Assembly: GCA_029204225.1 (NCBI GenBank)
Contig: CM055094.1
Span: 17,472,402 to 17,536,401, forward strand
Direction: 5' to 3'
Length of the DNA: 64,000 nt
Origin: Diphasiastrum complanatum
Lineage: Eukaryota > Streptophyta > Lycopodiopsida > Lycopodiales > Lycopodiaceae
Shown: piece after piece, positions 1-64,000 of the stretch
How the letters are laid out: every line of letters begins with the position of its first letter
Position numbering within the stretch: the stretch's first letter is position 1
Made by a program: the position numbers and the translations under genes
Notes under the pieces: generated by a model
Told to the model about the DNA's origin: nothing
The model's input: only the letters and a program-made list of their open reading frames with translations
Database searches by the model: none

Positions 1-2138
1 TAGGACACTATGTGAGTGTGCTAAAGCTATGAGATTAGATGCATCTCTTTCTATTTCATTTTGGGGAGAAGCTATTTTATGTGCAAACTTTCTTTGTAAT
101 AGAATGACTAATAGTGCCATTAAAGGACTTATACCTTATGAAGTATTGTTTGGCAAAAAGCCAAATCTTAGTGATTTGAAAGTTTTTGGATGTACTTGTT
201 ATGTGCATATTCCTTTAGAAACAAGGAAAAAGGAAGATGCCACTTCTTTAAAAGGCATCTTTGTTGGTTATAGTGAAAGTAAGTAGGATATATGATCCTA
301 TTACAAAAAAAGTTGTTGCTAGTAGAGATGTACTTTTTGATGAATCTCTCCAAGCCAAAAGAAAGGTGACTTCCAGCAACACTTAACTTGTCAAAGATCA
401 TGCTATGGCCGAGGAGGAGCTTCATGAAGATGAAGACCAAGTGGAACCTACTCCAAGTCCAAGGGTGCCAAGAAGATCAACAAGGACAAGGATTGAGCCA
501 TCAAGGCTCACTTATAGTGACAAAGGGGTGCAAAGGGAAGATTCTCAACTACTCAACTCTTATACTTTCTTGACTACTATGCTTGAAGAACCAACTAGTT
601 TTGAGGAAGCAAATAAGTCTCAATATTGGAGGAAAGCTATGCAAGTAGAGTTTGATGCATTAATGGAAAATCAAACTTGGAAACTTGTTGATTTACCTTA
701 TGGAAAGAAGCCTCTTACTTGTAAATGGATATATAGATTGAAATATAATCAAGATGGTTCCATTCATAAGTACAAAGCTAGACTTGAAGCAAAAGGTTTT
801 TTGCAAGTCAAAGGCATAGATTATGATGAAGCCTTTGCACCTGTTGCAAAGCTTGTGACCATTAGATTAATCATATGTCTTGCAATTTCTTTCAAATGGG
901 AGCTCTTCCAACTTGATGTGACAAATGCTTTCTTGAATGGATTCTTGGAAGAGGAAATCTACATGTGTCAACCCGAGGGCTTAATCAAAGATGGAAAAGA
1001 AGACAAGGTGTGTCTCTTGAAGAAGAGTCTTTATAAACTCAAGCAAGCACCAAGAGCATGGTACTCTAGGTTGCATTCCTATCTTATTTCCATTGGATTT
1101 GTTGTAAGTTCTTATGAACCATCATTGTACTACAAATGTAATGATGGAAAGATCATTATCTTAGTTTTATATGTTGATGACATTATACTCACAGGAAATG
1201 ATCTAGATGGCATTAAGAATGTAAAAGTTTCCTTGTCTAGTGAATTTAAGATGGTAGATCTAGGACTTCTTAAAGTTATACTTGGAATAGAAGTCATTAG
1301 AAGTAATGATTTTACCTTCATATGTCAATCTAAGTATGCTAGATCAATCTTAGCAAGATTTGGCATGATTGATTGTAAAGGAGTTGAAACTCCTATGGAA
1401 CTAAGTGTAAAAGTTTCTAAGGAAAGTGATGAAGCATCCTTTGAGGACATCACTACCTATAGAATGCTTATTGGCTCCTTGATATACTTAACTATCACTA
1501 GACCATGTCTTAGTTTTTGTGTTGGCAAGTTGAGTCAATACATGCAAAGTCCATTAATATGTCATTGGAAAGGAGCAAAAAGGGTGTTAAGGTACATCTC
1601 GGCTACAAAAGACTTTGGTATAGTTTATGAAAGGACTAATATTTGTTTGAGAGCATATTCGGACTCAAGTTTTGCAGGTGACAAGATGGATAGAAGATCC
1701 ATAAGTGCATTTGCTACATTCTTATGTGGAGGAGTTATATCTTGGCTTTCCAAAAAGCAAGATATCATCTCTCTTTCATCAATAGAATCCGAATATAAAG
1801 CTATGACAACAACAACAAAGGAGGTTCTTTGGCCTAAAAGTCTTTTGGAGGAGCTACATGTGATCAAGGATGAAGACATTCCATGCATATATTGTGATAA
1901 TCAAGCAGCTCAACAACTTGCAAACAATCCAGTCTTCCATGCTCGAACAAAGCACATCGAGATTGCACATCATTTCGTGAGGGAGAAAGTGCAAGCAAAG
2001 GAGATCAAGCTTATTCATGTTTCATCATCAGATTGCATTGCTGATATACTCACCAAGGCATTGCCTAAAGATCCATTTATAAAATTAAGATTGGCTCTTG
2101 GAGTTATAGATAGATCTATGCTAGATTTACCAAGCTAG
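1..2138 (+). pseudogene. Ty1/copia pol remnant (integrase end, RT, RNase H)
   Basis: This is the 3' two thirds of a copia polyprotein; the window edge cuts it on the left. Positions 29-286 encode the end of the integrase (PYEVLFGKKPNLSDLKVFGC type). A frameshift near 283 and a stop near 385 break the linker. An uninterrupted frame of 577 codons (405-2138) then covers reverse transcriptase and RNase H. RT motifs are FQLDVTNAFLNG and the catalytic LYVDDIIL. RNase H motifs are AYSDSSFAGD, IESEYKAM and CDNQAAQQLANNP followed by a TKHIEI stretch. A purine-rich tract (TTTTGAGGAG) lies between the stop and the LTR at 2151. The intact RT/RNase H frame suggests fairly recent insertion, but the integrase break means this copy cannot move itself. 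The copia family assignment is secure; a finer lineage is not. Confidence 0.93.
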
Positions 2139-2150
2139 ATTTTTGAGGAG

Positions 2151-2954
2151 TGTGAAAAATGCAAAAATAAGCTTGGTAGAGGCCAAAAATCTTGTATATA
2201 GGATGATTACACATGTGTGGAGCCTGTTTTCACGTGTGAAAATAGTGTACTTGTCATGTACCATAATCATATAGGTTGTACATATGATTTAATTCAAGTT
2301 CTAGTGGCTAAAAAGGCCAAAAACTAGTTTTCTAGACATATGACACATGACATCAATCTATTGATTGCATGAGCCACATCCTTTGGTTAGGTGTCACATC
2401 CCATGTGTAGAGGATAGCTCACATGTGTGGAATAAGCTGAAGTAGACGAATTTTGACTTCTAGAATATTTTCAAGTAGATCTCCATATAGAAGGAAAATG
2501 GACCAAAAGTGCTCAAAATAGAAGGTTTTGTCCAAGTGTCAGTTTTGCATGATGAATCATCATATGACAAAGCATCTTCACACATGTGGGATCAAAGGGA
2601 TGATCAGTACCACGAGCTCTCACTTATTGTATATATAGAGCCACATTTGGCCATAATCATTGTGAGACACCAATCTTGGTTTTAGAAGCAATTTTGAGTG
2701 ATTCTCTCCATTTGTCTACATTTGTTTTGATTGTTTTGAGGTGCTATCAATGTGTACTTGATTTTCAGGTTGGAGTCCGTACTCAGACAGGGTTTCACAC
2801 GTGGGAAACCAGAAAGTACACCTACCTTCAATTAATGATTGTTCTTGTTAGGATTTTGTGTCTAGAATTGATCTAGATTGATCTTAATCTCAAGTAGATT
2901 GATAGATCAAGTAATCTAACAACCAATCCCTCTTGAGGATCAGATTAGGATCCA
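2151..2954 (+). repeat. 3' LTR of the first copia element (804 bp)
   Basis: The LTR starts TGTGAAAAATG directly after the polypurine tract and ends AGGATCCA, so it has TG...CA termini. A TATA-like TATATATAGAG lies near 2629. Two partial copies elsewhere fix both ends: 13825-14407 matches 2151-2731 in direct orientation, and 11931-12160 matches 2725-2954 in reverse orientation. Short reading frames inside it are not genes. CACATGTG-type motifs recur within it. Confidence 0.9.
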
Positions 2955-3643
2955 TTCTTGGTCCTTTTTGTACTTTTTGCACAATATTCAGAATAGATGT
3001 CCTACTTAAAGTCTCTCAGACAAAATGTGAAGGATTTCAGATCATTCAAGATCCAATCCATGTCCTTGATCTTTGGTTACAAAAGGAGCAAACCAACAAT
3101 CCTGCCAATGTAGAAAAACCAGCATCTACATAGAAAATGAGATGCTAACTCTAAGAGATACTGATCAAACATGAACCAAAACATAAAATATGGTTGTTGT
3201 TCATACAACTACATTACCCTACTGTATTTCACACATGTGAAACAAAAAATAGCAATAAATGATCATTCTACACATAGAATTGCAAGATATCAAACAGAAC
3301 CATGTATAATGATGAAATGAGAGAGAGAAGAGAGAAGATGTGTCTCTCCATGAGTTACATCCTTTCATAACAGGTCCAAACCCTATTTGGCCACTTGGCT
3401 TTCCCTCCAAAATGTAATCCCTACTATTTTTGGGTCTAGATTCAATGTACCCAAAGTTCAAATTTGAATCTCTCTCAAACTCGACTACCAACTTTCCCAC
3501 ACTTTCAAAAAGTGTTTATTGAATGTATTTTAAACTAATATAACTTCAAAAAGTTTATCTCTACGTCTAAAATGAGTTTTGGCCTCATATTGACAATTTA
3601 CCAAAATATGACTAAACTAGACTAAACTAGTTGAAATCTCTCA
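2955..3643. other. Non-coding stretch between copia remnants
   Basis: No gene or recognisable repeat was seen. The short open frames on both strands lack protein-like composition. It is AT-rich flanking DNA of the first element. Confidence 0.5.
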
Positions 3644-4513
3644 CACAAAACACCATACGAAGTTCGGACAGGCTCCAAACCTTCTCTATCGAACATACGA
3701 GTTTTTGGATGTATTGCCTATGTGCAAATTCCGTATGATCTCAGGACGAAGCTCAACTTCCAGAGTATCAAATCGATTTTCATGAGCTACACTACTTCAG
3801 ATCAAGCTTATAAGTTGTATGATCTTGTCGAGTCGAAGATATTCACCAGGCCGGATGTCATCTTCATCGGTTTATCGACCTCAAAGGTAAGGGCAAAGCT
3901 CATATAGCCAAACTATCGGACTCTCCTGAAATATTGGACTCTTTAGTTCCAAAGTCGACTATTCCTTTTGATGGTCCAAGCTTGTCTACTCTCGATGAAC
4001 AGCTTATCAATAGCGAATCCAAAGATGATGATGTTGCAATTCAGCAACTATAGCATGATGAAGATTATCAAATTCGAACATCACCCAGAAGATTGACAAG
4101 ACAAAACAGACCACCTATCAAGTACATCGATGAGTCTGCAACTTACCTTGTTTAAGAGTCGACGACTGTCAAAGAGGCACTCAATCAGTCCGATTCCAAT
4201 CTCTAGAAAGAAGCTATGGATAAAGAGTATTCATCTCTTATCAAGAACCAGACATGGACTATGGTCGAATTACCTACCAGCAGAAATGTAGTTGATTGCA
4301 AATGGTTGTTCAAAATCAAATACAAGGTAGATGGAAGTATCGATCAAAGAAAGACTCGACTTGTCGCCAGAGAATTCTTTCAGGTATACAACATCGACTA
4401 CATTGAGACCTTCAATCTAGTAGTTAAATATTCTTCTATTCGACTTCTATTGTCATTTGTTGTTGTAGCAGATTCGGAAATACATCAAATGGATGTACAA
4501 ACAACATATCTTA
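3644..4513 (+). pseudogene. Ty1/copia pol fragment (integrase end, linker, RT start)
   Basis: It begins inside integrase (PYEVRTGSKPSLSNIRVFGC, then KLYDLVESKIF) and continues through a stop-ridden linker (SPRRLTRQNRP). It enters the N-terminal RT region (IKNQTWTMVELP, CKWLFKIKYKVDGS, EIHQMDVQTTYL). RT stops at the first catalytic Asp motif, where an unrelated LTR begins at 4514. Several stops and one frame change mark it as dead. The family is secure; the start is approximate. Confidence 0.85.
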
Positions 4514-5552
4514 TGTTGGATTATTCTCCTACTAATCGACTAATCAACATTTTTAATCTTCATCCAACTTTTATCCAGACCTACAAATTTTTTCATGTTT
4601 TTACACAGTCTGCATAACTACTCAAAAATGGCTCACAGTGTCGGCATTCTCGAGATTTTTGTCTTTCGGGATTTTTCTCTCACTTCGGCTTTTTTGCAAA
4701 ATGCCAGATGCCTCAAATGTTAAGGAAATAACATTGGCGAAGACCTCGCATTTTTCGCATGACAGTTTACGTTCATTTTTGCAAAGTGACAGTTTACGTT
4801 GATATCTGCAGATAGATTGTTTACAACCAAAGCCACCGACTTGCATTAATTCATCAAGCAAGAAATTTCTGAGAAGTCCTAACTGGATGGATGCCAGCAC
4901 ATCATAGCCAACTAGATGACGCATTTGATGACCTAATTGCTTAGTATAAATAGCTATTCATATTCCTACATCTCAAGCATAAAGATCAATCATCAAGTAT
5001 TGAATAATTAGCGTTCTCTCTCTCAAGCCTGCGAGCTTGGACACTCCTGAGCATTCTAGCTCACTTCTTTAGAGTTGATTAGAGATTGCTATTGCGCTTA
5101 CTGCTTATCAATAGTTGCGCTTAATTCAGACTTATATTTGGTTTCTCAAAGATAGCTTAGAGTGCGTGTCTTCGAACTGCAAACTTATTGTACTCATTTA
5201 CATTTGGTTTGTTTTCATACTGAATCAATACTATCTTCTTGTTGCATTCAAGTTCGTCTCAATATATGCGTTTCTATAGTTCTTCATGACTGATTATTTG
5301 TCTCATAATCCAATGCTTTAAATGTTTGGCTATGTAATCATTGTAGTACTAATGATTTCAAAACTAGTTACTATAAGATCGAACGTGATTTCTACCACTA
5401 TTGTTTTGTTCAAAATTGATAGGCGTAGTTATGCATAGAGAAAGAGAAAGATAGTTTATTATGCTATGCACGATAAGTTTTAATTCTTGTCGTTCGAATT
5501 CTTTTTATTCGATTCTATTCTACCTATCTTTTTCACACACCTCTTTCCAACA
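4514..5552 (+). repeat. Copia-type 5' LTR (about 1039 bp)
   Basis: The termini are TGTTGG at the start and CCAACA at the end, a perfect inverted pair, and a primer-binding site follows immediately. The LTR lands in the RT gene of the preceding remnant. Its last 250 bp resemble the LTR ending at 41279, for example the shared ATGTTTGGCTA, GTGATTTCTA and AGATAG blocks, so the two belong to related elements. Internal sequence after the primer site runs only to about 5776 before another LTR starts. Confidence 0.8.
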
Positions 5553-5564
5553 TTGTATCAGAGC
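5553..5564 (+). other. Primer-binding site (tRNA-iMet type)
   Basis: TTGTATCAGAGC directly follows the LTR. It differs at one base from the plant copia site TGGTATCAGAGC, complementary to the 3' end of initiator tRNA-Met. Confidence 0.8.
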
Positions 5565-5776
5565 AGTGATTCTTCAAGGCCTAATACTATATCAGAGCGC
5601 AAGCTCTTATATTTGATATCTTTCATGATATCAAATTATTCTTTAGTTCGAATCAATTTTTTTCGGTATCAGCAAATTGATTTCCAATTGTAACGCAGCA
5701 CTGTATGTTTCTCTTAATGACAATCGAATTATCGATAGTCTAAAGTTCCAGATAGATTTTCAAAGTAAAGTCGGTA

Positions 5777-6306
5777 TGTCATGTGCCAAATCTCAAGCAA
5801 ATAGCAATTACAAAAGAAGTAAAGCTAATAGCAAGAAAAATACATAGCATTCAAGATAGCATATCAATAGAAATCTAGAAACATGGAGATCACCATAGAA
5901 TCACATTAGCAATGGAAAGAAGATTACAAGATATGTACATGAGCATGGATTCATGTGAATAGGGCACATGAGACCTAGCAATGGAGATCCCTATGGCTCA
6001 CATTCACAAGGAAGTTAGAAGCTCTCACTTGCAAATGAGCCAAAGATTCACAAATTGACGTCTCTTGCCTAGTTATAGACAATGCTCTCACTTAACTTAA
6101 CTATCTTGAGGGATAGTTAGCCCTTGTTAAGCATTATTTAAACTACATTGGGCCCTTATTGGCCTATTATCCTTATTAATTACTTTGAAGGGCCTAAAGA
6201 GAGAGCCGCTTTGTTATTAAGGCTAATAGCTCCTTTTGGGCCTACAAAGCTTACAATGGATATTATATTGCCTTGAAAAGCATTGATGTACTAAAAGTAC
6301 ATGACA
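5777..6306 (-). repeat. LTR of a reverse-strand element with adjacent polypurine tract
   Basis: Read on the minus strand, a G-rich tract (AAGTAGGGGGAG, plus-strand 6307-6318) is followed by TGTCATGT, and the block ends at the plus-strand TGTCATG near 5777. The ends are therefore inverted repeats of TGTCATG. Just upstream of the purine tract the minus strand reads FEDKNV followed by a stop, a common end of plant LTR-retrotransposon polyproteins. I infer a 3' LTR of a Ty3-type or other LTR element; the superfamily is not certain. Confidence 0.6.
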
Positions 6307-6618
6307 CTCCCCCTACTTAAACATTTTTGTCCTCAAAAATGAAGACGCTTGTCTGATTGGTTTGATCGCCTGTCATGATTGAGGATGTGTCGTCCATAAA
6401 CGTATTGCCTCATTACAAATCTAAAGCTGTCGAATTGAAATTATTTTGTTGGCTTCATACTGTAATCCTTGTTTCCATGAAGGAAAACGGATGGTCAAAG
6501 AAGAGTTTGATGAAGCACCATATTGCTTGTTGGCAACCAATCTGTATGGAATGGACAGAGTGCATCACTACAATATCCTCTTTTGTCTGCTTCCTTGACA
6601 TCATAACAAATTGGATGC

Positions 6619-7200
6619 TTATCCAATTCCCTTGGATTCTTGATTTTGTGTTGCATATGGCTCTTCTACCGTAGTTGGCAATCCATGTTGTTTAACCAAC
6701 TTGATAAAGAACATTATAATTCTTCCATGAGCAATGGTAGTCATGAATTGTTGTTTAAATGCTCTATACGAAGTAGTCAGCATGAACATTGAAACTCGGT
6801 CGTATGATGAAACATGATTTTGGGCATATTGTTGACTGAAATATATTTCTTCAAATTGGGTCAATACCTCATTCATAGGTGTTTGTGAATATTTGACTTG
6901 ATTGACCTCAAAAATGAACTCTTTTCTCGAAATATAAAATTTGCAGTTGCCCATATAAATCATTGAAGCATCAATACCAAATAGTGAAAATACATTCCAA
7001 AGTTGAAATAGGGATTTGACGTTTCGATTGTTCCAAATAACCATTGATGAACAATCATTGTTGACATTACTCAATTGAGGATTGATCACATTAGAGTCCA
7101 CTGAGCAATGTAAACCTCTCCAAATAAATTGATATAGATTGATAGCATATTTTAAAATCAGCTTCCTATAAAGTGTTGGTTGATTGAGAGAACCCACCAA
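6619..7200 (-). CDS. Uninterrupted hypothetical frame (193 codons)
   Basis: I do not recognise this product. It is the longest reading frame between the reverse-strand LTR at 5777-6306 and the next copia remnant. It lies on the same strand as that LTR and upstream of its purine tract, so it may be a piece of that element's internal region. The sequence is rich in Asn, Phe, Tyr and Gln with no clear catalytic or zinc-binding motif and no signal peptide. It could also be a chance frame in AT-rich DNA. Confidence 0.35.
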   Translation of the reverse strand: MVGSLNQPTLYRKLILKYAINLYQFIWRGLHCSVDSNVINPQLSNVNNDCSSMVIWNNRNVKSLFQLWNVFSLFGIDASMIYMGNCKFYISRKEFIFEVNQVKYSQTPMNEVLTQFEEIYFSQQYAQNHVSSYDRVSMFMLTTSYRAFKQQFMTTIAHGRIIMFFIKLVKQHGLPTTVEEPYATQNQESKGIG

Positions 7201-7205
7201 GAAGG

Positions 7206-8022
7206 CCTAGAGTCTTTATACTCTCTACCTCAAATGTGATTGAGAGTAGAGATGTTATTTTCTATGAAGAGCAAAAATCCAATTTGGAAGGGGCCGAGAT
7301 CAAAGCATCTCTAGACGCATCACCAACTATTGCTATTGAAGACAATTATGATGTGATGGGGTCAAGAATCAAAGAGGAGTCTCCTCGGATTTTTTCACCA
7401 AGAAGATCTATGAGAGAGAGATCCGAGACCAAGAGGCTCTCATATGTTGATAAAGGCAAGCAAGTGGATTTTGATTGCCTTATTTGTTTCTCATGAAGAG
7501 CCAAAGAATGTTCAAGAGGCACTCAATACCAAGGAGTGGTATGATGCCATTAAGCAAGATTATGATGCATTGATCACCAACAATACTTGGGAGCTTGTGA
7601 ATCCACCATCCAACAATCATGTGATTGGATGCAAGTGGGTATTTCGAATCAAATACAATCATGATGGCACCATCAACAAGTTCAAGGCAAGATTATGTGC
7701 TAAAGGATTTGCTCAAATCCATGGTCTTGACTATGAGGAGACCTTTGCACCTGTTGCAAAGATGGTGACAATAAGAATTCTTATCTCTCTTGCTTGTTTT
7801 TTCAAATGGAAGGTGTTCCAATTAGATGTATCCAATGATTTTTTAAATGGTTATCTTGAGGAGGAGACATATATGGAACAACCTCAAGGATTCATCAAGG
7901 ATGAGTCCAAAGTGTGCTTGCTCTTCAGAAGTATTTATGGACTAAAGCAAGCACCAAGATCATGGTATACAAGACTCAACTCTTTTCTTATTTCACTAGG
8001 ATTTGTTCTTAGTGACTACGTA
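7206..8022 (+). pseudogene. Ty1/copia pol fragment (linker and RT)
   Basis: It starts in the integrase-RT linker (NVIESRDVIFYEE), shifts frame once near 7480, and runs through RT: NNTWELVNPP, CKWVFRIKYNHDG, VFQLDVSNDFLNG and GLKQAPRSWYTRL. The FLNG motif has Asp instead of the usual Ala before Phe. It ends abruptly at FVLSD near 8022, before YVDD, where the 5' remnant of the next element begins. It is close in family to the 1-2138 pol. Confidence 0.85.
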
Positions 8023-8023
8023 G

Positions 8024-8120
8024 GTGGCATAGAGAGCATTCTTCATACATCCCATCAGGTGATATTTGTTCATTTTTCATTTCCTTCCATCCTCCGTTCT
8101 CACATGTAATATCAGAGTGT
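8024..8120 (+). repeat. Truncated 5' LTR end and primer-binding site of the next copia
   Basis: The block ends TTCTCACA and is followed by TGTAATATCAGAG, a decayed tRNA-iMet-type primer site. The gag start codon of the next element is about 40 bp further on. The left part of the LTR is missing. Confidence 0.45.
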
Positions 8121-8154
8121 AACTCACTAAGCCGAGAGGTTACTATCAGTTCAA

Positions 8155-11100
8155 AATGTCTCTCACTGGTAACTCAGCTTCTTCATCCTCCAATGAAGTT
8201 AGAATCATTGATAGATTCAACAGATCTAACTTCTACCTCTAGAAACTAAAACTTTGGATGATGCTTATAGATAGAGACCTTTGGGATGTCATAGACGGGT
8301 CTAACAACGATGATTATGAATTAGTGAAGGCATGGAAGATCAAGGATTAGAAGGTCTTAGCATCATTCATGTTGAATCTAGCCGACTCCTAGATTTCCCA
8401 TGTTACCACATGCAAGTCCTCTAAGGAAGCATTCTATTTGCTATCAAATATGTATGAGACTCAAGATGTGACCACATGATTACACCTTAGAAGGAAGTTC
8501 TTTACTCTTAGGATGTCTGATTCAACAGCTATCACTACCCCATCAACAGCTTCAAGTCTTTATTAGATCAATTGTCAGTTGTAGGATATTCTATTTAGAA
8601 TTATGACGCTGTAATGACCTTGCTTTCTTCTTTACCAAAGTCTTACGAACACTTTGTTGTAATGATCTCTCTTCAACCTGACCTGACTCTTCAAAAGGTC
8701 ATCGATCATCTTCTTCAAGAAGAGATGCGGAGAAAGACCAGTGATTGTTGGTCAAAGACAAGTCCCTAACTCTATACACCAAGAAGAAAAACAATTTCAA
8801 GGGCAAGAATCAAGTGCAGCAGCATAAGCCTCATACTCAATCAGAGAGTAGTGGATCATGCAAGAAGCTCTTTTGTAGATATCGTAAGAGAGTGAATCAT
8901 GACATCAAGGAGTGTCGTATCCGCATCTACAACGAGGCAAAGAAGCAGCAGCAACAACAACAATTGAATTCTACTAATGCAACGAAATTTAAGGAGCACA
9001 CCTCTGATGAAGCAAACCATCAGAATTGTTAGTGGCTTACAACAGTAGCAACGAGTGACTACAATAGCTGGTATCTTGGTAGTGGCACGACCCAACACAT
9101 GACTCCTCGTAGATTATGGTTTATTGAATACGAAGCTTATACCAGAGAACAATTCATCTACCTCGGAGGCTCAAACACCATCCACGTAGAAGGGAAAGGA
9201 ACAGTCAAGATTGTGTTCAAGAATGATGTTTTCATTTCTGTTCCGAATGTTCTTCACGTACCTCAATTATCTAAGAACCTGTTATCAATTTCGAAAATGA
9301 CTGATGAGGGCTACACTTTTACATTTTCTTCTGAACAATGTACAATCTTCGATGAAGATACTACTTTGAGTACCTGCACACGAGTCGGAAATTATATGTA
9401 CTCTCACTCAGTTGCATTAGCTAGTACTTCAAATGAAGATGTAAATGACAAGGCTTTATTGTGGCATGGTCGATTTGGACACGTTAATACAAGCTCACTT
9501 TCTTACATGCATTGTAATAATTTAGTTGATGGATTGTATTTCCCTCTTTCATTAGATAGGAATTATTTTTTTGTGAATCTTGCATCTATGGCAAACACTC
9601 TAGAAGAAGATTTCCCAGAACACATTTGGTCAAAACAAAACAGGTATTAGATCTTGTACATAGAAATCTTTGCGGTCCAATGCCAACTTCATCCCTAGGA
9701 GATGCACTTTATTTTATCACTTTCATAGATGATTATTCTAGGTGGTCAACATTCATGTTCATAAAGTACAAATTAGAAATCTTTTAATGCTTCAAAAAAT
9801 TTAAGGCCATGGCCAAGACCCAAACATCTAGAAAAGTGAAAGCACTCCGAACTGATGGTGGTGGTGAATACATCTCCAATGAGATGTCAGACTACCTGGC
9901 CGAACATGGCATTCGAAGACAATTTACAGCAGAATGGAATTGCAGAAAGGAAGAATTGAACGCTACTTAATTCAACCAAGATCCATGCTACATCAAGCGT
10001 ACTTACCTACAAAATTCTGAGCAGAAGCTACTGCCACAGGCTGTGATGTATAGAACAGATCCAGCACAAAATCCATCAATAACAGAACTCCTTATGAAGT
10101 ACGGCACGGACAAAAGCCTAGTGTTAGTAGCCATTTAAAAATCTTTGGCTGTATATGTTTCGTTCATGTTCTTAAACAGCTTAGGAAGAAATTAGACCAG
10201 AGGTCAGATAAATGCATTTTCATTGGCTATCCTGATGAACATAAAGCTTATAAAGTTTATGATCCATCCACGAATGTAGCATTTGTTTCTAGGGATGTAA
10301 TCTTCAAAGAAGATACATTCTACGACTTCAAACAACCATTGACAGATGATGTCTTGTCATTTCATCCTTTCTACACTCGTGATGTTTTTTCTTCAGAACC
10401 TGCAGCTATAGCTATAGAAGCCGAGCAGCTGACAACACCTGTCACCAGACCCAGACCAAGCTAGCTCGAGCAGATCTGAACAAATTGAAAAAAAAACACC
10501 TTCGAAGATCTTCAAGAACTTGAACAGTTCCTGAGAGGTATATACCTCAATCTTATTGGACTTCATCTGGAGATCCAGAGACCTTGGCCGAAGCAATCAG
10601 CTCTGAGGAAGTCGCAAGAAGAAAAGGAAAGCGAGTACAACTCACTTTTGACGGACATTGGTTGACTTCTCCACTCACAAGAGAGTTATTGATACCAAGT
10701 GGATCTTCAAGAAGAAGATCAACTCTCATGGTTCCATTGCAAAATGGAAAGCGTGGCTAGTGGCTAAAGGATTCACTCAAGTCCAAGGAGAAGATTATCA
10801 AGAAATCTTCACTCCTATGTTAAAATACAGTCAATGAGGACTCTCATTGCATTAGTAGTTGTGGAAGACCTCGAGATGTATCAAATGGATGTGAAGACAG
10901 CCTTTCTCAATGGCTAAGTCAAAAAGAAGATATACACCTTCCAACTGGAAGGATTCAAAGTCAAAGGCCAAGAGCACAAAGTGCGCAAGCTACACAAAGC
11001 AATCTCTGGCTTGAAACAAGCCGCAAGAGCTTGGTTCGAAAGAATCAACGTTTATCTCATTCAATTGGATCTTGCAAACAATTCATCTGACTGTAACGTT

Positions 11101-11930
11101 TATTCCAAATACATAGGTGTCAATTCAGTTCACATAGATGATGCATTTATTCTATCTAATGACACTTTCTTACGACACACTACAAAGAGTGATCTGTCAA
11201 AAGAGTTTGACATGATTGATCTAGGCACTATTCATTCATTATTAGGAATACACATCACTAGAGATAGATTGCATAAAAAAGTCTATCAAAGCCAACAGAA
11301 ATATCTAGAGAGCATTCTAGAGAAGTTTCACATGTCTCATTGCAAACCGATTGATACACCAATGGATCCAGCTATGATATTGACTAAACCTTCCAGTGCA
11401 GACACTGAAAGTGAGATACTTGACTTGTCCAAGTATCCTTATCGTTCACTTATAGGATCTTTGAGGTATGCAATGCTATGCACTAGACTAGATTTAGCAT
11501 ACACTATTAGCACATTGACTCAATTCATGTCTAATCCTAGGATCTTACATTCGAAAGCATTAAAGAGAGTGATGAAAAATATTCAAGGAATTTCATATCA
11601 TATTTTATGCTATGATGGAAATGCTATCGACCCAATGGTTCTTCATGGCCACTCTGACCCAGATTGGGGAGGAAATGCTCAACCAGAAATCCACTTATGG
11701 GTTCTGTTTCTTTCTGGTAGGGGGACCAATTTCATGGAACTTAAGAAACCAGAAATCAGTGGCGCTTTCTTCTGAATCAATCGAAACGGAATACATCGCA
11801 GCATGTCAAGATTCCAAAGAAGCTATATAGATCAGATCATTATTTCATGATTTACATCGCACTCAGTTCAATGCTAATATCATTCTGTGTGACAACATGA
11901 GTGTGCAAAAAGTACAAAAAAGACTAAGAG
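8155..11930 (+). pseudogene. Degenerate full-length copia gag-pol
   Basis: Gag starts at 8155 (MSLTGNSASSSS) and carries many stops. A zinc-knuckle relic (CRYRKRVNHDIKEC, near 8871) lacks its second Cys. The protease site near 9070 reads LGSGTTQHM instead of the usual DSGA, so the catalytic Asp is lost. Pre-integrase LWHGRFGHVN (about 9460) and integrase TDGGGEYISNEM (about 9850) follow. RT has YQMDVKTAFLNG (about 10877) and a relatively open frame from 10981 (GLKQAARAWFERI) with HIDD in place of YVDD. RNase H reaches CDNMSVQKV at 11905, where an insertion splits it; the tail resumes at 14408. It is related to the gag-pol at 41439. Frameshifts and stops make it inactive. Confidence 0.88.
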
Positions 11931-12160
11931 TGGATCCTAATCTGATCCTCAAGAGGGATTGGTTGTCATATTACTTGATCTATCAATCTACTTGAGATTA
12001 AGATCAATCTAGATCAATTCTAGACACAAAATCCTAACAAGAACAATCATTAATTGAAGGTAGGTGTACTTTCTGGTTTTCCACGTGTGAAACCCTGTCT
12101 GAGTATGGACTCCAACCTGAAAATCAAGTACACATTGATAGCACCTCAAAACAATCAAAA
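11931..12160 (-). repeat. Right part of the 804-bp LTR, inverted
   Basis: It is the reverse complement of 2725-2954, beginning at the LTR end TGGATCC (reverse of GGATCCA) and stopping at ATCAAAA. Confidence 0.9.
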
Positions 12161-12380
12161 TCTGATGATCGAAGAGAGTTCCAAGATTTTTGGAGGACAT
12201 ATAAGAAAGGAGACCAAGGAGGTTCAAAGAAAGTGACTATTGAAGATAACTCCAAACTCAGCAGCTTAGTGAATGCTTTACGACCACAGCCCTCTTGGAG
12301 AATCGTGATGTTGTTAAACAATGATGAACAACTCCAAGAGTATCTAAGGGCACCAAGTTGGAAGATGGTTGATCTCTAGT
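12161..12380 (+). pseudogene. Short protein-like remnant of unknown origin
   Basis: One frame reads without a stop from the inverted LTR piece to about 12378 and looks protein-like (FQDFWRTYKKGDQGG, then LVNALRPQPSWRI and EYLRAPSWKMVDL). I do not recognise the family. It could be a retroelement coding fragment or a captured gene fragment. No start codon is assigned. Confidence 0.3.
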
Positions 12381-13226
12381 ATGTGCTGCGATCCGAAGAA
12401 GAGACCCTTGGGAAAGAAAGAAGCCAGCAGAGAAGCAAGTCAACTGGCTAGTAATTCCAGGATTTGGACCCAATACTTCATTTGAGGAGTATCAAGCAAC
12501 ACTATTGAAGTTTGAACATAACTACAAAGGTAGTGCTGATACAATAGTATGATAAAGCGCATCTCATTGCATATCCATTGCCTTTCTCGTGTCATTGGGG
12601 TGCTGGGATAAAGGATTGCCACCAATATGGCTAAATGTCAACTAGCCACTACAAACTGAAGACGAACATCTTATAATGGCAAGACTCTTCTACCGAGCAA
12701 CATTCTCCTCAAGACAATATGTGCAGATGATTGAGAGATAGTATACGAACAAGTTTATACCAAGGATTAAGTGTTATTTGGGACCTATTCCGTTGGGCAT
12801 AAAAATGAGATTCAGCGCATTTGAAACCATTAGAAGAAAGGTAGGCTATGAGAAGTCTCTTGACAGGAAGAAGGCTACAAGAGATATGCAAGAGGCACTC
12901 AGCTATGCAGGGCTATCCTAACAAGACCCTTGTATAATTTGGAGCTATTACAATGAAACATGATGCTAGCGACGAATAAGTTCTTGGTTTTACAAAGGCA
13001 AAAGTTGATCCATGCCTTTCTATGAACCCAAGCGCATCATATTGTGTTTAGATCTATTGTGATCAAGAAATCAAGATTCTAGGTGCTAGGATTTGCTAGA
13101 AGAGAGAAAAGGAGAGGCTAGAGTGGTTCCATTTCTTTGTGATTTCTTCTTGAGTTTCATTTGTTGATTTTCAAGAGAGTGCTAAGTGCGTTGGAAGAGG
13201 TTCAAAGAAGATCAAATCATTGCAAC

Positions 13227-13440
13227 ATGGCAACCTCAAGTGGCTTCATGTTGGAAGGCAATGATAGGCTTACCTCAATCAACTATTCTACTTAGAAGGT
13301 GAGGATTGAGTCCTTATTGGAGATGAATGAGTTGATGGAAATTGTTGCAGGTGTGGAGGATAGACCTTTGACACCTCAAGATCAATTGAGGTATGATAAG
13401 AGATCTAAAAAAATATGCTTCCTCTACAATCATGGCTCTA
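13227..13440 (+). pseudogene. Copia gag N-terminal fragment
   Basis: ATG at 13227 opens MATSSGFMLEGNDRL, then KVRIESLLEMNELMEIV after one stop. This matches the N-termini of the gag genes at 45233 (MASLNAYLLDTNERL, minus) and 47062 (MASMGGFLLEASERL). Homology is lost after about 13440. Confidence 0.75.
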
Positions 13441-13824
13441 GATATTGTTCTTCGAGCTATGAGATCTAGACTAGCGTAGCACTAGCTGAATATCACCTCA
13501 CAATCCTCCTAAAAAATAGTCGACCAATATTTACGGGTGTAATTCTATCAAGAAGCTTGGGTCTAGTTGCCATACTAATCCTCAAGAATTGTCTAGCATA
13601 CTGATGTGCATCTTCTATAGACGTCTATTGTACTGTGAATAGTGAAAATATCATTGCTATCTAAATTGTAAGTGCCTCTAAATTCTTTCAAAAATTCTTG
13701 ATAGGTCAATGGTGCTATCTTCACGATCTTCAAGGAGAGTTGGTATTGTGAGCTCTTGCGATGTCTATTCTTGAGTCTCAATAACTTTGGATCTCGGATT
13801 TAGAGATAGTGAAATGTAGCTCAT

Positions 13825-14407
13825 TGTGAAAAATGCAAAAATAAGCTTGGTAGAGGCCAAAAATATTGTATATAGGATGATTACACATGTGTGGAGCCTG
13901 TTCCCACGTGTGAAAATAGTGTACTTGTCATGTACCATAATCATATAGGCTGTACATATGATTTAATTCAAGTTCTAGTGGCTAAAATGGCCAAAAACTA
14001 GTTTTCTAGACATATGACACATGGCATCAATCTATTGATTGCATGAGCCACATCCTTTGGTTAGGTGTCACATCCCATGTGTAGAGGACAGCTCACATGT
14101 GTGGAATAAGTTGAAGTAGACGAATTTTGACTTCTAGAAGATTTTCAAGTAGATTTCCATATAGAAAGAAAATGGACCAAAAGTGCTCAAAATAGAAGGT
14201 TTTGTCCAAGTGTCAGTTTTGCATGATGAATCATCATATGACAAAGCACCTTCACACATGTGGGATCAAAGGTATGATCAGTACCACGAGCTCCCACTTA
14301 TTGTATATATAGAGCCACATTTGGCCATAATTATTGTGAGACACCAATCTTGGTTTTGGAAGCAATTTTGAGTGATTCTCTCCATTTGTCTACATTTGTT
14401 TTGATGG
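13825..14407 (+). repeat. Left part of the 804-bp LTR, direct
   Basis: It is nearly identical to 2151-2731 (starts TGTGAAAAATG) and breaks off at TTTTGAT, the same site where the inverted right part begins. Confidence 0.92.
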
Positions 14408-14612
14408 GGAAGTCAAAGCACATCAAAATCCAATATCATTTTATTCGGGAAAAGTTTTTCTTAGGATAAGTGATTATACAATACTGCTCCACATCCGAAA
14501 TGGTAGCAGACATCTTCACTAAAGCTTTTCCCAAGATCAAGTATCAGAAATTCTCTAACATGCTAAACCTGACGAAGATACTCAAGGCACCAACTGTGAC
14601 CTTAAGGGGTAA
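14408..14612 (+). pseudogene. RNase H tail of the interrupted copia
   Basis: GKSKHIKIQYHFIREK continues the RNase H cut at 11930. After a frame break come the VADIFTKAFPKIKYQKF-like end motif and a purine-rich TTAAGGGGTAA just before the LTR at 14613. Confidence 0.8.
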
Positions 14613-14940
14613 TGTTGGGAATTAAGCTCACAGTTTACTCCTTGAAATTATAATTTAATTTTGCTATCCTACATATTTTGTCGTGTTCTTGACACAAACT
14701 ACAACACCTACAAAATCACTCATTCTGCGCAACAGTTCAAAACCAGATCAAAGGGTAACCAATCCTGATTTCTATTCTACATTCGAATGTCAAGTATTTG
14801 AAGAACATTGGAGACCTAGCCATCTTCAACGACTTCAACAAATCATAAAACAATCTGCAACGATGAACTTTTTTCTCCACAGTCTGCAGCAACGTCAAAT
14901 CTGATCGTCAGACGTAAATCCATCGGATTTGATCGTCGAC
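14613..14940 (+). repeat. 3' LTR start of the decayed copia (right end unclear)
   Basis: TGTTGGGAATTAAGC follows the purine-rich tract, as expected for an LTR. I could not find the matching end, because the 5' LTR survives only as a short stub near 8024-8103. The stated end is arbitrary. Confidence 0.45.
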
Positions 14941-15042
14941 GCAATATAATTGAATGTAAGCTTATAAAGTACCGTCGACGCACCGCTAAGGCTCCGCAAG
15001 GAACCGCCAAGGCATCGCAAGGCAGCCAAGGCACCGCCTAGC

Positions 15043-15160
15043 TACACCGCCGAGTCAACTCTACGGTCATTATGCGAAGACCAGCCCACGGCACCGTCGA
15101 GTCACCGCCGAGTCAACTCTACGGTCATCATGCGAAAACCAACCGCCGAGGCACCGCCGG
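15043..15160. repeat. Tandem repeat, two units of about 58 bp, GC-rich
   Basis: Two adjacent units share CACCGCCGAGTCAACTCTAC and GGTCATYATGCGAARACCA. Related GCACCGC/GGCACCGCC words also occur just upstream (14980-15040). Confidence 0.7.
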
Positions 15161-15337
15161 AATATCGCAAGTTCACAACGAATGCAGTTTACATGCAGTT
15201 ATCAATCACGAAGAAAATGGACCGCCCAATTACTTCATTTGTGCTCTGTATGGGGCTGCGGTAACTCATGACAGATTTCACGCTCCACCTGCAACTGAGA
15301 CAAACCATTGAGGCACCACAACAACAATGGCTACGGT

Positions 15338-15660
15338 CTTGGCTCGTACTAAAGAAAGTCAATTGAATGAAGCCCGTATTTTGTCATGAAAAAAATGTGG
15401 GAAAATAGGTTGTAATACTTTTGTAGGAGCTTTGGAATTTGTAATAATTTCTCGTGTTATTATTGTATTATTGTTGAGCATTTATATTCAAATTCACACA
15501 TCCTTAAATAGCGAATCATATGAGTGCTTGACAAAATCGATGTACAAGAACAAGGTATTGTATTTTATAAGTAAAATGGCTAGTTATCAAGCATGTCATG
15601 TCCTTCCATCCGTTATTTTTTTTTTTCACTTATGGCTCATCTCAAGATGTATCATACCTT
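15338..15660. repeat. Direct repeat, copy 1 (323 bp)
   Basis: It starts CTTGGCTCGTACTAAAG and ends ATCATACCTT. It is nearly identical to 16503-16824 and flanks a hAT 3' fragment. It carries no coding signal and no TG...CA termini, so I do not call it an LTR. Confidence 0.9.
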
Positions 15661-16172
15661 GTTTGTAGAGAGGACTGGAGTTTCACAGGCAGTTGAGGCC
15701 CAGGTCGGCTCTGAGTTTATAGGGCCTTCCCAGGCTACGAGATTACAGTTGAGAGGGCGACCTAGAGGGAGTAGCAGAGGAGGAGCAGTTGGAGCCAACC
15801 AGGAGGGGGCAGGAGGAAGAGAGAGAGGGAGAGGGAGAGGTAGGGGACAGGGAAGAGGTAGACGTAGAGGTAGAGGCAGAGGCTCACCACGACACATGAC
15901 ACCCTCAGCGTCATCTACAGATTCCTTGTTTGGCAGTTCCACGAAGACTGATGACTCGGACTTTGAGTTAGAGGACGATTATTAGTTGTTAGTTGTTATG
16001 AGACATTATTTATCAGACGTCACTCTATTTTTTTTGGGCCTGGAGCACGACATTATATATTTTTGCGTTTTTACATTGTGTCCTATCGGTTTGTGTTTCG
16101 ATATGATTTTTTTTCAACATGGTCTATTTCAGTAAGTAATTTGGTATGATTTTTTCCCAGCATGGTCTACTT

Positions 16173-16218
<46 letters not shown>

Positions 16219-16502
16219 CAATATGCTTTCAATGCTTTGCTTTGCACATGATTTCATTTCACACAATACTAGTAACTGTAGAAAATGATATAATAGTGAA
16301 AAATAAGTTAATGGACGACAATGGTCCTGAAATTGATGGCAAACTTGATAAATGAACTGTCCTTGAAAAAACCTTCCATTCGATACCCATATTGGCATTA
16401 AAAAAATTTCAAAAAAAAAAAAACATGTTCCGAGAAACCCTAATGGGAATTCCCGGAACACGATCCGGAATGCGATCCGTGTTCCGGATCGTGGCCTGCA
16501 AC
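15661..16502 (+). mobile_element. 3' end fragment of a hAT transposon
   Basis: An open frame to 15985 has an Arg/Gly-rich stretch and ends [13 protein letters not shown] followed by an acidic DSDFELEDD tail, nearly identical to the end of the hAT remnant at 32704. The 3' untranslated part (from about 15990: TTATGAGACATT, then TTTGTGTTTCGATATG, a GA microsatellite and TTCAATATG) matches 35019-35407. It ends near GGCCTGCAAC after nested inverted repeats around GTTCCGGAAC-like words. No catalytic domain is present. Confidence 0.75.
16176..16216. repeat. (GA)n microsatellite
   Basis: A 41-bp GA run lies inside the hAT 3' region. The related copy at 35188 has one in the same place. Confidence 0.95.
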
Positions 16503-16824
16503 CTTGGCTCGTACTAAAGAAAGTCAATTGAATGAAGCCCGTATTTTGTCATGAAAAAAATGTGGGAAAATAGGTTGTAATACTTTTGTAGGAGCTTTGG
16601 AATTTGTAATAATTTCTCATGTCATTATTGTATTATTGTTGAGCATTTATATTCAAATTCACACATCCCTAAATAGCGAATCATATGAGTGCTTGACAAA
16701 ATCGATGTACAAGAACAAGGTATTGTATTTTATAAGTAAAATGGCTAGATATCAAGCATGTCATGTCCTTCCATCCGTTATTTTTTTTTTCACTTATGGC
16801 TCATCTCAAGATGTATCATACCTT
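16503..16824. repeat. Direct repeat, copy 2 (322 bp)
   Basis: It is a near-identical partner of 15338-15660, beginning right after the hAT 3' terminal sequence. Confidence 0.9.
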
Positions 16825-17029
16825 CTATTGCTAAAAAAAAACCTTTCAAAGTAAAAAAGAATCCAAAGTTAGAAATTGTGTACAACTCTCAAAAATGGAA
16901 AATTAGATCATTTTACAATTTTGAAGCAGTGAACTTGTCTTATTATATGAAGTCAATGAGATTAAATATCGATGACCAAATATGAAAAATTCATGTCTGC
17001 CACCATTTTTTGTAAGGCACTGCTGCCAT

Positions 17030-17170
17030 TTTTTCTTGGGCACCCCTAGGTGCCGGCACCACTCTCCCTACACCCTGCGCCACTTTTTCCCGGGCACCGG
17101 CGCCGCTCTCCCAGGCACTGGCACCATTTTTTCCCAGGCACCCGCATCCCAAACACCTGCACACATGTGA
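17030..17170. repeat. GC-rich degenerate short repeats
   Basis: Imperfect repetitions of GGCACC/GGCACYGG with intervening CTCTCCC and TTTTTTCCC stand out from AT-rich surroundings. There is no convincing gene here; the frames through it are repeat-derived. Confidence 0.55.
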
Positions 17171-19181
17171 GAACAGTGTCCAATTTCCAATTATACAGGT
17201 TATTGGACAAGGCGTGGGATTGATTATGGGATATTGTGTCTGGCTGCCCAGCAACGTGGTGCTCCGGGCAGCCACTAAAAACAAAATGTGTGGCTAACAG
17301 CAGGCCAGGGCCAAACCCGTTTGTGCTTCTTAGATGCAAGGTCCGCCGCTCCCCCCAAAAAAAGAATGCTTTTTTGTTTTCTAAATAGCAAAAACAACTT
17401 CACCTCCAAGCACCTTATGCCCAAATGGGGGGAGGAGTGATGAACCATGTGCTTGGAGAATGACAACTTGTAACTCTTTGATAACATATGCTTACTAAGT
17501 TCACAATTTACATCTATGAAAGTTACGTGGCCTTTCAACATTACAAGATGTGCCATCAAGAGGAAACTGCAAAACATATATTGCTTTGATGTTGAAAGAA
17601 TTCGACACTAATGTAGACTTTGGTTTCACAATATATTATGTTGCTTCCTGAATCACATGAGTCAATCACTTTCAGTGATCTAGTGACCGACTTCATTTTG
17701 GCATGTATGAGACTGTCGTTGCTTTGGATAAATATGCTTAACATGTCCCTCAGTAAGTGTTGTATTAGAGGAAGACCCACTCTCCTCTTCTCTTCAGGTC
17801 CGGGGTTTTAAACCAGAATCAGTAGAATAAAAGAACATCTAAGAGAAGACTATGGCCAACATGAGCACTACATAGTTTGTGAAGGGAGCAGCATGTTGTA
17901 TCCATGTCAAGAGTGCCAAAACCCAAGCAGTGACACTACACAAGCTTGAGTACTTAACTATTGTACCAAGGAAACTCTCAAACTATATCCATACTGATTG
18001 CATTGAAATTTATACTATTACCTTTGGGTTTGTATGCTAACTAATCAAAAAGACTAGATTGGAATCTCCAAGTGATAATAGTGTCATTAATATTCAGAGC
18101 TCTCTATTAGCTTGATAACTCTACTAGCTCTCTAGTATTTTTAAAATTTTAAAGCTCTCTATAATACTCAGTGGTGCTACAGTATCCATGCCAACACTCA
18201 TGCAAAGCTCTTACATCCGTAAAAACAACAAACTCGTGAAAACAATCAACCCAAAGGTTTGTACAAGATTGGTGAAAATGGTTTTTGTAAATCCAGCACA
18301 TTCCACACATTTCTTGTAACAATAGCAAATTGAAGTGCTATCGACAGATTTATTTTTGTAGCTTAGAAGAACATGCAACATTTAATTGCTAAGCAATCAT
18401 TCTTTGATAAGCACTACCTAAGCAACACGTGTAAAAGAACATGACTCTTCATGAAAGCAAAGTATATATGGCTGACTCAAGCTAGCAACCAATGTTTGAA
18501 GGGGCTTAGATATCCACAATTGAAGGGCTAAATGTAAATAATGTCCAAGGACACATGGAAGCTTTCCCCACTAGAAACACTCATGAATCTTTCATTCAGA
18601 AGTTGAATAGTCGTTTCCAGACGTTTCCAGATAGACATAAGTGTATGAGGACAGTTAGGCACTGAAACTGTATGCAAAAGAGCTAATTCCAGCAAAGCAT
18701 GCTCAATGAAAAGACTAAAGACATGAAGAAGAATTGATCATGGGGAAACGGCAGAAGCAGATCTGTGAGCTAGTGCAAGCATCACGAGATTGTCAAACAT
18801 CAACGTGAAGCAGCATTTTGCCCATTGCTATCAACTACTCCAAAACATCTGTAGAATGCACAACTTCAGAAAAGCGCAGACATCAAATATTGATTACATT
18901 GAAATGAGTCACAGATGTACAACAATGCAACAAATTAACACACATATCTATTACCATTTATCTTGTCAATGAACCAACACATGTGCACATTCAAGTGCAG
19001 CTGTGCACCACCAATTCAAATGTCTCATCACCCTCTCAAGCATCAATCACACTCTCAAGCAACGCTTTGCCATCACTGTGACCTTAGCACTAGAGATAAA
19101 TTGCAAAAAGAGCCTCAAAGAGTGATTTAATCATGCTACTGGACTCAATGAGTACTAGTCAAATGAGTTTACAATCGGTTT
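17171..19181. other. Intergenic stretch beyond the 3' end of the minus-strand gene
   Basis: No gene was recognised. The part next to 19181 should hold the 3' untranslated region of the desulfhydrase gene. I saw no clear AATAAA on the minus strand in the first 300 bp. Frames at 17275-17780 (minus) are faintly like a decayed retroelement but carry no diagnostic motif. Confidence 0.45.
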
Positions 19182-19643
19182 CTAAAACATTTTCCCACAT
19201 CCATCTCCATTCTTTAAAAATGATTCAGGAATTCTAAGGCGCTCCCAATTGCTAATCAGAGGGCCCAATTGGTTGACTTTATCATACATTCCAAGCAAAC
19301 CACCAGTATGTATAAAAAGTACTTTTCTCCCTTCCCAAACAGCTGGGTTTTCAGTCATGTCTTTCAACATGCCATTTAAAGCTTTACCACTGCAAACATA
19401 GATCAGATTTAATATTGCTACTTCATGCACATGAGGATGAATGATTCATAAAGTTCAATATACCTCCAATTCACTGAGAATGGAAGGTTAAGATTGCTGT
19501 CCAGATATGCACTAAAAAGCCAATGATTCTCAGTTAAGTGCTGACCTATAAACTGGATCAAGAATAACACCCGTGAGCTCAGAAACTTCTTGCACCAGCT
19601 TCAGCTCCTCAGTGGTACTCAGAGCATAGCCCAATCCCTTTGC
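19182..19643 (-). CDS. DCD: Desulfhydrase exons 9 and 10 (C-terminus)
   Basis: Exon 9 (19643-19546) starts [14 protein letters not shown] and exon 10 (19389-19182) ends CGKMF-stop. They are 6.9 kb from exon 8 but continue it in phase. They carry the substrate-discriminating Ser and Thr. Confidence 0.94.
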
Positions 19644-22600
19644 CTGCATGATGGACAACAGCTCCTTTTCAATCTTTCTTCAAAATCAGCATTCGATCAA
19701 ACCAATTTAGCATGACATACAATGACACATCAGATTATAGCATAAACTTCACTTAACTGAAAACAACGATCACTGGTTCCATGAAAGATCCATGTTCTGA
19801 AACTGAGGCATGTATAGAAACTATGTAAAAACATTATCTTTTAGCATCAAAGCTTAATTGATATTCTAGTGTAATTAAAGCCTCAGAAACCTGTTTAGAC
19901 CCCAAAAGCACTAGTTAAATACATTCAGGTTCTATGTATTTGACAACTTTGACTTCACTTGAGACGGTTTGTCACCTTGTCCACTACCCCCGTGGTAGGA
20001 CCTTCAAACCCACTCGGAACGTACTGGGTCGGAACAAGGTATTAAGTGAAAAAAAACGTTTTCTTTCCCTTTGTTAAATATTTACAATTTTTTTCAAATA
20101 TCTTTTTTGGCCACGTTCCGGAACAAGCAACTATGGGTAGGACACACCCAGCATGGAAATTTCACACTCTGGCCATTCATGCCCTAACCATAACTCACAG
20201 CAACTGCTACAACCACGAGATCACATGAAAATTAACATTTGACCCCCTTAAACAGTTAGATTTCAATATCCATATGCAGGAGACCTTGGCATAGTACTAC
20301 CAAAGCGAGGCTGTGGAACAACAATATGATGGCTTTCGAAGGCACTCTCAAAAAGAATAGTGAAAACCTTATGTACTTGAACTCCTGCTGTGGTTCTTTG
20401 TGCCAACACACCGAATCGTCTCCAAAACATCTTGAAGCTCTCGATAAATCTAGGACTACAGCAATGGTTTTTTGCTCTAAGAAAGGCATCAAACCTCAAT
20501 TCTTGATCACAGGGGATAAAGTAGAAATTACATAAAGTAGAAATGAAGTTTCAGCCCAACCTTTCTTGACACCATAGTAGCAACGAAACTCTTTCGGTTC
20601 TGGGAACAAAATCACTTCAACTCATTACACTTGAAAATCCTTCTTAACTTACTTTGATTTTTTGGAAAACAAAACGTTGCCATCTATTTGCAACTTATTT
20701 GTCATCTATTTGCAATGATATCGAAAGGTTATGCACGGTCCTATGCTCCCTAATGCAGCCTTTTTCTTATAAGGGACAATTTCTCCTACAATATAGTAAA
20801 GATTTCAATTTGAAAGCCTCAAAATCAAAAAAAAATTCCAAACCTTTGGTCGATTTTCCCAAATGTTTAAAATATGCTTCCGACATTTTAAATTTGGAAG
20901 TTTGAAACATTTGGTTGCACACATGTAGAAGAGATAATAATAGGGATTAATGCTATGGAAGCAGCATGTCAAAGAAAAGATTATTTGTGTTGCCAATAGA
21001 AGAGACAACTATTTGAAATGTGAGTCACACCGGTAATACTTTATGGTTGCAAAGTTTGCGGCAAAAGTATCCCCTGCTCACAACGAGTGGAAATTGACAG
21101 AGCTTACAAAAGATTCTTGATCAACATGGGAGTAGAGCAAAGCATTTCCTCCAACAATCTTGGCTAAAAACAAGGCTCTCCCATTGGAGGCATCCACTAT
21201 GATTAGTGTTCTCAAATATACTCGAAAAATGTACAACACAATAAACTCCCTAGACTAGCGGTGGAGATTCGTAACCTTCCACAACTTACCCAAGGGTGGT
21301 GGATGGATATTGATTAATGGTGTTCTCATTGAATACCAAAAGTTGATGACTTTTGGGGAAAAAAAGTTCATGATGAAATGTGGTGTAGTCCCTTGAAATT
21401 GTACAAAAAATAGATACAAAGAGACAATGCTCAATTGAATCTATACAATGCAAAAAGAATTAGATCACACACAAATAGCAGAGACATTCACATGTGCACA
21501 GCAATTTATCATGGGAAACCCTTTGGAAGAAAACCTAGCTATCTAAAACTTGTAGTATCTTAGTTGAACAAACCAATAAACTACTTACAACATCTATTAT
21601 CACAGACCAATATGCCAGAAATCCTAAGATCCACACTATACTCTCTTCCCTGCGGAGATGCGACTATAGACAACCAAAATACTAAAGCGGGTACTCTGAA
21701 AAACCCCAGAAAAGGACCTAAAAAATTCGGCTCAAGGGCTCCACCCTAAAATCCCTTGGCTTAACCCCAACTAACCCCTCGGCTCAAGGGCTACCTCTTG
21801 CTCATCTAACTACCGCACCACTGAATAGGTTCAACTAACAGGGTCTCCACCATCGTCTACATCAACAATAGCATGTAAATTTTTGGTTCTATCCTCCATA
21901 GTTCTTCCTTGGTAGCAAACTGCATAATTTCATATCCCTTGCATGCATTTGAAGATCCAATTCATTCCGATACACTTTCCCCAAACCCTAGCTAATGCTG
22001 TGGGCCAGCCATACTACCACGTGGCTGTCCAATGCCAAGGCTTTTCATTTGCTTTTGTAACTCCTATGTAACACATGGCCCTTGGCTGTTGGCTTTTGGA
22101 TATTCCACATTGGGAACCATTGACCTTTGAAGTTATCTATCTCTACTAGTATAAATAGGCGCCCTCTTTTTGCTGAAGAGGTGAGGAAGAGCCTGAAGAG
22201 GCTGGAGAGACTAGAGAGAGTGGCAATGCTTATGTACATACATTCTTTGTATAGAGATTTGTCTCCATTGGTTACTTAATTCATTGAATCCCGACATGGT
22301 ATTAGAGCAGGTTCATAGGCTGCACGATTAACGCTCATAGCCTCTACATCCTGAAGACTATTATGCATATTGGAAGGTAGGCAGATGGGTGATTTTGTTC
22401 CAGCCAATGGAGTCTCTCTAAAGGGTTTATAATGTCTCTGTGAGAAGGTTTGATGCAGATCTATTGGCACATTTTCCAAGCAGCAAGGAGGCACATATTT
22501 CTAGGCAGATTGGGCGCAAATCTCCTTCACTATAGGCGCATTTTTCACCTATTTTGGAAGTTTTTCTGACAGTGTTAGTCGCTGGTTTTTTGCGGCAGGT

Positions 22601-25600
22601 CATTGTTTTTCAAACTTTTTTTATCGCTGTTTTTTCTTAGATCTGTGGTTCATTTTCCAGCCAGCCAGTAGAAAAAATTTGTGGCACACTAGGTGTATTT
22701 AGCTGCCTCTGTGAGCAGGCTTCCATTTTTTTCAACGCTGGAAATTAGTGGGGTGTTGGATTTTCTTCAAAGGCTTGGATTGTAGGAAAGCAAGAGTCAA
22801 GTCACCAAGATCTAGTTATCAATCAATCTCCACAAGAAACAAGAGAGAAGAGGCTGGGCGCCCAACTCTAAGAGAGAGAGAGAGAGAGAGAGGCAAAACA
22901 GCAACAAGAGCAATGCTTAGCCAAACTGAAAAATGTGACACAATAAGTCAATATGTACTCTACCTACTTACCGACTGTAGGGCAACCCCAAAAGTCAAGA
23001 TAAGGCCCCTAAACCAAATTAGACCCCTAAGGACCCATGAGTCAGTATATGACCAAAATTGGGTCCAACTGAACTTAAGACAAACTTAAGATGGCCTAAA
23101 TAACTAAATACCCATGGTTACACAAATCTCGACCTTTTGGGTCAAAGTAACCTATGGATTAACTTCAGCATAGTCATTTATTTCTAACACCCTCCTTAAA
23201 TGACAATGCAAAAAAACTGAAATCTTCACTCTCCTCCATTTCCCAAAGCGCCTTATTACTCTCTCCCCATGTAATAAAACCACCACCTTGACTACTTAAT
23301 TTCAGGCCTGTCTCCATAGGTGTAGCAACTGGCTTGCAATCTTCCATCTTCAACCGCTTCAAAATCTGCCCAATGTAGCGTTCTTGAGAGATGAAAATTC
23401 CAGCCCCTTCTTGTACAAATTCAAGACCAAGATAAAAGTGCAATAGGCCTGAATTTGAGGTTTCAAAAACCATACCAAGATCAAGTATTACGGCATAAAT
23501 CTATTGCTCATTACTTCCCGTAATAATAATATCATCAACATAAAGCAAAATAATGATGATATAATCTGAAGTATGCTTGATTAGCTAGGACTATTAGTAA
23601 ACCCACGATCACAAAAGTAGGCATGTATCTTTTGATACCACATCCTCGAGACTTGCTTCAGTCCATAAAGTGCCTTCTTGAGAAGACAAACTTTATCTTC
23701 TTGGCCTTCAACCAAAAAACCATCAGATTGTTGAAGGTACACTTCCTCATTGAGATCACCATTAAGGAATGTTGTCTTTATGTCAAGTTGCCGCAAACGC
23801 CAACCAAAATGGGCGGCCAAAGAGGTTACTACCCTCACGGTAGTCATCCGAACAGTAGGAGAAAAAGTCTTCTCATAATCAATTCCCTTTTGCTGAGCAT
23901 AGCCTTTGGCAACAAGCCTTGCCTTGTACCTTTCAATGGTACCATCTGCCTTATACTTGTTTTTGTATACCCATTTAGAACCAATTGCCTTCTTCCCATG
24001 AGGAAGATCAACAAGAACCCAAATCTGGTTCTACATGAGTGAGTCATACTCATCTTGCATCGCATCCTCCCAACATTTTACTCCCTTGGCCTGCTCATAG
24101 AAAACAGGTTCTTCCGCAACATCTCCATGAGATGTAAGAGCAAAATCTGAAAAATCAGCATAGTCCACTGATTTTGTAGAGGCACGTGTCTTTCCATCAT
24201 AGAATAAACTTACTTTGTTGTCCCGCAAAGTCGACAACAGCCACCGTGGGACTGTTTTGGGCTGTCCAACAGCCATGTCTCTTCTTGCAATTTGCTGTCC
24301 AAGATCTTCCGACATTGCACTTGGCTGTCCAAGATCTTCCAAAACTGATCTTTGTTGTCCAACAGTTCCTGCAAGCTGATTATGAGCAACAATGGGTGGC
24401 TCTTGATGAACATTAGGCTCTAAACTTGATGAGGTGTTGGGCAGTTCGAAACTGGTTGATTGCTGCCCCTTATCTCCAGCAATAGAAGATGATACCTAAT
24501 CTGGAAAAACTTCAGCATTCACACTATGTGGGTTGTCCCCCTTCAAGATGTGAGTTGGGGCCACATCTAATGAATTCTTTTCATCAAAATGCACATCACG
24601 ACTAACAATAATCTTGTTAGTGCTCAAATTGAACAGCCTATAGCCTTTGCTTTCACTACTATAGCCAACAAAAATGCATTTAACTCCTTTATCCTCAAGC
24701 TTTGTACGAAGTTTATCCGAAACAAAAGCATAAGCCGTACAACCAAAAATGCGAAAGTGAGAGATTGAAGGCTTCTTCCCATACCAAAATTCATAAGGAG
24801 TTAATGCTTTCAATGCTTTAGTACGACAACGATTATGTATGCTGCCAATATAACCGCTTCAGCCCAAAACTTGTGAGGCAGCCCCTTTGGTTTGCGCATG
24901 CAACGGGCCATCTCCATAAGTGTGCGATTCTTTCGCTCGGCAACACCATTTTGTTGAGGCGTATAGTCATTTGATGTAGAATTCCCTTCTCTCGAAGAAA
25001 TCTCATCAATATTGAGAAGCTCCTCACGACGATCCTTGATCTTCATCAAGTGATTGGTCACTTGATCCCCTTCTTGCATCTTCAACAAAGAAAGCTGATT
25101 TCTGAGATACACCACTCTTGCTGGTACGCATCATGGGAGAGAAATTGGTGGAACACAATTGGATCTTCTCTAGAGATAGTATGGCAAGTACAAAGCTTTC
25201 TCCAAGCTTGGATTGCGTGACTTCATGGGATTAATGCCATATTTAATGAAATTGGGCAATGTATATGGTTTTGAGGACCCACGGAGCATTTTCTAACTTT
25301 TGGTCCATGTACTGAAGTTTGGAGGGGCCCAACTCATAATGGGGGGTCCATGGGGCAAGTGACCTTCTTCTCCAATTAGCACTTGGCTGTCCAATGCCAA
25401 GGCTTTTCATTTGCTTTTGTAACTCCTATGTAACACATGGCTCTTGGCTTTTGGATATTCCACATTGGAAACCATTGGCCTTTGGAGTTCTCTATCTCTA
25501 CTAATATAAATAGGCACCCTCAGAGGTGAGGAAGAGAATGAAGAGGCTGGAGAGACTAAAGAGAGTGGCAATGCTTATGTACATACATTCTTTGTATAGA

Positions 25601-28600
25601 GATTTGTCTCCATTGGTATCCTACTTTGCTTCCACTTGTATGCGTACAACCTACAAAGCAATGCAGTATCATGAATATCTGTTTTTTTTTCCGGGCGATT
25701 CTGGATCTAGAAATGTTTTTTTCCGATAAACGCGTTTCTGTGCAACTATGCGTAGTATGGGCCTAATTCATGACAACTAGTTGATCTGCAAAAGAATATT
25801 TCCAAGCCATTCCACTTTTCATTGGAAAGCATCCCACCATTCAGCAAATATCACCTAGGTTTTCTTTAAAGAAAGTATTAGTATTTGTTTCATGCATGTT
25901 CAAATAGTTCCATCAAGTTAGAGTTTAAATCAATCTCATAAAGAGATTCTACATACTGAACTTTTTATTTTGCTGGTAAATCCTCTAAGAAGCAGGGGCC
26001 ACTTTGATGTTTGATTGGCCCCTGAGGGTGTGTGGGTGTGTTGACGGTTGGCACGTTCTCAAAATAGCAAGATATGAAGTACTCTATTATTGCATTCCTG
26101 CTTGAGTAGCAAGAGAATTCAAAACATGGTCATCAAATTCAACCACAGTTTCTGGCCGGTAACCTTCCAAGCACACGTATGGAAATTCTTTACGTAATGA
26201 GAATTAAAATTGTGTTTTATTAGCCAATATTTGCTGAGCTCCTAGTGCCCCATGTCTATAAAAAGAGAATGTTACATCCCTCCCTAAGACTTGCTTTCCA
26301 TATAAGCCTCTATAGTGACCATGTATGTGACCTACCATATGATGAATGCATTACATTGAAGGAGTACAACTCGAAAATGCCCATTTCCTACCCAACTACA
26401 GCATGAATGCATGGTAGGTAAACATAAAATCAGTAACACCTACCAATCATAAAATGATACTAGATATTTGCGTATAATTTTTCACGAACTTGTAATGTCA
26501 GGTAATAACTTACATTTACAACTTGGACGATGTCTCGAGAATTCACACCGGCATTCAAACCATCAAGAAGCCCTTGCACATAATCATAGAAATACTCAGG
26601 ATCGTCGCATACCGCATAAGCATGAACCTGAAACGGAATAAGTTGCAAGGTGAGAAACATATTCGTGCACTGCAGTTTCGTTACCAAGAGTATCTAGAAA
26701 TACTCTGCAACCAATATGAAAGGCATGGGTTGCCTGTGCATGAATCACACAGTACCCTGACAGGACCAATTATCAATGGACTCACCTTGGCTCTTATAGT
26801 GCTTAAATGTGAACCTAAGGCCAATCCGGCTGTGGTTCCCCCACTGCAACCAACCAAAATAATTTCGATAGTATAAAGGGTACTCCTAGATATGAAAATC
26901 AGTACAAACTTATTCCTATGATTAAGGGTGAAACTTTCCTGTTTCACCCACCACGTCGGCTTACCTTCCACATGCCATCACTATGTCATCAAAGGCTGAA
27001 ATGCCTTCCACCTTCCCTTGTACTAATTGCTGTTCAATTTCTCGTACTGCTTCAACATAGCCCCTACAATAGTAAAGCAAGTCAAATGTACTGTCCACAT
27101 GGGTTTTGAGCTCATAAAGTATAAGATTCCAAAGCAACACGTGTGAAACCTTTGGCCAACTCTTATCTAGTTATTAGTGATGCATGATCAAACTTCTGTT
27201 CAAAAACTGTCTTGCAAGCAACCCAAAAGCCCATGCAAAACAGGACATACCATGTACCCAAAGAGTTTGAACCTCCAACAGGAATTAGATAGGGATTTCT
27301 GCCCTTTGCTCTTAATTTTTCCAGCATAAGGTCTCCCAAAACCTGCATCCGTAGCAGGTCTTCATGTATAAAATCTATAAGTACAGCAAATTGAGCTTGA
27401 ATTTTGGATCAAGAAATGCCAATTCATACAATGTCTATCCGTAGGAAATGGGCATGCAATAACAATTTCCGACTAGAAATCACTACCATAAAAAACTGCA
27501 GCACCCATTCATGCATTCCAATACTTTCCACTTGAGTTGCCTTTCTTATTAGAAATTTCCATGAAAATCATATAGATTGTCATTGCCTAATGGCTGAGAC
27601 TCTCACAATGCTTCCAAGTTGAATATACTCTTCCTTCGAAACTAGTTCAACATGTGCCCCAACAAGCCGTTCCACAAGTAAATTACCCATCAATCCTGGG
27701 TCTTCATTGACTAGTGTCTGCAAAATTAACAGGAACAGCATGTTTCTCAATCAAGAGTCAACTTGATCATATTTTTTGAGTAAAAATGAAAGCTGATAGT
27801 TTCGAAGTAAAATCTCCAAAATGTAGCTAGGAAAAGGATCAAGGAATTTTTATAGTATTTGTGATGGTTGAAAAATGAAAAACCAGATTATAACCCAATT
27901 TGTCCGCAGAATAAGGTAGCAGTCCATATTCAAATATCGGGCTGCAATGGCAGTGGCTCGACAATGATTGCTCTGAATTCCACCAATTGTTATTACGCAA
28001 TCTGCACCCTGGGCTTTTGCATCAGCGAGCAAAAATTCTAGCTTCCGTATCTTGTTGCCACTCAACTGCATTCCTGACAAATCATCTCTCTGCAATGATA
28101 TGACTTAAAAACTTCATCACAGATCAAAGTACCAAATGAAAGTGTATGCATACAGTTATTCCGGTCTCAAAATAAGTGATTGAAGCTGAATTGCGATCAT
28201 AACAAAGTTTTTGATGAAGATCACAAATGAAAAAGTTATGACAAGAAATGTGCCAAGAAAATCCTATTCGTGTCTAGAGAGCGAAAATGGCCAGAGAGAA
28301 AACAACTAGCAAAGAAACAAAGAAGTATACAGCGTTGATGCCTTTCCAATTTCTCAGAAAAATGCTTCGATATCATGTTAAAAACAAATTCACAGACATG
28401 GCATCACATTAAGCATAGAAAAACTATGATTGATGAATACTATCAGTATGGATCATGACAATAGGTGGGACTCTGGATTTCTGACTCCCAAGTCAGGATT
28501 CAAGATTGATTGTTGATTAGCTATAATCTACATTGCAATTTAAACACTAAAAAAGCACTTGTTTTCCCATAATAGAAGGCTAGACATAAAATCCCCTCCA

Positions 28601-31600
28601 GAATAGAACCCTAAAAACGATTTGCGGATTGTTTCCGATAAAATAAGATAAAATAAACATTGGCATTAGCTGTATTAACTTGTTGTTGGTTCTCTTCTTT
28701 GCCTTTAATTTTCTGCAATCTTTTATCATATGTCCTTTCTTCTTACAGTAATAGCAAATTATGGCTGACTTCGAAGAAGACGCCTTATTACTTGAATCAC
28801 TTTATTGTTGATTCTCCTTATTTGTCTTGACTTGTGGTATAAGGGAAGTGATATTTTGTTGGACTTTGTTGTTCTTCTATTTGTCTTTCTTTGGGAACAA
28901 GGCAATTGATCTAACAAAGTTAAAGGAATTTTTCTAATTTCCTCTTGCAATAACATAGATATAACTCCTGACATAGTCAGTCATGGAAAGTTCCGATTGC
29001 CGAGCCCTAAATCCAGGTGTTGTTTTGGCCCTAATTGTGAAGTGATTTGTAAGCATCCGGGGTTGAGGCAAGATTTAGAACTACATTGCATTTATTCATG
29101 CATGTAGAGACTCCCATGCTATTAGGTTCGCCCGTTATCGTCCTTGGTGGAAGCTTCAAATGTCATGCCCTAATCCCATGTGTTTTTGGGTCCTCACTTT
29201 GATCTGATCTATGGGCATCTGACTGTGGTGCGGTTTGGAGCTACCAGAATGACTGGGATGCCTATTGTGATGAGAACAAGTTGTGCAATGTTTTCAACTA
29301 CTTTCTAAATTCAAAGCATTGTTAAACAAAAAAATTTAGGGGTTTTGTTAATACTTTCTTGTCATGAGCAATTGCACCGAACATTTGCTCGTTATTTTCT
29401 TTTGCAGGACTAAGTTCATATTCGCATTATGCTAGTCGTCGACAGAGGCCTTTGGTTTGAGGTTAATCTCATGGAGGGGGATGTGGCTATTACCCGTTGT
29501 TCAGGTACATGCAGATGGAGATGCCTACATTGTGGTGGGTTATTCACTGGATCGCTTACCAAGATTAGGGCACACCTACTACGACTGAGAGGGCCAAATG
29601 GGCGGGTTGGGCATAGCTGCTTGCCTTGGGATTCTGATGAATAGGTGTAGAGATTAGTGGATATGTACAAGCCTGATGGTACATCCACCCATCCAGTGAG
29701 ACCATCACAAAGATTTGGTCATGATTCAATAGCAAGGGTAGCTTCAGGATCACATGCAAGGCCTAGTACAGGTGCAGGTGTAGCACGGACAGAGGCTATG
29801 GTTTAGGTCCAGTACATGATCTTGGATAGGCTCTTCCAGTTCCAACCACAATAGCAAGGCCTAGTTCAGGTCCACGCGTATTACATGAGGTTGTTGGTAA
29901 AGATATGAATCTCATGCCCCTTTTCCATGTGTTTTTGGCTCTTTTTGTAAACTAGCTTATACTCATAAAATTGAGGTGCAATTTGAAGCTAAACTGTGTT
30001 TTTTCATGCCCACAAACATGCTTGTGTATTAGTTTCGGCTGTTATCGCTTGTAGAGAAAGTTTTCAGTGGCATGCCCAAATCACGTGTTTTTTAGGGTTT
30101 AGGGTTTATGGGTCTTGTAGGCATGCCATTGAGTTGCAATTTGAAGCTACACTGTGTTTCTTCATTGCAATAGGATGCTTGTTTTGATGAGTTCAAGGTC
30201 CAAGACAAGTTTTGCAGCTTGCACCTGTTGTTGATGCAACAAAATGGCAGTTTTTTTCGACGTTGGGTTTAGGGTTATTGTAAGCAATTGATTCTTGTGG
30301 ATGCATATGTGGAATCCGAATGTTGTTGCTACCAACGGAATACTGACATGTGATTGTTTGTTTCCTCTTTTGCAGGTCTAATACATTGACTGATTCACAC
30401 GATCTAATACATTGACAAATTCACACGATGCCAGTCCTTGGTAGAGGCATTTGGTCAGAGGTTGAGTTGACAGAGGGGGATGTGGCTATGCACAAGGGAT
30501 TTGGTTCCCGCAGATGGAGATGCCTGCATTGTGGTGGCATCTTTACTGGTTCTCTTACTAGGGTCAGGGCCCACTTGCTACGGCTCACCGAGCGAGATGG
30601 GCGGGGGATGGGCATATCCATTTACCCTCGCATATTAAATGCAGAGGTGGAGAGATTGATGGACACATACGGGCCCGACGGTACATCTCTTGAGCCATTG
30701 AGACCATCGCTGTTCAATGGCAAGAGCAGGGACTAGAGCAGGTCCAGGACATAGTGTAGGTGCAGGGTCCAGTGCAGGTGCAGGGCCTGGAGCAGATGCA
30801 GAGGCAGGGCAGTCACATGGGGGGGATGTTCCTAGAGCTATTAAAACACATGCAGCCTCTCATCCTGTTGTTCCTTCAGCAGCAGGTCCCTCTCGTCCAG
30901 CGTCATCATCAGTTGTTGATGAACCATTTACAGAGCCAGATCTTGCCACAGGGGGGCGCAGAGATCCAACAAGCAATGCTCCACAATCAGACACACCTTC
31001 AATGCGCCCATATGTTGTTTCCGACGGGCACTCTAGACCAAGAGCGCCTTTTGTGCAACAGAGAGCAGTTAGGGCTAGCCAGCAGACCTTGGACCAGGGT
31101 CGGTGGCAGAGACAGCATCATGCCCTGTGGACCTGACGAATTGGCCAACTCTTCTATGAGTGTGGCATTCCTTTTGTTGTTGCTGACTTGGATCTTTAGG
31201 GACACTTGCCTTTAGATCGCAGCAGCTGATTCCTCATGGAGGCCTCCGAGGAGAGAGGCATTGAGCACGACCATGCTACGACAGGAGGAGGAGACCATCA
31301 CACGGGAGGAGACCATCACACGGGAGACACGGGAGCTGAGCTCCATTCGCACAGCGTGGCAGACGTAAGAATTTTTTGCTACTCTTTACCACTGCATTTG
31401 TTTCACTCTGCAAAGTACCACAGTGTTTGCAACGTGCATATGTCTAAGAAATGTTATATTTTTGCAGCTATGGATGCTCGATATTGAGCGATGGATGGAC
31501 TGACACTCGTCGGCGATCTGTCGTCAATATCCTAGTATCTTGCCCACTTGGCACAATCTTCCTACGAGGCATGGATGCAACTCGAGCTGGTGGAGCCATC

Positions 31601-34600
31601 ACGGCCGAGTTCATCTATGAGGCAGTCAGAGATGTAGTGCAGGAGATTGGGGCAGATCACGTGGTTCAAGTTGTCACAGACAACGCCACGAACTACAGAC
31701 AGATGGGAGAGATGGTGACGAGGGAGCACCCGAATATTGTGTGGACCCCGTGTGCTACACATTGCATCGACCTTCTCATTCATGACCTGGTCGCACTTCC
31801 ATGGGTTCGTGAGGTACAATTTTCGTCACTTTGTAAAGCCTTTTTCACTTGTCAGTTGTTCTAGGCCCTTAACCTCTTTCAGCTTCTAACGGTTTTTTGT
31901 TTAATGTTTTTCTTGCAGCTCACCTCTCAAGCCATTTGCGTGGTGAACTTCGTCACCAGGAAGAGGTGCTTGTTGGCGCTGTTCCGTATCTTCTTGCGAT
32001 TGGACCTGAAGAAGCCAGTGCCCACTCGCTTTGCCTACTTTTTCCTGGTTCTCGAGCGACTTACGAGATCATTTGCGGAGCATGGCATCCAGTAAGGCAT
32101 TTGATGAGTTCAGGAATCGACAACAGAGGCAATATTTTTCCAGGCCATAGTCTTTGGAGACGACTTCTGGACACGGTCGGGTGAGATTGTAGAGGTTCTT
32201 CGACCTGTCTTCAATGTGTTGCGCCTAGTAGACCGATAGGGGTGCACTCTCGGTCTCATATACGAGTTCATGAACCGCATCGGCGAGGCACTTCAGAGAT
32301 GTGACTTGGAGGAGGATAGGTACGTCTCCTCCCACTTTCTTTTCGTTTAAGTTTCACTTTGCTTTCGTGCTTTCAAAGATGACTAACCATTTGCAATGTC
32401 ACATGCGCAGGAAGGACGAGCTCCTCCTTGTTTGGGAGACGAGATGGGACTTCTTCCACAGACCCATCCATGCGGTAGCCCACATGCTGCACCCATTGCG
32501 CTCTACCAGACGTCCTGACGACATGGATCTCTACCGAGGATGGGTGGAGTACACTGAGCGTGTATGGCCCGGTGCAGGTATTGCAAATATTCTTGACAGT
32601 CTACTTGTTTATATGACACCTTCAGCGTCATCAACAGACTCCTTGTTTGGCAGTTCCACAGACACCGATGACTCGGACTTTGAGTTAGAGGACGATTGCT
32701 AGTTGTTAGTTGTGAAGAAACTTAGTGTTTCTACCCACAAAGCGCTTTTAGCTTGTGAGTTCATACCTGCAAAAAATACACGGGATTTCTACACAGGCAG
32801 CAATCGAAGTCATCGACGAGGCCGAAGTCCTCAACTCAGCCGAAGTCCCCGGCGCCTACGAGTTGCCAAGGCACCAGCCTCAATCCAAGTCATCGACGAC
32901 GCCGGAGTGGCCGAAATGGCCGAAGTCCCTAAAGGCGACAAAGGGAGCAAAGGGAAACCAAAGGGAAACCAAAGCACCAAACACCGAAGTGCCTGACGCC
33001 AACAATGTCTCCAACGAGGACTCAAACCCAGCTATGAGCAAAGCCAAAAGTCGAGCCAGACACGTCGAATGTCGAGTACGTCATTAGAGCTCGACGAGCG
33101 TGACAGTTTGAATGTCACAACTCAACCGTTAAGCCCTTGTAGTTAAGCGGAGTAGCAAGAAAATAGTTGTTTTTAGCTTAAACTATCTTGTAATGCTTAG
33201 CTAATTAGTTCTTGTAATTGTTGGAAAAATAAAGAAGGCTAGAATAGCTCAAAATTAGGATTCAGGACCCTAGAAATGCTATTTTCAAGGACTACTTGAG
33301 CCTAACAGATCTAGGAATGAAACATGCATCTGAAATACACATAAAACAGCAAGCTGTAGATCATAAGAATGATCCTAATTCAATCCTATTTGAACTCTAT
33401 TCATTGCATATTGAATGAATCAAGATGTGGACTTTTCCCTACTTGCTAGCTACATCAAATAGGTGCCTCAGATCTGAAAAATCAGATTCTGATCAGGCTT
33501 CTATATGACTTCTATTCACTATGAAAGAAAGAGCCTATGCAAGAGAAACCACTAGCAAAAGATCCTATTCAATTCTGACAATTTATGAGAGAGTTAGGAT
33601 GATATTTGGAAATCAGATCCAGCGCCCTACTTCAAATGGTTGGATGGCTGCCCTGCTTCCAGAGTAGTGAGAATTGAGTGGGAGAAGATCTGAGATGGAG
33701 CGCCCTCCTCTATGGATCAGCTTGCAACAGATCTCATGCAAATCTGACAAGATTTGAGAGAGAAATGAATGATTGAGGAAAACAGAACCAGTGCCCTCCT
33801 CCAAATGGTTTGATTGCTGTCCTGGCTCAGATTTGCTCAGATTCAAGGTGGGAATGACCTGACTAGTAGCGCCCTCCTCCAACTAACAGATTGCAACTGT
33901 TGTCACTGAATTTTGATGAGGGAAGGAGTAACAAGCAAAAAACCAGATCAGATCCTCCTGCGAGCTACTACAAAAATTGAGATGAAGAATAGAACAAGAT
34001 GATGAAGAGTGGAAGATTATTCCAAAAATCACCCTTCTCCAAATCGTGGAGGTTCTATTTGTAAGAAATTGTGTAAGTACAAGGCATGGCATGCTATTGC
34101 CAAGTGTCCAAGATAGGTGGCAATTTGCATGTCTAATTGCATGTGTCTAATTTGTCATGCATGCGTCTTGCATGTTGCATGCAAACTAGGATATGTGGCA
34201 AACTAATTTTTTCTCCCCCATGCACATATGCATGGGGGTCTACCAAACTCAAGTGGGTATGTGGCATCAACATGCAAGAGGGCCTCCCACGAGTTTGCAC
34301 AAAAAAATTTGCCTAAGTTTGGGTCTCAAAGTATTTTTGTACCCATGTGACAAGTTCTATTTATTTAACAAGGTTTACAAGTTCAACAGTAATCAGATCA
34401 AGCATGCTATATGTATTGGAGATCGGATACAGACAGAGAAGTGGAAGAAGCATACACAGAGAGTGTGTGTGGAAGAGGTCGATGAATGCAGTCTTGCAGT
34501 AGCAGACACATATTATCAGACCGAAGTTTAAGTACTAGCAGTAGCTAGTCACTGGTAAGGGAGATACCTCTCTTACCTCCTCGCGCTGATCTGGGAAACA

Positions 34601-35184
34601 GACAACGCTTTCAAAGGGAATCATAAGTTGTATACTTAATTTTGTTAATATAGACAAGTAGCAGTTCCTATTGCTCTATGTGTGTGCAATCTTTGAATGA
34701 TTTGTGTTGCTTATTCAATTCAATGGTAGATATACTACCGCTGTCATCTGACATTATCTACTATTCATAATGTAGCATCACATTAGCAGTAGCTATCTGT
34801 AGCTCGGAGGATCTTTGATCGCGGAATGAAGCAGTAGCTTTGTCCGACAGATCGGCTCCATCTGAGCTCATATCGGTGAATCTCGACCAGCTCCGACTTC
34901 GAAGTGATCGAAGTCTCCGATGTCCACGACGAAGGCTGGTCACTGGCTTCACATAAGTGGTATCAGAGCTAGCGACGTCGAAGATTCACAACAGACTGAA
35001 GGTGATTCACACCCATCAAGTTGTTATGAGACATTGTTTATCAGACGTCACTGTACTATTTTACGGCCTTGAGCCCGACATTATATATTTTCACGTTTTT
35101 ACATTGTGTCTTGTCGGTTTGTGTTTCGATATGGTTTTTTCCAACATGGTCTACTTCAGTAGGTAATTATCACATTCTACATGC

Positions 35185-35233
<49 letters not shown>

Positions 35234-36337
35234 CAATATGGTTTCAATGCTTTGCTCTGCACATGATTCACACAATATACGATTGAACACATGCCTGGTG
35301 GGTAGAAAATCACTTAATGGCCCGAAACTAGACGACATTGGTCTTGAAAATGATGGAACCACGTTCCGGGAAACCCTAATGGGAAATCCCGGAACTTGGC
35401 CTACAACAATAATGTGATTTCATAGGGCTTGCTTTTGTAAGTACCAACATTGTGTAAATTGAGACGAAGATAGTACTTATGATGATGTGATATTGCAATA
35501 CTAAGATAGAACAAAGTACGTTTCTTAAACTGAAGGATTTCCAATAAGGATATGGTTCCAATGTTGACCTATCATTGTTGTATTGGAATTATAAGTGTAT
35601 AAGGAAGGTGTGTCGTATACCTATTGGAGGATGGGTAGTTCTCAAGAGATCTCTTTGCCACAGATTCAAGTACGAGGCAATGTGTTACTTTTTTATGGAA
35701 CATCATTGACTCTTATGTACATAAATCTAATATTACGGTTTACACAAGCAGATGTGTCGAGTACATAAAGATATGAGGTATGAATGCCCGTACAATGCTA
35801 AGACGATGTGTTAGGGTTGGTAATACTTGATTATGCAATTCTAAATGTGATGTAGAATGATTTTCATAGGATACAAGAATTATGGATAAACGAAAATCAG
35901 TTGTTGTACGTAAGCTAGAACCTTATGTATGTGGAATGCTAGCATGAATTTCATACGTTCGTTGTGCCCTTATACTGATCAGTATGGCATCTGCCCTGAT
36001 ACGGTTATGTTTTTAGGACAGAACATATTGCTAGGAATGTAAGTCACGGTTGGGAAGATTGGACGTATGATATGTAATTGTCGTTGAGCTGATAGAGTAG
36101 TGAATCTTGTTTCGGACATGGATAACAATTGATGCTCGGCTATGACACCTGTCTTCCCCACTCTACTAACTCATGCGGTTTTGTGTTGTGGGATGGTGGC
36201 AGGTAACAGCTGAGTATCCTTAAACTTGCTTCGCTTTATGGTACCTGGTACTGTAAGACTTTATACAGCTTTGTTTTTACCTGTTATGCTATAAAATGAA
36301 AGGGTTCAAAGGATTTGGTCTTGACTTGTCAAGAGGG

Positions 36338-36391
<54 letters not shown>

Positions 36392-38827
36392 CCCAACACA
36401 CCTTAGACCATTAAGTTTATTGGGGCATGTGAAGGACTAAGACTTCCTAACTAGCATCACCAAGAACGATGAGCAAGTAAAGTGAGAATAATGCTTTCGG
36501 TTTTAGCAACCCGTGGGATCATAGAGAATTGAACCTAGGTGGGCGAGCCCAACTCAAGCATGATACACCAACTCACCACATGTACGAAGATAAGTGGCAA
36601 CAATGGTGGATTTGTCTGTATGTACACAATGCAACTCAATCTCAAGCACGAAGAATGGATTCAGCCATAGTCTACTACTGAGAGAATTCAAACCTCAATA
36701 ACCAAATAAATAATTTATGTAAATCAATCAATCAGAGTGTATCATGATTTTCCCAAAGTCATTTGTATCATATTCATCTCCCACAAAAAGAAATTCATCA
36801 ATGGTCTCATAATGACGCCCAAAACCTTTATAATTACTACTGAGATTGCTATTCCTTGTCAATATTTACCATACCATACTAGAGTCATGCTTATGGGCTT
36901 CCAATCGAGAAAATATACATAAAAAATTAAAAACAAGAATTTGTACCTTTAAAAAAATCTCTGTACCATTTGGAAGTCTTGGCAGTTTCCAACGGTGTAT
37001 TGGTGTCGGCAACTGGCATGCAATACAATTTCAAAACAGTCAAGTTTTACTCATGTAAAGACAACACACGCTCTTTCTGACAACAACGTGCATCGCAAAA
37101 ATAAGCCAACAATGAACAGAATTCAAAGAGCCAAAGACATTTTAAATCATCGAATATCAACATTGCAAACCCTAGTTGCATGTTGCCATCATCTCTAACC
37201 GTGAAAAGACAACACAAATAGGGCGTTGGCTCTCAAGAAAGCAATCATGTCGTTACAATGAAGTTTAAGACATTGCTTACAAATTTGCTATCTTGCAAAG
37301 ATAGTGCACTAGTAAAAAAAGAGAAATTTGAAAAGTAATGTTTGATTGAACTTATTTTAATAAGTTGTGAAAATGTAATTAAGGTCAAAGCACATAGTAA
37401 TCATTCAATCGACTAGAGAGAGATCACAAAGCTTGCAATAGAGAATAGAGCACAAGCTACAATACTATGAGAGACGTCACATTCCTAACCATCTAGTCCA
37501 CTAGTACTTGGTCCTTTGACACATAGAAGGGACCGGTCCACATTCAGTACATTGCTTATCACACGTGCGCCCTTATAGTCGTTATCATATTAAAGTACAT
37601 GGTGAGTACGTTCAATAAACAACTAACTTAACGTGCAATGTAACTAATTATCACATGTCCAACTATTGCACTATGCACATGTCACGAACACAACAGTTAT
37701 TAGTAGAAGTATGAATAGCATTCAAAACCTATTTTTATAAGAATAGAAGGCTTAGCACTAAGTCCACTAACAAAGAACCAAAAAAAAAAAAAAACCTTGA
37801 ATTGGCTTGAAATCAATGAATCTGCCCAATACGAACCGACCAATTCGAATCAGCTGGAAACACTAGGCAATGTACATAAGGGCATGCAACTTGCAAAAAG
37901 AGCCATCTATCAACCCTAAAAACTCTTGGCATATACATCACATCAACAAACATAGTGACACCAACATTTTGATAATTGACTATCTGAACCATAACTAAAA
38001 TTTTGGAAATTGTGAAGTCAATTCCTCTCCTATGCAGCACTAAACCATCTAAAACCCCTAAATGTTTCCAACTCTGTAATATAACTCATCTGAATGACAA
38101 ATTTGAAAAATATGTTTTGCTGTGCTGTTTTCAGATCGAGTTCTCATGGATCGTAGTTCCAAAGGATCGAATTGGAGATTTTATTTGAGAAATTCAAATT
38201 TCAAGTTTTTTGTTTGAAGATTTTCAAATAAATTTAATTTTCTGAAATTTTTGAATATATTTTCCAAACTCAATTCGAGCGAGAAAAAACATATTACCGA
38301 AAACCCTAAAGCACAAGATTACTCCCTGATTCTAATCTGCGTATTACTTACATATTCTTGTACTTCTGCCTGGGAAAGGCAAGTACCTGGGCAAGGCTGT
38401 AGAAATGAGAGGGAATGGCATGAAGATGAGTCGCCCAAGAAGGAGGTACGTAGGGAGCCTTGCTCAGCATCGGTTGTCTCTCCATGCTAACCTCTTCAAG
38501 CTCTTCCGTTTCCAGAACTCCAGCCCGTGAACCCATTGCCTCGGCGCCACGCCTTTCTCTTGATTCCTTATGGAAGCTCCAATGCTGAGCTGCTTGAACA
38601 CTTGTTCCTGCCCTGTGGGGAATATCCGATCCTCTACCAGCAACAGAGAACTGTGACCGAAATGGGCTAGAACTGGGCAATTTGCTGCCCCAAACAAGCG
38701 AAGCGAATTGCTCTGGAGATGCAGGCGGAGCTGAATTGCCTCCAGAAATGCTAGAAAAATGAAGGGAGAGAGGAGAGGATCGAGAAAGATCAGCAACGGG
38801 AGAGAGGGAAGAAGGCATTAACGCCAT
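19182..38827 (-). CDS. DCD: D-cysteine desulfhydrase, ten exons (PLP-dependent, ACC deaminase-like family)
   Basis: The product should break down D-cysteine to pyruvate, H2S and ammonia using PLP. I joined ten exons: 38827-38387, 37012-36947, 28089-27895, 27717-27607, 27342-27251, 27063-26965, 26843-26786, 26627-26514, 19643-19546, 19389-19182. All introns are GT-AG and all phases fit, giving 493 codons plus stop. The core matches plant D-CDes along its length: [19 protein letters not shown] (PLP Lys at about 182), [60 protein letters not shown], ending CGKMF. Ser (about 425) in VYSG and Thr (about 453) in IHTGG are the residues reported in tomato to favour D-cysteine over ACC. The N-terminus is long and Ser-rich, resembling an organelle transit peptide. 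I chose the start at 38827 because a TATA-like box at 38914-38921 places transcription start near 38885, downstream of the ATG at 38893. A start at residue 98 would give the usual length of about 400. Confidence 0.93.
21025..21330 (+). pseudogene. LINE reverse-transcriptase C-terminal fragment
   Basis: The frame reads [16 protein letters not shown], then [15 protein letters not shown] and, after a stop, [11 protein letters not shown]. This matches the LYGCEVWG...IE..QK.F...E.G..PIE pattern at the C-terminus of plant L1-type elements. Stops and frame breaks make it dead. Confidence 0.55.
21999..22296 (+). repeat. Short LTR (about 300 bp) with TATA box
   Basis: It starts near TGTGGGCCAGCC and ends CCCGACA directly before TGGTATTAGAGC, a tRNA-iMet-type primer site at 22297-22308. 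GTATAAATAGG near 22148 is a strong TATA box. A second copy lies at 25384-25617. The left end may be three bases earlier (TGCTGTGG). Confidence 0.72.
22297..22308 (+). other. Primer-binding site (tRNA-iMet type)
   Basis: TGGTATTAGAGC follows the LTR and differs at one base from TGGTATCAGAGC. Confidence 0.75.
23174..25115 (-). pseudogene. Reverse-strand copia pol with a gag-to-integrase deletion
   Basis: From high to low coordinate it encodes a gag scrap ([16 protein letters not shown]), fused directly to integrase ([17 protein letters not shown]). Next come the integrase end ([20 protein letters not shown]), a repetitive linker, RT ([48 protein letters not shown]), and the start of the post-YVDD region ([26 protein letters not shown]). 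Zinc knuckle, protease, integrase catalytic Asp residues and RNase H are missing, so it is a dead deletion derivative inside intron 8. Confidence 0.87.
24264..24375 (-). repeat. Short tandem repeat in the copia linker
   Basis: Three to four imperfect copies of a roughly 30-bp unit contain GCTGTCCAAGATCTTCC. The protein repeats EDLGQ-type words. Confidence 0.6.
25384..25617 (+). repeat. Partial second copy of the short LTR
   Basis: It matches 22022-22272 (GGCTGTCCAATGCCAAGG through TTGTCTCCATTGGT) with small deletions. It has the TATAAATAGG box but lacks the 3' terminus and primer site. Confidence 0.8.
26514..28089 (-). CDS. DCD: Desulfhydrase exons 3 to 8
   Basis: Six exons with short introns (121-264 bp) encode the PLP-binding core from [13 protein letters not shown] to SRDIVQVVN. 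Junction phases are 0, 0, 2, 2, 0, 0 and each joined codon restores the family sequence (for example TG|G for Trp in GTWGY and AG|T for Ser in CGSGG). Confidence 0.94.
29429..32704 (+). pseudogene. hAT-family transposase remnant (BED finger, DUF659-like core)
   Basis: Two tandem copies of the first exon are present (29429-29644 and 30428-30736). Each encodes a BED zinc finger (WRCLHCGG, then RVRAHLL) after a TTTTGCAG acceptor. An Ala/Gly/Pro-rich linker follows (30717-31136). A DUF659-like core at about 31470-31815 keeps the catalytic SDGWTD and VTDNATNY plus [14 protein letters not shown]. Further exons start near 31918 ([12 protein letters not shown]) and 32411 ([16 protein letters not shown]), with intron-like GT...AG gaps. 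The end is [13 protein letters not shown] plus an acidic tail. The usual C-terminal dimerisation region is not visible. Stops and frame changes make it inactive. A nested insertion starts 9 bp after the stop. Confidence 0.82.
32713..35018. mobile_element. 2.3-kb TG...CA insertion with 5-bp target duplication
   Basis: It begins TGAAGAAACTTAG and ends CACCCATCA, flanked by AGTTG on both sides (32708-32712 and 35019-35023). Removing it and one AGTTG restores the hAT 3' region seen uninterrupted near 15990 (TTAGTTGTTATGAG). A perfect primer-site-like TGGTATCAGAGC lies at 34958-34969, only 49 bp before the right end. No long coding frame was seen. I infer a non-autonomous LTR-type element, possibly mostly one LTR plus a stub of leader, but the internal structure is unresolved. 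Confidence 0.7.
34958..34969 (+). other. tRNA-iMet-type primer-binding site
   Basis: TGGTATCAGAGC is an exact match to the usual plant copia site. It is placed unusually close to the right end of the insertion. Confidence 0.65.
35019..35407 (+). mobile_element. hAT 3' terminal region (continuation of 32704)
   Basis: It matches 15990-16501: TTATGAGACATTGTTTATCAG, TTGTGTTTCGATATG, a GA microsatellite (35188-35231) and ACCCTAATGGGAA between inverted GTTCCGGGA/TCCCGGAAC arms, ending GGCCTACAAC. Confidence 0.8.
36340..36389. repeat. (TC)n microsatellite
   Basis: An uninterrupted 50-bp CT run in intron 2. Confidence 0.97.
36947..37012 (-). CDS. DCD: Desulfhydrase exon 2 (22 codons)
   Basis: This small exon encodes [19 protein letters not shown] and three more residues. 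It lies between GCCAG| (acceptor) and |GTACAA (donor) and exactly bridges exon 1 and the RDDLSG exon in phase 0. Confidence 0.93.
37013..38386 (-). other. Intron 1 of the desulfhydrase gene (1.37 kb)
   Basis: GTACTT donor and CCAG acceptor. There is no transposon signature; a poly-A run lies near 37785. Confidence 0.85.
38387..38827 (-). CDS. DCD: Desulfhydrase exon 1 (N-terminal region)
   Basis: It codes for the Ser/Ala-rich leader and the conserved [12 protein letters not shown] and PSHFYSLAQ. The donor is CAG|GTACTT at 38386. The ATG at 38827 sits in a good context (ATGGCG). The frame is also open upstream to 38893. Confidence 0.88.
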
Positions 38828-38913
38828 AGCAAATAGAATAAAGAAAGAGACAGGTGTGCATAGAAAAGAACGGGGGAAATTCCTTAATGGCAATTCCTAT
38901 GTAGGCGCGCACA

Positions 38914-38921
38914 CTTATATG
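38914..38921 (-). promoter_or_regulatory. TATA-like box of the desulfhydrase gene
   Basis: CATATAAG on the minus strand lies 87 bp upstream of the preferred ATG. Initiation about 30 bp downstream would leave the ATG at 38893 outside the mRNA. Confidence 0.45.
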
Positions 38922-39243
38922 CTAGCCACGACCTGGAAGCTTTTAATTTCTCATTTGTTTGTCCCACATCAGAATTAGCAACATCAGGTCCACATAAAAC
39001 ACGGAAAGGAGATAAAAGATTAGAAATCCATGTGTCGTCCAGAAACATGCATATGAAAGATTAGGGTTTAACACTCGATTTTTAGAGATCAAACGAAATG
39101 ACACGAACAATGAGAGATGCAAGAACTGGAAGCATTTTGTAATTTGATATAATTTAAGTGATTTATTCAACACTCGTCGAGCTGCTAACTGTTGATTGCT
39201 AGCTCAACTTGTCCGCCTTTTGGTTTCAGCTCAAGGTTCATCT

Positions 39244-40250
39244 TCAGCACTTCGAGGTGTCTTCGTCCTTCAGGACCTTCGAGGTGTCTTCGACCTTCGA
39301 GATCTTTTCGTCCTTCGGAACATCTTCCTCCTTCGGGATCTCTTCGGCAAGGTTGCAAGAGTTCACCATTTCAGACACTCCCTCTTGAACGTTGCAATCT
39401 TTTTTGTATCTCCCTATTGCCTTTCTGTGTTTCATGAACAACGGTTTGTCGAGTGGCTTCGTGAGCAAATCTGCAATCATGTCTTCGAATTTTATATATT
39501 GAACATTCAGCTCTCCTTTCGAAATCAGGCCTCAAATGTGATGGTACTTCAAAGGTATGTATTTGGTTTTCTAGTGGAAGACTGGATCCTGGGATAGACA
39601 TATAGCACTCTGAGAATCCATCATCATCTTGCATGGTTCTCCTTGTTGTATTCCAATTGCCTCCAGCATCACCTACAACCATATTACATCATTCGCCATC
39701 TGTGAAGCTGCAACATGTTCAGCTTCGCATGAGGATTGAACCACTGATGTTTGTTTCTTGCATGTCCAGCTGATTGTTGCTCCGCACGTCTCTGCCTTGT
39801 AGGTCAAACTCATATTTTGGGTGTCTTTCAAATATTGCAGAATTCTTTTCACCATTTGCCAATGTGCCATGCTAGGGTTGGAGGAGAATTGGCTCAATGC
39901 GTAGACAGGGAGGGCCAAGTCAGGTCTGGTACAAATTGTAAGGTACATCAAACTATCGATCAAGTTCTGGTATGGTATACCTTTCATCTTCTATCTCTCC
40001 CCATCAGTGTTCAGGTAGTCTTGTTTCGTCAATCTGGCTCCAGCTATCATTGGCGTGGCTTTTTCTTTGCAGTCCAACATTCAATTCTGCTTCAGCATCT
40101 TTTCGGCGTATTCTGATTGACTCAGATGCATTACTCCTCTCATTTGATCTCTTTTAATCTGTAGCAAGGAGCAGTCGAATGTTTGCCGTCTTGACCATTG
40201 GTGAGTACGTATCAAAGTAGTCGTGTTTTACACGTGATTTGTGACAGGCG
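39244..40250 (-). pseudogene. Reverse-strand copia RT/RNase H fragment
   Basis: It starts near 40250 in RT (KHDYFDTYSPMVK) and jumps over the YVDD region by an internal deletion. It continues PYQNLIDSLMYLTICTRPD, QFSSNPSMAHWQMVKRILQY, ISWTCKKQTSVVQSSCEAEH and MIADLLTKPLDKPLFMKHR. It ends after a Lys/Glu/Asp-rich repeat (PKEEDVPKDEKISKVED) at 39244. Several stops and frame changes are present. It abuts the LTR that ends at 41279, which is on the opposite strand. Confidence 0.87.
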
Positions 40251-40259
40251 AAAAAGACG

Positions 40260-41279
40260 ACACTGCCCTACAAATGTCGAAGGTGCCCTAATAGAAAAGT
40301 GAAGGCACCCTGTAAATCAAATCTTAAGGCATTTGTCAGAGTGTCGCAATTTTTGCATCTTCACCAACGTTCATTTCAGCAAAGGTTGACGTCGCGGCCT
40401 TTTCACGCTCATCCCATGCAACTGTGCAAACAGATTTGACAACGACAGCAGCCACCCACGATCTCCCACAGACAACACTTTTGTACTTTCTTCATCTGCA
40501 CACTTGTAAAATTATGTCTATATATTGAATACCATTTGTGTATTATATATGTGAGAAAAATGCACATGTAAGAGAAACAAACAACAAGCATAATAACATC
40601 AGAAGCTTATCGGAAATAGACGAAGTAGATGCTTTCGTGCATCAATTCTTTGTATTGTTAATAATAGGTTTATTCCTTTAACAGATTGGATTAGCTTTGT
40701 GAAGCACGCAGTTTTCGTCCGCCATTGTCTTGTGCTCACCAACATTATTGACCTGTATATTTTGCTATACTAATCTGATAATAGCTCTGTTTGTTCTGCG
40801 TTCAAATTTGTGTCAATATTGCTATGCTTTTTTACATTCTGTCTGACTCTTATTGCTTCATCTGATAGTCTGTTCTTAGCAAATTATTATTAGTCTAGCT
40901 GTTCGTGACTAATATTTAGTCTTGCCTTTCGTGACTAATTCGCAATTGATTATCAGTCGAGCTCAGTCTAGCACTTCATGAATCATTCGCGACAAATAAT
41001 TTGTCTAACTGTTCGCGACAAATTATCTTTCTGATGTTTTGTTGCTTAATGTTTGGCTACGTAATCAAATCGACCGTGATTTCTATCGCTAACATTCTGT
41101 TCGTGCCTGATAGGTGTAGTCATGCTTAGGAAAAGAGTAAGATAGCTTATTCCGTTGCACACGAACACTTTCCGTTCAAGTTCGTTTCTCTTTCGAGTTT
41201 CGAGTTCACTTCTTTTTGTGTTCATTTCTTTTAGAGCTATTTTTCGTTTCTCTCTATCACACACCCTCTTTCTCCAATA
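40260..41279 (+). repeat. 5' LTR of a plus-strand copia (left end unclear)
   Basis: It ends TTTCTCCAATA just before a perfect primer site. Its last 250 bp match the LTR ending at 5552. The left boundary is set only by the end of the reverse-strand RT fragment near 40250; I found no TGTTGG start, so the left end may be lost. Confidence 0.6.
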
Positions 41280-41291
41280 TGGTATCAGAGC
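41280..41291 (+). other. Primer-binding site (tRNA-iMet type)
   Basis: TGGTATCAGAGC is exact, immediately after the LTR and 148 bp before the gag ATG at 41439. Confidence 0.88.
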
Positions 41292-41438
41292 TATTTTGGT
41301 AGTCTGATAAGCTTCCACAGTACAAGACTCTACCAGCCGATAGAGTAATTGTCTTCTTGTTCTGTAATCCAGTATGAGATTTTCATACTTAGGTCATTGA
41401 TAGTTTTTTTTTTCTATCACCTAGACTAATCCTTCCAC

Positions 41439-43313
41439 ATGGATTCCCAAGGGAAAGCCAGTCCTATAATGGACAAGCTTGATGGAGCCAATTACCATCT
41501 GTGAAAAATTAAGATAAAAATTGTACTAATGGCTAAAGAATTGTATGACATTGTTACAGGTGCAGAAGGAAAACCCAAAGCAGACGACGCAGCAATCGCC
41601 AGATGGAAGCTGAAGGATGGAAAGGCTTTCGCGCTGATCATCCTCAACATTATGGATACCCAGATCGGCCATGTATCCAAGGCCCAAACATCAAAAGAAG
41701 TCTGGGACATCTTGAGCACGCTATACGAAGTGCGAGATATAGCTTCCAAGCTACATCTTAGGAAGAAATTTTACTCTCTCAAAATGGCGAATGGTGATTC
41801 CCTGCAGAATCACATCAACCAATTCAAGAACCTGCTGAAGCAAATGGCCGCTTTCAGATCTGTCATAAACGATCAAGACACAGTAATGCAACTGCTTACA
41901 AGCTTGCCAAGCTCATACGACAGCTGGGTGATGATTATCACAACACATCCATAATTGACTCTTTCGAGAGTCATTACTATGTTGTTGCAAAAAGACATGC
42001 GGAGGAATGAAGCCTCAAGTTGCTCAGCTGATTCTCATGTTTTGTACACGAACAAGAGCACAACCAAACAGAAGAAGAAGAAAGACCAATCAAAGCAAGA
42101 CCAGAAACCAACACATCACAAAGGACAGTCGAATCCGCAGACGAAAAAGAAGTTGTTCTGTAGATACTACAAGCGAAACAACCATGAAATTCAAGACTGC
42201 CAGATACTGCAAGCAAAGAACAACAACAAGGGACAGTCGAAGCAAGTGGCAAATGCAACTATAGAAGCTCCACAGCCTATTCAAGAAGCGGATCATGATG
42301 CCTTCATGACCAGTCATCAAGGAGCATCCAGCAACAGTTCTTGGTCCTTGGATTCCGGTGCCACTCAGCATATGACCAGTCTCATTGGCTGTTTCGAGTC
42401 CTATACACCTTACAGTACCAATAAATATATTCACCTTGGTGACAATAGCACACAAGCTATTAAAGGTGAAGGTACTATGAGATTGAGCTTTGCAAATGAT
42501 CAATCTAAGCTGCTCTCTAAATTTTGAGACTATAAAAGATAGTCAAATGTTGGATGAGGGAGAATCAAGTCAACAAGGAGCTAAGAGATTGACACGATCA
42601 AGTGGACAATATCATGAAGATGGTGAAGAAACGCATTATGCATTTATGGCTTCAGTGTTGGATTATGAGGATCCTTTATTTTATGAAGATGCTGCAAAAG
42701 AACAAGTTTGGAAAACTACTATGGATGAGGAGTTCAGTTCTATCGTGAAAAATGAGACATGGGATCTTGTTGAACTTCCAGCAGGTAAGAAACCAATTGG
42801 TTGCAAGTGGATTTATAGAACCATATGTACGTACCAAACTTATCTAGGACAGGCAAAATCTTAGCACTCGAAAAGAGGCATGGATATTTGTATAAATTAA
42901 GTCATTGTTTTTCTGCCTCTAGTCATGCGCTCAATACTTCTATTCATGCAAATAAAAGTTTACTTTGGCATTATAGACTTGGTCACTTGAATCATGCTGT
43001 TGTACAACAAATGTCTAGACAATCTATTGTTCTTAATCTCGACTATCCTCGTGATAAAGTCGAATTACATGTCTGTCAAGACTATCTAGTTGGTAAACAG
43101 ACTAGGAAACCAGTTAAATCAAGCCATCAGCACATTGCTAGAGGATTGTTAGACATTGTACATTCAAACATTTGTGGCCCGATGAAAAATCCTTTGTTGA
43201 AGGATGCAAAGTATTTTATAACTTTTATTGATGAATTTTCTAGAAGGACTATGGTGTACTTTATAAAGAAGAAATCAGAAGTTCTCAATTGCTTCAGAAT
43301 CTTCAAGGAGTAG
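41439..43313 (+). pseudogene. Copia gag-protease-integrase remnant with embedded RT block
   Basis: Gag starts at 41439 (MDSQGKASPIMDKLDGANY) and has one early stop and one at 41953. It contains the UBN2-like EVWDILSTLYEV and LHLRKKFYSLKM. The zinc knuckle near 42160 is CRYYKRNNHEIQDC, with Tyr replacing the second Cys. The protease site WSLDSGATQHMTS is intact near 42345. After SFANDQ the protease is interrupted by an RT piece (42500-42822). It resumes at YVPNLSRTGKILAL, then LLWHYRLGHLNHAVVQQ and integrase CGPMKNPLLKDAKYFITFID. It stops at 43313 against a reverse-strand element. It is related to the 8155-11930 gag-pol. Confidence 0.88.
42500..42822 (+). pseudogene. RT N-terminal block embedded in a copia protease
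   Basis: A single open frame encodes a linker-RT start: GESSQQGAKRLTRSSGQ, DPLFYEDAAKEQVWKTTMDE, NETWDLVELPAGKKPIG and CKWIYR. This belongs more than 1.5 kb further along in a normal element. The protease reading resumes directly after it. It is a misplaced fragment, probably from another copia family by template switching or repair filling. Confidence 0.82.
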
Positions 43314-43316
43314 TTT

Positions 43317-45233
43317 GGACATACAAGAGATTCATCCCAAAAGGATTTGGACAAACAAGCATCCAATCTTAAAGCCTTAGAACATTCACATAATGTTCTA
43401 TTCCTTCTTTCAGCAACTCCATTTTGTTGAGGAGTGTAAGGACAATAAGTCTCTTTCTTGATCCCTTCCTCCTCACAAAAGGCCTTGAACTCATTGGAGA
43501 TGAATTCTCCACCATTGTCACTTCGAAGAATCTTGATGCTATGATTATGATGCTTTTCCACAAACAACTTGAAATTTACAAAAGTATCAAATACTTGAGA
43601 CTTGAAGGAAAGTAAGAACACCCAACAATATCTTGAGTAGTCATCAATGAAGGTTAAAAACATGGATGAACCTCCATTAGATTTGGTGCTAGCAATATGC
43701 ACATCCGAGTGTATGAGTTCAAGAGGATGAGATGACTTTGTGACGGAGTTAGGAAACACCTTCTTATGTGCCTTGGATAAAGCAAAAGCTTCACAAACCT
43801 TGTCTTCCTTCCCAATAGACCTTGGTAGGCCTAAAGCATACTCCTCTTTGATCATAGCCTTCATGAAACCCGAGTAGACATGTCCAAGTCTTTTGTGCCA
43901 TAAAGTGAAGGTAGATATCTTGCTCTTATCGGCCATGACAACATTAGTATCCACAAATGCATCCAGCTTTGCCAAGTCTAGTGCCCTTAGCCACTATCTT
44001 ATCCTTATTCTTGATGAAACATTCATTTGAAGCAAAGTCAACATTGAAACCTTTGTCTACCATCTGGCTAACACTTAGTAGATTCTTTGTTGTTGTAGGA
44101 ATGTACAAAACACCTGCTATGTTGATCTTTTTGGAAGATCCTAAGCAAAGGGGAATGCTACCAACTCCTCCAATCTTACAAGCTTCATCATTTGTTGTAT
44201 AGATAGATTTTATAGGTCCATTATAATATAAGAGAAAAGAGAAAAACTCTCTTTTGCTAATCATGTGTGAACTAGCACCCGAGTCAATCCACCAAGGATC
44301 TTCTCCTTTGAAGCTTGTTGAAGAAAATATGGACATCATGAGAGAGTCCTCATGTGAACTCTCCTCCTCCTCCTCCTCCTCCTCTTTGCTCATGTTGGCT
44401 TGGCTTTGATCTTGCTTCATCTTGAAGCATTTCGAGGCATAATGCCCCATCTTGCTACAATAGTAGCACTTCACCTTTGATTTGTCCTTCTTGACTTTGG
44501 TGGTTGATGGAGATGCCTTTGAGTGTCCTTCTTGATCCTCAAGCTTTTAAGACTTCTTGAATGTTGATCCTTTGCCTTTGGACTTCCCTTTGCCTTTGGT
44601 GAAGAGAGCTTGGTCATCTCCACCTTGGATGGAAAGTCAATCTATCCTCTCTTGCATTTGGCCCCTTTTTGACTCCTTGACCATGAGTGTGCCTTGGAGC
44701 TCTTCAAGTATGGGCAGCTTACCCATAATTGCATATCCCTAAACCAAATTGTCAAATTCAAAGCTTAGTCCATTCAATATGAGTTGAACAAGCTCTTCAT
44801 CCTTGATAGGATCACCTATGAAGGCTAGCTCTTTGTTCAATTCCTTCACTCTTAAGACAAAAGAATGTGCACTCTCTCCTTTCTTTTGATAGCTTCTATA
44901 GATTTGATTATTCAAAGCTAACATCTTAGTTTGGTTCTTGAATTCATAGACCTTTTGCAAAGTCTCCCAAGCATCTTGAGCCAAAGTACAATCTCCTACC
45001 TCTCTTAAGAGTTCATTTGCAACATTCATTTTTATGCAATGTAGTGCAATATTGCACCTCTTGATGTATTTGGCTTTTTCTTGAGGATGAATAGGTTCAC
45101 CCTCCTTACCATTTACAATCTCCATTAGATCTTGCATGATCATGATGGATTCCATTCTAACTTTCCATATGGAATAGTTAGTTTTGTTGAGCCTCTCATT
45201 AGTATCCAAAAGATATGCATTTAAAGATGCCAT
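43317..45233 (-). pseudogene. Reverse-strand copia gag-protease-integrase
   Basis: Gag starts at 45233 (MASLNAYLLDTNERLNKTNY). The zinc knuckle CYYCSKMGHYASKC is complete near 44470, followed by a poly-Glu run from a GAG repeat (about 44366-44390). Protease has WWIDSGASSHM. Pre-integrase is LWHKRLGHVYSGFMKAM. Integrase keeps LELIHSDVH, FIDDYSRYCWVF, RSDNGGEFISNEF and [17 protein letters not shown]. It ends at SFWDESLVCPN near 43317, where the plus-strand remnant begins. One frame change in gag (about 44740) and one at about 43960 break it. It is close to the element at 1-2954. Confidence 0.9.
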
Positions 45234-46034
45234 CTATTCTCCTAATCAAGGACTTGACACAAATGAAGGTTACTTCTATTGATTTGATTGAAGACCTACC
45301 TTATCCCACTTCTTAGGGACCTGAAAAGATTAGTAATAGACTTCCTATAAAGATCTTAGAATGATCTTTAATAAAATCAAATCATAGAATACTAGAAACA
45401 ATGCACTTGCTTGATTAAAGTAGACAATACTAGTAGAATTGCCCATCTTTCTATAAAGAACATAAAAGCTTCCAAATGATCTGATCAAGAGTAAATTTCA
45501 GCAACCTAATATCCTTCCAAAATCACTTGCAAAAGATCTAAATGGAACTTAATGAGGATGCAACACAGTCTACTATCCAATCACAAGCAAAAATTGATCA
45601 AAATTGATTTAATTTGATGCATAAGTCAAGCAATGGTTGGACTGAACCTAAATCACTTTAGGAGGTGTCCTCTACACATTAGAACGGCCTTGAAGAGTCC
45701 CCAAATCTCTGATGTTCCCTCTCCTTGAATGCTAGAAAGCCTCCTCTATGAAATCACCTCCAAAACTTGCTTAGAAATCAATGCTTGGAGCAAGCAAAAC
45801 TTGTTATCTTGGTAATGTGGATTGAATTCAACTTTGCCTCTGGTTTTGGACACCTAAACACCTACAAATGAAGTCACACAACACCAATCTCAAATGGATT
45901 TGACTCACTTTGAGTTCTAGAATCAATGCTAGATGCTAAAATCCAATCTACACAAGATTTAGATAAAAAAATTGTGATCAAATTGAATGAAAACCAAGGA
46001 TTTAGCTCATTTCAGTCTTTAGGCTTTGATACCA
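45234..46034 (-). other. Leader and primer-binding site of the reverse-strand copia
   Basis: On the minus strand TGGTATCAAAGCC (46034-46022) is a tRNA-iMet-type primer site, preceded by TTTTTACA, the likely end of the 5' LTR (which therefore starts at plus-strand 46035). The roughly 790 bp to the gag ATG is an untranslated leader with no other signal seen. Confidence 0.7.
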
Positions 46035-46181
46035 TGTAAAAATTATAGCAAATAAGGATCCTAAAACACTTGAAATTATGAGGAAAACAATAGATTATGA
46101 TCTCATAAGGTTAGCACAAGTTGAACCATCAAAATCCATCTATGCTTGAACCTCACTAAATGGACCAAATCCTTGAAGAAG
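46035..46181 (-). repeat. 3' end of a 5' LTR (reverse strand), truncated
   Basis: Plus-strand TGTAAAAATTATAG marks the LTR terminus next to the primer site. Homology to a full LTR cannot be tested because no second copy lies in the window. A different LTR-like block begins at 46182. Confidence 0.45.
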
Positions 46182-46700
46182 CTGTTAGCGGATTCCAGAG
46201 AATCCCTAGATGCCGAGCCAAGCTGAAGACACAAAGTATCTCTCACCCATGACCGAGGAGGTCTCAGCAGAAGGAGAGCAGAAGAAGCTGAGAGCCGAGC
46301 ATGAGAGCCGAGGACTACTAGCTAAGATGACAGTTATTTTCTATGTGAGCCTACATGGTGTATCCCAGAGAAGGAACGACCATGTAGGAGCTAGTAATGT
46401 TTCCTAGGCAATGTAAATAAGTGTAGACCCCCTTAAATAATTTATAGTGAGACACCTTTTGATGGTGACCTCTAGTGGAAGGGCTATTTCCACATGTAAT
46501 TTCTAAATTAGCGGAATTGCCACTTGGGCTCCACATGGGCAGCCCTCTTACTTATTTAAGGGCCATCCTCTCTTGTGAGGGAGCTTTTATTGTATTGTCG
46601 TCTCTCTTGATTGAATAAAGAAGATCCTCCATGAGTTCTTGGGACTGTACAGCTCCGGTTTTGACTAAGGAATTTCAAAAATTTGTAGAATTCAACTCAC
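46182..46700 (+). repeat. LTR-like block with TATA and polyadenylation signals
   Basis: It starts TGTTAGCGGATTCC. It contains CTTATTTAAGGG (TATA-like, about 46551) and GATTGAATAAAGAAG (polyadenylation-like, about 46610), the usual layout of an LTR. No matching CA end or target duplication was found, so the right limit is a guess. Confidence 0.35.
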
Positions 46701-47061
46701 ATACCCAATTTGAGTGATTTTTGGTGCAAAATCAAGCATTTTTTTTAAAGTGAATCTAATTCCTTGATTAGTTCTTGGATTAGATCAGCCAAAAAATTAA
46801 AATTGAAGCTTGAATTAGGTGCACTAATTGATCTTCTCTGATTTTTTGAGTCTATGTTGAGGTTGAAGAGAGAAATTGCTAAAAATCATAGATTAAGGAG
46901 TGATTTTCCAAGTTTGAGACTAGAATCTAAATTTCCAACATTCTAGATTGGTTCATGAGTGATAGGATTGAGTCTATAAGCTTTCTAAATTGCTAGAAGA
47001 CTTTAGGTTTAGATCTCTTAGAGAAACCATAAGAGTTTCTAGTGCTTTTTCACATTAAAAA

Positions 47062-47882
47062 ATGGCATCAATGGGTGGTTTTTTGCTTGAAGCTAGTGAA
47101 AGACTTACATCCACTAATTATGCTACTTGGATAGTTCGAATGGAGTCTTTGCTTGTACTTCATGATCTTTATGACATAGTACTTGAGGTGGAAGTAGAAC
47201 CTCAAGGAGGAGAGATGTAGAGTTGCATTACACTGCATAAAAATGAATGTAAGTAATGAACTTTTGAAAGAGATCTCATCTTGTACCACATCCAAAGAGG
47301 CATGGGATTCATTATAAGCCATTTATGGATCCAAGAACACTTCAAGGATACTCATGCTTAGGAATCAAATCCTTCAAAGCATGAAAGGAAGTAGTGAAAG
47401 TGCCCAAAATTATGTCTTTAGGATCAAATCTTTGAGAGTTGTCTTCTATAGATGATAAAATCAAAGATGATGAATTAGTTCAAATCATTTTGAATGGATT
47501 AAAAGATGATTATTCCAATCTTTTTCAAACCTTTGCTATTCAAGATTCACTTCCTAGTATTGAAAAACTTCATAGTGTGCTTGTTAGTGAGGAGAGTAGA
47601 ATGCTTCATATCAAAAGTAGGATGAGTTCCTTATCTTTGAATGATGGTGATGAAAAAGCTAATTTTTCTTTGAAAGGCAAAAAGAAGAAGTTTTCATCCA
47701 AGAAGACTCAAGACATGGAGATGGAGAACAAAGACAGAGCATCAAGTTCCAAAGGCAAGAGCAAGAAGGACAAGAAGAAGCTAAAGTGTTTCTTTTGTGG
47801 AAAAAAGGGACATTTTGCATCCGAGTGCTACAAGAAGAAGAATGCCCAAGAGAAGGACTCATGTTATGAATGCATTGACTAA
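47062..47882 (+). pseudogene. Copia gag remnant with complete zinc knuckle
   Basis: ATG at 47062 opens MASMGGFLLEASERLTSTNY. Frames are broken between 47220 and 47440, then open to 47882: VQIILNGLKDDYSNLFQTF, a Lys-rich stretch, and the knuckle CFFCGKKGHFASEC. The gag stops 15 bp before the LTR at 47897, so the reverse-strand copia inserted here. It belongs to the same family as the gag at 45233. Confidence 0.85.
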
Positions 47883-47896
47883 TTTTCAGCAACTAA

Positions 47897-48588
47897 TGAA
47901 AAAATATCAAAATGTGCAAATTGTGCAAATTCAAAATTCCATTAAAATTCTAGAAATGAACTGATAGAAATCTCTCGAATGATTTGTGAACAATTTTGCG
48001 AAACTGCTAAATCACGAATAATTTCTGCTCAAGAACAATTCGTGATCCAATCAAGCTCTGCAACGAAACAAAATGAAATGAAACAAAGCGAAACTAGACA
48101 AAAGAGAATAATTCACAAAAAGATCAATCAGGCTCTATAACAAGACAAGACAAGATAAAATGAAATGAAACTATACAAAACGAAGCAAAACGAAACGAAA
48201 CTTAAGTGAGCTTTGAAATTGATTTACGCTTATAGCCAAGTGATCGCGAAGTGAAACGAAGCGAAACACGAAGTGAAAACATTCGTGAATAAAATCAGCT
48301 CCTGTGGAATTCAGATATGATTGGTAGTCACTGCTAGCTATATCATTCTTACAGTCCTCCAGAATGTAGACAGACACTGCTGATCTACGTTATTATTATA
48401 GCAATCAACAAAATCAAACCAATATGCGGAATTGAATAAACAAGTGAATCAGATACACAAATAATAGCAGACAAAAATTCATTTGAGATCATATAATCAT
48501 TCAAAATAATATGTGCATACAGCTACAATATTATCAATTGATCTTCTGATTTTTCAAGCACTGTGCGACGGACCACACAGTGCATTGG
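47897..48588 (-). repeat. LTR block, low-coordinate copy (reverse-strand copia)
   Basis: Plus-strand TGAAAAAATATC begins a block nearly identical to 62994-63676: the TGCAAATTGTGCAAATTC words, runs of GAAACGAAAC, GCTTATAGCCAAGTGATCG and TGTAGACAGACACTGC. It is the 3' LTR of the element whose gag starts at 62898. The homology breaks at GTGCATTGG (48588). Confidence 0.85.
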
Positions 48589-49333
48589 CGTGAGAGAAAT
48601 ACAGTTCTCTCACGAATAATGTCTCGCTTACTAGCGGACTTCTAGATCTGTTGATCCAACATATAAGCACAATCTTATTTGAATAGTGAAATTAAGTCTC
48701 AAATGAAAATAACAAAACTTTTATTTAAGAAATGACATTCTTGATGCTTACATTGCAAACCTTAAACAAGGCCTTGTGCACATCTACTTGTTGCCAATTG
48801 GAGTAAAATATCAGTACTATTCTACAAAGTGGAGCCATAATGACCTCCAAGAAACCTATAACTACATCCATGACCTTTGTGTATTTGAAGGATCTCTCGT
48901 CATTCAAAAAGTGAACCCGTAAGGAATGTCCGCCATACAAAGGGTGTAACATGTCTCTTTAACAAATTGGTGACCTCCTTTACATCGCATGGTTGAACAA
49001 TGTAGTGGCATGGTTGCTCATCAACATATTTGGAAATGTAAGTTTCATTTGGATCATCTTCAACAACAATGCCTCCACTTTATTCAAATCTATGCTACCT
49101 CTTCACAAAATTGTCTCGCTCACAGGCGGACATGTGTTCTGTATATTTTCATCTTTTTCGTATTATGCATCAAGCAGAAAGTATGTAGTTCGCGAACTTT
49201 TTCGTGTCGCATCATGTAACTTCCAGATTAGAAAGATTAAACATCTACAACTAATCGCGAATTACCGTGAGTGGCAGATTAGCCATGATCTAGAGTACTG
49301 CTGTTGATGTCATGGTATCTGATCAAATGCTTG
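48589..49333. other. Unmatched segment between LTR block and RNase H end
   Basis: It is absent from the equivalent position at 63676/63677. It may be the rest of the LTR (deleted in the other copy) or an insertion. It contains ACTAGCGGAC and a diverged ACAGGCGGAC copy about 480 bp apart. No gene was seen. Confidence 0.4.
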
Positions 49334-49409
49334 TACCCCTTGGTACTTGGCTAATCTTCTTGGTCGTTTGTGGAGTAAGAATGATTTTGAGTCGTGAAAC
49401 AATTTCGTG

Positions 49410-49718
49410 TCATGTGTCGCAAAATTGTTCGCAAACAATTTTGTTTCTTGTGTCTTTTATGTCAAAATCAGAGTGGAGAGCTAGCAAGGCTTTGGCAATA
49501 GAAACATTTTGTTTCTTCAGCTCCCTCTCAAAGCATGATAGCTTGACGACTCCAAGACTGCTCCTCTGTTTCTCGAATAGACCTTTGTCTAAGGCCTTTG
49601 TGAAAATGTCAACTACCATCTCCTTCATTCCAATGAAGGTAGTCTGCAACATCTTCTTCCCAATCAGATCCCTTATCAAGTGGTACTTGATTGCAATGTG
49701 TTTTGTCCTTGAGTGAAA
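49410..49718 (-). pseudogene. RNase H C-terminal part of the interrupted copia
   Basis: On the minus strand, from 49718, the frame reads FHSRTKHIAIKYHLIRDLI and VVDIFTKALDKGLFEKQRSS. This is the direct continuation of AIQLTKDHV at 58748. Joining the two restores the RNase H codons DHVFHS, which fixes the insertion point of the 9-kb block. Confidence 0.9.
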
Positions 49719-49969
49719 CCATTAGAGGAGTTCTCAATATCAAAAATACCCTTTAAGGAATGCCATGTAGGATATAGAAAAATATCAAAAAAAAAAAACA
49801 ATATTGTTTATTTGCTTGCCCACACCACTCCCAAGGCCTCTCCAACTCCCAATGATCTAAACACAGTGTCTATAGTCACAGTTAAAAACTGTTAACAGTT
49901 TGCTAAAAATAACTTACTAAACTCAAAAATATTCCCTCCATTGATTACGAAAAGGGCAATATTTTCAAT

Positions 49970-50175
49970 AGATCTAGAATATGACCGCCATCCCCAAATT
50001 CGAATCAGAAAAAATTGCAAAATGTTTACATATGCATTCCTTCCACGAGAATGGAAATATGGGTGCCATCTCCAATTATGAACGCCATCATCACTTTGGA
50101 ATGGAAATATGAGCACCAACTACCTATTGGAATGAAAAAATGGGTGGCATTTCCAAATTTGAATCAAACATACAA
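49970..50175. repeat. Degenerate subterminal repeats
   Basis: Three imperfect units of the form (GGGTG/GACC)GCCATCTCCAAATTYGAAT lie 250-450 bp from the left end of the 9-kb element, with GGAATGGAAATATG words between them. Subterminal repeats often bind transposase; that role is inference. Confidence 0.4.
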
Positions 50176-50221
50176 GCATGGAGTTTGGATTGATCGTACA
50201 TAGTATATAATATAATCAAAG

Positions 50222-52944
50222 ATGAGTGCTTTGCTTTGCTTCATAGAATCTGGTCATAGTACTTTGATGCAACTGATTACTCTATTATTTTTTTTGATGA
50301 TGACATTGTATCATCTACATGTGGATATCCCTATTGATTTGGCACCTTTGCAGAGAAGAGGAGGCAAAGGAATTCAAATATCTGCTGAGGATCGTTCTCG
50401 TTACAAGGCAGAAGGAAAAAAAAACTTGGATTTGTGGATAGATGGAACATTATATCCACAAGATCCAAGCACTTTGACACATCCCACGTTCTCTTCAATA
50501 ACTAATTTAGTTACATGGATATGCAATGGACATAGTGGATTACTAGGATATTGTGAAAGATTGCAGAACCATGGAAAACAACTTTATATGAATAAAGTTC
50601 ACTTTTTAGAAGGTGAGTTATTTCGGATATCTTCTTATTGTCAGAATAGAGATTGTCATCTCCAAAAGACATTAGAAGAAAAGGAACAACTTAAAAAAAA
50701 TAATGAATCATTACAGAAGATAACAATCAATATCAAATCAGAACTAGAGCAAATGCAATCACTCTTACAGTCTATTCGTATTGAAAACTTACAATTATTG
50801 AAGGATGTGGATTTGGCAAAGAAGAAGGCTGAAAGTAAGAAGCGAAAGCGAAGAACTTGCAAGGATATTCAAACGTTTTCAAAAGGAGGTTATCGAAATA
50901 GAAGGATCTGTGCATTCAAGTAAGCATATTCAGATTTTTGTAAGTTTTTCAATGACATTTGATTTTAATTTCAGCTATGGTGATATTCTGTTAACTATCT
51001 GTTTTTTTGTAGATTTGCATTAGTAGCTCCTCGGAATATTAAAGACAATGCTTCACTAGGAATGTCATTGGGCACAATATTGACTTGCAAATCCACTGAG
51101 CGTATCATGATGAACAATAGGATTTCAAATGTAAAGTGTAAAATAGTAGTCTTTGATGGTGGACATTCAAAAAATTTTAGATAAGACTATAGTTCAGGGT
51201 GCTTGTGATTTTGCGAGTATTAGCAGGGAAGCATATGCAACAATATTTAAACTAATTAGAGAAGCTTTTAATCAAGTTCAAATTAGAAAAGTCCCAATCT
51301 CTAGGACATATCACTTGAAGAAAGAGAGAGATACATTAAACATAGGTATGCATAAGATCATTGTAACTCCATTTCATATTGAGGAGGTGTATGAAACTGA
51401 TGGAAGATCGATATTCTATAATTCATCAAACAATTTATTTGTTGATCTAAATTACTTGTTGAGATACATCGTCACATTCTATGATATAACCTATAAAAAG
51501 GTGAATGGAAAAATAATCATAGTACTTAAGTTAGATGAGTCAAAAATTGTGAAAGGACAGAAGATGGAGAAGGTTAGTATAACTCTCATGAATGGTGCTC
51601 TATCACAAACAGAAAACCAAGAAGATTTCAGATTCAGTGTCCAGTCAGAAAATGATATATGGTGGTTGGCAGCATTTCAGGTTAACTAGCCTAATTATTA
51701 CATTACATTCATTGAATAGTATTAATACATTGTAAATTAAGTCTGATTAATTTTTTTGGACAGGTGCTAAAAGAGGATCATGATATATTATCATGGATAT
51801 TCTCAAGGACATCTTATCCTATGATCATCAAGGACCATATGGATGGAGGACTTCTCAACGTTCCAGGAGTTGGAGACTTCAATGTTGAATGGCACTTAGC
51901 AGGTGATTTGAAAACATTAAAATGTATGTATAATGTCTCTCACGGTGCTACATCAAAACACCCTTGTTTGTACTGTATGAAAATGACAAAAGATGTAACT
52001 AGGAGCACAGCAATTACTAGAGAATATGCATATCCAAACTGGAAGCCTGTGCTGCCTATCCTCTTAAAAAATGTGCATGTTTGCACTCTTCATGCAAAAG
52101 TTAGATTAATAGAAAAGATCATTTATCTTCATATAGTTTTTGCTTGGAATACTAAGCCAACATCATTAGCAAAGGAAGCTATCTCTCGATTAGAAGATGT
52201 TTTATCAAAAGCAAGACTCCATAAAGGACATGTCAAAATTCAAAAAGATGAAAAGCTTTCAGGAAAGAATGGGAACATGTCAACTAAGCCAAGCATAGGA
52301 GGAGCAAAAGCACGTCGTTTCTTATCAAATCATATTGGTAGGGCTTCTAATATTCAACACTCAGTCTAGACATATATCATTGCTGCTACTCAGGACTTCG
52401 AGAAAGACGGCAAAACCAAAGTACTAAAAGTTGATGTATGGAAAAAGCTTGATAGTATGATTGTTATTTTAAGAAAAGAAAAATACTCTGATATTGATAA
52501 AAAAGCTGTCCAAAGGACTTGTGTCGAGTTTATTAATGCAGTATCAAAAGCATGGGGAGATGATCACGTCACTCATTACATGGTTAGTATTGAATTCTTA
52601 AAATGCTTTCAGATTTTCATATATATTTAGATCCAAACATAAGACTAACATTATGATTTTGACATATGCAGCACATACTAAGAGATCATACAACATTTTT
52701 TGCAAATACATATGAAAGCTTGAGTGTATGGTCGTCGCAAGGGATGGAGAAGTCACACTGGCAAGCACGAGCAACACTTCATCGAAATACACAACATGGA
52801 GGAACCAATGAAAAACGAAACTACATTTGTCAATTGTTTCAGTGGTTCTACGACAGAGTTCAAATTCGACATATAACAAAGTCCACACAATACAACAAGT
52901 TTAAAAAAGCAGGTAAGTTCATACATGAAGAGAAAATTAGATGA
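50222..52944 (+). pseudogene. Transposase candidate of an unrecognised DDE-like family
   Basis: Five exons are inferred: 50222-50921, 51013-about 51150, 51153-51680, 51764-52582, 52672-52944, with GT-AG junctions. Exon 1 has a coiled coil (repeated Glu/Leu/Lys around 50680-50830) and a basic KKRKRRTCK stretch. Candidate catalytic acids are Asp in LKLDESK (51534), Asp in HLAGDLKTLK (51905) and Glu in SSQGMEKSHWQ (about 52750). A Cys pair in KHPCLYCMKM (about 51965) follows the second Asp. The layout of acid, hydrophobic strands, GDLK and PC..C is what I would expect of an RNase H-fold transposase, but I cannot name the family. A 1-nt frame change near 51155 and a TAG at 52367 interrupt it, so this copy is probably inactive. 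It is the first gene at the left end of the 9-kb element. Confidence 0.55.
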
Positions 52945-53078
52945 TTGTTGAGTACAAGATCATCATTATCATCAAATCATGACATGTTCAGAATTGCTTT
53001 GCAAATTCATTGAACAAGAAAGGAGAAATACTCCATGTAAATGTATTGATTGTATTATATGAACATACAAAGTGTCAA

Positions 53079-54578
53079 CTATCCATCATCAGATCTTGTG
53101 TCAGATTCTATGGCGGTATTGTCATGAAGAAATTCTCTGCTAGCGTATGCATCTAATAGATGTGCATTATTCTTATTTCCACTAAGCTCAATATAAGTGG
53201 AATACAATGAATAATGGGAGCTCCTTAAAGGAACATTCCCATCAGTAATGCCTAAAAAGTTCAAAACATAAGATCTTTTGACAAAAATGATCTTATTTCT
53301 CTTTACAAATTTATGTCCTCCTAGGTAAAATGATAAAGCTTTAACTGCCATTACAAGAGTCTCCCCGACTGGGCTCAGCTTGGAATGAGCAATACAGATC
53401 TCATTCTTTAGGAAATGCCTAAGATAGTGGCCAAGTCCACTATCCCTCTGGAAAGACGATGTGTGTTGTCTGAAACCACCTCGTCTCGCAGCAAAATCAT
53501 CTATTATGAGAGCATCCTACAATAGGAAATTTGTTAGCAAAAACACATTCAATGATTAGAAATATCGTAATGCAAAAAAGTTTAAGCACTTACACATTCT
53601 TCATCATCAACAGTAACCAGATCATGATGATCAATATAATGACCACGTACTGAACTGGAATCATCCGTGAAATGCAATAATGATGGACGAGGGAAGCCCA
53701 TCTGGGATTGAAATGCCGTGAATTCTTCATCGAATGGTTTGCCTCGCCCATCCTTAGCTATATTTGATAAAGTCTTAGTCAAGCATTCTTCACTAGTCAT
53801 AATTCTTTCCTCATCATCAAAATCAATACCAGCAACAAGATCATCTGTTTCAAAATCTACGAAGTCGGAGAATTCAAAAATTGTGTCAGATAATAAACAT
53901 AGAACCTCGTCTTCACGATAGTCAAAAAATTTACATAAATCAACATAGAATATACATCGTCATTAATATAATATACAAGCAAATTGAATATACATTTAGA
54001 ATCCTCTGTAGGGTTGGATTCATCAGCAGATGTATTTGGGCCAATAAAAGAATCCCGTAGAGAATCAGTATTTATATTTATGAAGTCACTTTCTTTATCA
54101 GGAGTGTCGATAAGAAAGTAACTGATGTCCTTAATAGCTGATTGAACGGAGGATGATAAAAAGGGAGGGTCAACAACAGAAATTTCATCATCATCTGGGA
54201 TCTGAACTAACAGGAAAAGTAAGAAACCATTCTGATATTCAACCAATCGACATTTCTTGTTGCAATAAGGATGCAGTGAACTGCTTTTGAAAAGATCAAA
54301 CAATTTGGTGAACATTCTATCTAGTCTATGTCTGAAAGTTGAGAAGAAGTGAACTTGATCAGTATAATGCATGTACTGGAGTGAACAGGCTTACTAAGTA
54401 TATCTCTGAATCTAACATAATGTTGATAAAAAATGTCAGAATTTGGTTGTGCAGTCCTAAAAACATGTAGATATGGCCTGAATAGGCTATGGAAGTAGTC
54501 CAGATTTTCAGGATTCCCAAATTCACTAAGAAATGAACTCAAATCTGAATCTTGTGAGGACCCTGAGGAAGAGGCCAT
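53079..54578 (-). pseudogene. Unknown gene of the 9-kb element (acidic protein)
   Basis: I do not recognise this product. It starts at 54578 (MASSSGSSQDSDLSSFLSEF), convergent with the transposase candidate. Well-supported parts are RPYLHVFRTAQPNSDIFYQH, then (frame change or small intron near 54360) TFRHRLDRMFTKLFDLF. An exon around 53910-53593 (EFSDFVDFETDDLVAGIDF, MGFPRPSLLHFTDDSSS) ends at a GTAAGT donor. A last exon from about 53519 (RRGGFRQHTSSFQRDSGLG, FVKRSYVLNFLGITDGNVP) ends at 53079. The middle is rich in Asp and Glu. No known domain was seen. Exon borders between 54020 and 53910 are unclear. Confidence 0.5.
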
Positions 54579-55411
54579 CGAAATAAAGTGAATATCGCAC
54601 TTGTGCACGAGGGAGACGAGAAAGAAAACTAACTACCAAGATGGCACACAAGAGAGATATGTACGACGCAAGATACCGAATATCGCACTTGAGCACAAGT
54701 AGGTGTCGTTGAGTGCAAATGATCAACAAAGCGCGCGCACAAGATCGATATGTCGCGAATTTCAATAACGGAAAAAGGTAAAAAATTAATCGGTTTGCGT
54801 GCCATTTATACTAAATTTTCACACGTGTAGTCAACGGTCAATGGACACGTGTCTACTTTCGATTCGACTACAGCTACTGGCACTTGCGACGTGACACCTA
54901 GACACGTGTAAAATGACAACTGGACACATGTTGCGTGTTCATTCGCGTGCTCAAAAACACGTGTCGCTCTATCATTTGCTCGTACAAATCTCACATGTGT
55001 AAAGTGATAGCGTGACACGTGTCGCTCTGTCATTTGTTCGTACAACTCCCACACGTGTGATTGGACATTCTTTCGTACGTGCAAACCAGGATATAAAATC
55101 ACAAACTTCGATGAATTTTTTTCACTTTTTTTTTTCGCTTCGCATATCGCACTTGTGCGCGTCCTTCACACTCGAATTTCCACCCACCGTCTTTCATGCG
55201 CACAGGTCCGATACACCTACCTACGTGTCCCCCTGTATCACACTTGTGCGTGTTTCTTCAAAACTAATTTCTTTCTATTATATTCAGCTCGCATAGGTCC
55301 GATATACCGTACGTTCCTTCCGTACATATCGGTCCTCTACGAGATTTTTATCACCCTTCCATTCTCATTCTCCCCGTCGCGCGCAAGTCCGCTATTGCAT
55401 AGTACACATCC
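54579..55411. promoter_or_regulatory. Bidirectional intergenic region with ACACGTGT palindromes
   Basis: Between two divergent genes lie six perfect ACACGTGT palindromes at 54821, 54845, 54902, 54957, 55015 and 55051, plus ACACATGT-type variants. Two 58-bp tandem units (54957 and 55015) share GTCGCTCTRTCATTTGYTCG. Further right, two degenerate repeats about 90 bp apart (55144 and 55234) share CACTTGTGCG and AGGTCCGATA. CACGTG is the G-box core bound by plant bZIP and bHLH factors. I infer promoter function or transposase binding. Confidence 0.6.
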
Positions 55412-57170
55412 ATGGATAGGAGAAAGCAAACCAGGAGGGACTTCTTCTCTCCTGGCTCATCCTTAGCCCCTGTGGTGGCCATTACCCATCCTGCTAGACA
55501 TAGAATGCGCAACCGCAGCAGGTGGCCCTCTGAGATAAGCAAGTACCAGACATCAACTGTGTTGTTGATCCCAAGGGCTCCATTCTACTGTGCTGTCCGA
55601 AACATAACAAGAAATGATCTCGGAGAGCTGGTCTAATTTACACCCAGTGCTCTTCAGTGCCTTCAGGAGGCTGCTGAAGACTACCTTAGTTTTTTTTTTG
55701 AAGATTCATTTTTGCTTGCCATTCATTTCAAGAGAGTCACAATAATGCCCAAGGATTTTCAGCTCCTGATGAGAATGAGGGTTAGGTTCCGTAGGTTGCA
55801 CGTATCTCAGCCTTCTGCTCCCAAGCCAACACCTGTAGATAGGACTGATCTTCCTACGGGGCATCCTAGAAAGCAGAGTGCCCCCAAGAGAGCTCCAAAG
55901 AAAGCAAAGATCGTAGACACCACAAATTCTGTGAAACCTGACCCAAAATCAATTGTAGATAACGATGTTGTTGATAATGCTGTAAATATAGCTACAGCTG
56001 TTTTGGATACCGCTTTAATTCCTGTAGATACTACACATCTACCTCCTCCTCCTCCTCCAAATTTTTATACATATATAGATTTGGATGAGTATCTTAGATT
56101 TGAGAAAGACATATCGGATGCTATGGATAAAATTGGTACTCCTTTTTGTTTTAGACTAGATGAACTTGATTTTAGTATTAACTTTAGAGTTTTAGATTGC
56201 TTGGATCTCAAAGACAGACGGACTTCTATCAGTGATCCTGTGATAGAGTCTGGGCTGACACTCTTGCAATTTGACATTGCAAGAGATTCATCCAACGAGT
56301 TGCTGGTGCTGAGTAACTTTTTGCTCCAGGCCTTCAAGGAGAATAATGACACATTGTCACAGTGTCTGACAAGTGGATTCACACCAGCAACAAAGTTTAT
56401 GGTCATTCCTTATCATACCAAGTAAGATATATTAAGTGCTTCTTCCTGTCTTATGCATTAACATTGACATTTTCAATTTAAATAGTTCTCAGAATTGTCG
56501 CTAAAGTACTTTCAATCTTATTTTGCAGTGACCACTGGAGTTTAAACTTGATCTCTATTAAGAGATTTGTAAATAATAGTATCAAAGGTTTTTGTGTCAA
56601 GATGAATTCGGCGAAAAATACGCATAAAAATGTAGATATATATTTGCCATATTTAAGTAAATATATTCCTACAGATGTTTCCCATTCCATGGACTGGGAG
56701 ATCGTGAGTTTGGAGGTAAACTCTATCGTTCTTAATAGCATGTTAAAATCAGTATTCTAATGTAATTGTTTCATTCTAATTCATTCTGTTTCATAACTGA
56801 TTTCCTTTGTGCTGAATTATTTTGCAGTCACCACAGCAAAATGATTCATTCAACTGTGGGTGGTACACGTTATACAATGTCAAGTTATTTTTTGAGTGGT
56901 TCAACCTTCAGGAAGATGTTGATATTTCTAAGGTAATAAATTTTGCTTATTCTTATTTTTGGAATCATGATTAATTTTCTATTTTGTTGATGTTTTTAGC
57001 CATTACTAATACATGAATGTTCTATTTTGCAGTTTACACTTCCTGAGTACACATCAAGCGAGGTGTACAGATTCAAACAAGAAATCATCCTGAGTATACT
57101 GGCTAGGGCAAGGCTTCAGCCTCCCTTTATTGATGATGGTGCAAAGGATGATGTAGTAGTACTAAATTAA
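55412..57170 (+). pseudogene. CENH3-like histone fold fused to a Ulp1/C48-type protease
   Basis: Four exons: 55412-56421, 56529-56715, 56828-56932, 57033-57170, phases 2, 0, 0, giving 479 codons with one internal TAA (codon 75). Residues about 37-125 are a histone H3-type fold: SEISKYQTSTVLLIPRAPF (alphaN/alpha1), VRNIT, then [13 protein letters not shown] (alpha2) and [16 protein letters not shown] (alpha3). LLIP-APF, VR-IT and a loop 1 one residue longer than in canonical H3 are features of plant CENH3. A basic, Pro-rich linker follows (KRAPKKAKI, six Pro near 210). The C-terminal half resembles a SUMO-specific cysteine protease: NDHWSLNLI (His339), PQQNDSFNCGWYTL (Gln403, Cys409), with Asn363 (KMNSA) where the catalytic Asp is usual. 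It could remodel or de-SUMOylate chromatin at the target; that is inference. The stop lies in loop 1. Confidence 0.72.
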
Positions 57171-57370
57171 GATCAGAACATATATAGATAGCATAGAAAA
57201 AAAATACATGTATAGAATTCATAGAAAAATATACATTTATATATCAAATGCTGCTCCATTTTATGAATTTGGGAGCACAAAATAGATGTATTGATGCCCA
57301 ACTTGGGCTTTCATTTACTGAATGAAAGAGTGTAGACACAGATTTCTACTAAAGTTTATTTGAAACTATT
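57171..57370. other. Gap between convergent genes of the 9-kb element
   Basis: AT-rich, with no features beyond the two gene ends. Confidence 0.5.
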
Positions 57371-58734
57371 GTTCTCCCACAATGGTGATTGTTGTAGGTA
57401 GATCTTTGCAGCACGTTATCAGCTCCTGTCTTTTTCGCATCTGTGACATGACAAATATTAGTGAATGTACAATTGTAAATCATGACATTGTCTATTATTT
57501 TGTTCTATTTTGACATGGCAATAAACATAAAGTACTTACGAGTCTTCCGTTGATGATAAATCTGAAATATGTTGGTAGATTGGTTTGTAATAGCATGAGC
57601 TCTGTTTTGATAAAATCAAGCTTCCAATGTTCTTCCACCTCAACCATAGTCAAATATTTCTCATTGTAGATAATGCTTATCTCCATTCGGTTTGTGTGAC
57701 CATTTAGTTCAAAGTCTTGATCCAGTGGTAGCCATGTACCTTCAATTTTCTTGTATCTCTGGTAGCTAAATGTGAGACTGAGAATTTGCTTTTCGATATG
57801 ATAACAAAAGATCATTGAGGACTTTTTAATTCTGCATTCTATGTCATTATTTGTTTTACTATCCCAGCCTTGATCCATGAGATCTGATAAAGTCTCATAT
57901 GATAAATCCTTGCAAACAAATAAAGTTGGTGTCCTACAAACACTAGCACTCGAGAAAAAATCAACAAATGTAATGAGATAAACCAACTTAGGTAAACAAT
58001 TTTCGAGCCTGTGCTTATCTTCATAGCATTTCTAATATCAATTAGTAGCTTGCATCTGAAGGATTCAAAAACAATGCTGTCAAGAGTAGGCCACTCATCA
58101 CTTTGAAAACTAGGCAATGGAATTGCTTCGAGCTTGTCAAAACCTCCATCTGTTTGTGGCGTATATAAAGATTCATAAAAATAGATACCACAATCTGCAA
58201 GTTCCTTTGGACTTCTTCCTCTGTATTGCAGCTTTCCAACATCAGAGTGAATCACGTCTAATATTCCTGCAAGTAATTGTGCGGGCTCCCATTCACTTAT
58301 CATGATGGATATAAATCTGAAAGAAAAAAAATAATATTGAAGCATTTAAATCATAATCTGAAGAGCATCAATAAAGAAAATCATCTATGATTGTTGTAGA
58401 GTGCATATGTTTTGATATACTTACAATTACATTTTTTATGATCATGAGGATTGATATCATGTACTTTGATTTCTGAATGCATATATACATGTTGTACTAA
58501 GACTTCTGATATAGATTGACCTCCCGGGGTAGACTTAAACTCCAAAATTTTTGCTTTCCAATAAGATTTGTAAGTCATTTTTGCTCTTTTCTTTTGTCGA
58601 AAATTGCCCTTTGATGATGGATGCAGCAATACCCATGAGTTCTTCATGTATTTTGTTGGCTTCCAGTTATCAGCTTCATCTTTCTCATTGTAAAGAATCA
58701 CAGAATCGATTGTAGATCTGGGTCTCCTTGCCAT
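57371..58734 (-). CDS. Unknown gene of the 9-kb element (right end)
   Basis: I do not recognise this product. A long first exon from 58734 (MARRPRSTIDSVILYNEKDE, basic GNFRQKKRAKMTYKSYWKAK) ends at a GTAAGT donor near 58425. A second block from about 58316 reads EWEPAQLLAGILDVIHSDVG, CGIYFYESLYTPQTDGGFD and VFESFRCKLLIDIRNAMK. A third (about 57955-57540) reads VEEHWKLDFIKTELMLL and TYFRFIINGRL before another GTAAGT. A last exon ends near 57371 (MRKRQELITCCKDL). The exon 1/2 phase does not fit cleanly, so a start or border may be wrong. The ATG is 13 bp from the element end, leaving no room for a promoter inside the element. Confidence 0.45.
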
Positions 58735-58747
58735 TGCTATTCTAATG

Positions 58748-61700
58748 ACATGGTCTTTTGTCAACTGTATTGCAAATGTGTTGTCCATATGCAAAACTAG
58801 AGGTTCATTTCTCGTTTTGCCTAGTTTGTAAAGGAATTGTTTGAGCCAAATTATTTCGTTGGCCATCTTTGCTGCTGCAACGTACTCTACTTCGCAGGAT
58901 GACTGAGCCACAATGGTCTACTTCTTGCTGATCCAGAGAATTGCTGCTCCTAACGTGATGGTACATCCTCTTGAAACACTTTTGCAGTTGTCCTTGAGAG
59001 ATGCCCAGCTAGGACCACTGTAGGAAAGCATCTAAAACCCTGCATCACGAGAATAACATAAACCAAAATCTTTTGTTAATTGAAGATATTGCAAAATTTG
59101 TTTTACAATCTTCCAATGAGTCGATCCTGGACTTGTACAGAATTGGCTCATCCTGAACACGGCATAAGCAATGTCAAGACATGTGTTATCTACAAGGTAC
59201 ATCAACGATCCGATCAGCTTCATGTATGGTGTTAGCTGCATCAATTCCCTTTCTTCTTCAGTCCTTGAATAATTTTCGTTCGTCAGTATCGTTCCTGCAA
59301 ACATTGGAGTATTCGCTCCTTTGTAATAGCATCCCAAAACCTTCTAGGATTTTCTAGGTATATCTGGACTGATGAAGGTACAATTCACCTCCCTCATAGT
59401 CCTTGTCAATTTGTAAGCCAAGGTAACACCTGGCTTCTCCCATATTTGCAATCTCAAAATGTTTCGAGATATCATTCTTCACTTCAGCAATAAGCCTCTC
59501 ACTCTTGCAGAGTATCAGAGTGTCGTCCACATACACAACTACAATGATAATCTTCCCATCTATAATTCTTACATAGACATTGGATCAGCCAATAGTGGCT
59601 TGAATCCTAAAGAATTAAGGACTTGATCTTTCTTCTTCTACCATTGTCACTCTGACTGCTTCAGACCATATATACTCCGATGCATTCTGCATGCATAATT
59701 AGGAAGTGAATTCGAGACATAGCTTGGAAGTTGATCCATATAGACCTCTTCGTCTAGCTCACCATGCAAAAAGGCTGTTTTTTTGTACACAACGTGAATC
59801 CTGAAATCATAAGCAGCTGCATATGCAAATAGTAAACATAGGGACAAATGTTTCACGACAGGAGAGAAGGTCTCAAAATAGCCAATACCATATCTCTGAG
59901 AGAATCCCTTCTCTACAAGTCTTGCCTTATACTTAGAGACATCTCCATCCGGTCCATACTTCAGCTTGTATACCCATTTGTATTTTATAGTCTTTCGCTT
60001 ATCTGGTAATGGCTGCAACATCCATACCTGGTTCTTCCTCATGGATTTCATCTCCTCATTCATGGCCTGGATCCATTTGTCCTTCTCTAGACATTCAGCT
60101 GCCTCCTCAAATGTCTGTGGTTCACCACTGAATCCACAGAATTTTTCTAACGTAGAAGCTGAGTTGCCTGGTACATATCTTGTTGGCGCTTTTCATTGTC
60201 TTGTTGACCTTCTAGGAGATCCTTCTGGAACTGCAATGTCTTTGCCTTTGTCTGCACTGCTAGGTCCGGAACCATTTCGGTTTACAGGTACTGTAGCAGT
60301 AGGTTGCCTCTCAAAACTTTTTTTGTCTGATTCGTCAGTCGAATGCAAAGTGACTCAAACATTTTTGTCTTCATGTTCGTCCTTTGCTCCCTCTGTCACA
60401 GTTGGAAGATCATAATACTGTCTTTCAAGATGCATGATGGCCTATTCGAAGGCACCAAAAGTGATATGGGCTGAAGCAGTAGCTACAACCGCCTACATCC
60501 AGAACAGGATACGCAAATCAGGTGTAACTCACACGACACCACACGAACTATGGAACTGACAGGATCATCGTTGGCCATCGTTCTGCTCTCATCAAATTAG
60601 ACATCTCTAACTATCTTCGTAGTGTTTGTCTCTGGCATATAGACTCTATAGTATGACAAATTGTTGTCATATCCTACAAGATATCCCTGTTCAGTTTTCT
60701 CATCAAGCTTCTTTTGAAGCTTATCAAGAACATGTGCATAAGCTGCATAGCCAAAGATACGGATTTGAATCAGATTGGATTTTCTACCCCACCACAATTC
60801 GTGTAGTGTCATGTGAGGAACACCAAACTTTCCTGTCCTGTTCTGAATATAGGCTGCTTCAGCTACTGCTTCAGCCCATAGCACACTTGGAGCTTTCGAG
60901 TAGGCCATCATGCATCTGGTAGCCTCCATTAGGGTCCTGTTCTTTCTTTCTGCAACACCGTTGTACTGCGGTGTGTAAGATATAGTCCTTCTATGAATGA
61001 TACTATGATCATTGTAGAAGTTAGCGAATCGATTTGAGATGTATTCTCCATCTCGATCTGTTTTGATCTACTTCACTTTATTACCAGTCCATCTCTCTGT
61101 CCAATTCACATACTCTATGAATTTGTCAAATGCTTCTGATTTGTTGTGAATAAAGTAGACTCTGGCAAATTTATTGTAATCATCAATAAAGATAATGTAA
61201 TATTTTGAGCCTCCTACTGAGATCACATTGAAAGGTCCATAGATGTTAGAACGCACTAACTCCAGAATCTTAGTCATTCTGTAGGAGTCCTTCACAAATG
61301 GAGTGCATGACGTTTTACCCTTCAGACATGCATCACAGGTCGTCGAACTGGTTGCATTTGAGATGCTCACCTCTGTGATTGCTCCATGATGGCTTGTTTG
61401 GTATAGTGCCATTGAATTCGTATGGCATAGTCTCCTGTGCTATAGAGTGTCTGGTGAATCATCGTGAGTCTGATGCACTTGATCTGCAGGCAAGCATACC
61501 TTTAGGTGATACAAATTGTCTTTTCTTCTGCCTTGAGTGATCAGGGTACTGGTACTTGCATCAACAACGTTGCATGCTTTGTCTGATAATGTCACACGCA
61601 TCCTTGCATCAGTTATTCTTGCCACTAATAGCAACTCCAACTATAGTGTAGGCACGAACAGAACATCTTTGAGTCGTCTGTCTCTGCCATTCGTGTTGAG

Positions 61701-62898
61701 CCACGGTGAATCAATACCATTCACTTGGTGTTTTGATCCATTTCCAAGAACGATAGATCTTGATGGATCTGCACTTCAAAAATCAAACATGATTTTTCTT
61801 GATGTAATGAAGTGTGAGGTAGCTCTTGAGTCTAGAATTACACCTGTGTGTCACATGTTGACATTGCACACATGTATGCACATTTGTAGGCGGTCAAATT
61901 ACCACGATTCAATCTTTCTTTGCCCATTTTTGAGCTCTCTAGCTCCTCGACATAGGACGAACTATTATTGTTCTCCTGTCTGCTTTGTGTTGATTTGTTT
62001 CTTGGGTTCAGGTGACAGTCCATGGCTGAACGACCTTTCTTGTGACAGTGGATACACTCAATTTTTGGATTGATCCAACACAAATCGACTGTATACCCTT
62101 CGTGTTTGCATCTCATGAAGGTCTTCTTGTCTCCACTCTGTTGTTTCGACCTTCATTTGTCTATACTGGTTTCTTCTACTTCCTGACCACGATCTTGCTT
62201 TTGATCTGACTCCCTCTTAGGCTTGAATTGTTTCTTTATCTTTTTCTTGTTGTTGTAAAGGGCTTGGTTAGAAGCATCTTTGTAATCAAGGTGCTCTCGA
62301 GCCTCGACTTCTTCTCAAATCTCGACAATTGCCTTTTTGAATTTCATTGTAGGATCCTTTGCTAGCAATGTTTTGGTTGTCTGGAAGGATCTTGATAAGG
62401 TTCTCAACAGATAAGTGAGCTGCTTCTCTGCTGACACTGCATTTTCTGCTCCAAAATTGTGTAGAGAAAGGAATATATCCTTCATCTTTCTAAGAAACAA
62501 AGTGAGGTCTTTGCCATCCCACTGCAGGTTTGTCAGCTGATCCTCAAGCATTATTATCTTACTGCGTGATTTCATCTAAAATCTTGTGAGTAGTGTGTCC
62601 CACATCTCTTTTGCTTTAGAGAGTGTAGCCAGGTCAAGATCCAGGCTATCCTCGATGGATGATGATAGCAAGGCTACTGCCTTGTCATTCTTCTCCCTCC
62701 ATTGCATAGCTTCTTGTCTATTGTTGTAGGCATCTCCTCAGTGCCATCTACCCAAGGAAATAATCCTTTTACCTTTAGTATCAGCGAGGTCTTTACCTTC
62801 CATGCTAGGAAGTTAGATCCTGATGAATCCAGAACTATACAGATCTTGGATTGTATGCTACTTATTGAAGCCATTGCTCCTGAATTTGTGTTATTCAC
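58748..62898 (-). pseudogene. Reverse-strand copia gag-pol interrupted in RNase H
   Basis: Gag starts at 62898 (MNNTNSGAMASISSIQSKI). A knuckle-like CIHCHKKGRSAMDC near 62055 has Arg for His. Pre-integrase is DNLYHLKV (about 61510). Integrase has CDACLKGKTSCTPF, FIDDYNKFARVYF, KTDRDGEYISNRF and [15 protein letters not shown]. Integrase end is LHELWWGRKSNLIQIRIFGY. RT is KYKWVYKLKYGPDGDV, FAYAAAYDFRIHVVYKKTAF, MYVDDTLILC (59536) and MYLVDNTCLDIAYAV. RNase H is AQSSCEVEYVAAAKMANEI and AIQLTKDH up to 58748; its tail is at 49718-49410. The first RT catalytic Asp region reads VVYKKTAFLHG instead of MDVKTAFLNG. Stops at 61066 and elsewhere make it inactive. Confidence 0.9.
60428..60561 (+). pseudogene. 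Inverted integrase fragment inside a copia linker
   Basis: On the plus strand, against the surrounding element, it reads RCMMAYSKAPKVIWAEAVAT, TAYIQNRIRKSG and TPHELWN. It is homologous to the minus-strand integrase at about 60920-60780 of the same element (TRCMMAYSKAPSVLWAEAVA). It is a small inverted duplication or filler. Confidence 0.85.
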
Positions 62899-62976
62899 TT
62901 GTTAATGATTCTTTGTTTGAATGCTTAGCCTCCTGGATCTGATAGTTTTTTGGGTATGTCAGATTATGACAAGGTA

Positions 62977-62989
62977 GGCTCTGATACCA
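62977..62989 (-). other. Primer-binding site (tRNA-iMet type)
   Basis: On the minus strand TGGTATCAGAGCC is exact, five bases from the LTR terminus and about 80 bp before the gag ATG. Confidence 0.88.
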
Positions 62990-62993
62990 CTAA

Positions 62994-63676
62994 TGGAAAA
63001 ATATCCGAACGTGCAAATTGTGCAAATTCAAAATTTCACTAAAATTCTGGAAATGGACTGATAGAAATCTCTCGAATGATTCATGAACAATTTTGCAAAA
63101 CTGTTCTGATCATGAATAATTTCTGCTCGAGAACAATTCGTGATCTAGTCAAGCTCTGCAATGAAATGAAACAAAGCAAAACTAGACGAAAGAGAAGAAT
63201 TCACGAAAAGATCAATCAGGCTCTGTAACAAGACGAGATGAGACGAAACAAAACTATACGAAATGAAACGAAACGAAACAAAACTTAAGTGAGTTCTGAA
63301 ATTGATTTACGCTTATAGCCAAGTGATCGTGAAACGAAACGAAATGAAACACGAAGCGAAAACATTTGCGAATAAAATCAGCTCCCGTGAAATTTAGATA
63401 TGATTGTTGGTCACTGCCGGCTATATCATTCCTACAATCCTCCAGCATGTAGACAGACACTGCTGATCTACGTTATAAATTATTATAGCAGTCAATAAAA
63501 TCAAATCAATGTGCGAAATTGAATAAACAAGTGAATCAGATACATGAATAGTAGCAGACAAAAATTCATTCAAGATCGTACAATCATTCAGAAGAATATG
63601 TGCATAACAACTACAATATTATCTGTTGATCTTCTGATTTTTCAAGCACTGTGCGACGGACCACATAGTGCATTGG
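62994..63676 (-). repeat. LTR block, high-coordinate copy (5' LTR of the copia)
   Basis: Nearly identical to 47897-48588 and adjacent to the primer site. On its far side it joins not host DNA but an RNase H/3' end copy (63677-63862). Confidence 0.87.
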
Positions 63677-63862
63677 TACCCCTTGGTACTTGGATGATCT
63701 TCTTGGTCATTCGTGGAGCAAGAATGATTATGTGTCGCGAAACAATTTCGTGTCGTGTGTCGTGAAATTGTTTGCAAATAATTTTGTTTCTTGTGTCTTT
63801 TCTGTCAAAATGAGTGGAAAGTTAGCAAGGCTTTGGCAATAAAAATATTTTGTTTCTTCAGC
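63677..63862 (-). pseudogene. Copia RNase H end/3' UTR copy upstream of the 5' LTR
   Basis: It matches 49334-49521 (TACCCCTTGGTACTTGG through TTTGTTTCTTCAGC). This is sequence that belongs at the 3' end of the same element, so it implies a second, mostly lost, element in tandem sharing this LTR. 63863-64000 shows nothing recognisable. Confidence 0.8.
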
Positions 63863-64000
63863 AGCCTCTATGCAACATCGAAATTATATATATCATAATC
63901 ATTCATGGTTTTGTATATGGTGCAATATTCAAAATGCTCCACCATATATAAAACCACGAATGACCTTAATTACATTTTATCTCACATGATCAAGACACGA

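Follow-up and report, generated by a model that had tools for sequence, protein, structure and literature searches.

The lycophyte Diphasiastrum complanatum carries, within a DNA transposon, a spliced gene that joins a diverged histone H3 to a Ulp1-like domain. The stretch analysed here, which we call the window, is 64,000 nucleotides of contig CM055094.1. The splicing of the fusion is conserved among copies, the element holds four genes between terminal inverted repeats (TIRs) and has been amplified in the genome, and the fusion gene bears a signal of purifying selection. We suggest, with a probability of about one half, that this is a resident gene of a RAG1/Transib-type transposon, and that its product counters silencing or prepares chromatin for transposition.

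Structure of the fusion gene

The histone H3-like/Ulp1-like fusion gene (55412..57170, + strand) was delimited by splicing, Pfam matches and comparison of copies. Its four exons (55412-56421, 56529-56715, 56828-56932 and 57033-57170, + strand) are separated by three GT..AG introns of 107, 112 and 100 nt and join into a single frame of 480 codons, which confirms both the coordinates and the content of the spliced frame proposed in the initial annotation. Residues 28-123 (55493..55780, +) match an H3-type histone fold (Pfam Histone, 1.3e-22), and residues 326-437, spread over exons 1-4 (56387..57041, +), match a Ulp1/C48-like region (Pfam Peptidase_C48, 7e-8) that includes the protease-type motifs DHW at 56530 and PQQ-NCG at 56828-56860 (+). 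In this HMM scan of the exons of the window copy, with the stop read as X, both matches lay above the curated cut-offs, which bears out the two-domain assignment. A phmmer search of the PDB returned canonical H3 as the top matches of the histone part (72 bits) and yeast Ulp1 for the second half (E=4e-4). The histone part also gave weak matches to the CENP-T and CENP-S models of Pfam, below their cut-offs, and these are taken as reflecting the common histone fold.

The window copy is killed by an in-frame TAA (55634..55636, +) in loop 1 of the histone part, which the initial annotation did not mention; because of this stop it is a pseudogene and cannot make the protein. The open reading frames on either side of the TAA, searched separately, each match Histone (2.3e-6 and 7.9e-12), and that of exon 3 alone gives a C48 match just under the cut-off. 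The open copy L018 matches both models more strongly (Histone 1e-27, C48 1.1e-10).

Copies in the genome

The genome searched comprised 1.74 Gb in 5,176 contigs. A 27-base form of the TIR start, with up to two mismatches, had 2,121 matches and a histone segment with up to three mismatches had 921, against 0 for the reversed-pattern control in each case; these figures count matches rather than complete elements, and a few of the 921 could be host H3 genes (13 such were scored). When the joined exon 1 was used in a protein search, the histone part ran into the N-terminal part of Ulp1 in 133 of 133 scored copies. No stop interrupted the scored stretch in 32 of these copies and 101 had stops, a biased fraction because the same query was used to rank the 8,832 first-look candidates and the 133, with the window copy among them, are its top scorers. 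Fifteen copies, again including the window copy, were spliced by alignment, and 13 retain at least part of all four exons. Three (L038, L018 and L028) are fully open, L043 is open with its final stop missing at that place, L027, L041 and L017 are cut short, and the others have stops or frameshifts.

The single in-frame stop of the window copy is what one might expect of an assembly or splicing artefact, in which a host histone pseudogene had been joined to an unrelated Ulp1 fragment. However, the same join in the same order recurs in 13 of the 15 spliced copies, on several chromosomes, and in every one of the 133 scored. We regard the artefact as refuted, with a negligible chance of being correct; the alignments indicate that the fusion is more than chance or artefact. 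A whole-protein search found no relative at E<=0.01 among 4,153 candidates, and a partial exon 1 had no relative in viral contigs or genome contigs.

The transposon and its other genes

Twenty stretches were assigned by tblastn to two related families, seven in F1, the family of the window copy, and 13 in F2 (L009-L013, L016 and L019-L025). The window copy, delimited by its left TIR and by copy alignments, spans 49720..58747 (+) and is truncated at the right end, where about 430 bp are missing. The left TIR, CATTAGAGGAGTTCTCAATATCAAAAA..., is about 35 bp long (49720..49754, +) and is the same at both ends of L018 and L028; the inverted repeat is present at one end in L014, L015, L026 and L027. 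At the right, a TIR remnant, CATTAGA on the minus strand, occupies 58741..58747 (-), and the alignments to L015, L018, L028 and L014 end at 58741, from where those copies continue for 438-457 bp to the right TIR. Another copy at the same insertion site, L038, has its flank beginning opposite 58748, with the right flank as in the window (185 bp, 98% identical), the right repeat intact and most of ORF4 missing. L038 and the window share this right flank and are therefore duplicates of one insertion that underwent different later deletions. The element has inserted into the RNase H region of a copia element, whose frame is found on both sides. Direct-repeat pairs at 47892-49471 and 62989-63814, 82-94% alike, look like the LTRs of the interrupted copia element. 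Elsewhere in the window, ARAGORN reports a tRNA with anticodon CTA (tRNA-Pyl) at 24385-24467, which is probably a false match.

The gene order of the element is transposase (+), ORF2 (-), fusion gene (+) and ORF4 (-). ORF2 (53079..54578, -) has relatives in both families: its pieces are 76-93% identical across six F1 loci, and the L018 piece matches F2 loci (best 6e-11). No Pfam model scored over the cut-off for ORF2, the top one being a crustacean-hormone model at 7.8e-4. ORF2 and the fusion gene are separated by a divergent spacer (54590..55411, unstranded) that has six ACACGTGT sites, located by motif position, and also contains three TATCGCAC sites; both are possible candidates for binding sites of an element protein. 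ORF4 (57366..58734, -, with an approximate 5' limit) was recognised from conserved pieces in F1 and F2 loci, 67-96% identical among the former and 29-38% in the latter. Its C-terminal part (57366-57683, -) is split by an intron that is similarly placed in both families, and a profile comparison of the C terminus with ubiquitin-like folds gave 14%, against a maximum of 3.1% in 40 shuffles. The C terminus would thus weakly resemble ubiquitin-like folds, in both families. Nothing in ORF4 exceeded the Pfam cut-off, and its single-sequence structure model had a pLDDT of 37.

A RAG1/Transib-like transposase

The transposase gene (50216..52944, +), RAG1/Transib-like by its relatives, has a coiled-coil-like N-terminal part followed by a DDE core, and is broken in the window by a frameshift near 51170 and a TAG at 52367. 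Its catalytic and zinc positions, identified by motif search and spacing, extend over 51534..52749 (+), with D at 51534, D at 51905, CxxC at 51965-51976, HxxxxH from 52672 and E at 52747. C(2)C and H(3-4)H motifs between the second D and the E are given as the signature of the CMCT clade in PMC12730594. These motifs, with their spacing, are present in the window and in the relatives P0009 and P0010; under strict patterns, CxxC follows the second D in 14 of 54 relatives and HxxxxH-E is found in 3 of 54, many relatives being short. The 54 relatives (P0009-P0062) include one from a charophyte alga and one from a fern. A fold comparison that covered the families on the VIA list, run on P0009 in place of the broken window protein, found a RAG1-like fold. 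A Pfam scan of nine relatives matched no transposase family, the transposase piece had no relative in viral contigs and none in phages, and the transposase alignment had none in viral contigs or genome contigs.

The element ends are of the CA..TG type (CATTAG...CTAATG). Six of seven insertions have no target-site duplication (0-1 matching base) and L047/L048 shows TCA/TCA, the end pairs of four of the seven having been joined by orientation and end type only. We conclude that the transposase has the RAG1/Transib fold and probably belongs to the CMCT clade, which is described as comprising EnSpm/CACTA, Mirage, Chapaev, Transib, Plavaka, ESTA and Lanisha (PMC12730594). The window element has in common with that clade, as the same source describes it, the D-D-CxxC-HxxxxH-E arrangement, the RAG1-like fold and the CA..TG ends; it differs in the lack of a Pfam match among the nine relatives scanned and may differ in its duplications, which are expected to be 2-5 bp in the clade and are lacking in 6 of 7 insertions here. 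Lanisha could be the nearest relative within the clade. The transposase adds a lineage near the RAG1/Transib branch.

Taken together, the TIRs, the gene order, the 133 scored copies and the 13 of 15 spliced copies strongly support the earlier proposal that the gene is both transposon-borne and fused.

A sister family with a histone

The F2 histones are 46-51% identical to that of the window. In F2, ORF4 lies upstream of the histone (12 of 13 loci), an ORF2 relative follows (12 of 13; elsewhere in L024) and the transposase is downstream in 7 of 13, where the stretch reaches that far; the gene order is that of F1, and the genes for the histone and ORF2 lie in the opposite orientation. The histone of F2 contains a long insert rich in proline and ends after the fold. 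No Ulp1 was detected by tblastn in the 13 F2 loci, and a search for DHW or [NS]CG within 2 kb of the histone found a single SCG across the 13 loci. Since F2 spread with no detected Ulp1, the protease part seems dispensable for spread. At L009, a single open frame, 417 codons long, starts with an H3 tail, MARTKQTAR, and continues to the fold, and an H3-like KQTAR tail lies upstream in frame in 7 of 13 F2 loci, with 0-5 stops between. The N terminus of the window family, MDRRKQTRR, is related to MARTKQTAR of F2. This comparison suggests that the histone was already in the common ancestor of F1 and F2 and that Ulp1 was gained in one family or lost in the other.

A purifying-selection signal on both domains

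When the two F1 subclades were compared with each other, the tail had a dN/dS of 0.14 and the histone fold one of 0.17; in the linker it was 0.46 and in the N-terminal part of Ulp1 0.45 (12 of 15 copies, without L039, L041 and L044). The C-terminal part, the Ulp1 core, gave 0.21 (6 of 15 copies). Within subclades the values ranged over 0.30-2.17. The tail, histone and linker gave 0.55-2.17, as expected from insertion followed by decay; the Ulp1 parts gave 0.30-0.63, so the contrast with the decay of dead copies is blurred. A test of neutrality on the open pair L038/L018 gave p=7e-8 for the histone and p=3e-6 for the Ulp1 region, which reject it, and p=0.09 for the linker, which does not; the pairs L038/L028 and L043/L018 agree for histone and Ulp1, with linker values of 0.06 and 0.025. 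All of these selection statistics are plain counts made on a small number of related copies.

Histone and Ulp1 domains alike thus bear a purifying-selection signal, which argues against passive cargo, that is, against host gene pieces that were captured and copied along without a role. The stops in 101 of 133 scored copies would fit such cargo, and there is a precedent for it in the H3 of hAT elements described from Pseudocercospora (PMC6710886). Nevertheless, dN/dS of 0.17 and 0.21 between subclades, the rejection of neutrality, the 32 of 133 copies that are stop-free in the scored stretch, and the presence of H3 genes with related neighbours in both F1 and F2 largely refute this explanation, which we consider very improbable.

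The Ulp1-like domain

When aligned with yeast Ulp1, the domain has the His (DHW), Gln (PQQ) and Cys (NCG/SCG) positions. The position that we take to be the catalytic Asp of yeast Ulp1 is Val in all eight readable copies, in one alignment and beside a gap; Cys is kept in six of seven readable copies and is Tyr in L017. Catalysis is uncertain because the Asp position falls on Val, and the selection signal makes some function of the domain likely: it may be a binding rather than a cutting domain, or rely on a different acidic residue. Of the initial annotation's SUMO-protease-like domain, the C48 match and the His, Gln and Cys positions are borne out, but the Asp is doubtful in this alignment.

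The doubtful catalytic triad bears on the main rival to a chromatin-access explanation, a structural role in transposition. An H3-like/H4 module might bend or package element DNA in the synaptic complex, with the Ulp1-like domain only binding protein. The selection signal on both domains fits this as well, as does the transposase, which adjoins the fusion gene in 6 of 7 F1 stretches and is inverted in one. Against it, we know of no histone requirement in RAG1-like transposases, and we consider the structural role possible, if somewhat unlikely.

Origin of the histone part and the centromere question

The first histone tree (39 rows and 94 columns, with 10 F1 loci and 11 of 13 F2 loci beside the reference rows) joined F1 and F2 at 92/87 and placed both with three plant CENH3s at 91/77, unstarred and on long branches. 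With the Arabidopsis CENH3 removed, the CENH3 grouping dropped to 50/67, and the best tree grouped neither F1 nor F2 alone with CENH3, although such a grouping was not rejected (p-AU 0.33 and 0.47). Placing F1 alone with CENH3 gave p-AU of 0.10 and 0.33; grouping with canonical H3 was disfavoured and not rejected (p-AU 0.056, 0.11, 0.06 and 0.25). LLIP-APF and the longer loop 1 lean to CENH3, and plant CENH3s have LLIP and the longer loop in common with the element histone. The intron-free fold and the KQT-type tail lean to canonical H3: plant CENH3 genes are rich in introns, and canonical H3 shares with the element histone the H3-type fold and a tail resembling the K4 region of H3. The element histone differs from both in its long divergence, its altered C-terminal end (LMRMR) and the fused Ulp1. 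On this evidence we call it a diverged H3 that may derive from either CENH3 or canonical H3. The CENH3 identity assigned in the initial annotation is thus not demonstrated, given the fall from 91/77 to 50/67, the failure to reject canonical H3 and the H3-type tails; a place within canonical H3 is disfavoured but not rejected, and an exclusive grouping with CENH3 is unstable. A search for the host CENH3 with the Arabidopsis protein, in the best 150 of 5,531 candidates, identified no host gene: 13 matches were canonical H3 and the rest look like transposon copies.

A captured CENH3 could steer the element, or its SUMO activity, to centromeres, and LLIP-APF, the longer loop 1, the 91/77 grouping and the unrejected placement of F1 alone with CENH3 would be in keeping with this. 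The instability of that grouping, its long branches and the H3-type F2 tail MARTKQTAR speak against it, as does the distribution of copies. Among the first 100 TIR matches listed, all on C1, 22 were in Mb 65 and 21 in Mb 95-98. At C1 65.1-66.7 Mb (L053-L064), 12 of 12 probed flanks were 93-100% identical; two flanks probed in the Mb 95-98 cluster were 96% alike, and six other C1 flanks were all different. We considered insertion density as a sign of centromere targeting and rejected it, because the Mb 65 cluster, as probed, is one insertion amplified many times. F1 neighbour pairs less than 1 Mb apart numbered 17 against 8.4 expected by chance, a count made on 89 of the 133 copies (the other 44 are on small contigs or on chromosomes with no length figure), and this excess probably reflects the same amplification effect. 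The proposed centromere targeting therefore found no support, the listed copies being dispersed and the densest probed cluster a single amplified insertion; this dispersal speaks to insertion sites and not to protein location. We think a centromere device improbable.

Relation to known elements and possible role

H3-like genes inside DNA transposons are already known (PMC3538342, PMC6710886). In Pyrenophora tritici-repentis, hAT elements are described as carrying an H3-like gene, H3L, that falls in neither the H3 nor the CenH3 group, together with a further ORF (PMC3538342), and Pseudocercospora fijiensis is reported to hold hundreds of RIP-inactivated H3L hAT copies (PMC6710886). Like the element studied here, these DNA transposons encode a transposase along with a diverged H3-like protein and have multiplied in the genome. 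They differ in their hAT transposase and, in P. fijiensis, their 8-bp duplications, and the available portions of the two reports describe no Ulp1 fusion. Neither a hAT transposase nor an 8-bp duplication was found in the window element family, which is set apart by its RAG1-like transposase, Ulp1 fusion and purifying-selection signal. Our literature search, which took in few subscription journals or bioRxiv preprints, found no transposon with a histone-Ulp1 fusion and no demonstrated case of a histone serving a mobile element as a functional component. Consequently, the initial annotation's remark that it knew of no such described element stands for the histone-Ulp1 fusion and needs qualifying for H3 as such, in view of the fungal hAT elements. 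Within the literature searched, three features appear to be new: the fusion to Ulp1, the signal of selection on the histone and Ulp1 parts, and the RAG1-like carrier.

Ulp1 domains have also been described in plant DNA transposons, in an extra gene of Vandal/MULE elements (KIU, VANC), and Vandals with KIU are reported to bring about hypomethylation of related elements (PMC13317346). Their transposase is of the MULE class, and no histone part is mentioned in the accessible text of that report. By analogy, we infer that VANC/KIU would be the nearest functional model for the fusion.

Under the reading that we prefer, a resident gene acting on chromatin, the H3 part would dock the fusion on chromatin, by pairing with H4 or via H3 chaperones, and the Ulp1 part would remove or bind SUMO or a SUMO-like protein there. 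Element silencing might then be countered, or element chromatin readied for transposition, and expression or mobility favoured. A bolder and rather unlikely version would give the element its own chromatin kit, in which a private H3 variant and a SUMO-protease-like domain mark or rewrite element nucleosomes, perhaps with ORF4 as a ubiquitin-like partner, and so escape silencing. Elsewhere, transposons have been found with chromatin enzymes and, in the case of fungi, with H3-like genes. With a selection signal on histone and Ulp1 alike, open copies, and an F2 family in the same genome in which no Ulp1 was detected, the question of a private histone against silencing becomes testable. The ubiquitin-like hint in ORF4, alongside a Ulp1-like partner in the same element, is worth testing, and we would put it no higher than that.
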